64,000 nt of DNA from Owenia fusiformis (lineage: Eukaryota; Annelida; Polychaeta; Sabellida; Oweniidae), in NCBI GenBank assembly GCA_903813345.2, contig CAIIXF020000006.1, positions 31,042,024 through 31,106,023 on the forward strand, given 5' to 3'. Position 1 is the first letter of the stretch. Every line of letters begins with the position of its first letter. Below the pieces are notes generated by a model. The model did no database searches, had not been told where the DNA came from, and was given only the letters and a program-made list of their open reading frames with translations. The position numbers and the translations under genes were made by a program. Positions 1 to 64,000 of the stretch are shown one piece after another.

Positions 1-50
1 TAGGCGTAGCCAGGAGGGGGTGCGATGGTGCGATTTCACCCCCCCCCCAT

Positions 51-779
51 AACCAATGAAAATATGACCATGATGATAGAGGAAGTTCTAGCTCAAATTT
101 GAAGGAAGTTACATACATTTTTGTAAATTCAAAACATATCTTATACGTTTTTTCTAATGATCTAATTATGTTATATATTCGTATTTTTCGTTTTTTGGGT
201 ACCCGGTTTTTTCGACCGGGTACCAAGTTTGAACCCAGCATGGGCAACTCTTCAAATGTTGAGGTGATTTTGGGGCCCGATTACGTCGCAATGTGGATTG
301 GCTCCCAGAATGCAACATGACACATGTCAGCTTTCAAAATGCCATCCTGTTATTTTGAAATCTGTCATGAGTAAGTAAGGTTACCTGATGTTGCATTCTG
401 GGAGTCAATCCTCCTTGGATCACAAATATGGCGATTCATGAAAACATTCGTTCGATTTGGTAGGGATTTATCCATCATTTGCAGGTATGAAGCTTTGGAT
501 TCATTGATTTTGCTACTCAAAGTGAATGGGAATTATTTTTCTACCGCTTGGGAGAGTTTGAGACACGAAACTTAGAATTTAGTTCATTGTGACAACTTTT
601 GAGGGTTGAGATTTATTTTTGTCCCCCACTTTATATAACATATATCATTAGAAAATGTGTAAGATTTGTTTTACAAAATTGTATGTAACTTCCTTCAAAA
701 TTGAGCTGGAAGCTTCGAATAAAAAGCATTTTAAGGCTCTTTTCCTCCTCTATCATCATGGTCATATTTTCATTGGTTA
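51..779. mobile_element. Non-autonomous inverted-repeat element with a nested smaller one
   Basis: The outer arms, about 51-190 and 650-779, are inverted copies: the left begins AACCAATGAAAATATGACC and the right ends with its complement. Inside, 288-417 is a smaller palindromic element whose ends read TGGATTGGCTCCCAGAATG and its near complement. The small one belongs to the same family as the better preserved copy at 30676-30980. No transposase is visible. Confidence 0.6.
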
Positions 780-1052
780 GTGTTTATATATGACGCTTGT
801 TTTGATTTTCTTGTAAAATATGTGATCTCCAGAATATTTTGTCCATTTTACAGTCATGTCTACCCGGCCTTAAAATCACATTTTCAAAGAAAATTCACAT
901 TTCACATTTAAAATTTTCCATGTAAAATTGATGGCTAAATAAAAGTGAAAAATCTTTGCTGAAGTTCCTCCGAAATACGTAATGTTCAGTCTAAGCTAAA
1001 GAAAGGGGTAATTTAACAATTTTACCAAGCCCTTTCAAATATTTGTTTTCAG

Positions 1053-4000
1053 GCAGAAGAGCATTCTACTAGGCATGGGGGAGAGTTGGTAGCCGATGTG
1101 CTAAAGGTAACTATACTATTGTATATAGACTCTACTATCACTGTTCAAACTCATATATTAACCCATATTTAGTTCATCGTTTTGGACCTTGGATGTATAT
1201 CTTAATAAATGCTTAAATTACAGTGGTATCTTAGACACACATTCATTAGGCCTACTGTACATTATGTTAAATACTGTGTTTACAGTCCAAACTGTACAGT
1301 TTCTATCCATCTGCATTTAGAGTAGACAGTAAATACTGTGTTTATTGAACATTTTTGCCAAGAAAAAATAGTTCAGTGTTGGTAGTTATTCCCGTGCAGA
1401 GAGGGTTATTTATACAGAAGTCAGTAGAGTGTGTGCGGAGGAAGGGTGTCAAGTGTCCACTAGAGACGGGTGTTCATTAAGACAGGTTTTACTATAATTG
1501 TAATGTATTGAAAAAGATCTAATAAATGTTTTAAGTGGCTGATTTTAATATCAAAAATCGATAGCATCAATATAAGAATTGAGTAGACATAATTATTTCA
1601 TTGCATCATCACTTATTTATTTTCAGGCCCATGGTGTGAAATATGTTTTCACTTTAGTAGGAGGTCACATTTCTCCAATCTTGGTGGCTTGTGAGAAGCT
1701 GGGCATCAGAGTTGTTGACACAAGACATGAGGTGACGACAGTGTTTGCTGCAGATGCGGTGGCCAGACTATCAGGAACTGTTGGGGTAGCTGCTGTCACT
1801 GCTGGACCAGGTAAGCAATATCATATTTTACAAAATTACATACATTTCATTCCTTGGTCTTATTCAGCAGCAAATTGAAAGAAATTCTAGTTTATTTATA
1901 CTGCCTTATTATAACGATAGAATATAGTGAAGTTGCCTTTTTAGGCATTTAGCTGTCCATCCTAAAGGAAGGATTTCTCACATGGAAGGGGTGATATTGT
2001 AACTGTATTACTTTATTAACTGTATTACTCTATATGGAAATACATATAAGATAAAGTAAATAGATGAACAATGTATATTGACTGATCCACATCTTTACTT
2101 GGTTCAATAGGTCTAACCAACACAGTGACTGCAGTGAAGAATGCCCAGATGGCCGAGTCTCCACTGTTGCTTATAGGTGGAGCTGCTGCTACACTATTGA
2201 AGGTGAGGCATACTAGAGCTGATCTGTCAAATCAGATATTAGCTTTCTATAAAAAGAGCTATTGAACCTGATGCCCCTAATTCATGTACATGTAATATTG
2301 ATTAATCAGAGTTTATATGTATTTGACCTTCTGGATTGTAGAACTGCATCATTTATCATTTTGTGTGGCCAAATTTTAATACTACAGCTTATAATCACTG
2401 ATCTGACACTCATAAAATTGTAACGATTGGAAATAGACCAATGAGACTTCAGAGGATGAAAGAGGATTGGACAAGGTTCAATTGAGCCAAATAAAATAAA
2501 CCCATACTGGATGACTGAGTCATTTGATTTGTTTGGGTTACCTTTTTTGGCTCACCCTTTGACACTCACTTGGTTATTAGGATGTTCAGATAGGAGTAAC
2601 CAAATGGATTCATATCGGATACATGGAGGTGAAAATTGTTAGTTTTTTTATTATCTTCATCTTCTCAGACGAGGTGGTTGATTCGTATACCTCAAAATGC
2701 AAGACCATGCAAAGTGTACATATATGTGTATAGCATGACAGTTGTTCTGAAAAGTGAACACACAAATCAGTTTTATTGAAGTTGAACATTTTTGCATCTC
2801 AAATCTTTTATTTCCATGTTTTATCAGTTATCACCCATGTCAAGTCTTTTTCAGTTCGATAATAAGTGACATATTGACAAACTGCCTGTTTAAGCAATTT
2901 TGATATTGAATACTGAGACCAGTCTCGCCAATATTTGTATTTTGCATGATGAATTCAAATTATTTTCAGGGTCGGGGAGCACTGCAAGACATTGACCAGA
3001 TGTCCCTATTTAAACCCCTGTGCAAGTACTGTGCCACTATAAACAGGGTCAGAGATATAGTGCCCACTGTGAAGAAAGCTTTACAGATGGCCCAGTCAGG
3101 AACACCAGGTAATATTAGTTAGTTTGTCAATCAGTTCAGGGGTTTCACTAGAATTTCTCACAACAGCCCAAATAAATGAAAACAACAGGCAAAATTAACG
3201 GAAACCATTAATTTAACATGGATAAGCTGAAAAGATCCTAAAAACAGACAATTTTGTGAAAACAACTGATGAAAATCGCCTGTTGTCTGCTGCTAATGAA
3301 ACCCCTGCTGTTTGAATTCAGTTCACCCTTTTCTGCCTTAAACTGTTATTGTTTGAAACTTTATAGTCCAGAGATGTTGTGTCTGCAGTTTGTCTGTGCC
3401 AAATATCAAGTACATGTAGTTCTCATATTGTGAATTGATGGTATGTGAATTTTTATCTTACCTAAAAAGGTACGATATTGATATCAGCTTGATGGGCAGG
3501 CGAGTGGTGTCTCACTTTCTTGGTATCACGATTCCAGGAAAACTACTTGACGGATTTACTTCAAATTTTCATACATGTTACATGGTGAGAAGTTCTAGAG
3601 CTTATTAACTTTTCGGCAGCCATCTTGCATTCTGGAGGCCATCTTGGAAGTTTTTAGATAAATCTTGTCATCGCGATTCCAGGAAAAGCACTGAACGGAT
3701 TTACTTCAAATTTTCACACATGTTACATGGTAGGAAGTTCTAGAGTTGATTAACTTTTCGGTGGCCATATTGCTTTCTGGCAGCCATTTTAGAAGTTTGT
3801 AGATAAATCTTGTCATCGCGATTCCAGGAAAACCACTCAACGGATTTCCTTCAAATTTTCACACATGTTACATGGTAAGAAGTTCAAGAGCTGATTAACT
3901 TTTTGGTGGCCAGCTTGCATTCTGGGGGCCATCTTGGAAGTTTTAAGATAAATCGTGATTCCAGGAAAACAACTTGACGGATTTACTTTAAATTTTCACA

Positions 4001-7000
4001 CATGTTACATGGTAAGAAGTTGTAGAGCTGATCAACTTTTTGGCAGCCATCTTGCGTTCTAGTGGCCATTCTGGAAGTTTTTAGATAAATCTTCTCATCG
4101 CGATTCCAGGAAAACCACTCAATGGTTTTTCTTCAAATTTTTACACATGTTACATGGTAAGAAGTCCTTGAACTGATTAACTTTTCAGCAGCCATCTTAC
4201 TTTCTAGGTCATGAAGCCCACACTGCTATGTTTTAGGTACGATATTGTTCACCCTGTGCCTTGCATTCTTTTTGTCACCCTATATTAAAATGATATTTCT
4301 CAGAACAATGTTTGAAAAAATTGAATATTCTGTAGCTCGTGTGATATCCCATGATATATCTTTCCAATCCATTGCTACAATTAAATCTTACTTTTTCACC
4401 ATTTTAAAAAATGTAAGCAATTAATTTGATTTAATATCATGGGATAAAAGCCAGTCAAGTATGCATATGCACTCTTTATATTTTTAGGGCCAGTATTTAT
4501 TGAGTTCCCCATAGATACCCTATATCCCTACTCTATGGTGAAGAAGGAGATTGGAATGAAAGGTTCTTCAAAAGGCTTTGTGCAGAACGTAATACAATGG
4601 TAATATAATACAATGGTAATATAATACATTGGCAATATAATACATTGGTAATATAATACAATGGTAATATAATACAATGGCAATATAATACAATGGTAAT
4701 ATAATACATTGGCAATATAATACATTGGTAATATAATACAATGGTAATATAATACAATGGCAATATAATACAATGGTAATATAATACAATGGTAATATAA
4801 TACAATGGTAATATAATACAATGGTAATATGATACAATGGTAATATGATACAATGGTAATATAATACAATGGTAATATAATACAATGGTAATATAATACA
4901 ATGGTAATATAATACAATGGCAATATAATACAATGGTAATATAATACAATGGTAATATAATACAATGGTAATATAATACAATGGTAATATAATACAATGG
5001 TAATATAATACAATGGTAATATAATACAATGGCAATATAATACAATGGTAATATAATACAATGGTAATATAATACAATGGTAATATAATACAATGGTAAT
5101 ATAATACAATGGTAATATAATACAATGGTAATATAATACAATGGTAATATAATACAATGGTAATATAATACAATGGTAATATAATACAATGGCAATATAA
5201 TACAATGGCAATATAATACAATGGTAATATAATACAATGGTAATATAATACAATGGTAATATAATACAATGGTAATATAATACATATTGCTGTGTTTGTC
5301 AATGGCCAAAATATGACACCTGTCATCATGAGGAATTAAGGATTCAATTAAAGAATAGCAAAAACTTGGGATGGCTTTTTCATGCAGTATTGAGGGAGTA
5401 TGAACCTATTCCTTGATTGTTTCAGGTATCTTCAGAATCACTTGAATAACCTGTTTGCTGGAGCATGGGAGCCACAGAACAACAACCCTCTGCCTGTAGA
5501 GAGACCCATGCCCTCAGACTCTCAAAGTAAGTAGTCCAATCAGTGATCTATCTAGGTTGTCCACAGTGAGCGTATAGGAAAGACTCTAGGCATCTGTCTT
5601 TTGTGTAATTGTTCGTAGAATCATGAATAATACATTATTGTGATAGTTCTAGTATGATTTTGTCACATGCAGATCAGAAGCATTGATAACATGTACTGTA
5701 CTTCTACTTAATTCGGGGGCCAAATTGTTAAAGTCTGCCAAATTAAGTAGCCGCCAAATTCCCTGTAATTTTAGTAATATGTAAATAAGTACCATTATTG
5801 CATTGTAATATTGTAAGTCCACCAAATTAAATAGCGCCAAATTAAGTAGAAGTACAGTATAATTTTAGTTATTTGAGATGATACAGCGTCACCCTGTAAT
5901 TCAGGGTCACATTTTGTTATATGCAAATTATATTTTGGGAATTTTTGTGTTTTAAGTTCAACAATGTGTGGAGCTAGTCTCTCGGGCCAAGAAACCAGTA
6001 TTTGTACTTGGAAGCCAGTCAACCCTTCCCCCAGTGAAAGTGGAACGTTTGAAAGAAGCACTTGAGGTAATGATTATTACATCACCAGTCTACTAGTTAC
6101 CAATCTATATAAGGACCATGTAACAAAGAAGTTTGGTCACAATATCAGGGCCAGCCAGCAATACTGCCTTGATATGCCTGTTGCATGGTACCATTTAACA
6201 AACTTTCACCTAAATTTGTCAAATTTCCTCATTCCTATTGCATCAAAAAACACAAATCATAAAAAAGACCTGCTGAGAGAGAATCAATTTCACAGACTGA
6301 ATTCATGAGTGACGTGCGTCAAACCAGTTTAAAAATGATAAAGAGCTCTTGTTTTATGAAGTTTGTTGCTTTGCAGAAATCCAGTTTAATCTAATTTCCT
6401 GTAACGATCAGTTTTAAAAGAGTGAACAGAAAGTCAAATGAACAATGATAATTTTGACAAAAAGTCAAATCTTGAAGCAGTAGGTAATCAGTTATTCTTT
6501 CATGTTGTATGTTGGCCACTTCATTGACATGTGTGCAGTGTTTGTATAACTGAGATCAATTGTCATTTGTGATTAAAATTCACCCAAAATATTTTGCACA
6601 AGATTTAAAGTGGTATCATGCACTGCTTTTATTCCAGTCTATGGGTATCCCATGTTTCCTGGGTGGTATGTCGAGAGGTCTGCTGGGACGTAACAGCCCC
6701 ATACATATTCGCCAACGTCGTGGGGATGCACTCAAGGAGGCAGATGTTGTCATTCTAGCAGGTACTTTAAATATCTCCACAGAGAGTGGTGAGCTTAGCA
6801 TATATTCACATTCTTTCTTTAATATTCACTGTTTACAATGTCTTATTTTTAAGTCTATGCCTTGTACTTATTTTAGGTTCAGTGGCAGACTTCAGATTGG
6901 GATATGGAAGAACCCTCAGTCGTAAATCCAAGATCATTGCAGTAAATAGAAGCTATGAGCAGCTCTATAAGGTACAACACTCGCATAGAAATATATTTTT

Positions 7001-10000
7001 CTGATCGTTTATTTTGAAAATACATGTATATCATGATTCATTTATCGATGTCTAATTGCATGTAATGAGTAATGAATTATAGAAGATATAGCATTCATTT
7101 ACATTTACATGCTTTGTTTCAGAATTCTGATATGTTTTGGAAACCACACATTGCCATCCAGGCAGATGCTGGCAGTTTCATTGTAGGCCTGCAACAGGGC
7201 CTTAAAGGGTATACATGTAATAAGGAGTGGCCACAGACACTTAAAGACAGAGACAATGTAAAGGAAAAAGCTAACAGGTATAAAAATGGTGACTTCTTTG
7301 GTTGTTGAAATTTTAAAGTATTACAAAGATTTTTTGAACAGCCAATAAGTGGTGATATGTGGAGGAGAGAAAATGCGAAACATGCAATATTATAGAAAAT
7401 GAAGAACACTATCTCCTTCACTGTACGAAATATAATAAACAAAGAAGTATAATGTTGTCCAAAATGAAAATGCCAGTACAAGAAAATCCATTTATTTATT
7501 TGATGTCTGGAAAAGATCAAAACTGTATAAATGTAGCAAAATATATATTTACATCCAGTACCAATAGCTATATCTCTAGTGCACCAATGCATCATCATCA
7601 TTAATAGTAATATTAATAGTTATGTAGTTTTTTACATGTAAATGTCTTTTTTTCCTTCCTTTATAATTGTTATAATTTTTGTACATGTACTTGATCCCAA
7701 GGGGTGTGAATGTTCTTAAAGAATAAATAAAATAAAATATGTTACAGCCATTGATTTTTTAGTGATTTGCATGCATTACGAGCATTTGGTCAAGAACAAT
7801 GTTGCAGATCAAATGTACTTGTTTGTAATTGCAACAATGTGGTGTCATTTTGTCATGTTCATGGCTCATTTAGGGTTTAACTTTTTGTAGTGAAAAAGCA
7901 CAGCAGAAAACTGAGTTCCACCTGAACCCGCTAAGTGTGCTCCACAAGTTGGAAGACATTATGGATGATGACAGTATTATAGTAGCTGATGGTGGAGACT
8001 TTGTTGGGAGTGCTGCCTACATCTTGAGGTATCATACTTTAATTGGGTGCTTATAGACTAGATATATCAAAGACAAATGCCATCATGGTAAACTATGACA
8101 TCACTGACTCATTTCTTCAAGTGAAGCAGAAAGATGGACAGGCCTATTTGGAGGTCATCCAGTTTATTCTTTTACAATTTGCTGGAAATCACAATGATAT
8201 GTAAAATGCTAACATAACCATGTTGTACATGAAGAACATTTGAACGGTTTCTGCCTTCCATGTCTTTTATTGAGTTTGTCAAGGAACAACAAGTATTCAC
8301 TATACTTTCCATTTTAGACCAAGAGGACCTCTTCGCTGGCTTGACCCTGGTGCATTTGGTACCCTTGGGGTGGGAGGAGGCTTTGCCCTTGGTGCCAAAC
8401 TGTGCAGACCTGATACTGAGGTGTGGATTGTCTATGGAGATGGCTCTTTGGGATACAGTGTGGCAGAGTTTGATACTTTTACCAGGCACAAGGTAACACA
8501 ATGTTAATATGTAATAATCTTAAAAATGTCCACTGTACAATTTTTTTTGATGCATAAAATATATATTACATAAAACATTACTAAAAAAGTAAAAGTCACA
8601 GTGCCCAAAATAAGTAAATCAACTACAATCATGTAAAGAGTTGATTGACAAGAAACCACTTGGTAGATATACAAAGTACATTTAGCTTAATTAAATCACC
8701 ACCAAAAAGTGATGGCATATTGTTATGGTCTCCATTTTTTGTGACGGCGGTTGGGTGGTTGGCGATCGGCAGTTCTTACAACTTCCAACAACTTAACAAA
8801 TACTTTTTAGACTGACTTCAATTTTTTCAAAATTTCAAAAACTTCTACAAGTTTTCAGAAGTTCAAATCTGAATTCATATTTAAGATTTGACCTTCAATG
8901 ACCTAAAAAGGTTAAGAAAGGTAAAAAAGGTCTTTTTTCAACTTGCTTCAAATTAACCAATTTTTTTTCACAATCATCTACAAGTTCTCAGAAGTTCAAA
9001 TCTGACTTAAGATTTTAGATTTCACCTTCAATGACCTTCTCAAGGCCAAACAAAATAGTACAGTTGGTACTGGCGCTCACATGGTGTTGCTCTTTAAAAG
9101 AAATGGCCGCCATTTTAAAAGAGACTTGTAGACATTGTTGATGAGTTATGACCAAAAATGAGCTGAAAACCTGATTTTCCTGCAATAAAAGTGGTCGCCA
9201 TTTCAAATGTTTGCAACTTGTTTTGCCAATTATTGATAACATATAAATTAAGGTACCTGTACAATTTGAAGCAAATTGGTGAAAAACTTGTGGAGCTGTA
9301 ACCAAAAAAGAGCAGAAAACCATTTTGAAACTAATACAGGGTGACCGGAAAAAAAGGAGACCATTGAAGTAATCAATTTCTCCTAAACTAGACAAGTGCC
9401 ATCAATGAAATTTTGCATACACTGGAACAGTTATATGGAAATTTGTTACTGAATGTTTCAATACAAGCATTCAACTGGTTCAGGAGCTATGATCATTTAC
9501 ATAACATGCTCCAAATAGGCACAATTGAGACCAACGCAGAGTTGGATTCATATGGCAAACTACCCTTACATGTTCTGCCCTCTATGGCATTATTATGGCA
9601 TTTCATATAGCAGTGATTGCCTTCTTTAGGTCAACAATAGTCTGAGGATTGTTTTGGTATAGATTGTTTTTCAAATATCCATACAAAAAGAAATCAGCAG
9701 GATTCAAGTCTAGGCTGTATGGCAATGAAGGGTTATCTGACATGTGGTTCATCATCCTGTTGCCAAAGTGCTGATTTACCCAATCTTAAGAGTCACTTTA
9801 GGTATTGGGCATAGTGCCATGTTACTAAAACCACTATATGGCACAATTAAATCCCATATGGAAACCAAGGGCTGCCCAAAACCTCCTTAGGATGATACTG
9901 TAACTGAGTGGGACCACTGAGTCAGAAGCCATAGGTCAGATAAGCTTCGTCTCCATACACCTCAAATTTGAATCCACCTGATTTCTTTTTGTGGGGCAAT

Positions 10001-11273
10001 TTGAAAGACAATGTGTACCAAAACAATCCTGAGACAATTGCTGACCTAAAGGTGGCAATAAATGCTAAATGTAATGCCATAACAAGGTCGGAATATGTAA
10101 GGGTATTTGCCAAATGTATCCAGCTCTGCGTTGGTCTCAATTGCGCCTATTTGGAGCATGTTATGTAAATGATCATAGCTCCTGAACCAGTTGACTGCTT
10201 GTATTGACACTTTCAGGAACAAATTTCCATAGAACTGTCCTGATGTATGCAAAATTTCATTGATGTCACTAGTCTATTTTAGGAGATATTGCCTATTTCA
10301 ATGGTCTCCTTTTTTTCCGGTCACCCTGTATAACCAGTATTATTTCAGATGTTTAAATCTGATTTTGATTTGAGCTTTCACTTTCAATTACCTTCTCAGG
10401 TATTTTTCAACTTGTTTTATTTAGCCTAGAAAAGATAACACTTTTTCACCCCTTTAAGAGTTTGCAATAACTGCATTAATAATTTTGATCTACTTGTACC
10501 ATATGCTATTGTTTGATTTAGACTCCAGTAATTGCACTGGTGGGTAATGATGCTTGCTGGACACAGATAGCTCGGGAACAGGTGCCCATGTTTGGAACCA
10601 ATGTTGCTTGTGGTCTGGAGGTAAAACATCATTTTTATTTATTACTAAATATTATCTTTACACTGTTGTACATAATGTGGTTTAAAAAGACATTGTTGAT
10701 GTTACATGTAAGAGGACATCTCTGCATCGTTATCATTTAAAGTTATCCTATTCCTTAGGACAGATCTTGTTTTCCTTTTGCAAGTTGTAACTTACTTTGT
10801 AAGTTTTTCATAAAATAATATTAGATACTGTTCATAACATTTAGGCAAATAGCTCATCCTGAATATCCATAAAGTATTTTAAATTCAAAATGATATGTAT
10901 TTTATACACTCAATAGACTTGGCCATTTACCGTGTAAAATCTTGAAAAATGTTTTGTTTCAAGTAGAAAATAAATTGATTGGCCTTTAAAACTGAAAAAG
11001 GTGCGAGTAGTTTTTATTGGAATTGTGTTTTATTAGTATGACAATTAAAGCTATTAATTGACCCTTAAAATAAATGCTAAATTTCAGTATACTGACTACC
11101 AAGATGTGGCAATTGGATACGGAGGCAAGGGGATGAAGTTAATGAGAGAAGATGATGAGAAAATTGAAGAAAAGCTCAAAGAAGCTCAAAAAATTGCCAA
11201 GAGTGGCGACAGTGTCCTAGTTAATGTCCTTATTGGGAAAACAAACTTCCGAGAAGGGAGTATATCTGTGTAA
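1053..11273 (+). CDS. ILVBL: ILVBL / 2-hydroxyacyl-CoA lyase 2 (acetolactate synthase-like), lacks first coding exon
   Basis: A thiamine-diphosphate enzyme of the acetolactate synthase family. In vertebrates ILVBL (HACL2) is an ER enzyme that cleaves 2-hydroxyacyl-CoA in fatty-acid alpha-oxidation. Coding exons read from GT-AG sites: 1053-1106, 1627-1810, 2111-2202, 2970-3108, 4488-4599, 5426-5526, 5957-6066, 6638-6761, 6877-6971, 7123-7277, 7891-8028, 8318-8492, 10522-10620, 11088-11273 (stop TAA). All phases agree and give 587 residues, against about 632 in human. The missing 40-50 N-terminal residues should hold the signal-anchor, and I found no exon for them upstream. Visible signatures are the ThDP-activating glutamate in [41 protein letters not shown], and the ThDP/Mg motif GDGSLGYS...GNDACW. 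The C-terminus is [13 protein letters not shown]. Exon 5 ends at a splice donor from which a 16-bp minisatellite expands. Recognition of the family is very secure; exon ends are inferred by eye. Confidence 0.95.
3468..4247 (+). repeat. Five 145-bp tandem units flanked by a 13-bp direct repeat
   Basis: In ILVBL intron 4. The marker ATTCCAGGAAAA recurs at 3531, 3676, 3821, 3958 and 4103, giving spacings of 145, 145, 137 and 145 bp. Each unit also carries ACATGTTACATGGTAAGAAG. The block is bracketed by the direct repeat AGGTACGATATTG at 3468-3480 and 4235-4247. This looks like a target-site duplication around an inserted element (3481-4234), or like the edges of a larger repeat. Confidence 0.7.
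4584..5287 (+). repeat. 16-bp minisatellite starting at an ILVBL splice donor
   Basis: About 43 copies of GTAATATAATACAATG run from the exon 5 donor (exon ends 4599, GT at 4600) to about 5285. Variants are GGCAATAT, TACATTGG and TATGATAC. The last exonic bases, GTAATACAATG, are a shortened copy of the unit. Because 16 is not a multiple of three and most frames lack stops on the reverse strand, the array produces long but meaningless reverse-strand ORFs. Confidence 0.95.
5696..5857. mobile_element. Mariner-type MITE with TA duplication
   Basis: The terminal inverted repeats CTGTACTTCTACTTAATT and its complement are perfect over 18 bp and flanked by TA on both sides (5694-5695, 5858-5859). At 162 bp with no coding capacity, it is a typical Tc1/mariner-derived MITE. 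It lies in ILVBL intron 6. Confidence 0.8.
7323..7740 (+). mobile_element. 3' fragment of a non-LTR retrotransposon
   Basis: The reading frame 7359-7604 encodes a Cys/His cluster, [17 protein letters not shown], followed by KYNKQR. This resembles the C-terminal cysteine motif common after the reverse transcriptase of animal LINEs. It is followed by an A-rich tail (AATAAATAAAATAAAAT, about 7722-7738). ACAGCCA occurs at about 7337 and 7744 and may be a short target-site duplication. The insertion is in ILVBL intron 10, 5'-truncated, and certainly not functional. Confidence 0.6.
8745..9334 (+). repeat. Degenerate tandem repeat
   Basis: Copies of a roughly 130-bp unit containing AGAAGTTCAAATCTGA (about 8858 and 8990), followed by a short run of ACCTTCAATGACC. 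Related sequence resumes at 10340, so the mariner-like element at 9337-10328 was inserted into this array. No gene is seen. Confidence 0.5.
9337..10328. mobile_element. Foldback mariner-like element with transposase remnants in both arms
   Basis: The ends are CAGGGTGACCGGAAAAAAAG and its complement, flanked by TA (9335-9336 and 10329-10330). The inverted arms are long, about 9337-9705 and 9960-10328. The right arm (9968-10168, +) encodes [19 protein letters not shown], typical of the third catalytic region (D-x-x-L/F-W-G) of Tc1/mariner transposases. The left arm carries a diverged copy of the same stretch on the other strand. The transposase is only a fragment. Confidence 0.8.
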
Positions 11274-12634
11274 TCCCAATGTCGGAGCGATACTTCATGA
11301 CATGGTTTGTTCTATGAATAGATCAGGACTTATTTCTCTGTAAAGAATAAGTGGAATATATACCTGTTGTTGTGCTTAGAGAAATGTTGATCTCTTATTT
11401 GCCATACAATACCAGATTATCTTTGGATTGCAGTTCAGTGATGCTACTGACTTTATTTACTTAATTACAACACTGGTTTGTGGAACATTCCATTACAAAG
11501 AAAACAAAAATAACTGACTAGATGCGAGTAGAAATAACTTGATTTACCTCATTAAATATTCAATGTTCAATCAAAGTGATGTCATATTTAAAATCTACAT
11601 GTAAAAGTACATCTGGAAATATACTTTCGAAAATTATTTTTTTGAAATAGTTCTAGTTCGGGTTGATTCCCCATAGTTACAAAATCACAAAAAGTGAAAT
11701 ATCTTCTTGTATTGAACCAATAACATTTTCTTTTACTGGACATATTTTAATTTGCATAACAATTAGATACATACTGTAAGGGTCATATGAAAATTGAAAT
11801 ACTAAAACAGATGTAATTTAAGTTAAAGGGAACTTTCTACTATACCCGCCATGCTAACTGTATCTGATCCGAACAAGCCACCTGGTGGTGAAACGTGTTG
11901 TACCTACTCGCATCTGTGTTATTGAACTTGGTCATATTAGTATAAGAACAAATTATATAATTGTGCAAAACCAATGCAAAATTTATAACATTTATAAAAT
12001 TATATATTTTGACTGACTATTATAACATTATAACTGATTCAAGTTGATAGTGGCTTGTATGTGTATGCCGCGTGCATGTAAAAGGTTCTTTGATTTCAAA
12101 CATTATGAATCAGTTTTATCATGGGCATTCAATAGAACTAAATATATGTATATGATCATTGGCCCTTTGACACAAGAATACATTTGTAGTTATAAATTAT
12201 TCCTTTGTATGAAACAATTAATCATGTAAATTGTATATGTAATGGAAACATGTGAAGTTAAAAAGAACTTAACATGGACCTTTGTATGAGGAATTCTTGA
12301 CATAAATCCAGATTGCCATGTACATGTATATCGCAAGTAGATGCTCTTTTGCCAAAAATAAATATTTCTAGACATGGAAAATGACAAAGCTGTTCTGAAA
12401 TTTTCATTTCTTAAGGTAAGATCATAATATTAGAACAATATTTCAGCTCTTATCAAACTTGACTTCAATAATGGATGGAACAAACAGCATAAAAATACAT
12501 GGTTTGCCTTGATCAAGACCATGTGCGTACAGTATCCCGATGTTATAAAATCAATTACAAAGAGCTAGAAATTAACATCTAAGGGTATCGAAATGCAGGA
12601 AATATTATCTGTCCAGAAGAGGCGCAATCACATA
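11274..12634. other. Intergenic / ILVBL 3' flank
   Basis: AT-rich sequence downstream of the ILVBL stop. ATTAAA at 11551-11556 could be a poly(A) signal, but this is weak. No reading frame with recognisable protein similarity is visible. Confidence 0.5.
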
Positions 12635-13231
12635 CATTGAAACCTGTATATCCGAACTCTACTGCATCGTGGTAAGCCATCTCTCCATCTCTATCCTTCT
12701 GGATATGCGATGCAACAGAGAGAGATGCTATGAGTATCAGAATGACTCTCCTGTGATCCGAACCGCTGTCAACGTGAACACTTTTTCTAGGTCCCAATTT
12801 GTTATCTCTATGGGCATAGTGCCTGTTACGCACAGTACGCCCGTGCATAACAAATGAATTTGGTAAAAATTGAAAACATGTTAAAATGCATTAATTTGTT
12901 TGCACATTTATTGATGATTCTGTATTTGTATATTTAACCATAAAATTTTATTAAAGTAGAACTAATTTAAGTTTATAAAAACGCTCAGATTGCATTAAAT
13001 AACGTCTTCGAAAAATATTTTCCGGGGGAGCATGGACCAGGACTCCCCCCCCCCCCAAGATGCGCCATGCAATGATCAGACATCCCAAAGTGTGCGCACA
13101 AACTCAAAATATAGCCTTACGCCCATGATCTCCCATTAACCTACATTTTGAAAAAACCTTGAAATGTGAACACCTGCCAATCCGAACTTTTGGCTTGTCC
13201 CTGAGGCCTTCGGATTAGACAGGTTTTACTG
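12635..13231. mobile_element. MITE of the CAGTAAAACCTG family
   Basis: The left end reads CATTGAAACCTGTATATCCG, the right end complements CAGTAAAACCTGTC, and TA lies at both borders. Related copies are at 56300-56727 and 58098-58287. Internal sequence from about 12664 resembles 53600-53680. Confidence 0.55.
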
Positions 13232-14801
13232 TACATGTGGGGACAATGTGGAGAAGGAGGAATTCATATTCGAAAAATATGATGTGACTCCATGAGGACT
13301 GCATCAAATAGCCGAATGTACACACCTACCTTAAAGGTCCTCCAACTCGTTCTGGCTAAGGTGCATCTGAGCTCATGACTTTCTACCAAATTTCCCGCAG
13401 CGGCACCATTTAGCTTCTCATCTGAGACTAACATAAAACTACGTAAATAAAAGTTTCAACCAGTCTGGTGTTCTTTAAGGTAGACTCAAAACAGGGTTCG
13501 GGAAAAATATGTAAAAGACCGACCAATAGCTTTAAATCATTTATATAATTCGATGTTGAGTTTTCAAGTATCAAAATGATTAAAGCGAAAAGCAAGCAAA
13601 CACTCATGTTCCTGACCTGCCTATCGTTTGACTTTCTATAGGAATATATCCTAATTATATTATTTTCTGGAATGTTATTGTTATTCTGATCTGAACACGA
13701 TGTAATGCTATGCACGTTCTCTTGTCAGGATCAAAAGTGACTAACAATTTATATGCGCACCATTTGAAAGCTATTTTTGTCATATCGAATGTACTTTTTA
13801 CCAGATTTGTCGGATCGCAAAGTGAAATGGCCTTGACCCCCCCTAACTAGATTTATTTAATTTCTTGCCAAACATTGAACCTTTGATGCCTCCCGTAACA
13901 ACTAACAAATGACTGAGGCATCATTTAAAAATATGACATTAGTACATTACATTTACAAACCACGACTCGTCGACGATGTCACCTTTTCACGTGCGTTTTT
14001 CATCGCGATTGAAATGCTTTAAACACATTTTAATCACGATCTTATAAAGGTACTATAGCAGTACAGTCATTGGATTTCTAGTTTTAGTTTCATTTTCCTC
14101 TTCTAAATTTTGCATCTATTTTGTGTTCATCTTTATCTGAGACTAACATGTGTACCCGGCGGCGGTCGGTCTTTAACATGTGTAGCTCTACTAAAAATAT
14201 AATTGATATCGCATTTCATGATTGGTATTATTAATTATGAGAAATTTTATTTACGAAATTTATTTCCAAATTTATTTACGCGCAAGCACGGAAATGTTTT
14301 CCTGACTCAAAATGTGCACCCCTCACCCTTTACCTGCTTTACCTGTTTACCTGCTGGATATACGACTTTATGGCCTTTTTGCACAACATGCTCCAAATTG
14401 GCCTGTACTGAAATCACCTAACATTTAACCCTCAGAATTTTACCGCCGTTGTGGAGTCATGATTTCAAAGATAATCCAAAGCTGATTACTAGGAAAGTGA
14501 GAGTCACTAATACACATGATATCAGTTCCTCTTATATTCTCTAGCATATATTAGACGCTAGAATATTAGAGGGCGACTTAACTCCCATGGTTAGTCTTGG
14601 TACCTAACCTTTTGGACACCCTGTGTCACAGACACGGGAACAAGAGTTCATCCCCCTCCCACTCACTGTGTATTAGGTAGACATAGTGACTGGGGGGGGG
14701 GGGGATTTAAATCTTCCTGGACCTGTGCCCTGTGTTTTATGTCCTGACCTCTTGGCCTCGAGCGGATGAGCGGATATATCAGTACGTTCGGTTTTCTAAT
14801 G
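13232..14801. other. Intergenic, nothing recognised
   Basis: AT-rich sequence with poly-C and poly-G tracts (around 13840 and 14691-14703). I see no exon, RNA gene or clear transposon ends here. Confidence 0.5.
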
Positions 14802-15396
14802 GGGTGTTACTAAATACCACCTAGGTGTCCCCTTGGGCACCTGGATTTCTAATTTCATTTTAAACCACGTACTACACATTTTAAATATAGTATTATTTCC
14901 TTTGTCATATTAACTTGACATTTAATAGGCTTGAAATAATAATTTGTAGTCGAGAATATTGCAAAGAAGATTCGAAAATAAAATGTTAAAAGTTTTATTG
15001 TTAGAAAAATGGGCACCTGGAATTTTGCTCATGTATGGTCACTTATTTGTAGTAATAAAACACTGTTTATGCTAAAGTGTGCATTTACATTTGAAATATA
15101 TACATTGGTCTTACTATAGTTGCTAAAATAGTGAATTTGTAGCATTTTATAATGAGCAAATTATGAAATATTATCCTAACAAATGACTTTTCGACATCGA
15201 TCAAAATTTTTTAAGAAATTAAAAATATCATAACCAAACAGAAATATTTACACAAGCTCCATGAAAATACTTTATTTTGTACCATATTAACACTTGGAAT
15301 GATGTAAGTTTAAAATAAAGTAGTAAAATATGCCAATAAGGCATTTCAATGGGGACACCTAGGTGTGGGGCACCTAGGTGGTATTTAGTACAACCC
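14802..15396. mobile_element. hAT-like MITE, 8-bp target-site duplication
   Basis: The direct repeat TTCTAATG at 14794-14801 and 15397-15404 brackets ends reading GGGTGTTACTAAATACCACC and GGGTTGTACTAAATACCACC (complement strand). Both continue into the palindrome CACCTAGGTG. An 8-bp duplication is usual for hAT elements. It is 595 bp with no coding capacity and lies 40 bp upstream of the SR-protein start codon, so it may sit in that gene's promoter or 5' UTR. Confidence 0.75.
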
Positions 15397-15436
15397 TTCT
15401 AATGTACTTTCATCCGGGCATTTCTTTAACTTCAAA

Positions 15437-18400
15437 ATGTCGATGAGAGATGGAACCTCGCTTTTCGTTGGAAGGTTGAGTAAACGCACTCGGACTAGGG
15501 ATGTTGAGGAAATATTTCGGGAATATGGACATATGAGCAGATGTGAAGTAAAGTATGGTATGCATTAAAATTGTCTTACCATAGGAAAACTTGATATAAA
15601 TATAATTTTTACGAAAGTCCATTTTTAAATATTTCGTCGACAGTCACTCAGCTCAGCACAGCAGTGCATCCTCCGATCACAGGGCTCCAGAACCCGTAGC
15701 TCCTTCTTCCGGGAAGGTAGTGGTCTGCAGCATGCGGAGGATGCAGACCCTATCTGTTGCAAGACTAACGCCTTAGTATGTATCCAACAGACTGACTAGA
15801 AGTCACTCCCCCCAGTTTTCTGCAAGTTAAAATGCTCAATTCTGCAACTGAAATTAGTGAATTCTGCAAGAAGAAAGGGCTAATTCTGCAGAAATTCCGC
15901 GGATATTCGCGGCATTTTTTTGCGGTTATTATAAAAAAAATCAAGATTGGTTTAACAAGAACAGTATCATATATTCTAAAAACATGATCCATTTTAAATG
16001 TTTTATTCAGATTTTATTTCAAATTTAATGGGAATCACGATATATGTAAATCAGGTTTTAAGTGTAATATCTCATTGGAGTTCGAAGTTTTCGATCAATA
16101 ACTTAATAATATAAATAACTGTTATTAATTTATGTCTTTGTTTAACTTTCTGACGAGAACCGAAAGAAAAACTAATGGTTTTCGAACCAGTAAACGGGAA
16201 AATATCGTGATAGTCAGGTAGTCAGTCACTACATACATGCTGCCATCTAACGGCAGAAATCAAACGATGGCGTTTAGAATTTTCACGTCGCATAATTTGG
16301 GTTATTTCTGCAAGGGATTTGACTGAAAACGTGTCAAATTGTTACAGGTAAGACTGACTTTTTAAACTTTTGGAAAATATATGGATTCTGCGGAAAATTC
16401 CGCGGAAATTGACCAAAATAGTTGATTCTGCAATTCCGCGGGCAGAGGCAAATTCCGTCCGCGCTCTGCAAACACGGAATCCTGGGGGCAGTGAGAAGTC
16501 AGTCTGTTATGATGTAGATCTACTACTTTCCTGTGGAAATTGCAGTGAAATTTTTTGCACAAAATTATCAATTAGAGGAACCATTTTTTCAATAAAATAA
16601 ACATTACAAAATGTCACTTAAATAGTAAGGTACAATTAAATGCAATAAAAAGTAACACAGCATATTGTCAAGTGGAAATAAAGCTAGTTGAAGTAACAAA
16701 TTTCAGGGTTCGTACACACCTGGAAATGTCAGGGAAATTGATTTATTTTTCCAGGTGCTGGAAATGTCAGGGAATTTTAAAATTGGGTCAAAAAGGGCCA
16801 AAAATGTCAGGGAATTTTGAAACAGTAGATGTGTCAGGGAAATGTCAGGGAATTTTGTATCAATGTTGAACAAATAATGTTCCAGCAAAATACATTTTAG
16901 GGCTATGACAGGATATCAATGAAATCCAAAATCATCTAGTTGTTTCTACAAATTACAAATCTTTTCATTAGGGTTGATTGAATGACATTAGATCTGGTAT
17001 TGTCTATTTGTAAGAACAGTGTGAACATTATACTGAGACCGGACAATAAAAATAATGTATAGATGATTTAATACAATTATGCTTTTTTATGTAGTAAGCT
17101 TAGTCTTAGGCCATTCAAAGTTAATTACTGGTATATATTTCATGGTTTGATGAGGGGTTAATCTGAGGGGGGGGGGGGCAATCTTGGATTGCTTCCAGTT
17201 TGGCTTATAAAGTGTGTGGCCTCTTATATTTGGATGTTTCTCTGCCATGTTATTTTCAATAAGATTAACATTTCTGAAATTCTTCAAATTACAAGACGGC
17301 ACAGGCTTATTGCACAAAAAACTAAAAAATCTGAAATATACAAATGTCATTCATGTACATTATGAATATACTTTTCCATATATTATTGCACAATGGTCTC
17401 CCAATTTCTTATTTTTGCCATTCTACTGACGAAATGAAGCAGTGAAATGGACTCTAATGACCTTCATGTTTCCCTGTTGCTGTTATTATTAGTATTTTTT
17501 TATGGATAAACCTTATTGATTGATCATTATAGAAAGTATGTGCTTTCAAATCAAACCTCCTTGAATGAGAGTAGAGATATAGTTTGTTCGCAAATTATTT
17601 ATGAGTTACAAATTAGGGTTTCGTTGTGAAATTAATACACATTTTTAGTATTCTTTATTTATATATTTAGGTAGTAAAACACGAAGAAAAATTATCAATA
17701 CGGTGTTCTCATGCTACTTTAAATACAACCACAGTCATGAGAGGCCTTGCAACAAAACTATTGTCACGGTCATATCAGGCTTTAACCTTACCACAGTCAT
17801 GACAGGCTTTAACATTCTCACAGTCATGACAGGCCTTGCAATCATTATCACGGTCATATCAGGCTTTAACATTACCATGGTCATGACAGTCCTTGCAAGC
17901 ATTGTCACGGTCGTATCAGGCTTTAACATTACCACAGTCATGACAGGCCTTGCAATATAATACAGCATTGTCATGGTTATACCAGCCTGTCACGGTTATA
18001 CCAGGCTTACACGATAACACTACCACGGTCATGGCAGGATCCTTGTGATACTTAAAAACACTGATTAACATGGCGACAGTTGTGGCAGGCGTAAGTCTTG
18101 CAATAGATAGCATGTGGGAGGATGCAGTACAGTCAGTACAGTCTGAATAAAACCTAATAAAAATAAGGATACACTAGAGGTGTCACGGGAAAAAAAATTC
18201 AGAACGGTTCTGTTCGGAGCATTTGGCTTCGGAACGGAACAATTTCCGAATGGTTCCGGAACAAAGTGACTGTTTGTTTTATTGTTCAAACTGGAGAGAA
18301 ACAAAAATTAACGATCAATTCACCTTGAGCGTCTGTTATTAGGACCTCACATCTTTGAAGGCACTGTGGTTCCACTGAACCTAACATCCGATCACGGGTT

Positions 18401-21400
18401 TACTGCTATATTTCCAAACATGGATATTCCCGCCCTTTTCATAATAACAGATGCTCATTTTGTATCTTGATTAGCTTATGATAAGGGTTCAGTTCAGTAG
18501 ACATCTTTTCACTGCCCCGCACTATTCTAAATTATATACTTGGGCCTGCTCGTATATCTTCCCAAAACTGTTACGAGACTGGGGACAGATAGTGCTAACT
18601 GATTTTCTGACAAACAGTCTTTTTTGCCCAAGTGAACTCCCATGTGGTCTAAAATTGAAATCAGCCTCTGACTAACTGTAGAATATTTTATATTTGCAGG
18701 TGAAGAAATGGGTATGTACAGCTTGGGATATCATCTTGCCATCAGTACTTCGTATTTCAAAATCAAGACGTGAAACCTACTATGCCAATATATGTATAAT
18801 GTGGGTTGTCTAGGAGTGTAGAACAGAGGGGTATATTTTCGACCTAATGTTTATCTGTTTTTTTTATTGGAAAGGTAAGTTCACTTGCCATTATAACTTT
18901 TTAAAAGCACATGAAAAATGTCTTTGTTGTTTAAGATTTCAAATATGAAATGCCATTTTTGATTTCAGCTTATGCCTTTGTTGACTATGAAGACAGAAAA
19001 GATGCTGAGGTAAATTTTTAAATGAATGTTTACATCGATCTTTTGAAGCCTCCCCTAAAGTATGATATCACTCTTTTGAAGTACATGTACACATGTTTGT
19101 AAAAAAAAGATTTTGGAAATCAACATTTTTTATATTATCTGAAAGGTAGAATCATATAATTCTTATTGTGAAAGAATGATCTGAATTTTTGATTCATGTC
19201 CTTAAAGGAAATTTGGTTCTTACATACATAATATAAACTTTCTGTTTGAGAGATCACAAAATTATCAATTTGCAGATTCATGGTTCTGGAAATATATTTT
19301 GTCCATATCCACAGAGTAACTCTTAGTTTAAAATATTTCTAACTGAGTCAGCATTTTCACAATAAACCAGAATGATGTTTTTCAAAATACATGTATGATT
19401 TAATTCACTACCTGCCTTCTGTATTCAAGTATCTTAAGTAAAGAATTAGTAAAATCTTACTTTTATGTATCGTATAATTTTTTTTGCATTTTCTTGTATA
19501 GAGTAAGATTTTAATCTGATAAATCCATGCAGCTGTCCCAACCAGGTCACACAGTGTTCTTTCCATGTCAACGCCATTGTTACCATGACAGCGCATTGTT
19601 TCCATGACATCGCCTAGTTTCCATGACAACACATAGTTTCCATGACAACCTATTCCATGTAGCCATGCCTTGCCAAAACCAAGTTGCCATGTAAAGCCAC
19701 CATTGAGCGTTGTTCCATGGTGACCAAGCCATAGCAATGCCAAAGTGACAGGTGCCAAGGTGATATTCCATTCCCTGATTGCAACACCTGACCATGTGAC
19801 CATTACGTCGTACCATCACCATGATCACTTGTGTTCCAGGATCCCCTACCCAAAGTAGCGAGTACGTTCTTTTGATTGGTCCACATGGCCTTAATCAGTG
19901 CTTATGTGGTGTGTAAATAATAGAATAAAACAGACATAAAGTCATAAATTTTTGATAAGTTTATTAAGAAACAGTATACGTGCAATAAAGGTCATGGTTG
20001 AATGATATATGGCTTGAATATTTTGCCTCAGATTTATTATTTTCATTGACATGAGACTAAGATTGTGTGTCACGTCTCTTTGATATTAAAAGAAGGACTT
20101 AAGGTAATATATCTGTTATAAATCATTGAACCAAGGTCTTTGATCATAGCAACACAACAAAAATTAGTGTTAATCTTTTTACAACGGTACTTTCAGAGAA
20201 AATACTAAAATTTTGCAAAATTATTTATGTCTGCTTCATTCATAATAAGTTGTAACTTTCTATTGTTATATCACTTTGAACAATTGATTACCCATGATTA
20301 CATGGGTAACATAGAAAACCAGTTGATTCATTAATCTCTCTCGTTATGCTGTATACTATATAGGTAAATGTTTGGTAACTAACTCCACCTTCTAATGTTT
20401 GTATGTTAAGTGGTACCAGAATTTATGTCCAGTATTGTAGCCACATCAATAAATGGACCCTTGTTCCCATAACTTTGATTTTTCTTATTAATCAACTGAT
20501 TATAAAGATGAATATTTTATATTTTGTGGGCTCCTAACCCTACTATCACACCAAACTAGTTCTCACTACGTTCTCGAAACCACTAAGAACCGTTTGGGAT
20601 CTGTTTACAAACTTCATGAAACTACTAGAACGAGTAGGTCCTCCAGCACTTAGAGCATGCTCAACATTTTCTGGTGATCATCCAAACGTTGCCGAATCGG
20701 TTTCAAACTGTGTGCGAACTGAATGAACGTAGCTACAACGTTCTACGGTCTGTTTACGAACTTCATGGACTTTCCCTACGGGGTATGTGATTTAGAATTT
20801 TGAATCGATTCAAAATTCGATGGCGACCATACCGTTCTGTAATCAGGTCATGGTGACCTTCTAGACTAAGGGACGGTTTATACTACGTTGCACACCGACG
20901 TGGTGCGACCTGAATGACCTGCGAACATGATGGATGTATTGAACACTGTTTATGAACGAAGTAGCTAATTATTATAGACATATATCCCGACCGCAGCCAG
21001 ATCGAGCCCGTTTTACGACATTTTCGTAGGACTGGCAAGAACGGGTAAGAACTAGTTTGGTGTGATAGGGGGGTTAGGGTGTGGAATGACATTATGACAC
21101 ACACTTTCATTTTGAGCTAAAACAAATTTGTGTGTTTATAGGATGCCATACGTTGTGAGAATGGCCGCAAGGTGTTAGGTTCCACTATTATAGTAGAGCA
21201 TTGTAAAGGAGCCCCTAGACGCCCCATGGATAGAAGAGGAGGCGGAGGTTATGGTGGCAGAGTGAGTAATTATTGCTGCAACAGACATGCTTCAGCCTGC
21301 TCAAAAAAGAAGGCATTTTATTTGTTTCCATAGCAACTACCAAATCATGTGACATGAAATTTCACAACATACTGTAGCATTTTTAGGATTCAGAAAATTT

Positions 21401-24386
21401 ACAAATTCATTTCACTCGATCTTTTACGTGCCATACTTTCTTACCTTCAACTGTTCAATTCATTAGTTCAATCATGTATTTGCATTATATTTCAGCATTC
21501 TTTTATCATTGTATATTAATGTAATCTCTTACTATCTTCTCATTTTCAAGTGTAAACATAAAATGTTCACGTTTTGTTTTTACCGGAAGTTTAGACTTTC
21601 TTAACTTCCGGGACGCATGCGCGGTGCGTCAGTTGCCATTTGTGGCGTCTTGGACATGCGCAATGCACATAGGGGAGAGAAAACACTTTTTCGAGCGGGA
21701 AAACTTTGAGCTCCGTAGAATTTGAGCTAGAATGTAACGACTGAACACGAATTCTGTACTAGGGGGGTGGGAAAACGTATATAAAGTGTAAATAGATGTA
21801 TATAGAAAGTTAAATTCAATTTTGTTGGTGTTTTCTATGAGAAATAAGGATGGAAAAGGAAAGATAGAAATCACCCGGGGATCTTCGATGAGACCAACAC
21901 CCGGGGTTGATGCTTGAGCCAAACGACCAGATGCCGATGTCTTCACATAATATATTCTGTACAAGAATATTTAAAGACCCCTTGTGAATTTATTTCATAT
22001 GATTATCCTGTGCAAGGATAGGCCTAATTGTCATTTCAGTCAGTGAATGAGGGAATATTCTGCACAAGAATATTCAATATCCTGTCCAAGGATATTTGTC
22101 ACTTAAAGGCCCTGTATAAATTCGTATCCTGTCCAAGGATATTTGTCAAATCACTTAAAGGCCCTGTACTAATTTATATCCTGTACAAGGATATTTGACA
22201 ATTCAGTATTTAAAGGTCCCATGTAACACTTATGTATTTAAAGGCCTTGCCAAATTATTCAACAAGTGTATCAAAGATGCTTTGTAAAATTCAGCATCCT
22301 TTATTAGTGCATCACTCAGCAGAGTAATGCTCTAGAAACTTGAAGCCACTGTTTCATAATATCGCATCTCCAGGGCCCAGTATATGCGAAGTATATTTCC
22401 AAGTCTTTGATGAACCAGGATTTCTATGATGATGCTAATTGATGAGATGACTAGCTGAGGGCACGGGTCTAACCAGGAATCCACTTTGATGTCAGTCTGT
22501 GACGAGGCGCCTGTCATAGACGTCATGCATCTTATGATGCCTGCATATGCTCGAGACCTATAACCTATGTGTATATCTCACATTACCACTTCAATAATTC
22601 CTCAGTGAGACAGAAGAGATACATTTGATGGACGTACAGCTCAATAAATAGCTGAAGATATACTTTCTTTTCATCCCACAATTACAATGTAACAACATAC
22701 ATAAAAGCTTCATGCCTCTTTATGAGGCTTAATTACATTTTACATAATTACAAATGTAAATATCAATACAAACAAATCTACACGCTACCTTTATTACCAT
22801 TAACTGCTTTACTTGCTATATGTGATTTCATATTCACATTGTTCTGAGCTTTACACACACTTAGGCAAATTTTGCACTTTTATTCATAGAATTATTACAC
22901 ATTTAGTGTACTTATATCAGTAATCATTTATTTAACACATCACCCACAATGCATCACATCTGGCAACGCTATAATACTAAGTTACTAATTATCCTTGTAC
23001 AATGTAATATGACAACATTCCATTTGGTATTCATTGAGTTCTAGCCCAGTTTCATAGTAGGGGTCTAGCCATAAAATTCAAAAGCTGAAAAACCCAGGTT
23101 TAATGATTCATAGAAATGTGTTAAAACATACAAGTAAAATGAATAATTATGTCACATGTCCCTCTGGATGCATGCTATAAGCCTCATTCTGACTAGATCT
23201 AAACAGTTTTATAACATACATTTAATGTCTCTTTTGCAGAGAGGGGGACGTTATGATGACGATGAGTGCTACAAATGCCATCGAACTGGCCACTGGGCTA
23301 GAGATTGTCCAGATGACAGATCCTTTGGGTTCAGGCGTCGCTCAAGGTCACCAAGGAGAAGGTAATAGTAACTATATTATATATCAGGATTAGAGACCAG
23401 TCAGTATGGAAAAAACTTTTCAGTTCATTTCGTTTCATGTTAATTTAAAATCGATATAACAGAAGATGCTTCATAGAATTACCATGTTGCTTGTAGGTTG
23501 TTAAAGCTTCATGAATAAAAGCTTATGGAATTCAGATAAAACCTTTTTGTTCTATTTTTTTTTAATTTGGCCATTTCATCGCGTGTGACTGACTTATTTT
23601 GCAAGAAAATAATATATAGGACTTATCATAAATATCTTGATAACTACTGATTGAATCTGAATAAAATATTCACAAAAGGAAGATGCATTGTCTGTTACCT
23701 TGATCATGTATATTTCATTTATTTTTTAATAAATAAACACAACTGTGCATACTAAACTATAAATACTCTTCCGGAAGCCGCCGCTACGCCCCTTGGAAGG
23801 CTCAACGTCGGGTTAGAATCCAAAATTGAATTTGCAGCGATCTGATGTTCAATTTTTCAGTTCAGAAAATATTCTAGTTTCTATTTTAGATGTCCATTAT
23901 TGGCTTCCAAAAGCCCGAAGAGCTCAAAATCAAAAGCCATATCCTCCACATTTTCATTATTATTGTATTTAGCCGCCATTTTGTTCGATTTCTCCACATT
24001 TCTCGGCTAAAACACTGTTTAAGTTGTTGAATTAACAATTTTTTTCGAAACATCACCATTTCTAGGTCACCTGGGTCCCGCAAGTCACGTTCAGCACTGA
24101 ATAAGACATGCAATCTTATTGGATAATAAGAATGCTGCGAAAAAGTGAAGTTTTTAAAAGTTTAAACTGTGTCGACCGGAGTCGCCGGCAGTCATACGGG
24201 ATAGTAAAGCATGAGCTCACTGGCAGCATGCTAAGGGTTAAGACTACCACAGTGTTACATCATTCTGGAAATAAGTATTTTTCTAGTTCCAGGAGGTCAA
24301 GGTCACAAGATCGATACGGACGTTCAACAAGCCGTGACAGAAATAGATCAAGGTCATACTCAAGAAGTCGTTCTCGAAGTCGTTAA
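15437..24386 (+). CDS. SR-family splicing factor with RRM, CCHC zinc knuckle and RS tail
   Basis: A nuclear pre-mRNA splicing regulator. Exons: 15437-15557 (ATG at 15437), a 12-nt candidate microexon 18700-18711, 18969-19009, 21142-21261, 23240-23361, 24287-24386 (TAA). The product is 171 residues with the microexon or 167 without; both are in frame. Residues 8-80 form an RRM (SLFVGRLSKRTRTRDVEEIF, YAFVDYEDRKDAEDAI). A Gly-rich linker follows, then a CX2CX4HX4C zinc knuckle (CYKCHRTGHWARDC, about 108-121). The C-terminus is RS-rich and ends YSRSRSRSR. This architecture is that of SRSF7/9G8, but the RRM is not close enough by eye to give that symbol. An alternative exon at 24066-24126 would give a shorter tail. 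Introns hold transposons and minisatellites. Poly(A) signals AATAAA lie at 25061-25066 and 26161-26166. Confidence 0.9.
15786..16511. mobile_element. Inverted-repeat element in SR-gene intron 1
   Basis: The left end AACAGACTGACTAGAAGTCA matches the complement of the right end, which reads AACAGACTGACTTCTCACTG. Both are followed by a poly-C run. The subterminal arms share TTCTGCAA/AATTCCGCGG-rich stretches. There is no transposase, and the target duplication is not clear. Confidence 0.6.
16700..16865 (+). repeat. Clustered AATGTCAGGGAATTTT motif
   Basis: GGAAATGTCAGGGAA(A/T)TT occurs four to five times in 165 bp (about 16724, 16760, 16802, 16840), starting after GTTCGTACACACCTGG. Nothing here is coding. 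Confidence 0.6.
17725..18045 (+). repeat. Minisatellite of ACAGTCATGACAGGC units
   Basis: Alternating units containing CAGTCATGACAGGCCTTGCA and CACGGTCATATCAGGCTTTA, with a basic spacing of about 28-30 bp and a higher-order period near 58 bp. The array gives false open frames on both strands. It lies in SR-gene intron 1. Confidence 0.8.
19560..19700 (+). repeat. Short minisatellite of TTTCCATGACAAC units
   Basis: About six units of roughly 20 bp around the core TTTCCATGACA(A/T)C. They degenerate into related sequence up to about 19800. It lies in an SR-gene intron. Confidence 0.65.
20533..21070. mobile_element. Inverted-repeat element in SR-gene intron
   Basis: The left end CCTAACCCTACTATCACACC and the complement of the right end, which reads CCTAACCCCCCTATCACACC, are both followed by AAACTAGTTCT. 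The element is about 540 bp with no coding capacity. The target duplication is not resolved. Confidence 0.7.
21953..22193 (+). repeat. Six spaced hairpins TATYCT-N5-AGRATA
   Basis: Six 17-nt hairpins at 21953, 22004, 22056, 22078, 22125 and 22177. Each has a 6-bp stem and a 5-nt loop: GTACA, GTGCA, GCACA, GTCCA, GTCCA, GTACA. The stem exists in two versions, TATTCT/AGAATA and TATCCT/AGGATA, with both sides changed together. Intervening DNA repeats ACTTAAAGGCCCTGTA. They lie in the SR-gene intron between 21262 and 23239. Confidence 0.75.
24066..24126 (+). other. Candidate alternative last exon of the SR gene
   Basis: After the acceptor TTTCTAG (AG at 24064-24065), the phase-2 frame from the preceding exon reads RSPGSRKSRSALNKTCNLIG and then stops at 24126. 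The Arg/Ser content fits an RS tail. It would end the protein early, as stop-containing cassette exons do in many SR genes. No strong downstream donor is seen. Confidence 0.4.
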
Positions 24387-26579
24387 AACAGCATAAAACT
24401 AGAACAAACTTTGTTGCATACAATTGCAATTGAGGATAATCAGACTCATAATGTTAAAATTGGATGCTGATTGTACATTGTATATAGCCCCAAAGAGTTC
24501 TCGCATTACAGTAGTCTTCTTGTAGAGACAGTTATGATGTTAAAGCTGGATACAAGTCTAAGAAAACCTGTTGGATATGCAGGAATTTGAGATTCCAATG
24601 TAAATGTGGGACAGTATGTGATTTGTGAAATTTGTCAAAACAGAATCTATGAAAGCTAATATATGTCTTTAAATGTAAGCACAAACTAATGGTCCTGTCA
24701 TTTTTGTTTTCCTTCACCACATTGGGATTTGAAAACTTCCCTCGTTGTAATTGTTTAGTACATGTAAGAACATGTTTATCTGAAAAATGGAAAGCATGTC
24801 ACTTGAAATTATTGAGATAAAGTACAGAAGAAAATTAAGTTGCCTTATCGATAGTATTTGTTGAATCTTCCCTAGATCAAAGTCAATTGATTTTAATATC
24901 TTTGTCCAAGATATTTCATTGAAAAATTGAAAGAAGTTTTTTCAAATGAGACATTCAATATGACCTTTGACTTCAAATGACATTTACAAAAGTTTTTTCA
25001 CTTAGCTTTCTTCCATTGCGTTTCAGTGAGTTTAAATGTCAATTCAGAAGTACAATGTAAAATAAAGATAAAATCTCTGAAAGTGTGATCTGAGTGCCAT
25101 GCACATTTCTCTACTCAGCATATCCTGGTCACACTCGTAAATCATGTAAATGCAACTAGGTCAGTTAAGAAAGTAATAACTATAGAAAGTTCAATCAATT
25201 TGAAAATATTTTACATATTGTATTATAGCTAAATGAGAACTGAGACTGAACTGAACTGAGAAATATTTTACATCTTCTATCAAAAACTGAGCATACATTA
25301 AGTAATTTGGAAATCTGACAAAGGACTGGTATCAGGATGGCGAACTGATTGTTTTTCTCTTAAACCAATTATTGAAAACATTCTGTAAAAAAACGTGGTC
25401 CTTTATGTAATGGTCACTGATTGACAACAATTTAATGTGAAAATTATTTATATATATTTTATATACTGTACTCCTGGTTAATCTTGAGACTATTAAATTT
25501 TACGAATTTTACTAAGTACACCTCTATTATGTCATATGTTCAAAGACAGGCTGCACCTTAACCTCTGTTACCAAACTCCGTGGCAGTGCTAGTCTTCAAC
25601 ATAACACTGAGGCGGGCAGATCATTTATTTTAAGTATGGCAACTTCGTAATAAATAATGGACGTAATTTTCGCAATTTTACCAATATCGGTATAGAGAAA
25701 AGTAGATATTTAAAAAAAAAATTAAATTGTTACCATTCAAAAGATGAACATTAAATTGACGATGTGTAAAATTTTCAGAATTTTTTGATGACTGAATTAA
25801 GACAAACATGTGTTCAATTCAATTCGCCATATCGATACCAATCCTTTTCAAATATATTTTACACACAGATTTTGTTACACATTTAGTAATTTACTCAGAG
25901 GCTCCTTCATTGTACTTGAATACCTTTTGATAAAGTTTAAAATATGCCATATTGTTACACTTCGAAGAAAAAGTTTTTAATTAAGATTACAATTTACAAA
26001 CACAAGTGACAAAATTGCCAGATACTAGAAGAGTATCCAAGTCCGACACTTTCACCTTTCAAAAAGAACAAATTGCATCATCTGTTTTTATTTACAGCTT
26101 TTGAAGCACCTGTGTGCTCAGCTATTATCCCATAGTGTTTGAGGGATTTAAAGATTTTCAAATAAAATAGATGTCTCACTACACTATTGCTTTATTTGTA
26201 GTGGCTGAATGTGAATTTGTTTTCAAGTAATCTTTTTTGAGATGAGAGATTATTGTTGGTTCCCTGGTGAACACATGGCAGGCATATGAGCCATCATGAC
26301 CTATCAATGTTGACTGTCATGAGAATTGAATTATATTTCAAAACATAAAATATTTTAATATTCATATTGCAAACATCAAAAGACAGGTGGTCCATATTGT
26401 GAAAATTAGTCAACATTTAAGAAAAAACATGTTGATAGCTTAGTTGGCCCTCCCTTATCAATTTAACTTTATCATCTACTTATATGTAGTTTTTTTAATA
26501 CTTTGGAGCTTCTGTAAACATGATCAGAATATATCAACAGATCAATATATTAGTATTAAGTGATGATCTGGATTAAGTA
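24387..26579. other. SR-gene 3' UTR and intergenic DNA
   Basis: AT-rich, with two AATAAA signals (25061-25066, 26161-26166). No coding signal is recognised beyond the stop. Confidence 0.6.
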
Positions 26580-26701
26580 TTAGTCTTGCTTAAAAGACCC
26601 TGTACCCCCCCCCCCTTTATCCTTCTCTCTGTATATTGCCAGGTAGAGAGTGAAGGTGAAGGGGGGGGGGGGTGGATACCGTCTTTGAGCAAGACTAATT
26701 A
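26580..26701. mobile_element. Small MITE with poly-C/poly-G arms
   Basis: TTAGTCTTGCT...AGCAAGACTAA ends enclose a long C-run and a matching G-run, so the whole 120 bp can fold into a hairpin. Confidence 0.6.
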
Positions 26702-26751
26702 GGAATTAGAACATTAGAGAATATTAGAAAAACACGAAATGAAACTAAATA

Positions 26752-27528
26752 CAGGGTGTTCACTAAGTAATGACACTGGGTCTCACATTTTGTCAAATTT
26801 TAAGGAATCTTGCTTAAATTTTCAGCATGTCTTCAAAATGCAGTTGTTTATTTGAAAAGTTTTAAACCTCATGACCTCCAAACAATGAAATATTGGTTGC
26901 CATAGCAACTTGGTGACAGGTGTGCTGACACAGACATCGATTTTTAAATTACTCAATTTTAATATTCAAGATGATGGGGTTTTACACAATTTTGAACTAT
27001 GCATTCTACAGGTTCAACAAGAAACATGCGTGACAGACTTCAAAGTAGTTTATAGAAATTGGACAGAATGCAGAGTAGTCTAGGATTTAAAAATGTAGAC
27101 TTTTCTCATTATTCACCAAATGAAATTGAACTACATTTCCATGTTATTGGACTCTTAAAGAGTCAACAGTTTCATTCTGATGAGAAAATCGTAGTGGCAG
27201 CCAGACTGAAATAAAATTAAATATGATTGGCCAAACAAATGAATATCATATCCACTGGGCATAGACCTAGAGTGCTGGATATGAACATTGTATTATTTGC
27301 AGAATAGAAGTAATATGATCGGGATTGAATATTCCTTATTGATGTTAAATGTGACGTAATAGGTGTTGTGTCAATGACCATGATACAAAATCAAAATGTA
27401 TATGATAAAATTAAGTAATTTTATTCTTGAAACATGTATGTGCACATATTATTCAAGTCTGATAATACATGTATGTGCAAAACCTAAAAAGATTTGAGAC
27501 CTAATGTCATTACTTAGTGAACACCCTG
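26752..27528. mobile_element. TA-flanked inverted-repeat element
   Basis: The ends are CAGGGTGTTCACTAAGTAAT and its exact complement, with TA at 26750-26751 and 27529-27530. It is 777 bp with no transposase seen. The CAGGGTG start is shared with the elements at 9337 and 56914, suggesting related mariner-type ends. Confidence 0.8.
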
Positions 27529-29814
27529 TATTTTAAACAATATATCATCCAGTTAAGCTTATTTTATAATCATTTGTCTATGCCATATGATAATCATGGA
27601 ATAATATGATACGGATATTCTTTTAGCTTTGCTAAAATGATGCATTGCCTATTTATAGGGTCCTGCGTAGATCATGTGTATTGAAAAATCTATTTCAACT
27701 TATTAAGGGTAGAACTGAAATCAAATGGGCAATTACTACATTCTCCATTATTTTAGAAAAACGACACGAGAGCTCTCATTTGATCAGAAAGACATGCAAA
27801 TTGAAGTTGTTATGAATATGCTGTGGAAAGAGCCCTCCATATTAAATATTAAAAGCAGCCTTATGTGTAAATGAGTCGGTAATCAAATATTGATGTTTCT
27901 TAGAATCATGACCATTAAATTAACAACCCATTTTTAAGAACTAAACAGTGCTGGTATATTGAAAAAAACTAAAAATATGTAGGCCTATTCAAAGAATCCT
28001 GTTAACCTGTTGCAGATTGAAGGGGCCTATTGTCTGGCTTACTAAAGTATATTTCTACCTGTTGATACTATTCATACCTACAACAAATGATGCATAAATG
28101 CCAACATGCAGGAATTATTGTTAAAATGACAAATTGAAGTTTAAAGAGGAAACTGTTCATAAAAGTTATTGGCATACTATACTAGTATGACCTTTTCTCA
28201 AGAAGAATTTTCAATGACGGCTGCTACATTCATAGAAGTCACCATTTGTCTTTGCTTCAACATAAATATTACTGGATTTATGAAGATTTATACTGAATTG
28301 ATTTGATTTTGGTCATGATGTTTAAATTATAAGGCAGCCATTTTTGATTTTAAGTTTGTTTCCAATGTTCGTTGTTATCACCGTGTGACTATTATTATAA
28401 CTATCGCATTCAAGGTCATATCTGTTCTGCAACATGGAACATATAAGAATTATTTGTACAAAAAACTATTTTATGCCTCTCAGTTTCTCAAAACAGTTAA
28501 ATCTAAGTGTGTCAAGAAAAATCCTTGGAAAATTGACTTGATGAGTTGTCACAGGTTCAAAATGTTGTAAGGGAATAAATCTATTGTGATATCTATTGTA
28601 ATATTACTTTGAACACAGACTTGATATGTTATCATTTTACATTGAAAGCAGTGATATTTACAAGTATATTTATTTGATAGGCAGGGGGAAAACTATTCTT
28701 CCTGGTTTATATAGTCTATATACAGATATATGAACTTAGTCAAACAACGTTTCTAATCCTATTGCATGTATCTTATAAAACACTCTAACTTTTCCTCACT
28801 TCAACATGTCATTTGAAGTGGTGGACGCAGCACATTTCCTTATAATCAGGGCCTATCATTTTACGTTTTATTGATCAGATTTTCATGTCAAATAGACAAA
28901 TGTAAACATGCTATTTTGACATCTGCCTAGTATATAGATACTAGATATCTATTGAAATACCCGAGTGGGAACAGGGTTGTAAAATTGACCCCTAGAGAAC
29001 TGTATTTCCGAAATAAAAATTTGTAATCCGCGAATGACCAATTATTAAGAATTGTGCAAAGTCAACCAGAGGAATTGTTGATGGAACCACACTACTCCTA
29101 AGTACTAAACTTTTTTAATACTTCAATTACTTTTCTCTCTGAATTATGATTTATGGTGGACAGTTTACAACTTTTAAAAGTATAGGAATTTGAGGGACTT
29201 CGGAGAGACCCAATAAGTTATGCATCGACGGTTTAGATAAAGATGAAGGTCTATGTTCCTGACGTTTATTTATAGGTTTATAGCCCAGATCCATTTCCGG
29301 CCATCAAAATAAAAAAGGGTAACTTTCCAGTTTCCACTAAGATTGGGATGTTACCTTGCCCATTGTCTACCAGTAGTGAACTATAGGTTATGTTTACTTT
29401 CATTTCACCTGCCAATTGGGGGATTATATTTGAAAGTACCTTGAACTTGCTTGAGGTTTGCCAATCAACCAGGCCCGGGGATACGACTAGCCATTCTTAA
29501 GGTCAAGTGCAACACGACTGCGCTTGCTATTGGTTTATATATGTTTATAAGTGTAGTTACAAGTCGTGACTTAAATAGTTCCATAAATAGTTAATAAAAA
29601 ATATTCTATTGCATTAATTATGTCTATCCATTACAATAAGCTAGATTTTCTATTGAAAGGTTTGAATAGGCATAGACAGTTTTAGATCGACCTAATGTGG
29701 TCACGTGTAATAACATTCATCTGATTGGCGCAATCTAAAATCGTAGTGACCCGAGTATGAAGGTCAAGGTGAGAAAATATCCAATGAAAACACGTATCTG
29801 TGAATCATAGTAAA
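27529..29814. other. Intergenic, nothing recognised
   Basis: AT-rich DNA without convincing exons, RNA genes or repeat boundaries. Confidence 0.5.
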
Positions 29815-30012
29815 ATGGGGAATCCCCTGACGAATTCTAAGAAGGAAAATTCAAAGGCAATCATTGCCGACGTATCGAAGTTTAGTTTTCATTTATCGAC
29901 CATCGAAGCAACATCGTATGCTGTTATCTGTGTTATATCTCCTGTGGTATACACCAATTACATAAAACGTTACGGAAAAGCAGACTTAGACGATCTTTTC
30001 GGAAAGCTATAA
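29815..30012 (+). CDS. Possible small membrane protein, 65 residues, unknown
   Basis: The first ATG (29815) has a good context, AAAATGG. The frame begins MGNPLTNSKKENSK, which puts Gly second, a weak hint of N-myristoylation. It contains the hydrophobic stretch SYAVICVISPVVY (about residues 36-48) that could be one membrane segment. It ends YGKADLDDLFGKL, where basic residues are followed by an acidic tail. I do not recognise a family. It could be a real micro-protein, the first exon of a longer gene, or a chance frame; there is no independent evidence of transcription. Confidence 0.35.
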   Translation: MGNPLTNSKKENSKAIIADVSKFSFHLSTIEATSYAVICVISPVVYTNYIKRYGKADLDDLFGKL

Positions 30013-30675
30013 TTTTGTCTTGGTAAGTTTACATTTTAGTTATAATATGTCTCTGGTTATTTATATCGGTACGTTGAAAGTGATGCAAATGGCCAGATGG
30101 CTTCTTATGAGCCCCGGGAACAATGATTTGCCTTTGCGTTTACAAAATGATTAGAGAGATAGCCTTTTAGTTTAGAAAGCTAGCTGGTTATAAAGCCAAT
30201 GCTTATAATTAAATGCCGAGGCTAAATCAAACTCATTTGAGTGCAATTTTGGCGGTAACGTTCTGTTCATTTTGTCTTCATAGTTTAATAATGTTAATAC
30301 CATTTAGATTTGATTTGAAAACCTATCAGTACAAAGAGCACGTACGTTTGGTCTAATGTTAGGCATATGTGAGTATAGTGACAGAAAACTTAACCGGCCA
30401 TTATCATCTCGACTAAGGTCAAGATCTTGTAGATTTATCGATTCAGTGTTTGATCAGTGCTGTTTTCTATGTCTCTGGTTTGATAACATTATTACACCTT
30501 ATAAAATTCTTCATTTTATCACCTAAACTTCTTTGATTATTATGAGTCTCGATCATAAATGATCATGTGAGAACATCATCCATGAGTCATTTTGGTTGGT
30601 GGAAATCACATGGTGACGGGCATGGTGATTTAGGGGAAAACGGGGAAATCCCCCGCATGTTGTTTACTGCAATCT
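30013..30675. other. Intergenic, nothing recognised
   Basis: No exon or repeat boundary was found between the small frame and the MITE at 30676. Confidence 0.5.
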
Positions 30676-30980
30676 CAAGGAGGATTGGCTCCCAGAGTGC
30701 AACATCGATATTCTGTCCCATATATGGGCATGTCGTGATACAAAATTTGAATTCAAACAGCCACCATTTTGTTCACTTCAGCATTTGAATCGTGAATTTT
30801 GGTCTTGTTTCCGAACGAAAAATTCCAAAACTCATGAGAAATGATCGAGATATTGGTTCGAATCTTTTGGACTGTTTATTTTGAATTTATAGTTGGTTAT
30901 AATTTCAGAAAATAACGACATTTCGACGATTTCATTGTTGGAAAATATCGAGTTTCGATCCTGGGAGCCAATCCTCCTTG
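30676..30980. mobile_element. MITE with 20-bp perfect TIR and 9-bp target duplication
   Basis: The element starts CAAGGAGGATTGGCTCCCAG and ends with the exact complement. CTGCAATCT occurs directly on both sides (30667-30675 and 30981-30989). A 9-bp duplication is typical of Mutator-like elements. Length 305 bp, no ORF of interest. A related shorter copy is at 288-417. Confidence 0.88.
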
Positions 30981-31390
30981 CTGCAATCTGTTATAGCAAG
31001 GGTTATAATAACCTGGAGATGTGCCAAACCGCAAATTTCTCGCAATTTGATTGGTTGACCTAATTTGATTTGCCATATATGGCAGTGGAATGTTGTAGTA
31101 CCCTTTTTTCTTTGAAATACCATTACTTTATTTCTCAAGAATATACTGATTTCTCAAAAACTGCTTCTGATTTCTCAAAAACTGTTACGATCATTTAGAT
31201 TTCGTGGAATCAACCACTCCCATCATTGGTCTATTGTTACTCCCGTCGAGAGCTACTTAGATTTTGAAAGTATAGGTATTTTAATCAATCGGTCGGCTTT
31301 GCCCTTATATTCATACTCATTGCTACAAGATCAGCACTCATTCTATTAATGAAAAATGCACTTACATTCTCATTGCTAGATAATTGCACT

Positions 31391-31610
31391 TATTCCCTTG
31401 GACAACAATGCATTTATGTTCTCATTGCTAGCAAGATACTTGCACGTATTCGTTCCCTTGGACAACAATGCACTTATTGATAGACACTAGCAATTGTATT
31501 CCCTTGGACAACAATGCAATTATAATTCTTATCGATAGATATTGCACTTATTCCCTTGGGCAACAATGCACCTACATTCTAGAAGATTACACTCACTCTC
31601 TTGATGAAAA
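31391..31610 (+). repeat. Minisatellite of CCCTTGGACAACAATGCA units
   Basis: The core CCCTTGGACAACAATGCA recurs at 31395, 31455, 31501 and 31553 with 46-60 bp spacing, among TTGCACTTA repeats. It lies just upstream of the first ELF3-like exon. Confidence 0.7.
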
Positions 31611-31682
31611 ATGCACTAAATCATAGTTGTAATCATAATCAATTTTTATTTCAATTTTAGAGCTATCCTGAGTTGCCGTAAG

Positions 31683-34600
31683 ATGTCTGGAAGTCCATAT
31701 CATAGAGTAAGTGTATGACCTTACATTGGAAATTGACTTCTTGAGAGGTAATCATGGCATAAATAAATAGATGCTTGATAGGGGAGATTTTGGAAAAACA
31801 AAAGTACATGTATTCGTACGTGAAAATAAACAATTCTCTTATGGTGCTATTGATTATTTTTATTACATAGGTGCCTGATGTGTCATACACTTACTTTGAT
31901 GACAGCAACACATATGATAATCTGAGTGATCCTGCCAGTCTAACACCTCAATTACTGATCACCAAAGATATGGAAATAATGGAGGATTGCAGTGATAGCA
32001 AAACATACACAGTCCTAGAGTCCTTCAAACAACAGACTGGAAATGTACCCAAGCCTACCAAGCCTCTGTCAATATCAAGTAAGTGTTAAAATTTGTGAAC
32101 GTTTTTTAGCTAATACAGGGTTTAAGTGACTAGTACATGAGGTTTTCGGTTCTTACAAAATTGATTACATGACGAAATATTTAGCATTATTCTATATAGT
32201 TTAATGATAATCATAGGTTTATCGATTTTGTTTCACTTGGATGAGACTAAATGCTTTTTTTGCTCTACCCTGTCGTTGACCAGTAATTCATGATGGAAAA
32301 GCATAGCTTTAAAATCATCCTTTATACTTGTGATGAGTACGATGATTTATTTTCATTCAAGGTGAATCGAACTTGTTAAGTTGGCAGCAGTGTCATCCTG
32401 AAAACTGGACCACCGAGCAGGTTTTGGATTGGTTGTTCTTCATGGCAGAATCAATCCAGGCAGGTGGAGATTTCCATGGAGAGAGATTCCAGGATTTCAA
32501 TGGCAAGGAAATGCGTAATCTGACAAGACTCCAGTTTCAGGAGCGTGATAATAAATATGGTGGCGCGTTGTATGACCACTTTCAACAGCTTCTACGTGGA
32601 GGTGAGACTTAGCTGTATACTTCAGTTTAATACTGTCGATAGAGTGTATTTAACATATGAACTCAACAAGTTGTTCAATAAAACTATTAATATCACTCAC
32701 ATTTCAATCACGTGATTCTTATATCATAATTTGTGTTTCCAGCTACATATAAACCACCCACCTTCAATGAAGGCCAATGTTATGATTCCTTGGAGTCTGA
32801 AGATGTTTCTGCTATGCAGACAAATATTGAGTTTTTAGGTAAGCTTTCTTGCCTTCATTTTAATTAGCTTTTGTTGCAGCTGAATTTCTTCCTCCACTAT
32901 ATGTTGTCATTGTTATGGTTTGTTTTTCGAGAAATATGAAAACATAAATATAATTGCAATGCTTCTACAGCAGTTATTTCATATCTTTTTATTTAATTAA
33001 CAGATGATAATATAAATATTAACGGTGAATGGTATGACATTGACCTGGATACTGACTTCAATCTGAATTGCGATGTCACCACTCTCTCCCCAACAACCGA
33101 GATGAAACATTCCCCAACACACAGTGATGAATCTGGATACACATCTGGAGGTATTACCTATTATTTTGATCTCACTTTATGCAATACTTTATGAAATACG
33201 ATCATTGTGGCATACAATGAACTGCAGTAATTTAATGAAATACAGTTAATATGCATAGTTTTAAGTTAAAAAGTTTAAAAGTTATTATACTTATTAACAA
33301 CCTTTTATACTGATACTTTTTATATACTGATACTTTTTAATTGTTTACTTATTACTGAGTTTTAGTGCTACTGAATTTGCTTTATTTTTGAGCTTTCTGA
33401 TTGTTATATTTACTTTTAGAATCTGACTGCAGTGACATGTTGGATGCTCAAATCCATTGCATTCCAATTCCAAAGCCTACAACTGCAACGATTCCCACAT
33501 TCCTAGATACATGGCCACCAATCACTCATTCTGCACCTGAAGTGAAGTTGGAGCATGCTGTCCCAAGGAAACGTTCAGTTGGACGACCAAGGAAGACCAG
33601 TTCGTCAAGTGAAGAGGGCTGTGATAACATCAGGAAAAGAGGCAGGAAACCTGGCCAAGGTAGTTATAGTTTGAGATAAAGTAAATTGCAAGTAATATCT
33701 CTAGTACAACTGTAGTAATTGAAACACAGAAATATTTATACAAGAAGAAATAGCAAGTCCAGCGTTTTCTGATTTTATTACATATTTATACTCATTATAA
33801 AGAACATACTCATTACACACTCATTTCTTATGTTTATAACTAAGTATATGTGTATTTTTAAAGGATCAAAGGGAAACCACTTGTGGGAGTTTATCAGGGA
33901 TCTGCTGAAGGACCCCAACTGTAGCAAGATGATTAAATGGGAGGACGAGTCTCTTGGTGTGTTCCGCTTTGTGCAGTCAGAAAATGTTGCAAAACTTTGG
34001 GGAAAGCGCAAGAACAACCCAGGAATGACATATGAGAAACTCAGCCGTGCTATGAGGTATATCTTCTCTCAGAATACCTGCTTATTGTGCTAAAAACTTA
34101 TTAAATAAGTTAAGACACAGCTTTACCTTTTGTTTCAAGAATTCCAGCTTTTTGGGCTTAATGGTTTCCAGATGCTTTCAAGAGAATTCACCTTACCTTT
34201 TGTTATTGTGCAAGTAGATTAAGTTTATTATCAAATTGTAGATTCATGTCCTGATTTGTGAAAATAGAAATTGCTATAATGTTTACATCAAATAAGATCT
34301 GCTTTTCTCTGGCTTTGACAGATTTTCACGAACAGCTGGCTACTTTTCCGCTCTTCCCACAAACAACAGGTACCCCAAGAAATTGTGTTTCAAATTTGGA
34401 GACAAGGCATATGGATGGCAGAAGGACTCCAAATATTAGGTTATTATAAAATTATTTGTAGAATGAGATCAATGTGTGACGAATGGTTACTCTTATACTT
34501 TCATGCATGATCTGTTGTCACCTGGCTTTGCTTTTGCTTCAATATTTTTTGTATGTATTAGTCCTTCGTGTTACAGCGTGTTTTAATATGAGATAAACAC

Positions 34601-35608
34601 TGCTTTTGCTTCACCATCTTTCTGTGTATGTGATCCTCTGTGATACAGTCTGTGGTAATGATATAACGCCAAGGAATGTTTTGCATTGAAATGTTATTTT
34701 GTTGCTTAAATTATGATTAATTGCCAATTCTACATTGAATGGGAAAAATAGATGAACAAAATAACCCCCAAAATAACATAGTTGTTTTCAAGGTTCTACA
34801 TCTGTATATAAACCTTTTGAAAATCGCTTTTTATCTTTGCTTATGTCAATAGTAGCAATTTATGTCCACTCAAATAGTGTACAAACCACTAACTGGCGCC
34901 TATTAAATGGATCTTTGAACAGTTCTATTAACTTTTTGGCCTCATTTGCATGACATTTACTAAGACACTAACAAATGACTCATTATAAGGAGTCCTCTGG
35001 CACCATATCTAAATTTCATCTTAATCAATTTAGTTGCATGGCCTTTTATACCATAACAGGTTCGATGTCAGACACGTTGTGCAAATATCAAATAGAATTT
35101 CTGTTAGAAATTATTTTTAAATATTGTTAATGTCATTTCAACATTTGATGAAGCACATTTATAGAAATGGGTGTTGACATACTTTATTTTCATAATGGGA
35201 TTCAAGAGCAGCAAGATGACAGTTGACATGTACACATTGATTGTTTTGAAAACAATTCAGAATACTAGATATAGTACCTGATTTCTTAGAAACTGGAGTT
35301 TTTTAGTTTAAAATACAAGTATATATGGCATGTTGACCTAACTTTGTGGCTGTAGCAAAATCACATATTTCGTTATCTACAATGTGTCAAGTGTCATTCA
35401 CTTATGAAATGTGTATATAAGTCAAACAACTTTTGAACTGTCACTAAAGTTTTTCAATAACTTTAAACTTGTGTTATTAAAACTAACTGTCATTTATTGA
35501 GATTATATTTTCTCTTTCAGACATTACTATAGCAGAGGGATCCTAGAAAAAACCGAGGGGAGGCGACTCGTGTACAAATTTGGTTCACAAGTTAATCTGA
35601 AATCGTGA
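31683..35608 (+). CDS. ELF3-like (ESE-1 type) ETS transcription factor
   Basis: An epithelial-type nuclear ETS activator. Exons: 31661-31706 (ATG at 31683), 31871-32078, 32362-32601, 32743-32838, 33004-33150, 33420-33659, 33864-34056, 35521-35608 (TGA). Phases agree and give 411 residues, close to human ELF3 (371). In order: an acidic N-terminus; a PNT/SAM domain at about 78-157 ([20 protein letters not shown] ... DHFQQLL); a Ser/acid-rich linker; AT-hook-like basic motifs at about 286-298 ([11 protein letters not shown]) and 310-318 (RKRGRKPGQ); and an ETS domain from 319 to the end ([39 protein letters not shown]). Both recognition-helix arginines are present. The combination of PNT, AT-hook and ETS is characteristic of ELF3. 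Poly(A) signals are AATAAA at 35947-35952 and ATTAAA at 36067-36072. A further 5' exon cannot be excluded. Confidence 0.93.
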
Positions 35609-38132
35609 ACTTGTATATAGCAGTGCTATAATATAGTGAACAATAGTGATGTAAATATTGTATAGACATTATTGTACATAAACATTGATCTAGCTGGTTG
35701 TTAAGACCTGCCCTAAAAATAGATAGTTGATGTGATATCATTGTGCTATGTGTGTTGTGATGAGGACGTGAAATATAATAGCTACATAGCTGCAAGTGCC
35801 ATACAATTAATTTCTTACTACTCACAGCCTCTGTATTGTGAATTTAGGTGAAACAGTTGGAAAATGTTAAGCAGTTGGAAATTCTGAAAATGTATTTCAT
35901 TTCTATCTCACATTGGGGTTTTAAAATATATTATTTTATTATATAAAATAAAAGTAGCATTGTATGACGAATATTCTATATACAGTGTATGTATGGATTT
36001 CAATATGTTATATGTATAGAAAGTTAGATATTTTATATATTGTACTGATGTACGTTACGTCTGAACATTAAACTGTGTGAATGCCTATTACTTAAAAGGT
36101 CTATTCACAAAATGTATAAAATCATGACAGGAACTAGAATTTTTCATTTTGTTTATGGTAGACACATTAAGTAAACGGTGAATTTTTGATACTCTGCAAA
36201 AGAGAATCTTCATTTCGGAATATTTAGACATTTCATATTTATCGACTTTATCAGTATGTTCTATGAGTTGAATGAATAATTGTAGTTTTCTGACAATGGT
36301 TAAGCTAGTATTTCCCAATTGGGGACCACGTATGTGAACATTTTTGATTGTATATTCAACTGTATATTAAAAATAGATATGCTTGTATTTTTATACTGTA
36401 TAGCCTATATTGTAAATATATTTTTTATACATAATATACCTGTATATAAAGTTAACCTATTATTGTTTGCTAATTATTTCCCCCCAAAAATGATTTCAGG
36501 ACATCTATGTCAAATCACTACTTCTATATCTAGTATATTCTTCTTTACTCCCGTCTCAATATTCGAATTAAGTGAAACTACATACATACGAACGTTAAAC
36601 AAAAATGTACTATTCTTCACAATTCTGTTCTTTCTTTCATGATAACACCAAGTGTATTTTGTTTTCAATGTTAACTTTTAAATGCCATGTATACAATTTA
36701 ACCCCATTCTTTTTCTACCATATATATTATGTATACTAGAATAGAATTTAGAATCAGTGCCATTAATCAGTCCTTTACATTTGTGACGTTGTGTAGCTTC
36801 CCTGCAAGTGGGATTCCCACAATTATTGATGTGTAAATGCGTAAGTATTGGGAATACAACTTCAATAGTGGTAAATGATCGTTTGCACCGAGTACCAGAA
36901 TAAACCCATACAACACGATCTCTTAATAAGAACCAAAAAGATGGAGCAACATATAGCAAAATAAAAAAATGTACCAACATCTATTGTGTAAATGCGACGC
37001 AGCGTTACACCTATCCTTCACTCTGCTGGTTACGGTGTTACAAAATAAATGTTTGCTACACCACATGTGAATAGTAGAATCAAAGTGTTTGAAATTTTTA
37101 TACTGGAATGGAATTTTTCTGTTTTTCTCGAAATATACATGTTGGTGTAAACTGAGACCCTAATTCCAACGGGTTTAAGTTGAAAATCTCCTTCCATGGG
37201 ACGTTCATCCATTTACAGATTTATATACGAGCCAAGGAGGCCCTAGTTTATTGCGGTTAATTGTGACCAGGATGTAAATATCAAAATAATACAATATTGC
37301 AAAGCGCTGGCAACTTGTGAATCATACAACACAAGTTTCATTTTCAATGAATTATATTGAAAGTATTGAAATCGAAACTGATTCAAGATGACCTCATCAG
37401 TGAGATAACTGCTTGTATAAAAGCTTAAATCATTTATCATATTCTATTAGGTTTAGGGAAGTACTCATGTATATATCAACCATATGTCAAAGCAAGGAAA
37501 CAAAACGATGATAAACATGATAATACGTGGGCTACGTTATCCATAAGTACTCTTAAAGTGTTTGCTCTTATGTCATGGAACGATGAAAGGTCCTGGGCGT
37601 CTATTGTGAAAAACCTTGAGGGGGTGTATCTCAAGACTATACCGATCAAAAGTCGAAGCGTAGGTCAAGGAATGCATTACTAAATATTTAAATGCCCTAT
37701 TGCTCCGAGTTGATAAGAACTCTTGAAATACAAGCACCTGCGTATCTTAGAGCTTCAAAGTTACCCCGTTAAGGTCAACGTGACACACATTTTCCGCAAG
37801 ATTTCGATACATCGTTGGAAAGCTAGAATTTCAGCTAGAAGAGCGAAAGTTCAATGTCGTCACCAAGTAAATTTAGTAAACTATCATATTTATACAGGGT
37901 ATCCCAAAGTAACACACCCCTCTGCTTTTGGAATAACCATAGACGTCTTTGGAATAACATTCTTCCAGATTTAGAGAAATTGAGAGGAAAGCTTTCCGCC
38001 TACATGTAGGTAAGTTGCAGGGTTAGGTCGTCCAAAGTTCAATTTTTAATACATCATGACTGTGATTGTATTATGATAATCATGATAATATCAACTTTAT
38101 GTGACACAAATATAATTTTTCTATATGTCCAT
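35609..38132. other. ELF3-like 3' UTR and intergenic DNA
   Basis: 3' UTR to about 36090, then AT-rich DNA. CAGGGTATCCCAAAGTAACA at about 37898 resembles a transposon end, but I found no partner. No exon is recognised. Confidence 0.5.
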
Positions 38133-38856
38133 CCACATGGGGGGGGGGTGTATAGGGATATTGTATATCGTATAAGAGGGTGAAAATTTATTGTATATTG
38201 TATAACAGGGGGCAAATTTTATCGTATATGGTATAAAAATATGGTATATGGTATAAGAGAAAATATATGGTATATTGTATCTCAAGGCACCAGAAGGTTC
38301 ATTATGTATTTAAAAAAGAATTTGGGCCCTCGGAAGGCTAATTATGAAGAAATTGTGCCCTGAAAATCTCCATTGTGCTGACTTTTTACTGTCATCGTGT
38401 TGGAAAACATGGAAGAGTAGTCTCTCTAATTGGTTCCACATTCCATGTCGATCAATAAGTTTTGAGAAAATCACTCTCAAAGGTTTTGCCATTTTCATTC
38501 AAATTTTCACAGGAGGTGTTAAATACAGTGTCGAATAAGAATGCCAAATGTCATTGACTCTTCTCAACTTTGATGAAAAAATGGTCACTATAGCTACTTG
38601 TGTTTCGGGGTATTTGGGATAAATCATTAAAATGTTTGAGTATAAAGGGTTCATACAGCGTATGTTTTAATTCAAGCATCATAAGATATTCTTATATTGC
38701 AAAAGGTGTTTATTTGGTCTTAAAACTAATCAAAGAATTGACCACGGAAGGTATCGCAACTGATTTCAAACTGTCATGTTAGATTTCGGCTATCGATTGG
38801 GGATTTGAACAGGTGCATGTGTTAGGTCAATGCATTAACCAAATCAAGCACTCATA

Positions 38857-39305
38857 GAGGTGACAAAATGATTTGGACTTTGAGACAGGGAAGGTGCAAA
38901 GACCCCATAAACGTTTTTCTGAAATGTTGCCCTTTTCACATATGTTTTTTCAATGTTTGGTGCATCAATATGTTGCATTTGTAGACATAGTAATTTAAAG
39001 GAAATATGATTCATTTGGATAAAGTGGAAAACAATATTCCTTATGTTATTTCCACATAGGGAAAACTCATGTGATATATAAATGTTTTAAGCTTAATTTT
39101 AGTCACCCAAAAGTGATATCTTAAAAACCTCAGCATGAATCATATTGTCAAGATGTTAACCGTGTCTCAAAACACAACATGTTAATGCAACAAATATTGA
39201 AAAAACAGATGTTTGAAGGACTGGAAATCAGGACATTACAGAAAAACATGTTGATTGGGTGTTTGCACCCTCCCTGTCTTAAAGTCCAAATTATTTTATC
39301 ATCTC
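38857..39305. mobile_element. Nested MITE inside the 3.3-kb element
   Basis: Ends of about 44 bp are inverted copies: the left begins GAGGTGACAAAATGATTTGG and the right ends ATTATTTTATCATCTC. Length 449 bp, no ORF of interest. Confidence 0.65.
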
Positions 39306-40321
39306 TTTGGCTGCTTGTACTGGAGTTAATGATGGCCTACGCATGCAATTGTTAAAATCCTCAGAAAATAGCCAAAATCCAACATATGACTGAAATCTGT
39401 TGCAATACCATCCATGGTCCTTTAAAAGAAGGTTATTTCGAGTTACATAGAGTAGTTTTCATTCTCATCAACACATCTTTGCCTTGAAATCATACGTGAA
39501 ACAAGTGGTTTGACCTTTATGGAAATTTGCTTAATTTTGACACACTTTTGTTTGACTTATACTGTTTTTAAGGCTGCCTTATCTGAAACCCTGAAGCGTT
39601 TCTGTTTCAAATGATCAAACAATCAAGTCTCATCTTGCCTTTATTGCAAACTCTAGTCCAGACTCGAGTCCAATCAAAAATGAATTATCTACATGGAAGT
39701 CCTTTAATAATTGTTTTTGAAACTGTTTTCAATACTTAAAATTCTCCAGGTGACTGTCTTACAAAATTATTGTGCATTGTGAATCTTCACTATCTTTCTG
39801 ATAGTGTTATATAATGTACATATTTACCTCAGCAAACTTTATTTTCAGAGAACACATGATGAATCTTTTATTCCACATTCTCAATTTTGCATCAATTATG
39901 TTTCAAGAAATCCCCCGACTCCCTATGAAGGATTCCATTGATATTAAAATAAATTATGGGAAAGTAGGTCATAAGAAAGAGGTACAGTGAGTTCCATCCA
40001 TTCCAATGATGCGATTTTTGTGCTAATTTTGAATATTCTTATGGCACTTTTACAGATACTGGCTTTAGCCAATTGCAGAGATGTCAAGTTAATGTTTTGG
40101 TCAAAGTAGATTGTGAAATCAATAAAGAGAAGTCAAGAATCTTATACCATAAATATGTTTTACATCAACTTGTTTACCTGAAAATAAAAAGAAGCCACAG
40201 AATTTCTGAACATGCGGATCTACCCGAATGTAATGTCTCAGTCATAATTTAAAAAATGAAATCATTGTGGTAAATATGTGGAGCCTATGTGCCTTATAAT
40301 ATACTCCTCAAAAAAAGTTAA

Positions 40322-41163
40322 GGACCTCATAGGTTTACATGTTAACCCCCATATTTGATTAATGACTGTTTTCTAAGCGGGGAACAAAAGAAATCCCAAT
40401 AAAGTAAATAGATCTGTATTTTGATTCTATTCCCTAAAAAGTCCGCAACATTTCAATGTTATATCTCCATTACATTCTGTCAGAATTTGATGTCAAAATT
40501 GATGAATTTCATGAAATGTAACAAAAATGGCAGATCCCATGTTAAACAAATGGGGAATGGTTGGGTTGCCATAAGTCATATGAGGAACGATCCATCCATC
40601 CGATTGCTCTCAAAATTGAGATTGTAAGAGATAATTAAATTTACTAAATTGTCTACTTGACAAAATATGATTTAATTGTCCAGGCTTTACAAAAGTTAAT
40701 GGTTTCAAATTCAATAATTTTTTAATGAACCTCTTATTGAAATAACACAGGTGGTTCAGTGAGGTGGTCAAAATTACTTTAACGCTCCGTATCGCTAATT
40801 TTAACAACATAAGCGAGACATTTAGCATGTAAAATGTTAAATCATTCAATTTTCTACTTAGAAAGTATTTTTAATAAATGTTTTGCTGAATAGATATTCC
40901 AAAATCTGAGTTGCCCCTAAGCCACCATTCCCCATTTGTTTAACATGGGATCTGCCATTTTTGTTGCATTTCATGAAATTCATCAATTTTGACATCAAAT
41001 TTTGACAGAATGTAATGGAGATATAACATTGGAACATTGCGGACTTTTTAGGGAATAGAATCAAAATACAGATTTATTTACTTTATTGGGATTTCTTTTG
41101 TTCCCCGCTTAGAAAACAGTCGTTAAACAAATATGGGGGTTAACATGTAAACCTATGAGGTCC
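40322..41163. mobile_element. Nested foldback element flanked by TTAA
   Basis: Arms of about 245 bp, 40322-40565 and 40920-41163, are inverted copies starting GGACCTCATAGGTTTACATG. TTAA lies on both sides (40318-40321, 41164-41167), as in piggyBac insertions. The left side continues outward as CTCCTCAAAAAAAGTTAAGG, which could instead be the true end of a mariner-type element whose right end is truncated. Matching false frames occur in both arms. Confidence 0.6.
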
Positions 41164-41419
41164 TTAATACATTTACTGTAGTACATGGATTCGCGCCTAA
41201 CATTTATTTCCTTAATATAAATATCAAATATTCGATCAACAGCAGTTTCAAAATTATCGTATATTGTATTTCACCTAAACTTTTGTAAAATATTGTATAT
41301 GGTATAAGAGCTGTGAAAAATATTGTATATGGTGAAAAAATATTGTATATGGTATAAGAGAGCTGAAAAATATTGTATATGGATTTCCAAGACCCCCTAT
41401 ACACCCCCCCCCCACATGG

Positions 41420-42614
41420 TGATATATCACACCCTCACAGGGTCAGTTGGAATATCCAAACTTTTGAAGGGGGTGTGATGTATAATAAATCACAGCGAAT
41501 CAAATAGCTGCATTCGATTGACCTGGAAGACATCTATCGATCTACATACACGATTAAATCTTGTTTGTAAATATATTTATTTTCAATACACGTAACTAAT
41601 TATAAAAAGTTATGCGTATAAAAAGCAAGCTATAAAATTATATGTAAAGCAAGAAAGCATTCATAAGTTTGGCAATACATATTTTAGAACAAGACGAAAA
41701 TAATTGGAACATTTTGCTAGATGTCCCATTTTCTGGATCCCAAATCCTCCCCAATGCAATAAAGCACGCTTTTAGGCATTATGTTGATTGGCGTACGTTT
41801 CGAACGTATTGAATAAACTATTTTAAATTTTAACAAATGTCCAATTATGATAACACACATTGTTTAACAATGTCCACAGCAAATGGTATTCACCGGTTCT
41901 GGTCTTAGTATATACATGTAACAATATTTATAAACAATTTATATAGTATGTATGTGAAATCATATACTACTCGTATATATGCTCTCATCAACAAAGTACA
42001 TTAACTCTGCTACATCCCCCCCCCCTTATTCGATAGTGCAGAAACACGTTTCATCATTGATCAAAACTAAAAAATATATGTACATATTATAAAAATATAA
42101 AAGCTATTAATTCACGTAAAAATTACAAGATATCCTGGTGGGTTTCGTCCATTTTGTAGCAGAGTACAGTGTATGTGTGCACTGTTAAGTATTTAACAGC
42201 AGTATCACTATAAATTGCCTGTGAGCTCAAACGTAGTATTGAATAAAATTTACCATTCATCACATGATTAATCTGAAATTAGTAGTTTCATGATATTTGA
42301 AATTTTGAAAATGATAATCTCCACCTGTGTGCAAAGTATTTTTGTTAATAAACGCATTTGCATGAAGTGATTACATTTTTAATCAAAAAATCGGTTTCCA
42401 CTATTATTGAAATAATCATGGGATAAACATAGCAATTAATTTATTGATAGTTCGTCCTACAGACAGTGAAGTCCTCGGAGATTGTCATCACCCGTCAATT
42501 TGGTCCTATCACAGCAGTGCGTTTTGCGGTTTGTTCATTTACTTAAGGTGAGCTCATTATTTGATTACAATGTCGTCATTGGTCCAACCATGTTTAGACT
42601 CACACTGGTCCAGA
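41420..42614. other. Intergenic, ESE-like 3' flank
   Basis: AT-rich. On the minus strand AATAAA at 42440-42445 lies 170 bp past the ESE-like stop and is its likely poly(A) signal. Nothing else is recognised. Confidence 0.5.
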
Positions 42615-45600
42615 TTATTCATAACCACACTTAGCGGAATGCTTGTCGTGAAACAATGGAGGCTCACACGATGTAACTTCACCTTGTCTCCATCCCTTCG
42701 ACTTGGGCCCAAACTGGTAGGTTAGACGATGCTCGTGCCGGATAAACACGTTGGTTTTATAGTAGTGCCTGAAAATGCATTGAATTAAGCACAAGGCTCG
42801 ATGAATAGTGGATGTAGTTTTAATCACAAATATATCGTATCAAGTCTTTAATGAGGGTGGATGCAAGACATAGGTGACAGTACATAAAATCCTCCACAAT
42901 TCATTGAGTCACATGCTTATTCTTTTCACACATTTCTAACGATTTTGTGCAGTATCACCAAAAAGAATGAAACTCAACTAGAAACTTGATTTGCATTAAT
43001 GTTTTTGTAATCGATGTTGCAAGGTTTACTTTCTCAATGATGAAGTGTTTCGAGGTTGAATAATAATAAGTCTACCTCAGTGCTCTGCTAAACTTTTCAT
43101 AATTCATCTTAGGGTTTTCCTTGTATGCTCCCCAAAGTTCTGCCACCTTAGAAGAACGTTTGATTTTGAATATTCCCTTGTGTTTGTCTTCCCATTGGAT
43201 GTACTTGGTATATTTCTTACACAGCAATAATTGGCGAACGAATTCCCAAAGTCGCTTGCTCTTGCCGGCTGAAACAGGAGTCAATGACATTTTAGAGCTC
43301 ATTGCAGTTTTTCATTTGCTTTAAACCCTTTACCATTATTCATGAGTGGATATTATTAAAGCAGATATGTTATTGAGCAAAAGATATTGTTATTCTGATA
43401 GGGACCTATTGTTTGCTTATATGTGGGGATCTTGTTACAACATAGGCTATATAGAGGATACCCTATGATTTATGAGTGATATGATTTTTATCCATGAATG
43501 GATATGATATCTGCACGAGCGAGCGTAGCGAGTAAATTATAGGATGTTCTTTTTACTCCATAGTAAAGTCATCATCAGAATCGTCGGGAATTAAGTGATT
43601 CAAATCGAATTTTCCAAACGATCCGATATTGACACTAAGCCTCGTTTTGAGTCTGAAGTAGCAAAAATCCATAATTCATAGCATACGGCGCCGTATGTCA
43701 TGGCTAAAACACCGTATGCTATGGTTAAGTGAAAATTTGTCAAAAATATCATATTTTACCACTGATTATAAAAATACCGTTTTTATTTTGAAATGTTATC
43801 CTATGAATATCATGCTAACTATGGAATAAGAACTGTAACGTGTTATTTTATTTATTTGTTATCCAAAGTAACTAAATGATTAAAATTGGGAATCACACAG
43901 TCAAATAGATACTGTGTAAATACTGTGCCTCTGGAAGTCTATATTTTACAAATCGTCGGTGCAACGTCGTTTTTGAAAGTGGCCATTTTCCATTTACAGA
44001 TCAATTAAATCAGTGTCATTTCTGCGGCGAGCGTTGGAAAACTACGCTCGCCTTGCGGCCTCCGTACGGCGTATCCAGTTTTTTTACAGGCCGCAGGGTC
44101 GCCGTAGAAATTATAACTCGTAGTTATAATATTTGTTCATTTCTGAGGTCCCCCCGTAGAAATCAACTGGCTCAACAAGATTGAATCATTATTTGTCAAT
44201 GTTTCACGATCACTTTTCATTTGATATATACATCCTAGCACTATGAATAACATTTATAAATTGTCCCGATGTAAATAAAATGAAAAAAGTATTATTTATC
44301 AACAGAAATTTTAAATTCACCGTGCGGCTGCCGTGGGAAATGTGACTGCAAAAGTATGAGAGCGCAGAAATTCCACGGCGAGCGTAGAAATGTTACTGGC
44401 CGCAGAAATGATAGACCGCAAGGTCGCCGTAGGAAATGTGACTGGGGTGTTAGAGAACAGCACATTGGCTGAAAATGATATAAACCTTTTACCGTACAAA
44501 TTGTTTGTTTTCTATGTTTTTATAACGATCAAATCAATTAGAGTGTCGCTAATTGGAATTTAAATTTGTTTAAATTTAACCAAGTCTGTTAGGGAATGGG
44601 GTATTGATGTGTCAACGTTCGATCTTTAAATTCCCATGTAATTTTCTATAACCTTTCACAGTGACCCGAGCTGCATATTCGATAATACACACGTATTATG
44701 TAAACATTCGTTTTTCTGTTATCAGGTTGTCACATCAACAGTATTTTTCCTTAAGTTTGAAGTATCGTAAGTGTCGTAAATAACGCAACACGTGCTACCA
44801 TTTTAAACATTTCAATTGTCAATTATCTCGGCAAACAGGGTTATCTTGAAATTTCGTGGGAAAAGCATTTCAACAGGGCCCTGACATGTGACAAATTCTA
44901 CTATGTGCAACAATTTGCAAAACATTCATATTTTGATGGACGTTTTGCTTCTATTGTTCAAATACGTATTATGAAAATATTATGAAAATCCCGACAATTG
45001 CTTGAACGTTTACAGTATGTTTGAACATCCATGGAATGTAATCAGCCTCAAATATGGGACCTTCAAATTACAATAATAGTAGAGCCAAATGCCACCACTG
45101 ATTTTCAGTGATTTCTATCTGTCCCTAAGTTAAAACAGCAAGTTCTTGCATGAATTTCTACCGGGATGACATCAAAATTTGTTTTAAAAACGTTTGTGGC
45201 AAATTCTTGTTAATGGGGGTTTCTGTTGGATTACTTTTTGGAAGTACTTTTGTTTTGTTCATTAAATATTTGTATGAAGTATTTACACTAATCAGGATAT
45301 TTAGATGTAACACAGCCATCCAAACCATATTAAAAGGTGTTAATATGGAATCCGAATTCGGGTAAATGACAGACTACAATGATTTTTACATTTATATATA
45401 TTTACCAAAACTTTCAAAAATGTCATCTTATTACCCCGAAATGAAACCCACTTAACGTTTTTAGATGTACCAGCACTGCAGTAAATGGTATTGAATATAT
45501 ACAGAGTGGGCCAAAAAACAATACCCAAATTTAAAAACGAATACCATCATGATCTATGTTAAACCATACATCATTTTAAAGATAAATCATTTCCTAGCAT

Positions 45601-46938
45601 TATGACACCTTCGAAAAACCTTTGTTTAGAGGAGAGTTAGAGGCTAAAATTGATAACAGGTGTGTCATGAGCGAGACTTGATCAAAAAGAGAAAATTCAA
45701 TATGCTCGATTGAATCATTTTAAATTTATTTAAAAGTAATACACAATATAGTTAATTAAAAATAAATAATTGGGGAATTTTGCCCTAAATTTGTGTGAAG
45801 TGCTCAAGGTCAAATTTCTCTCCATTTCCATCATTTAGAAATCCAACCACAGTGAATAATTTTTTGGTCGCTCATGACACCCTTGATAGTGTCAATTTTA
45901 TTATGAAGAACCCACAGCTGAATGAGTGTGATTGTCACAATACATACCAGCTCTTTTTGGTTTTCGTTGAGTGTATATCTGTCTTGGCATATAACATTGT
46001 GGCGCATTGTTGTTCCCATCAACACTGTATGTTCTGCAGTACGATTCTCTCGCAGAATGTTGTAAATTGGCGCAGTATGAAGGGCCACACGATTGGTACT
46101 GACGGGAGCACCTAGGAAGATCATCGACCGCAACTCGTTTTGATGGAGAATGTTGTGCTTGTTGCAAAGTAAGGTCAGTTTGAAACGATGGCGAACAAGG
46201 ATATGTTTCGAAGGTATGTGGGTACCAGTCAGATGATGGTGGAAACGGTTCTGCTGAAAGGCAACTGTACTACTTAGCTGATTGAAGTAGATGACTGTAT
46301 AATCAATTGAGTATTGACACAAAATTAGACGTTTTGCATAATATTCTGGCCAATCAGAACACAATAGAGCCACGCTATATTTTACACGAAATGCATGATA
46401 AATGATATAACCAAAACATATGTTAGATACTACTCTTATTGGGTAAACGATCCTTTTCTATCGTTGCTTACCAAAATTTGACAGATCGGAGTTTGGGGAA
46501 ATCGTGCTTGAACTATCAGAAGTTTCGTTTTCGTCAAGATTTACTTTGAGTTGTTCCAAGGTATGAGTGTTGGTATCAACGGATGAGTAAGGCTGTCTCG
46601 TGTATGCTGAATACTCTGGATGGTCACGTGTCTGGTATTGCGGCGGTGCGTTCATCGGGTCGCATCGGCTAAAGCACTCGATTGGATCCAAAACGCCATC
46701 TATAATATATGATGTATATATAATCTTTATATTAAACGTTGCAACAAAGGAGCTATTCATATATTTTCACATTTGAGACAACATATGAAATCATATGTAC
46801 CCTCTGGTTGTATTTGATGTGTAGTTGGTTGGACGTACTGGTGCTGAGGTCTTGCAGTGGTTTGCTGTTGTGGCTGTTGTTGCTGGAACCTGCACTGAGA
46901 TGCAGATGAGAACAACGGTCCTTCGGGTCCTTTCACAT
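42615..46938 (-). CDS. Divergent ESE-type ETS transcription factor, 5' incomplete
   Basis: Exons in transcript order: 46938-46801, 46699-46472, 46253-45948, 43268-43076, 42768-42615 (stop). Phases agree throughout, giving at least 339 residues. The first three exons encode a disordered region rich in Gln, Pro and Ser (QQQQPQQQ; ENETSDSSSTISPNSD) ending in a basic patch, QRKPKRAGKSKR, directly before the ETS domain (RLWEFVRQLL, IQWEDKHKGIFKI, MNYEKFSRALRHYYKTN, HRLTYQFGPKSKGWR). The C-terminal YxFG...GW tail is typical of ELF5/EHF. The ETS exon is 193 nt with the same phases as in the ELF3-like neighbour, indicating a shared origin. No PNT domain was found; it may lie in or beyond the gap at 47501. 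The recognition region reads WGAYKENPK instead of the usual WGxRK. Confidence 0.85.
44026..44450. repeat. GC-rich CGCCGTAGAAAT repeat patch
   Basis: Inside the 2.7-kb intron 43269-45947, short motifs such as GGCGAGCG and GGTCGCCGTAG(A/G)AAAT recur at about 44036, 44098, 44380 and 44425. The surroundings are AT-rich. The related ATATCTGCACGAG motif lies at 43508 and 47420. Function unknown. Confidence 0.4.
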
Positions 46939-47500
46939 CTGAATATGCAAAAAACAAACATCATGTAATACGAATATCTATTTGCCACGACAGCACTTGG
47001 CATAATGTTGGTCCGGTGAATATGTCATTTACTGCGTTGAATTTTAACTCTTCCTACTCTAGCCCAGGGGGTAAGGTATGGACAATCCATTCCCCGAGCA
47101 GCAATATTAAAAATGGAGGGTTGTGAATATACGCTCTTCAAAACGAGGTGAACGAGGTGAATATCACAGGATATTCTATATCACGTGATGTGTGTTAAAC
47201 CAATCGAATTACAGGATGAGAAACATGGCAGTGAGATAATAATAAAACAAAAATTCACAAAAATTCATTTTGTCAATCTATTTTCTATTATAGTTTTAGT
47301 ACACTAAGTGTAGAATAACATATTATATCTATTGTTTTAAATGAATTGTAAGCATTGCATTACATTGTGAAGTATTTATCGGATATCCTATGATCTTTTT
47401 TATCTCCGAGGTGGTCTTGATATCTGCACGAGAGAGCGAAACGAACGAACAGATAATATCACAGAGAAGATTAAAATGATATTCCGAAAAAATTATAGGA
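46939..47500. other. Upstream of the last readable ESE-like exon, up to the gap
   Basis: No further exon is recognised on the minus strand. The ATATCTGCACGAG motif near 47420 is shared with 43508. Confidence 0.4.
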
Positions 47501-48000
47501 NNNNNNNNNNNNNNNNNNNNNNNNNNNNNNNNNNNNNNNNNNNNNNNNNNNNNNNNNNNNNNNNNNNNNNNNNNNNNNNNNNNNNNNNNNNNNNNNNNNN
47601 NNNNNNNNNNNNNNNNNNNNNNNNNNNNNNNNNNNNNNNNNNNNNNNNNNNNNNNNNNNNNNNNNNNNNNNNNNNNNNNNNNNNNNNNNNNNNNNNNNNN
47701 NNNNNNNNNNNNNNNNNNNNNNNNNNNNNNNNNNNNNNNNNNNNNNNNNNNNNNNNNNNNNNNNNNNNNNNNNNNNNNNNNNNNNNNNNNNNNNNNNNNN
47801 NNNNNNNNNNNNNNNNNNNNNNNNNNNNNNNNNNNNNNNNNNNNNNNNNNNNNNNNNNNNNNNNNNNNNNNNNNNNNNNNNNNNNNNNNNNNNNNNNNNN
47901 NNNNNNNNNNNNNNNNNNNNNNNNNNNNNNNNNNNNNNNNNNNNNNNNNNNNNNNNNNNNNNNNNNNNNNNNNNNNNNNNNNNNNNNNNNNNNNNNNNNN
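47501..48000. other. Assembly gap (500 N)
   Basis: Exactly 500 undetermined bases, which suggests a placeholder length. It interrupts the likely 5' parts of both the ESE-like gene (minus) and the lectin gene (plus). Confidence 1.
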
Positions 48001-48260
48001 ATCATAGAGGGATGGATCTAGAAACTATAGGGGTCAGCCATGGCTATACCTGGAATTCGTAAATTTGAAACCTTATATTTACAATTTTTCAAATTTTGGA
48101 CTTGTTTAAAGCCTTTAACTTCCTTAAAACCCATCTAAATTATGTTTTACATCTTAGTTTCACACTATAAAACCATAAATATCATTATAGAGGGATGGAT
48201 CTAGAAATTATAAGGGTCAGCTATAGTCATACACAAAATCCAGCTGTCAAAAATGTCAAA
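48001..48260 (+). repeat. Direct repeat bordering the gap
   Basis: ATAGAGGGATGGATCTAGAA occurs near 48004 and 48187, about 183 bp apart, each followed by a similar GGTCAGC(C/T)AT stretch. The gap may hold more copies of this tandem unit. Confidence 0.6.
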
Positions 48261-49014
48261 TTTTTCCAAAAATCAACAATTTTTTTCTCAGCTCCCACCT
48301 CTTCCATGGCTTTGCATCTTTCAGGGTTACTAACCCTGCTATTGGGCACTTCACATGAATTTTTCCAACCTCTTACAGTGTCTAATTGAAAAGTTAGAAT
48401 CAAAATAGAAAGAAAATGAGTCACGAATTTGCCCCCTTGGGTACATACTTCGTACTAATTTTCAAATTCTTTAGGAGTTATCAGCATCAATTATACTGCA
48501 AGTGATTCACATATATTATATCTATGTATGTCACTTACAAACATCAAAATATCTAAGGTTATTTAGTGTGAACAATTTTTTCCCCAGGGTGGGGTGTTTT
48601 TGGGGGGTGGGGGGCTAACTCCTCAAAAAAAGAACTTCCTACCACTCTGCGAAGCTATCACCTAGGTGGAAGTTTCATCCAAGACTCTCCCCTGACAGAA
48701 AATGCTGCCAAACCAACTATACACCATTTATTGAGAATTTTCCTCCCCGCCCCTAGAGTACAAAGAATGGGTTTCAAAATTTAGTCAAACAAAATGTAGA
48801 TAAACAAATGTGGCCGTATGCCACTTTCCCAATGATATGTATCGACTAATTTTGTTTATTTTTTCCTCGATCGGGTGTCCAAAAGTGATCCGCTTTTTAG
48901 CATATATTTCCTCAGCAGTATGACCCGAATTCTTTGAAATTTTTACGAAGTAACGACATGGTAAGCGAAGTCCATCCCATTCACATCTCTATGAATAAAT
49001 GTTGTACAATATAG
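48261..49014. other. Upstream of the lectin gene; one possible short exon
   Basis: Poly-G-rich and AT-rich DNA. 48901-48960 has an acceptor (TTTTTAG), a strong donor (GTAAGC) and a phase-0 frame ending LKFLRSNDM. This sits where the neighbouring lectin domains have LATFRTADEA or LLSITNADES. It lacks the expected cysteine, so it is only a candidate. Confidence 0.3.
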
Positions 49015-52000
49015 ACATACATCGAAACAGCAATAGCCGCAATGCAATCGACGAATAGCAGATGGATAGGGTTGAATGATGTAGATCAAAATAAAGGATG
49101 TCATCCTTGGAAATGGAGGGATGGCACAAGAGCAAATGATTTGTACATGTAAGTTAATAGGGAATTGCACGTTAGTACATTTGAGAGAGTAGATTTGACG
49201 CTTGTGGTTGCGAAAGACTTGTGAGACAGAAATGAAGAAAAACATTCATCTGAACATTATACCCATCGATTCCCTTATATATAAATAACGATTCTTGATC
49301 ATTGTTCATCATTAGATTATTATAGGTTTTGGAAAACTAGTCACTTTATTATTATGATTCACATGAATGAAGCAAATGACATCGTCACACAGGGATGAAT
49401 GAAAATAATCTAAACTGAATAAAAATAAAGAGTACAACGTTGCATCATTTTTTAAATTTGATTTTTTAGTAAATGGAATGCAGAACCAAACAGATGGAAT
49501 GATAATGAGCATTGTGGGAATATGCTAAAGAACGGCGTGATGAATGATGGAAATTGTGACTCTAAGCTTGCCTATATCTGTCGCTATGACCTTCCCTCGA
49601 GTAGTGATTCCTGTATAAACCAAGGAGATAACCGTTGGTGGAGACGTGGAGACTCATGTTACATGTTCTCAAGCAGAGAGGGGTCTTCTGGCATGACGTT
49701 CGATGGTGCTCGAGCAGAGTGTGGGAAAACACGAGGAGGTGATCTTGCCACATTTAGGACTGCTGACGAAGCGGTAGGTATAGTTTTCCGTAAAGGTCAT
49801 TTACTTTTATGTCCATAATTTCCTTTGGCTTAATTCAAAAAAAGTATATTTCAAATTTACGTACAGCATTTGTGTATATCAGATACTTCCGTTGGTTATT
49901 GTGTCTCCAAGAGTTTGAACTCCTAATTTCTATTTTCCCTGCCTTGTCATATTTTATAATTGTTGTGCTTTTATTCTGCAATGGAAATACCGTTATTAAC
50001 GATGTCATTTTGATATATCTTGTCAGTTGTCGAATTTATAAAAATGAAAGTACATCCATATTTGCGTTTTAGTTTTACATAAAGATCAGACTTTTTGTTT
50101 AAATAACCTGACCTCTGGCCAACCTCAATCTGGGCCAAACTGGTACCCTTTGCATTCGTTCAACTTCAATTCTTAAGAGAGCTTCGTCTAATGCCTTGGT
50201 CACATTTGCCCCGATTTTCACTACGGGGCCCGGCCGATTGAGTATTCTATTCAGAAATGTATTCAATTTTGAACAAAATACTTAATCGGCCGGGCGCTGG
50301 CCGAAGAATCGCAGCAAATGTGACCCAGGGATTAATAGTTTATAGTAGTTATAAACTTAGTAGTTTATAACTAGACTCTGCGAGCAGGGTACCAAACTGG
50401 TCATCCAATCAACCCATATTATGAATGTAAGATGTAAAATCCTATATTATTCCCTCTTTTCAAAGGAATGGATAAGAGAAATGGTGGGCGTCATGTGGAT
50501 AACATCTCCTGGTTGGTTGAATTTTTGGGTTGGTATGAACGACCGCGTTCAGACAGACGCCTGGAAGTGGGTGGACGATACACCCTACAATCCAGATTAT
50601 GTGTAAGTTCGTTCCCATGATCCCTGCGATAAGGCTCGCAAACAACTAAAACTCACCCGGAAAGGATTCAAATTATGTACATTTTTACTTTTAAGAGTTA
50701 AACGTTGATGCACTTCATGAATTAATGAAAAGTACCACCAAGCATTTTAATCTTCTTGCATTTAGGGTTTGGGAAAAGGACCCCAACAATTGGGACAAAA
50801 ACACCGAATGTGCTTTTATTAACCCCGACGGTTCATTTCACGACACGAGTTGTACATCAACCATTCCTGGTTATATTTGCCAGAAAACGGCAGGTGGAGG
50901 TACATTTTCTGAGTTTTAGTACAATTAACTCCTTACCCTGAAAAATGGGCCCAATAAGTGCAGTATGCATGAATGTTAACATTCTTTCTTTATTAAGGAA
51001 CACCAGCACCTTAAAAATTAACTTTTGAAATGTGTGGACTAAGCAATTCTTTCGACAGCGCTGTCATGCATGGTTCATGAAATTACTTGCTCACTATAGT
51101 TGGCCACTCTGTACAATGAGCTATATTACTAGTGCGACTTCCAGGCAGTGGTCCAAATCAAAACTGTCCATTTGGTTGGCGTGAAAGGGATGGTTCGTGC
51201 TACTACTTCAGTCCGAGGGACCGAGCATCACTCCTTAACTGGCAGGATTCAAGAACAGCCTGCCAAGCTCTAAAGACAGACGCTGATTTACTGTCTATTA
51301 CCAATGCTGATGAATCAGTGTGTACTTTGTACTTTGTACTCATCCTGCAATCTGACTTTAAATAAAGATGACGAATGAAAATCTCATTTTTGAAAAGTTG
51401 CATTGTGTTAGATAATAACACACTTTTGTAAATCAGTGTATTGGATCAGTAACGAATCATGCGTTACATTGAAATGGTCAATTTAAATAAATTCCAGTGA
51501 TGTTTTTATATTGATTTAGATGGCATTCGCGAATTAACTGTCGGCTGACGATTTAACTTGTATTTTATGCCCAACTCATTTAAAGATGAATAGTACCTGC
51601 TTCTATTCATATTTGAAAGCAGTAAAAATAGCAGTTAAATCATCAACCGGCAGTTGAATTCTAGAATGCTAGCTTCGTAACATGAACTTTTAGGAATGGG
51701 TGCGTGACCAATGTGGAATTATATGGTTGGACGATCCAACATGGCCTGGCTGGTGGACCGGACTGAATGACCTCCCCAATGGGAATCAAGGACCCTGGAA
51801 GTGGACTGATGGCAGTGAATATAGGGACGAATTAATGTAAGTAGAGTGATAAACTAAGGTAGCATTCGCAAATTCAACTGCCGACTGTCGGCTAACGATT
51901 TGATTTACTATTATTTTATGTTTAACTCCAGAAAATAGTAGGCCAAATCAGCTGAATTCGTTTGCTTGCTCAGTGAATCTGTTGTCCGCATAAAAATTGT

Positions 52001-52944
52001 TTCTATGCTTTGTCTCGTTTTCCCTAATTCGTATTTTGACATATGATTCAAACTCATGCCATATCTTATGGCCCAATAACCATTCAGTTCTAGCCACACG
52101 TTCGTTTCCTTTATAGAGCATGGAACACTCATCCGAACCATTTTGGTGGGAACGAGTGTACCGCTATGACTCCAGATGGGCTCTATCATACAACTAACTG
52201 CAATTATAAAAGGAAACCAATATGTCAAATGGGAACTGGACCCCAGCCTCAGAGTAAGTTTATTAGTAATGTGATATATTCACTTAGTATATGGTCGGTA
52301 TATCAAAATCATGCGAACCCCCTCCCCTGGAAATTTTTGAAAACTGAACTCCCCCTTGGCAAATCCTGGCTACGGGCCTGGGGTCCGTTTTTGAAACCAT
52401 CGTAACTTACGATTTGGTCGCAAGTCATTGTTCATCAAAACAGAGACAAATGGTTTTCTCGGAATCGTAAGTTACGATCGTACGAAAAACGAACCCCTGA
52501 ATAGTATATATATACAGTATTTACAAACGTTTTATTTTGCCGAAAAGTTTGCAAAGATTATCATTCTAAAATATCCCCAAATTTCTAATTGATTTTGTTC
52601 CTGACAAGCTAGATCTTTATTCATATACATTTTAAAGCACGCATAATAACTATGAAGTGTAAATTGATAAATGCTTAAACAAACTATATGAGAAACACCT
52701 CCAGGGAAACACTTATATTCAGGAAGCACACGTTTGTGTGAAAAACATTTAAATACATAATTTTCGCATATTTTCAGGTGGCCTTCCTTTTACAGCAGGC
52801 CAAACAGCAGGAATAGCAATAGGAGTAATTGTGCTGATTGTATTGCTGGCTGTTATAGCATTGGTTGTCTACAAAATGAGGACTGGGCCAAGACCACCAA
52901 ATGCCATTGGAGGCGTAGCCAATATTCTGTATGGAAAACAATAA
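49015..52944 (+). CDS. Transmembrane receptor with tandem C-type lectin domains, 5' incomplete
   Basis: Exons: 49015-49148, 49470-49773, 50466-50602, 50766-50899, 51133-51317, 51694-51836, 52117-52253, 52778-52944 (TAA). Phases agree; 446 residues are readable. Domain A has only its C-terminal part (WIGLND, WKWRDG, EPN, CDSKLAYIC). Domains B (CINQGDNRWWRRGDSCYMF to GYICQ) and C (CPFGWRERDGSCYYF to KPICQ) are complete. The last exon encodes a single membrane helix (AGIAIGVIVLIVLLAVIALV), then a short basic cytoplasmic tail ending LYGKQ. This is type I topology like mannose-receptor-family proteins, so a cell-surface recognition role is likely. Domain A keeps an EPN triplet, while B (KDPNN) and C (THPNH) lack the canonical EPN/QPD and WND calcium residues. 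Poly(A) signal AATAAA at 53105-53110. The signal peptide and first half of domain A are upstream, possibly in the gap. Confidence 0.9.
50193..50331. mobile_element. MITE in lectin intron
   Basis: The ends CCTTGGTCACATTTG and CAAATGTGACCCAGGG are inverted. Inner GC-rich arms (CGGCCGATTGAGTATT / AATACTTAATCGGCCG) allow a full hairpin. About 140 bp. Confidence 0.7.
51521..51672. mobile_element. MITE in lectin intron, second fragment at 51857
   Basis: The left end GCATTCGCGAATTAACTGTC and the complement of the right end, GCATTCTAGAATTCAACTGC, continue into inverted ATTTAACT arms. A similar left end, GCATTCGCAAATTCAACTGC, occurs at about 51860, so two copies lie in neighbouring introns. Confidence 0.6.
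52379..52498. mobile_element. 120-bp MITE in lectin intron
   Basis: GGGGTCCGTTTTTGAAACC and its imperfect complement flank inner copies of ATCGTAACTTACGAT and ATCGTAAGTTACGAT. Fully foldable, no coding capacity. Confidence 0.65.
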
Positions 52945-54710
52945 TGCGCAGAAATATGAAAAAGTACAATGACGTTATAAGTGCAATATGATATGAGAAA
53001 AAGGATGGATGTGAATACATGTTCATCTTGCAATTATTTCCGCATGGTACCACCATGGGCTTTCAACTAGATTGAAAGTCCATGGTACCACATTCCCGAA
53101 AAGAAATAAATGAACAGACACTAATCATTGAAATAAGCTGTTATGCGTGTCTTTAAGTTAATCTTTAAGTGCGATCATTCATCTACAAGCATTGTATCAT
53201 TGTTTGTATATATATCAGACTGCGTTTTTTCATCCTAAACTGAATTTTATACCCACGCATAAAACCTGATTATATAAGATATTAAAACAAACAATTCGTT
53301 TATATCGGGTATTTTAGATGTCCGTTGGCAGGCCTCCTAGACTTCCACAAACGCGATTGTCAGTTCCGACCTGGACCTGACTATCCTAGTTCCTTCCTCC
53401 CAAACCACGTTCTCACAACGCGAATATCGATTCTTCAGTCGCAAACCACCAGTTACTCTCTCCCAAACTTATCTCGGCCACTTAAATCGACTCATGAATG
53501 AAAATGGATAAAATATGATGATGTTCTTCAATATATAAACGGTATAAATCAGCCACTGAATTTCAACGCCAGAATCTAGAATGCCATTCGAAAACCATCG
53601 TGGTAAGCTACGCCCTCTCCGTCTCTATCCTTCTGCGATGCAACAGAGAAAGATGCTATGAATATCAGAATGTTTGAAAACTTAATCAGCTCTAGCTTTG
53701 GGAAGAAAAAACAATTGGCCGCAAGAAATTTGCTATCAATTTATTTCGTTCCCTTCATGTATAAAATGTCTCTGTTTTAAAGAATACCTTATCTTAGAAC
53801 TATAACAAGAATTGTATGCTTTTTATCATGTTTATGTCATTGTTGTGGGAACTTCAGTTTTTATCTGAATAAAGATATTATTTGAAGAATAAATAAATCC
53901 AATATATAATCACGATTTTTGGATGAGATAGGACGTTTGAGAAGCATGTAAGCGTGCTTAGGGTGAACAACAATATGCTTAAACATTTAAGTGGCAAATA
54001 AAAGTTGACATTTTTACTATTGAAATCTTGAGACATTTGTTCAATCTTTACAATGCTAAAAAGATAATGTAATTTGCACTGTATAGTGGAATATTTGATG
54101 ATTGACAATTTTCAATTTTTACTTATTAACATAATATATTTGTGTCCCTATTTCCGAAGATAATTTAATGAATGATTTTCAAGTCATTTCTCATAGAAGT
54201 TGTTGCAGATTTCCTAGTCATGTCTTTTCCAGACGATTTCAACGTCATATATGGTTGTTGTGGCAACCATTTTGAGATCATCAGTTCAAAATGGCAGTCA
54301 CAAGTAGGATTCTTTGCATTATTTTTAAAACTGGTTTATCAAAAATATGTTCGGCTGTAAAGCAAAAATATTTGGAGATACGTGCACATTTTTGACTTCT
54401 TTAAGAAATGGCAAACCTATTTTATTCAAAATAAAAATGCTTGGATTGATTGAAATGTCTGATGTCTTGACTGATAATTTGTATCTTTATTAGCAAAAAG
54501 AAACAGTTGTTTTAGAATGAGTCATTTGAAATATTTATTTTATTTCATGATCATTTATGAGAAATATACATTATATACATTATACATGCGCACCTGCAGA
54601 ACTTTATCAGGCAATATTACTGTCTATTATTATCCCACATGAGTTCCCTTTACACTCTTTACATAACGTTTTTTATATATTTTACAATCCAACTGATTGA
54701 ATAAATAGAA
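52945..54710. other. Lectin 3' UTR and AK8 3' flank
   Basis: This holds the lectin AATAAA at 53105, a hairpin at 53044-53092 and a segment at 53600-53680 resembling 12664-12748. On the minus strand AATAAA at 54534-54539 lies about 170 bp past the AK8 stop and is its likely poly(A) signal. No other gene is seen. Confidence 0.6.
53044..53092 (+). other. Hairpin in lectin 3' UTR
   Basis: TGGTACCACCATGGGCTTTC and a near complement ending CCATGGTACCA are separated by a few bases (CTAGA region). They form an imperfect stem of about 20 bp between the stop codon and the poly(A) signal. Confidence 0.6.
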
Positions 54711-57700
54711 CTACTGAACTCTTTTTGGGATTGGGTTAACAATCATGCTCTCAATACATTCAAATACAGTATGAGGATCTTGGTCTGCATTGATATGCTG
54801 ACAGTCTGGGTAACAGTCTGAGATTTCTTCCATGTATGTATTAAACTCTGAAAGTCTTTTCCGAACATTTTCTTCGCTATCTTTTGGGTGTCTTTCTAGT
54901 CTCTCCTTGACTTCTTGTGTTCTTGGTGGGTTGTATAACATGTGGTAACGCTCTCCAGTGATTGGATCTGTGGCACGTAGTGTTAATCTTTCAATGACAG
55001 AGTCATTTGGTACATCAAGGAAAAACTCTCTGAAATTAGAGTAAAATAAAATTAGAGAATTAAAAACGTATGTATGGACTTATAACTCCGGTTAACATGT
55101 AACTAGAACACTGTCCTGAAACAACATGGTTGAATTTTTGAAAGTGGGATCATTTATTTTCTCAATTAAAACAGCTTCTTTCTGGTACAATTTTTAAAAT
55201 GATTGTTAGACAGGGCGTTTCAACTAGAAAAACAGCAACTTTAAGGCGTGGCAAATCCCACTAAACAAACATATTTTATCAAACCATCAAATCATTCGTC
55301 ATCTAAAATGTTCTAATTGTTAGGTACATGTCCTGCTCTGGCAAGCTGTTCAGCCTGTTCTCCTGTCTTTGGGTAGCCATGCAGGACCCAACCACTTATG
55401 GTGGTGATATTATAAAACCATCTTTCCCCCTAATGCTTACCTGTAAGGTACATGTCCTGCCCTGGCAAGCTGTTCAGCCTGTTCTCCTGTCTTTGGGTAG
55501 CCATGCAGGACCCAACCACTTATGGTGGTGATATTATAACACCATCTTTCCCCCTAATGCTTACCTGTAAGGTACATGTCCTGCCCTGGCAAGCTGTTCA
55601 GCCTGTTCTCCTGTCTTTGGGTAGCCATGCAGGACCCAACCACTTATGGTGGGGACATTATAACACCATCTTTCCCCAAATGCTTACCTGTTAGGTACAT
55701 GTCCTGCCCTGGCAAGCTGTTCAGCCTGTTCTCCTGTCTTTGGGTAGCCATGCAGGACCCAACCACTTATGGTGGTGACTTTATAACACCATCTTTCCCC
55801 AAATGCTTACCTGTTAGGTACATGTCCTGCCCTGGCAAGCTGTTCAGCCTGTTCTCCTGTCTTTGGGTAGCCATGCAGGACCCAACCACTTATGGTGGGG
55901 ACATTATAACACCATCTTTCCCCAAATGCTTACCTGTTAGGTACATGTCCTGCCCTGGCAAGCTGTTCAGCCTGTTCTCCTGTCTTTGGGTAGCCATGCA
56001 GGACCCAACCACGACTCACACAGTCTAACTGACCAAGCCTCTCCCCAAGGATGTTCAACACAAGCTGATCTGGGACTGAAAACAATTCCATAAATTGATC
56101 ATATGAGGTAGGCTAGGTTTGTACTTGTTCATTATGCTTTTTAAGCCATAATTTACAGTAGTTCCATCAGTACAGGGGATTTTGTGGTAAATTCATAGAC
56201 TTGTACAGAATACAGTATAATGATTACCTTTATTAATAATAAAATGTTGGTTTAAAATCGAATGTTACTGACTTTTACTTATTTATGTCTTTGTCAATAC
56301 AGTAAAACCTGTTATAATCGGAACGCCATTCCACAAGAAGTGTGAACACATTCTCAATAATATTTTTAGTACATTTGACCACTAAGTTTTATGGCAATCC
56401 AATAATTTGAAAACTGATGAATTTAGTAATGCTGGAAAGCCCCATTATGATTGAGAGCATTCAAAGGTTTTTCCAAAAGTTTTGAAATCATGACAAATCA
56501 GAATTTCATTTTCAAATATTTGAGCAATTTTGTATGAAACATGTAATATTTTATAAAAACTGTTCAGATTAAACAGGATAAGTTTTCAAATACGAGTGTT
56601 CAAATTGGGAGGTGTTCACATTACAAGATTTTTTTTAACATGGGAGTCAATCGGGAGGACTGAAAAATAGTGTTCAGATTGGGAGGTGTTCGGATAAGCC
56701 AGGTGTTTTGATATACAGGTTTTAATGTATATGACTCTTACTTATTCATACATAATTGCATATGTCAATGTATGATCTCTACTTACTCATCATGCCTTTG
56801 TCAATATATGGCTTGGCTGCTAATCCTTGTTTTGTCTCATCAGCTATGGCTTGTTTAATCAATAATCCACACGACACTAAAAATAACAAAATAACACAAA
56901 TCAGGGTAATTTACAGGGTGGGCCCAAAAATAGGACGCTCACATATATATTTTTTAAAAGAGTGCAATGAACCAAATGTCATAAACAGTAATGGCCTGAA
57001 AACAGTGTTTCTGCACTAAACCAGGACTAGGTTGTGAAAATAATTTGGTTTCACATTTGGTAAATTTTGAAAATAAAATCTGTGTAAAAGAAAATGACAA
57101 TTTACAGAACTTGTATTGCCGATAAAGGATAGACATATTAATCATTCTTTCGTAGATTTCTTCATGCTATTACACATACAACTGTTTCAAGCATTTTTAC
57201 ACTATATCTGCAATCTTTTCAGAAAAATTCGAAAAGATTTCATCATGATTGAGCAAGTTATAATTTTTTGTGTCACCCTGTATTATAACAACACTTACCA
57301 TTAACAATATTATATTTGTTGGCTAAAAGAGCTGCTTGGACTGCTTTACCACTGCCAGTCGGACCCATTAGGACAACTCTAGGAGTATGTGGGGCAGCGC
57401 TGCGGGGATTACTACACAGGAAGGTAAATGCTGAAAATAACAAGGGATCTTTTTGTATGGTTCGCCTCAAGCTTCTGGGGAACCACTCAATCTACAGGGT
57501 TGTGTAATAAATTTACTTTTCTTGGAGAGCACTCGATGTATGTATGATCAATTTAGTATTCTGGGGGAACAGTAAAAGCACTCAATTAAATTTTGGATAA
57601 TAAATATAGCACAAAAAAGTCGCTTTTAGGGTGTCATTTTTAGGGGAAATTATAACATTTAAAAAAAATGTTATTACTTTTATTACTATTGACTCCTGAA

Positions 57701-60700
57701 GTATATAACAGCAATAAGAACATTGCAGTAAGAGGGTATTATAAATGTACTATACCTTGAGAAAATACATCAGCTTTTGGTTGATCAGCATTGATTGTTT
57801 TATGTACAACATTGTAAGTGTCAATGATGCCTTCAATATGTCTATGGTAAACAACAAGTTTGTTGACTAGTACCTCCTCAGTGTTTTCAGCAACTGGCTT
57901 CAGTCTTTCTATGATCTCCTGATCACTGGGGTAGTCAAAGGTTGTATGGTAGACATCTAATATGAAAGTAGAACATGTTAGCACTGGTGTCATCTACAGT
58001 TATCATGCAATCAGGCAAAAATATGCATGCTGGGTTGTCCATACATATACTTTGACGCGAAACCTAAAACTATGTAAATGAGGAAAACAGTGTAGTAAAG
58101 TAAAACCTGTATATTCCGAATTCCGAAACTGGCTAAAAGTGCTTGGAAATGCAAATGTTCCCATTTGAGATTTCTTAAATATTTGAGTCAAGAAATAACC
58201 AATTTGGGACTGAGAAAAAGTGTTCACATATGAGAGGTGTTTGGATTAGAGAGGTGTTTCCAAGATACAAAAATACAGGTTTTACTGTATTCCAAAAGGC
58301 ATCAATCTGCCTGAAGTGAAATAATTCATTTGTGTATGGTGCCATTGCTTTATAGGTTCAACAACAAGACAAGAAACACCTTTGCTGCAAATCAGAGACA
58401 CAAGCAAAATATGATTCAACAAATCATTGTTCATTTTGAATACTTGATGCTAAAAATAACTATCAAGTGAAAAACTACAAGAGGCATATCTTTGACACTT
58501 TGAATGAAATCGAATAGTTATATTGTTAATGAATTCATTGTTAATAACAGGGTTGAACTTACCACCAGTAATAGGATCTATCCTCTTTCCAGACGCCCTC
58601 TCTATCAGAACTGTGTCGGGGGCATCCAAGAGCACTAAAAACAACATCAATTCAAATTCTGAATTTCTCATTTAAAAAAAAAGGTTTTAACAATACACCA
58701 AAATGGATATGTAGAGTAGCTCAAAGATGAAAGTATGAATTCTCAGCATGCTTCATAATAGCATCTGGAACATATTTTGAAACAATTCATTTGAAACAAG
58801 TCATCATGCAGTTCAAAATATAATATCTATGAATCTGAGATAACCTATATTTGCATCAGAAATTCAGCTACAGTAGCTAGCAACAAATAAAGATTGAATA
58901 TTATACCAAAATGTTTTGGGTATATTCCTTCAGCCTGCAAGGCTTGAGCCTGTTCTCTCGTTTGTGGGAAACCTTCCATGACCCATCCTTTCTTCATGCA
59001 GTCAAACAGCTTCAACCTTTCCTTTATTATCTTCACCCATAGTTCAATTGGCACTGGCTATAAATACAATATTTATTGCTTTTTAGAGAGCAGAAATGAT
59101 TTTGATGAAATGAGATTTCAGGCCTATGAGTGGTGTTGGGTTATACTGTAGTTTAATACTACAAGTAATAATTTTATTGAACATCTGAACAGTTTATCTA
59201 AAATGACAATTACTCAAAAATCAAAATCTAATTTTCAATTACATTACTGTTTTGTTTATTCAATTTTATTTTACTGATTTGAGTTATATTGCTCCACAAT
59301 TGACCTTTTGCGATCAGAATTCAGGTATTTTGTTTATAGATACTGTTGTCATGTATTTTGTCTTATTGGTGTGATGTCATATAGAAATGATATTAGACAT
59401 GATGGAGAGATGAAATGGCGGACACGTGGCAGTATTGAGCTAAAAATGTTATTGTTTCTTTTATGAAAATCATGGGTCGGACATATACCAGGTATGCCGA
59501 TTTGACTAGATCATGAGTATATCTTAATATGTGTAAAGTTTCGGTGAAATTCATACTAAACATCGATGCCTATAAGCGCCCCCCATTTTTTCAAAATCGG
59601 GGGCGCTTAACCACTATCTAAATCATGTCAGTAAGATCTTAGACTTGGCATGTGCTTAGAATGAATGTTGATCTAGTCAAATCGAACACTTTCGTGTAAA
59701 AATAAATCAATAAAGTACAAAATACAGAAGATAATCTCTCAAAATCAAAAAGCTATACCAGTGTGGCCTAATTGTGACGTCACCACAAGATAGAATCATC
59801 CAGTGATCGCAAATCATCAATTGTATTATATGTATATGTGTATTTATTGCTATGTTGTTGATGTTTATAGACCAATGATGTCACAAGTAAATCTCATCTT
59901 ACATGTGTGACTTTTTAGGATGAAAGATGGCAATAATATCTTGCATGGGGTAAAGATGGCTGTATCTTGGCTAGTCATATGAAAAAAAGACTATAAGACG
60001 AAGTACAAAATTATTACCTGGCCTTTCTTAGAGTATGATTCAGCCTCCCTTTTAACACTGGTCTCTGCATCAGCTATCATGTTCTCCATGGTAAGGTGGG
60101 CAGTCCTCAGTTTGGCACATACCATCTTGGCAATGGTACGCTTTCCTGAGGATGGAGGGCCATGTAGCATAACTTGAGGCACTGAAACCAATGGAGATAT
60201 ATGAGCAGACTCATCAATATAGCACAAAGCAGTATCACTAAACTCTAGACAATTCAGCACTGGAGCAGGTAGTTAAAAAAGTGTGAAATGAAAATTTTGC
60301 ATCTACAGTGTACTTTGATCTCAAGAAAAACATTGTTGTCATGTTGAGCATTACTTACATTTTGATCATGTAACGAGAGTTCCTATTGTCATTGATACAT
60401 AAAATGTAAGAGTAAATTGTACTTGCATTCCTTATATACTTACAATCATTGTTTTCTCTCTTCAATAGCTCTATGAGAAATGATAGTGGATCATCAGGCT
60501 TATGAATGATAAGCTGCTCCATGAGACGCTACAACACAAACAATATAACAGATATGCTGTGGATACAACAAACCTGAAGAATGAATATGCAAAGAGATCT
60601 AAGGGCTTCTCAGCTTGCAACTAAAAATTCATGAAAGGGTGAAATTGGCGAGCTTAATTATCTTGTCTCACCCTTCCTCCGAAAAAGGAATCATGCATAT

Positions 60701-62451
60701 GCATAAATATTTCTTTTTTACAGTACCACCATCTTTAATTTGATTTTCTGATCATAAGGTTTCGGACAATTGGGATTCGGACTATTGGGGTTCGAACATT
60801 GGACCAAGTGGGATTCAGACCGATGGTGTGTCCTTTTGATAAGCATAGATTGTGCTGATACTTTCAAGAATATGACAAATCGAAGATTGATAGACTAACC
60901 TACATGTACTATGTAGGCCACGTATTGATAGTAAGCAAGTGACTGATTTCAGTAGGATGAAGGGGAATAATGTCGACACCATTTTTGGGTAAGTTTGACA
61001 TGTTGGGTAACTTCGACAACTTGTTGTTTATTTACTCTAATTTCCGATCTAGGGGATGCCATAATTTTTTCTCACATGGATTGAGATCTCGCGAAATTTT
61101 AATTTTTCCAGAAATCAAACATGGCAGAAAACGAAATTCTACTTCTAGTCTAAGTAAGTGTCAAAGTTACCCCATTTCTCATGTCGACATTTCCCCACAT
61201 GTCAACGTTACATCCCTTTGCCTTTCTCGGTTTTAGGCTTCCGAACTTAGTGGGAGGGAAAGTCTCGGACATGAGGCTGGAAGACCAAAAGCTGCCAAAA
61301 GGGAGAAAAGTCTTGGAACAAGGTAAATTTCGTGAACAGAGTTTAAGAATCAGTTTCAGTTGAGTTCAATCCCGGGAGTTCAATTCATTTTTGTAGTCAT
61401 AGTAGTCTTCTAAAAATTAAATTTTATTTAGGCTAAGCTTGGCTGCTTATACTACTTTTTTCAAGGCCTGACTGCGTCGCTAACATGCTAAATATAAGAG
61501 TTAGCTGACGTTTGGGAGTCTGACTTACCTTCTAAAGGTTAGAACCCGAATCTTAATGAAACCATATCACCTTTGTTGCGTCGATGATGATGCATAAACA
61601 TAGCATTTGATAGAAATTAGCGTAAATGCTTTTCCGACTTTTTCATTTTTCATCAATGTTGACTTCCGGGAAGGCGTTGTAGTTATCACGAAATAACGCA
61701 TTGACCCTTGAACTTTACTTTGTTGACGTGTCAACCAAGCATGTCTGGTGTGAAAATTAAAAGAATATTAGCAATGTTCTACATCCGCCAAGCTAAGTGA
61801 AGTAGTCAATATTTTAAATTACCAATTTCAAGTGAAGTACGCAATGAACGAAACTGCGTGATCTACACTCCCACTATTGGTCTGAATGAAATGCTACGTA
61901 GAAATATGAGCCGTCTGCTGTATTAGTCGATTAATAGAGTAAGACCTGTTGGTGATGCTTTATAATTTAGACCAAAACATTGAAGAACAAACGAACCTGT
62001 AAATCGTGAAAACAACGAACAAATATTCGGTTTTCACATATGTTCGGTAATTTTTCGTATTGAAACTTCCGGAACTTACAAGGAAATCATTCATTTTCTC
62101 GATCCATGATTTACCTCTTGGATGTTGTGGCAAATGCTCCATGGTTGACGGAACAAAGGTGATATGGTTTCATTAAGATTCGGGTTCTAACCTTTAGAAG
62201 GTAAGTCAGACTCACAAACGTCAGCTTGAAAAAAGTAGTAGTCTATTTTCATGTTTTTGGAATTTTTCCCCAAAAATTCTAGTAGAACTAAACCATGAGT
62301 TTACTAATTTAGTGAGAATTAACACGTTCATTCAACGCGACATAGCTCTACAAATCATTATCTTTACCTTATACATCTCAAAAACTCCATGTTTTTCGGA
62401 ATAAGTGGCAAATTGAGGAGGAATAAGAAGTGGTCTCTTCGTTTCGTCCAT
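54711..62451 (-). CDS. AK8: Adenylate kinase 8 (tandem AK domains)
   Basis: Catalyses phosphoryl transfer between nucleotides. Vertebrate AK8 is cytosolic/ciliary and carries two kinase domains. Exons in transcript order: 62451-62368 (ATG), 60528-60444, 60181-60018, 59057-58907, 58634-58563, 57956-57756, 57430-57299, 56876-56787, 56075-55934, 55029-54711 (TAG). Phases agree and give 479 residues, the length of human AK8. Domain 1 has the P-loop GPPSSGKRT (about 64-72), GWVMEGFPQTREQA, and the lid region RASGKRIDPITG. Domain 2 has the P-loop GPTGSGKA (about 275-282), GWVLHGYPKTGEQAEQLA, LRATDPITGERYH and the conserved ending DQDPHTVFECIESM. The 3' part of exon 9 with its donor is the start of a sixfold tandem array. 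The gene is head-to-head with an SLC27A gene 350 bp away. Confidence 0.96.
55323..56012 (-). repeat. Six tandem copies of an AK8 exon 3' end, donor and intron start
   Basis: The plus-strand marker GGTACATGTCC recurs at 55323, 55447, 55571, 55694, 55817 and 55940, a period of 123-124 bp. On the minus strand each unit holds about 77 bp of exon 9, from GGTTGGGTCCTGCATGGC to CATGTACCTAACAG. A GTAAGC donor and about 45 bp of intron follow. Only the copy at 55940 joins the rest of exon 9. The outermost copy (55323) has lost its donor. Exonic parts are almost identical between copies. Confidence 0.93.
56300..56727. mobile_element. MITE of the CAGTAAAACCTG family in AK8 intron
   Basis: The left end CAGTAAAACCTG and the right end CAGGTTTTAATG are inverted, with TA at 56298-56299 and 56728-56729. 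The interior is rich in GTTCAGATTGGGAGGTGTTC. 428 bp. Confidence 0.75.
56914..57280. mobile_element. TA-flanked CAGGGTG element in AK8 intron
   Basis: The left end CAGGGTGGGCCCAAAAATAG and the complement of the right end, CAGGGTGACACAAAAAATTA, share the first bases. TA is on both sides (56912-56913, 57281-57282). 367 bp, non-coding. Confidence 0.6.
58098..58287. mobile_element. MITE of the CAGTAAAACCTG family in AK8 intron
   Basis: AAGTAAAACCTGTATATTCC at the left and CAGGTTTTACTG at the right, flanked by TA. 190 bp, related to 56300-56727 and 12635-13231. Confidence 0.7.
59574..59608. other. GC-rich hairpin in AK8 intron
   Basis: AAGCGCCCCC and GGGGGCGCTT form a perfect 10-bp stem around a 15-nt AT-rich loop. 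The surrounding intron 59058-60017 shows nothing else. Confidence 0.6.
61503..62226. mobile_element. Inverted-repeat element in AK8 intron 1
   Basis: About 75-bp ends start AGCTGACGTTTGGGAGTCTG; the right end is its near complement. They continue through CTTACCTTCTAAAGGTTAGA. ACTACTTTTTTCAA just outside both ends (about 61450 and, inverted, about 62235) suggests the inverted repeat was longer before a small left-side insertion. No transposase is seen. Confidence 0.7.
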
Positions 62452-62800
62452 GTTGTAATAAGTTGCTAAGCACTACGGAGTGAATAATATTTAATTCCTG
62501 ATTCATCAACAATTGGAACAAGTAATATACGCGCGAACTTTAAAAGGTTTTTAACTTTGCTTCAGCTTTTGTTTTCATCATCAAGATTTTGAAAGAAACA
62601 TGTATTTGGAATAATGAATCTTGTATCATTCTATATTTTGGGTTCTATGTACCAATGCATGAGGGTGGAGTTTTAGACAGGAAAACGGAGCGAACGAACC
62701 ACGTACTAAAAAGACACACGTTCGTTTTTTTCACGGCATTGATTCATGCGCCCTCTAACGAGCAAAATTTTAGCAAATAAAAAGTGGGGACTTTGCCCTC
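62452..62800. promoter_or_regulatory. Shared upstream region between AK8 and SLC27A
   Basis: Only 349 bp separate the two divergent start codons. No TATA box or other defined motif can be called with confidence, but the arrangement implies a bidirectional promoter (inference). Confidence 0.5.
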
Positions 62801-63045
62801 ATGGGCTTCGAAATGCCAAAGTCCTTTATATTCAGGCTTGCAAGACGTCTTAGACAATTAGTAAGGAGTTTGCCCAGTTTTAAGATGAGTATGAGACTTG
62901 CTGTGTATGCAGTTACTGCGCTTGTTCTACGAGAGTTAGGACATGGTTGGTTTCTCACATTACTCGGTGTATTCACAGCTTATTTGCTGTCTGGAGGGTA
63001 CAAGTTTATGAGAATTTTGTACTATACATTCCCAAGAGATGCTAG
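62801..63045 (+). CDS. SLC27A family fatty-acid transport protein, first coding exon
   Basis: SLC27A (FATP) proteins import long-chain fatty acids and activate them to acyl-CoA at membranes. From ATG 62801 the exon encodes about 81 residues up to a GTAATG donor (exon end 63045, phase 2). A basic amphipathic N-terminus (FRLARRLRQLVRS) is followed by the hydrophobic stretch WFLTLLGVFTAYLLSGGYKF. It then reads MRILYYTFPRDAR, matching the N-terminal membrane segment and GGWRFIR-type motif of SLC27A1/4. In-frame ATGs at 62813 and in KMSMRLAV could also be the start. The AMP-binding domain exons lie beyond the window; I found none up to 64000. The assignment rests on this short motif. Confidence 0.7.
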
Positions 63046-63596
63046 GTAATGTAAATTCATTAATCTTTATTTTTTATTATTCTACGTACCTTACAATGCC
63101 CATGTTCATACTCAGACGGTTTCATAATTTCTTGGTACTATCTCAATTCACGTTGTTTATCTTTTGGATTTGTTATAGATTTGGTTATTTGGCTGTTATC
63201 GCACTGAAATGTACACACACGTACCTTTTTCATATATCAGATCAACTTTGAAAAGCCTGGATATCGTATTTCCCGCGATTGGATAATCATACATTGTTGG
63301 AAATAACGCCCAAACATTGAGATTTGACGACTTAAGGCCAGGGTGCATGTTCGGAATTTTTCTGCATTCCTCAGTGGAGTCACATGGCCTCACATGTTAT
63401 TTTTCAAACAGGAATCACTCCTTCCCTTATCGTATCCTACCGACCACTTTAGATTGTGGTCGTACGCCCGATTCATTGGTAAGCCTGTCTTTCTACAATG
63501 TCGGAGAATGAACTACGCATTGCACTATTAAATGACCTACCTCGATACATTCCAGAGTATTTTAGAATTCTTCTTATGTTGTTAGATCGCCAATTG
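63046..63596. other. SLC27A intron 1, nothing recognised
   Basis: No second SLC27A exon or repeat boundary could be identified here. Confidence 0.4.
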
Positions 63597-63598
63597 TA

Positions 63599-63835
63599 CA
63601 GTTGGGGACATAAATAAATGACAGGTGGATTTGCTGAAGTGAGGATTTCCCATGTTAAAAATAAGAGAATTTACAAGAGGCCATACATCAGTGGATGAGA
63701 TTATACAAAATGTAAAATATACAAATTTTAAGGGATATGTATCTAGACAATATTGGAAATTATGGGCTTTCAGACCACCATAATTAGGAAATGGTGATCG
63801 AAAATCGACCTGTCATTTATTTTTGTCCCCAACTG
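63599..63835. mobile_element. Mariner-type MITE with TA duplication
   Basis: The ends CAGTTGGGGACA and TGTCCCCAACTG are inverted and continue as AAATAAATGACAGGT arms, with TA at 63597-63598 and 63836-63837. 237 bp, in SLC27A intron 1. Confidence 0.8.
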
Positions 63836-64000
63836 TATGGGTTTTATCGGCAGAACGAAGAGATTTTAGTTTTGACATCGGAAATATGTCAGCAATTTTC
63901 AAAATGTCGGAAGGGGATCAGGAATTTCCCTTATGACTGATGCATGCCGGAACTGATTGGAGGAATTTGACGGTTGAAATAAGTTAAATATTACACGCAA

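Follow-up and report, generated by a model that had tools for sequence, protein, structure and literature searches.

A minisatellite with multiple splice donors in an interferon-induced transcript was reportedly described by Turri, Cuin and Porter in 1995; its unit is said to be far shorter than the one dealt with here, about 12 nt, and its alternative donors are said to be really used. In human genes located in segmental duplications, internal tandem repeats at exon-intron boundaries have been described, with 27 intron modifications (PMC2812944). In the RdRp of potato (PMC4974935) and in fission yeast, where two introns consist of 24-nt tandem repeats (PMC3629103), introns are reported to have been gained through tandem duplication.

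A comparable arrangement was found in a window of 64,000 nucleotides from the annelid Owenia fusiformis, where a tandem array lies at the junction between exon 9 and intron 9 of a gene identified as AK8. We consider it probable that this array is a young minisatellite derived from the exon, with the first donor being used and copies 2-6 being removed together with intron 9. With the minisatellite reported in 1995 it has in common tandem repeat units that offer splice donors. It also resembles the human boundary repeats in that tandem units of minisatellite size span an exon-intron boundary, whereas those repeats (PMC2812944) have a mean of 30 bp x 4 copies, belong to recently duplicated genes and have RNA support, and the AK8 array has 123 bp x 5.6 copies. 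With the introns born by duplication it shares GT...AG segments whose loss can restore the message (PMC4974935, PMC3629103), but the AG|GT that is repeated in AK8 was already a donor junction, so that an old intron has been lengthened and none newly made. The AG|GT segments of the Rogers model, which explains intron gain by such duplication, are present in the array, as four segments between five CAG|GTAAGC sequences, three of them of 123 nt and one of 124 nt. In our reading the array belongs with the published boundary repeats and duplications, of which it would be one more case with no new mechanism; it was not found in print among the matches listed for literature on AK8 with tandem exons, repeats and splice donors.

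The locus is a clean natural example, apparently a young one, of a donor junction repeated to five copies with the message predicted to stay unbroken. It could be used to ask how the choice among several identical donors is made, and whether units bounded by AG|GT leave one by one. For gene annotators it carries a caution, as 26-codon exons should not be added here.

The AK8 gene and the layout of the array

On the minus strand of the window, a gene of ten exons was modelled from 62451 to 54711 by fitting exons through GT-AG introns and matching phases. Its coding sequence of 1440 nt, including the stop, gives a protein of 479 aa, whose residues 1-478 align without gaps with residues 20-497 of 9fqr_G8, a chain of solved structure named Adenylate kinase 8 (E 1.6e-155), and in the same comparison single-domain kinases match the model at 59-252 or 271-469. 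As the protein matches a named AK8 from end to end, both adenylate kinase domains included, the gene is identified as an animal AK8, in agreement with the preliminary description, which also gave the repeated exon its right number, 9 (of 10 in the model). The GYPKT segment, which is located in exon 9, is a conserved adenylate kinase motif. Against Pfam ADK (cut-off 26.8 bits), exon 9 was detected with 28.1 bits (E 2.6e-06), two further pieces of AK8 remained under the cut-off with 18.8 and 17.1 bits, and exon 10 alone matches 9fqr_G8 with an E value of 1.2e-40.

The repeat that had been noticed at this place was confirmed both by Tandem Repeats Finder (55318-56012, period 123, 5.6 copies, 97% matches) and by cutting the sequence in gene orientation, which gives six copies with successive spacings of 123, 123, 123, 124 and 124 (Table 1). 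The unit is made of the final 78 nt of exon 9 followed by 45 or 46 intronic nt (GTAAGC...CATAAG), in such a manner that the array has six exonic and five intronic parts, that is, five units plus 77 nt. Tandem units thus lie across the modelled exon-intron boundary, as in an internal tandem repeat. The GTAAGC donor follows copies 1-5, the five donors that had been said to be kept, and is missing in copy 6, where the match ends at the second-last exonic base and the sequence reads CCTAACA and then ATTAG. The 5' part of exon 9 (56075-56012) is outside the repeat, which begins within the exon; the span first proposed, 55323-56075, covers most of the array but takes in this unrepeated part, and the true end is at 55318. 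Without the array, intron 9 would by arithmetic have around 333 nt (45 nt plus a right flank of 288 nt).

Table 1. Features of the AK8 exon 9/intron 9 array in window coordinates. On the minus strand, the exonic segments start at 56011, 55888, 55765, 55642, 55518 and 55394.
Feature	Position	Strand	Remarks
AK8 exon 9	55934..56075	-	142 nt, ends in phase 2; gene model, Pfam ADK, 9fqr_G8 alignment
Copy 1, exonic part	55934..56011	-	last 78 nt of exon 9
Copy 1, donor 1 GTAAGC and 45-nt intronic part	55889..55933	-	donor score 11.2
Copy 2, exonic part	55811..55888	-	same sequence as copy 1
Copy 2, donor and 45-nt intronic part	55766..55810	-	2 differences from copy 1
Copy 3, exonic part	55688..55765	-	same sequence as copy 1
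Copy 3, donor and 45-nt intronic part	55643..55687	-	same sequence as copy 1
Copy 4, exonic part	55565..55642	-	AAC to TAC
Copy 4, donor and 46-nt intronic part	55519..55564	-	
Copy 5, exonic part	55441..55518	-	AAC to TAC
Copy 5, donor and 46-nt intronic part	55395..55440	-	
Copy 6, 77 nt exonic	55318..55394	-	one synonymous change; no donor; in frame leads to TAG
Intron 9	55030..55933	-	904 nt
AK8 exon 10 (last, with stop codon)	54711..55029	-	acceptor AATTTCAG|A, score 11.4

Taking the two strands of the window together, there are six occurrences of the 9-mer CAGGTAAGC, five of them within the array; the other is at 1808, within an open stretch of the plus strand (1576-1875) that encodes the N-terminal domain of a thiamine pyrophosphate enzyme (E 5e-20). 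No more copies of the 123-bp unit were found elsewhere in the window at E 0.1 or less, and an exact 29-base pattern from the exon copy was absent from viral_contigs and genome_contigs, which are non-eukaryote collections. Rfam gave no match at gathering scores in the whole window, and the test for RNA structure in one unit (copy 2, 124 nt) showed no signal, with a z of -0.23 and 79 of 200 shuffles folding as well or better.

An antisense open frame of 156 codons on the plus strand (55558-56025), consisting of 41-residue repeats, was rejected as a by-product, since the 123-bp unit has one open frame; among shuffled 123-mers, 1247 of 2000 have at least one. After copy 6, at 55273-55288 of the minus strand, a stretch of 16 nt resembles the intron of copy 5 with a score of 22, which was equalled in 3 of 1000 shuffles, against 147 of 1000 when the copy 1 intron was used. 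A decayed sixth intronic part would be hard to square with this, as the copy 1 intron gives no clear match and the neighbouring exonic part has changed at no more than two positions.

Splice signals and the predicted removal of the copies

Splice sites were scored with a simple consensus from general frequencies, which gives rough values and was not trained on this species. On this scale donor 1 (CAG|GTAAGC) reaches 11.2, the top of the nine modelled donors (range 1.1-11.2), and the acceptor of exon 10 is the highest of the nine modelled acceptors (5.2-11.4). True exon 9 lies directly upstream of donor 1 only, and when this donor is joined to exon 10 the open 479-aa AK8 protein is obtained. 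Read-through beyond donor 1 runs immediately into a TAA that follows residue 374, just as had been described, and the use of donors 2-5 with no splicing between copies leads to a stop right after the same residue.

In the pre-mRNA, the spliceosome would join donor 1 to the exon 10 acceptor, and copies 2-6 would leave within the lengthened intron 9. We regard this direct joining as by far the most likely route, the removal of the units one by one being less likely. Since the boundaries between units read AG|GTAAGC, it follows from the sequence that the message would be identical by both routes, with donor 1 spliced straight to exon 10 or with single units of 123 or 124 nt removed in turn. This would explain that the array is tolerated and would make it close to neutral for the protein. 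The copies are thus most likely spliced out without harm.

A point against this reading is that donors 2-5 may compete with donor 1, all of them being the same 9-mer. In such a case, transcripts retaining units would meet the TAA and be degraded, and the copy number would tune the output of AK8. In favour of this, the five identical donors are the top-scoring ones in the gene and read-through gives an immediate stop; the minisatellite reported by Turri, Cuin and Porter (1995) would be a precedent. However, donor 1 has equal strength and is the nearest to the acceptor of exon 9, and we consider competition of this kind improbable.

The acceptor of a ratchet point in recursive splicing includes a pyrimidine tract. 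If the boundaries between units were recursive splice sites, units would be removed singly with the donor restored at each step, and the product would be the normal message. The AG|GTAAGC of copies 1-5 does juxtapose an acceptor AG and a donor GT, as ratchet points do (PMC8605326). Nevertheless, the AG side is weak, with rough scores of 2.0 in copies 1-3 and 3.8 in copies 4-5 against 5.2-11.4 at the modelled acceptors, and 23-38% of the AGs of the window reach these values. In addition, intron 9 has only 904 nt, a short host compared with the long introns in which the ratchet points of Drosophila are predominantly found (PMC8605326). The AK8 boundaries would be putative sites of this kind at most, and we give recursive removal almost no credit.

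The copies might also be true mini-exons, in which case introns of 45-46 nt (GTAAGC...CATAAG) would be spliced out and 26 codons would be added per copy, for up to four copies (2-5). The in-frame addition of 78 nt is arithmetically possible, as was pointed out: with one to four extra copies of 26 codons the frame remains open, giving isoforms of 505-583 aa with no stop. Copy 6, which has no donor and ends in TAG, is unable to join such an inclusion. The lower variation of exonic with respect to intronic parts is in line with this proposal, and so is the number of pyrimidines among the 20 nt preceding the AG, which at 10-12 for the ATAAG|T sites overlaps the 10-16 of the modelled acceptors; the earlier statement that a pyrimidine tract is lacking was slightly overstated.

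Against the mini-exons, the putative acceptor ATAAG|T before copies 2-6 has rough consensus scores of -0.5, -3.0, -0.5, -0.7 and -0.7, lower than any of the nine modelled acceptors and comparable with random AGs, given that 62% of the 6425 AGs in the window reach -0.5 and 82% reach -3.0. The suggestion that this AG could be an acceptor is not borne out as a likely one. The 45-bp intron was rightly called very short, as the nine AK8 introns range from 262 to 1839 nt, a sample too small to set a limit for the species. Furthermore, the AK8 chain 9fqr_G8 carries no insertion here, and the single exonic difference within copies 1-5 is non-synonymous. We regard the mini-exon route as very unlikely, even though human introns with short, truncated pyrimidine tracts can be spliced with SPF45/RBM17 (PMC8363638), the model intron there having 56 nt.

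Differences between the copies

The preliminary description held that the intronic parts differ more than the exonic ones. This was found in the counts, with 2 variable columns out of 77 in the exonic parts (six copies) and 6 out of 46 in the intronic parts (five copies), although the contrast is only marginal. Two-sided Fisher tests gave p = 0.051 with all copies and p = 0.010 with copies 1-5 only (1/78 against 6/46), and without the column with a one-base gap these values were 0.099 and 0.024, respectively. When differences were counted as events, three versions of a binomial test gave p of 0.012 to 0.027. Three of the intronic variable columns (32, 33 and 36) lie within five bases. The lower divergence of the exonic parts is suggestive, not firm (p about 0.01-0.1), and, marginal as it is, it speaks against the minisatellite reading, in that plain neutrality does not predict it.

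Among copies 1-5 the exonic parts differ at a single position, where copies 4 and 5 have Tyr in place of Asn, and the change of copy 6 is synonymous in the frame of the gene. The extra copies do not look like sequence under selection for coding, two changes being too few for a test, and with a replacement as the sole change and a marginal contrast in divergence the selection put forward earlier finds no backing. Copies 4 and 5 also have a one-base insertion in common. Copies 1 and 3 are identical and copy 2, between them, has two differences, which indicates that growth was not simply unit after unit, or that copy 2 changed alone. Gene conversion could be thought of for such a pattern, but it is not required, since the variable columns, read by eye, fit a single tree (((1,3),2),(4,5)) with no repeated change. 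As to the very recent origin that had been offered, the copies are indeed alike enough to look recent.

It could also be that the array is in use, with AK8 isoforms or amount differing between individuals according to how many identical strong donors, or how many in-frame repeats of the 26-codon GYPKT-helix segment of adenylate kinase, are present, and with the exonic parts kept alike by selection or conversion; we hold this to be unlikely.

An assembly artefact or a rare allele has a similarly small probability in our view. The window contains a run of exactly 500 N (47501-48000), probably a scaffold gap, and the identity of copies 1 and 3 makes that pair alone compatible with an artefact. 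However, the gap is more than 7 kb distant, the array measures only 0.7 kb, and the copies differ by substitutions and by the insertion common to copies 4 and 5. The reality of the array rests on these differences between its copies.

Possible origin of the array and other features of the window

For the young minisatellite that we favour, the final 77-78 nt of exon 9 may have been copied into intron 9 at around 45 bp from its start, which made a 123-bp unit; this would then have expanded to 5.6 copies, the pair of 77-nt repeats being enlarged by unequal exchange or slippage. From a 77-nt copy of the exon end landing at that distance and a subsequent expansion, an array of five units plus 77 nt is expected. 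A plain tandem duplication followed by the loss of the last intronic part would fit equally well.

Other tandem repeats were seen in the window, with around 43 copies of an AT-rich 16-bp unit at 4590-5284 (97% matches) and 4.8 copies of 145-bp units at 3518-4205 (84% matches). On the plus strand, an exon with an Ets domain (E 1.4e-26) is located at 33773-34090, and one with a C-type lectin domain (E 2.8e-08) at 49462-49815.
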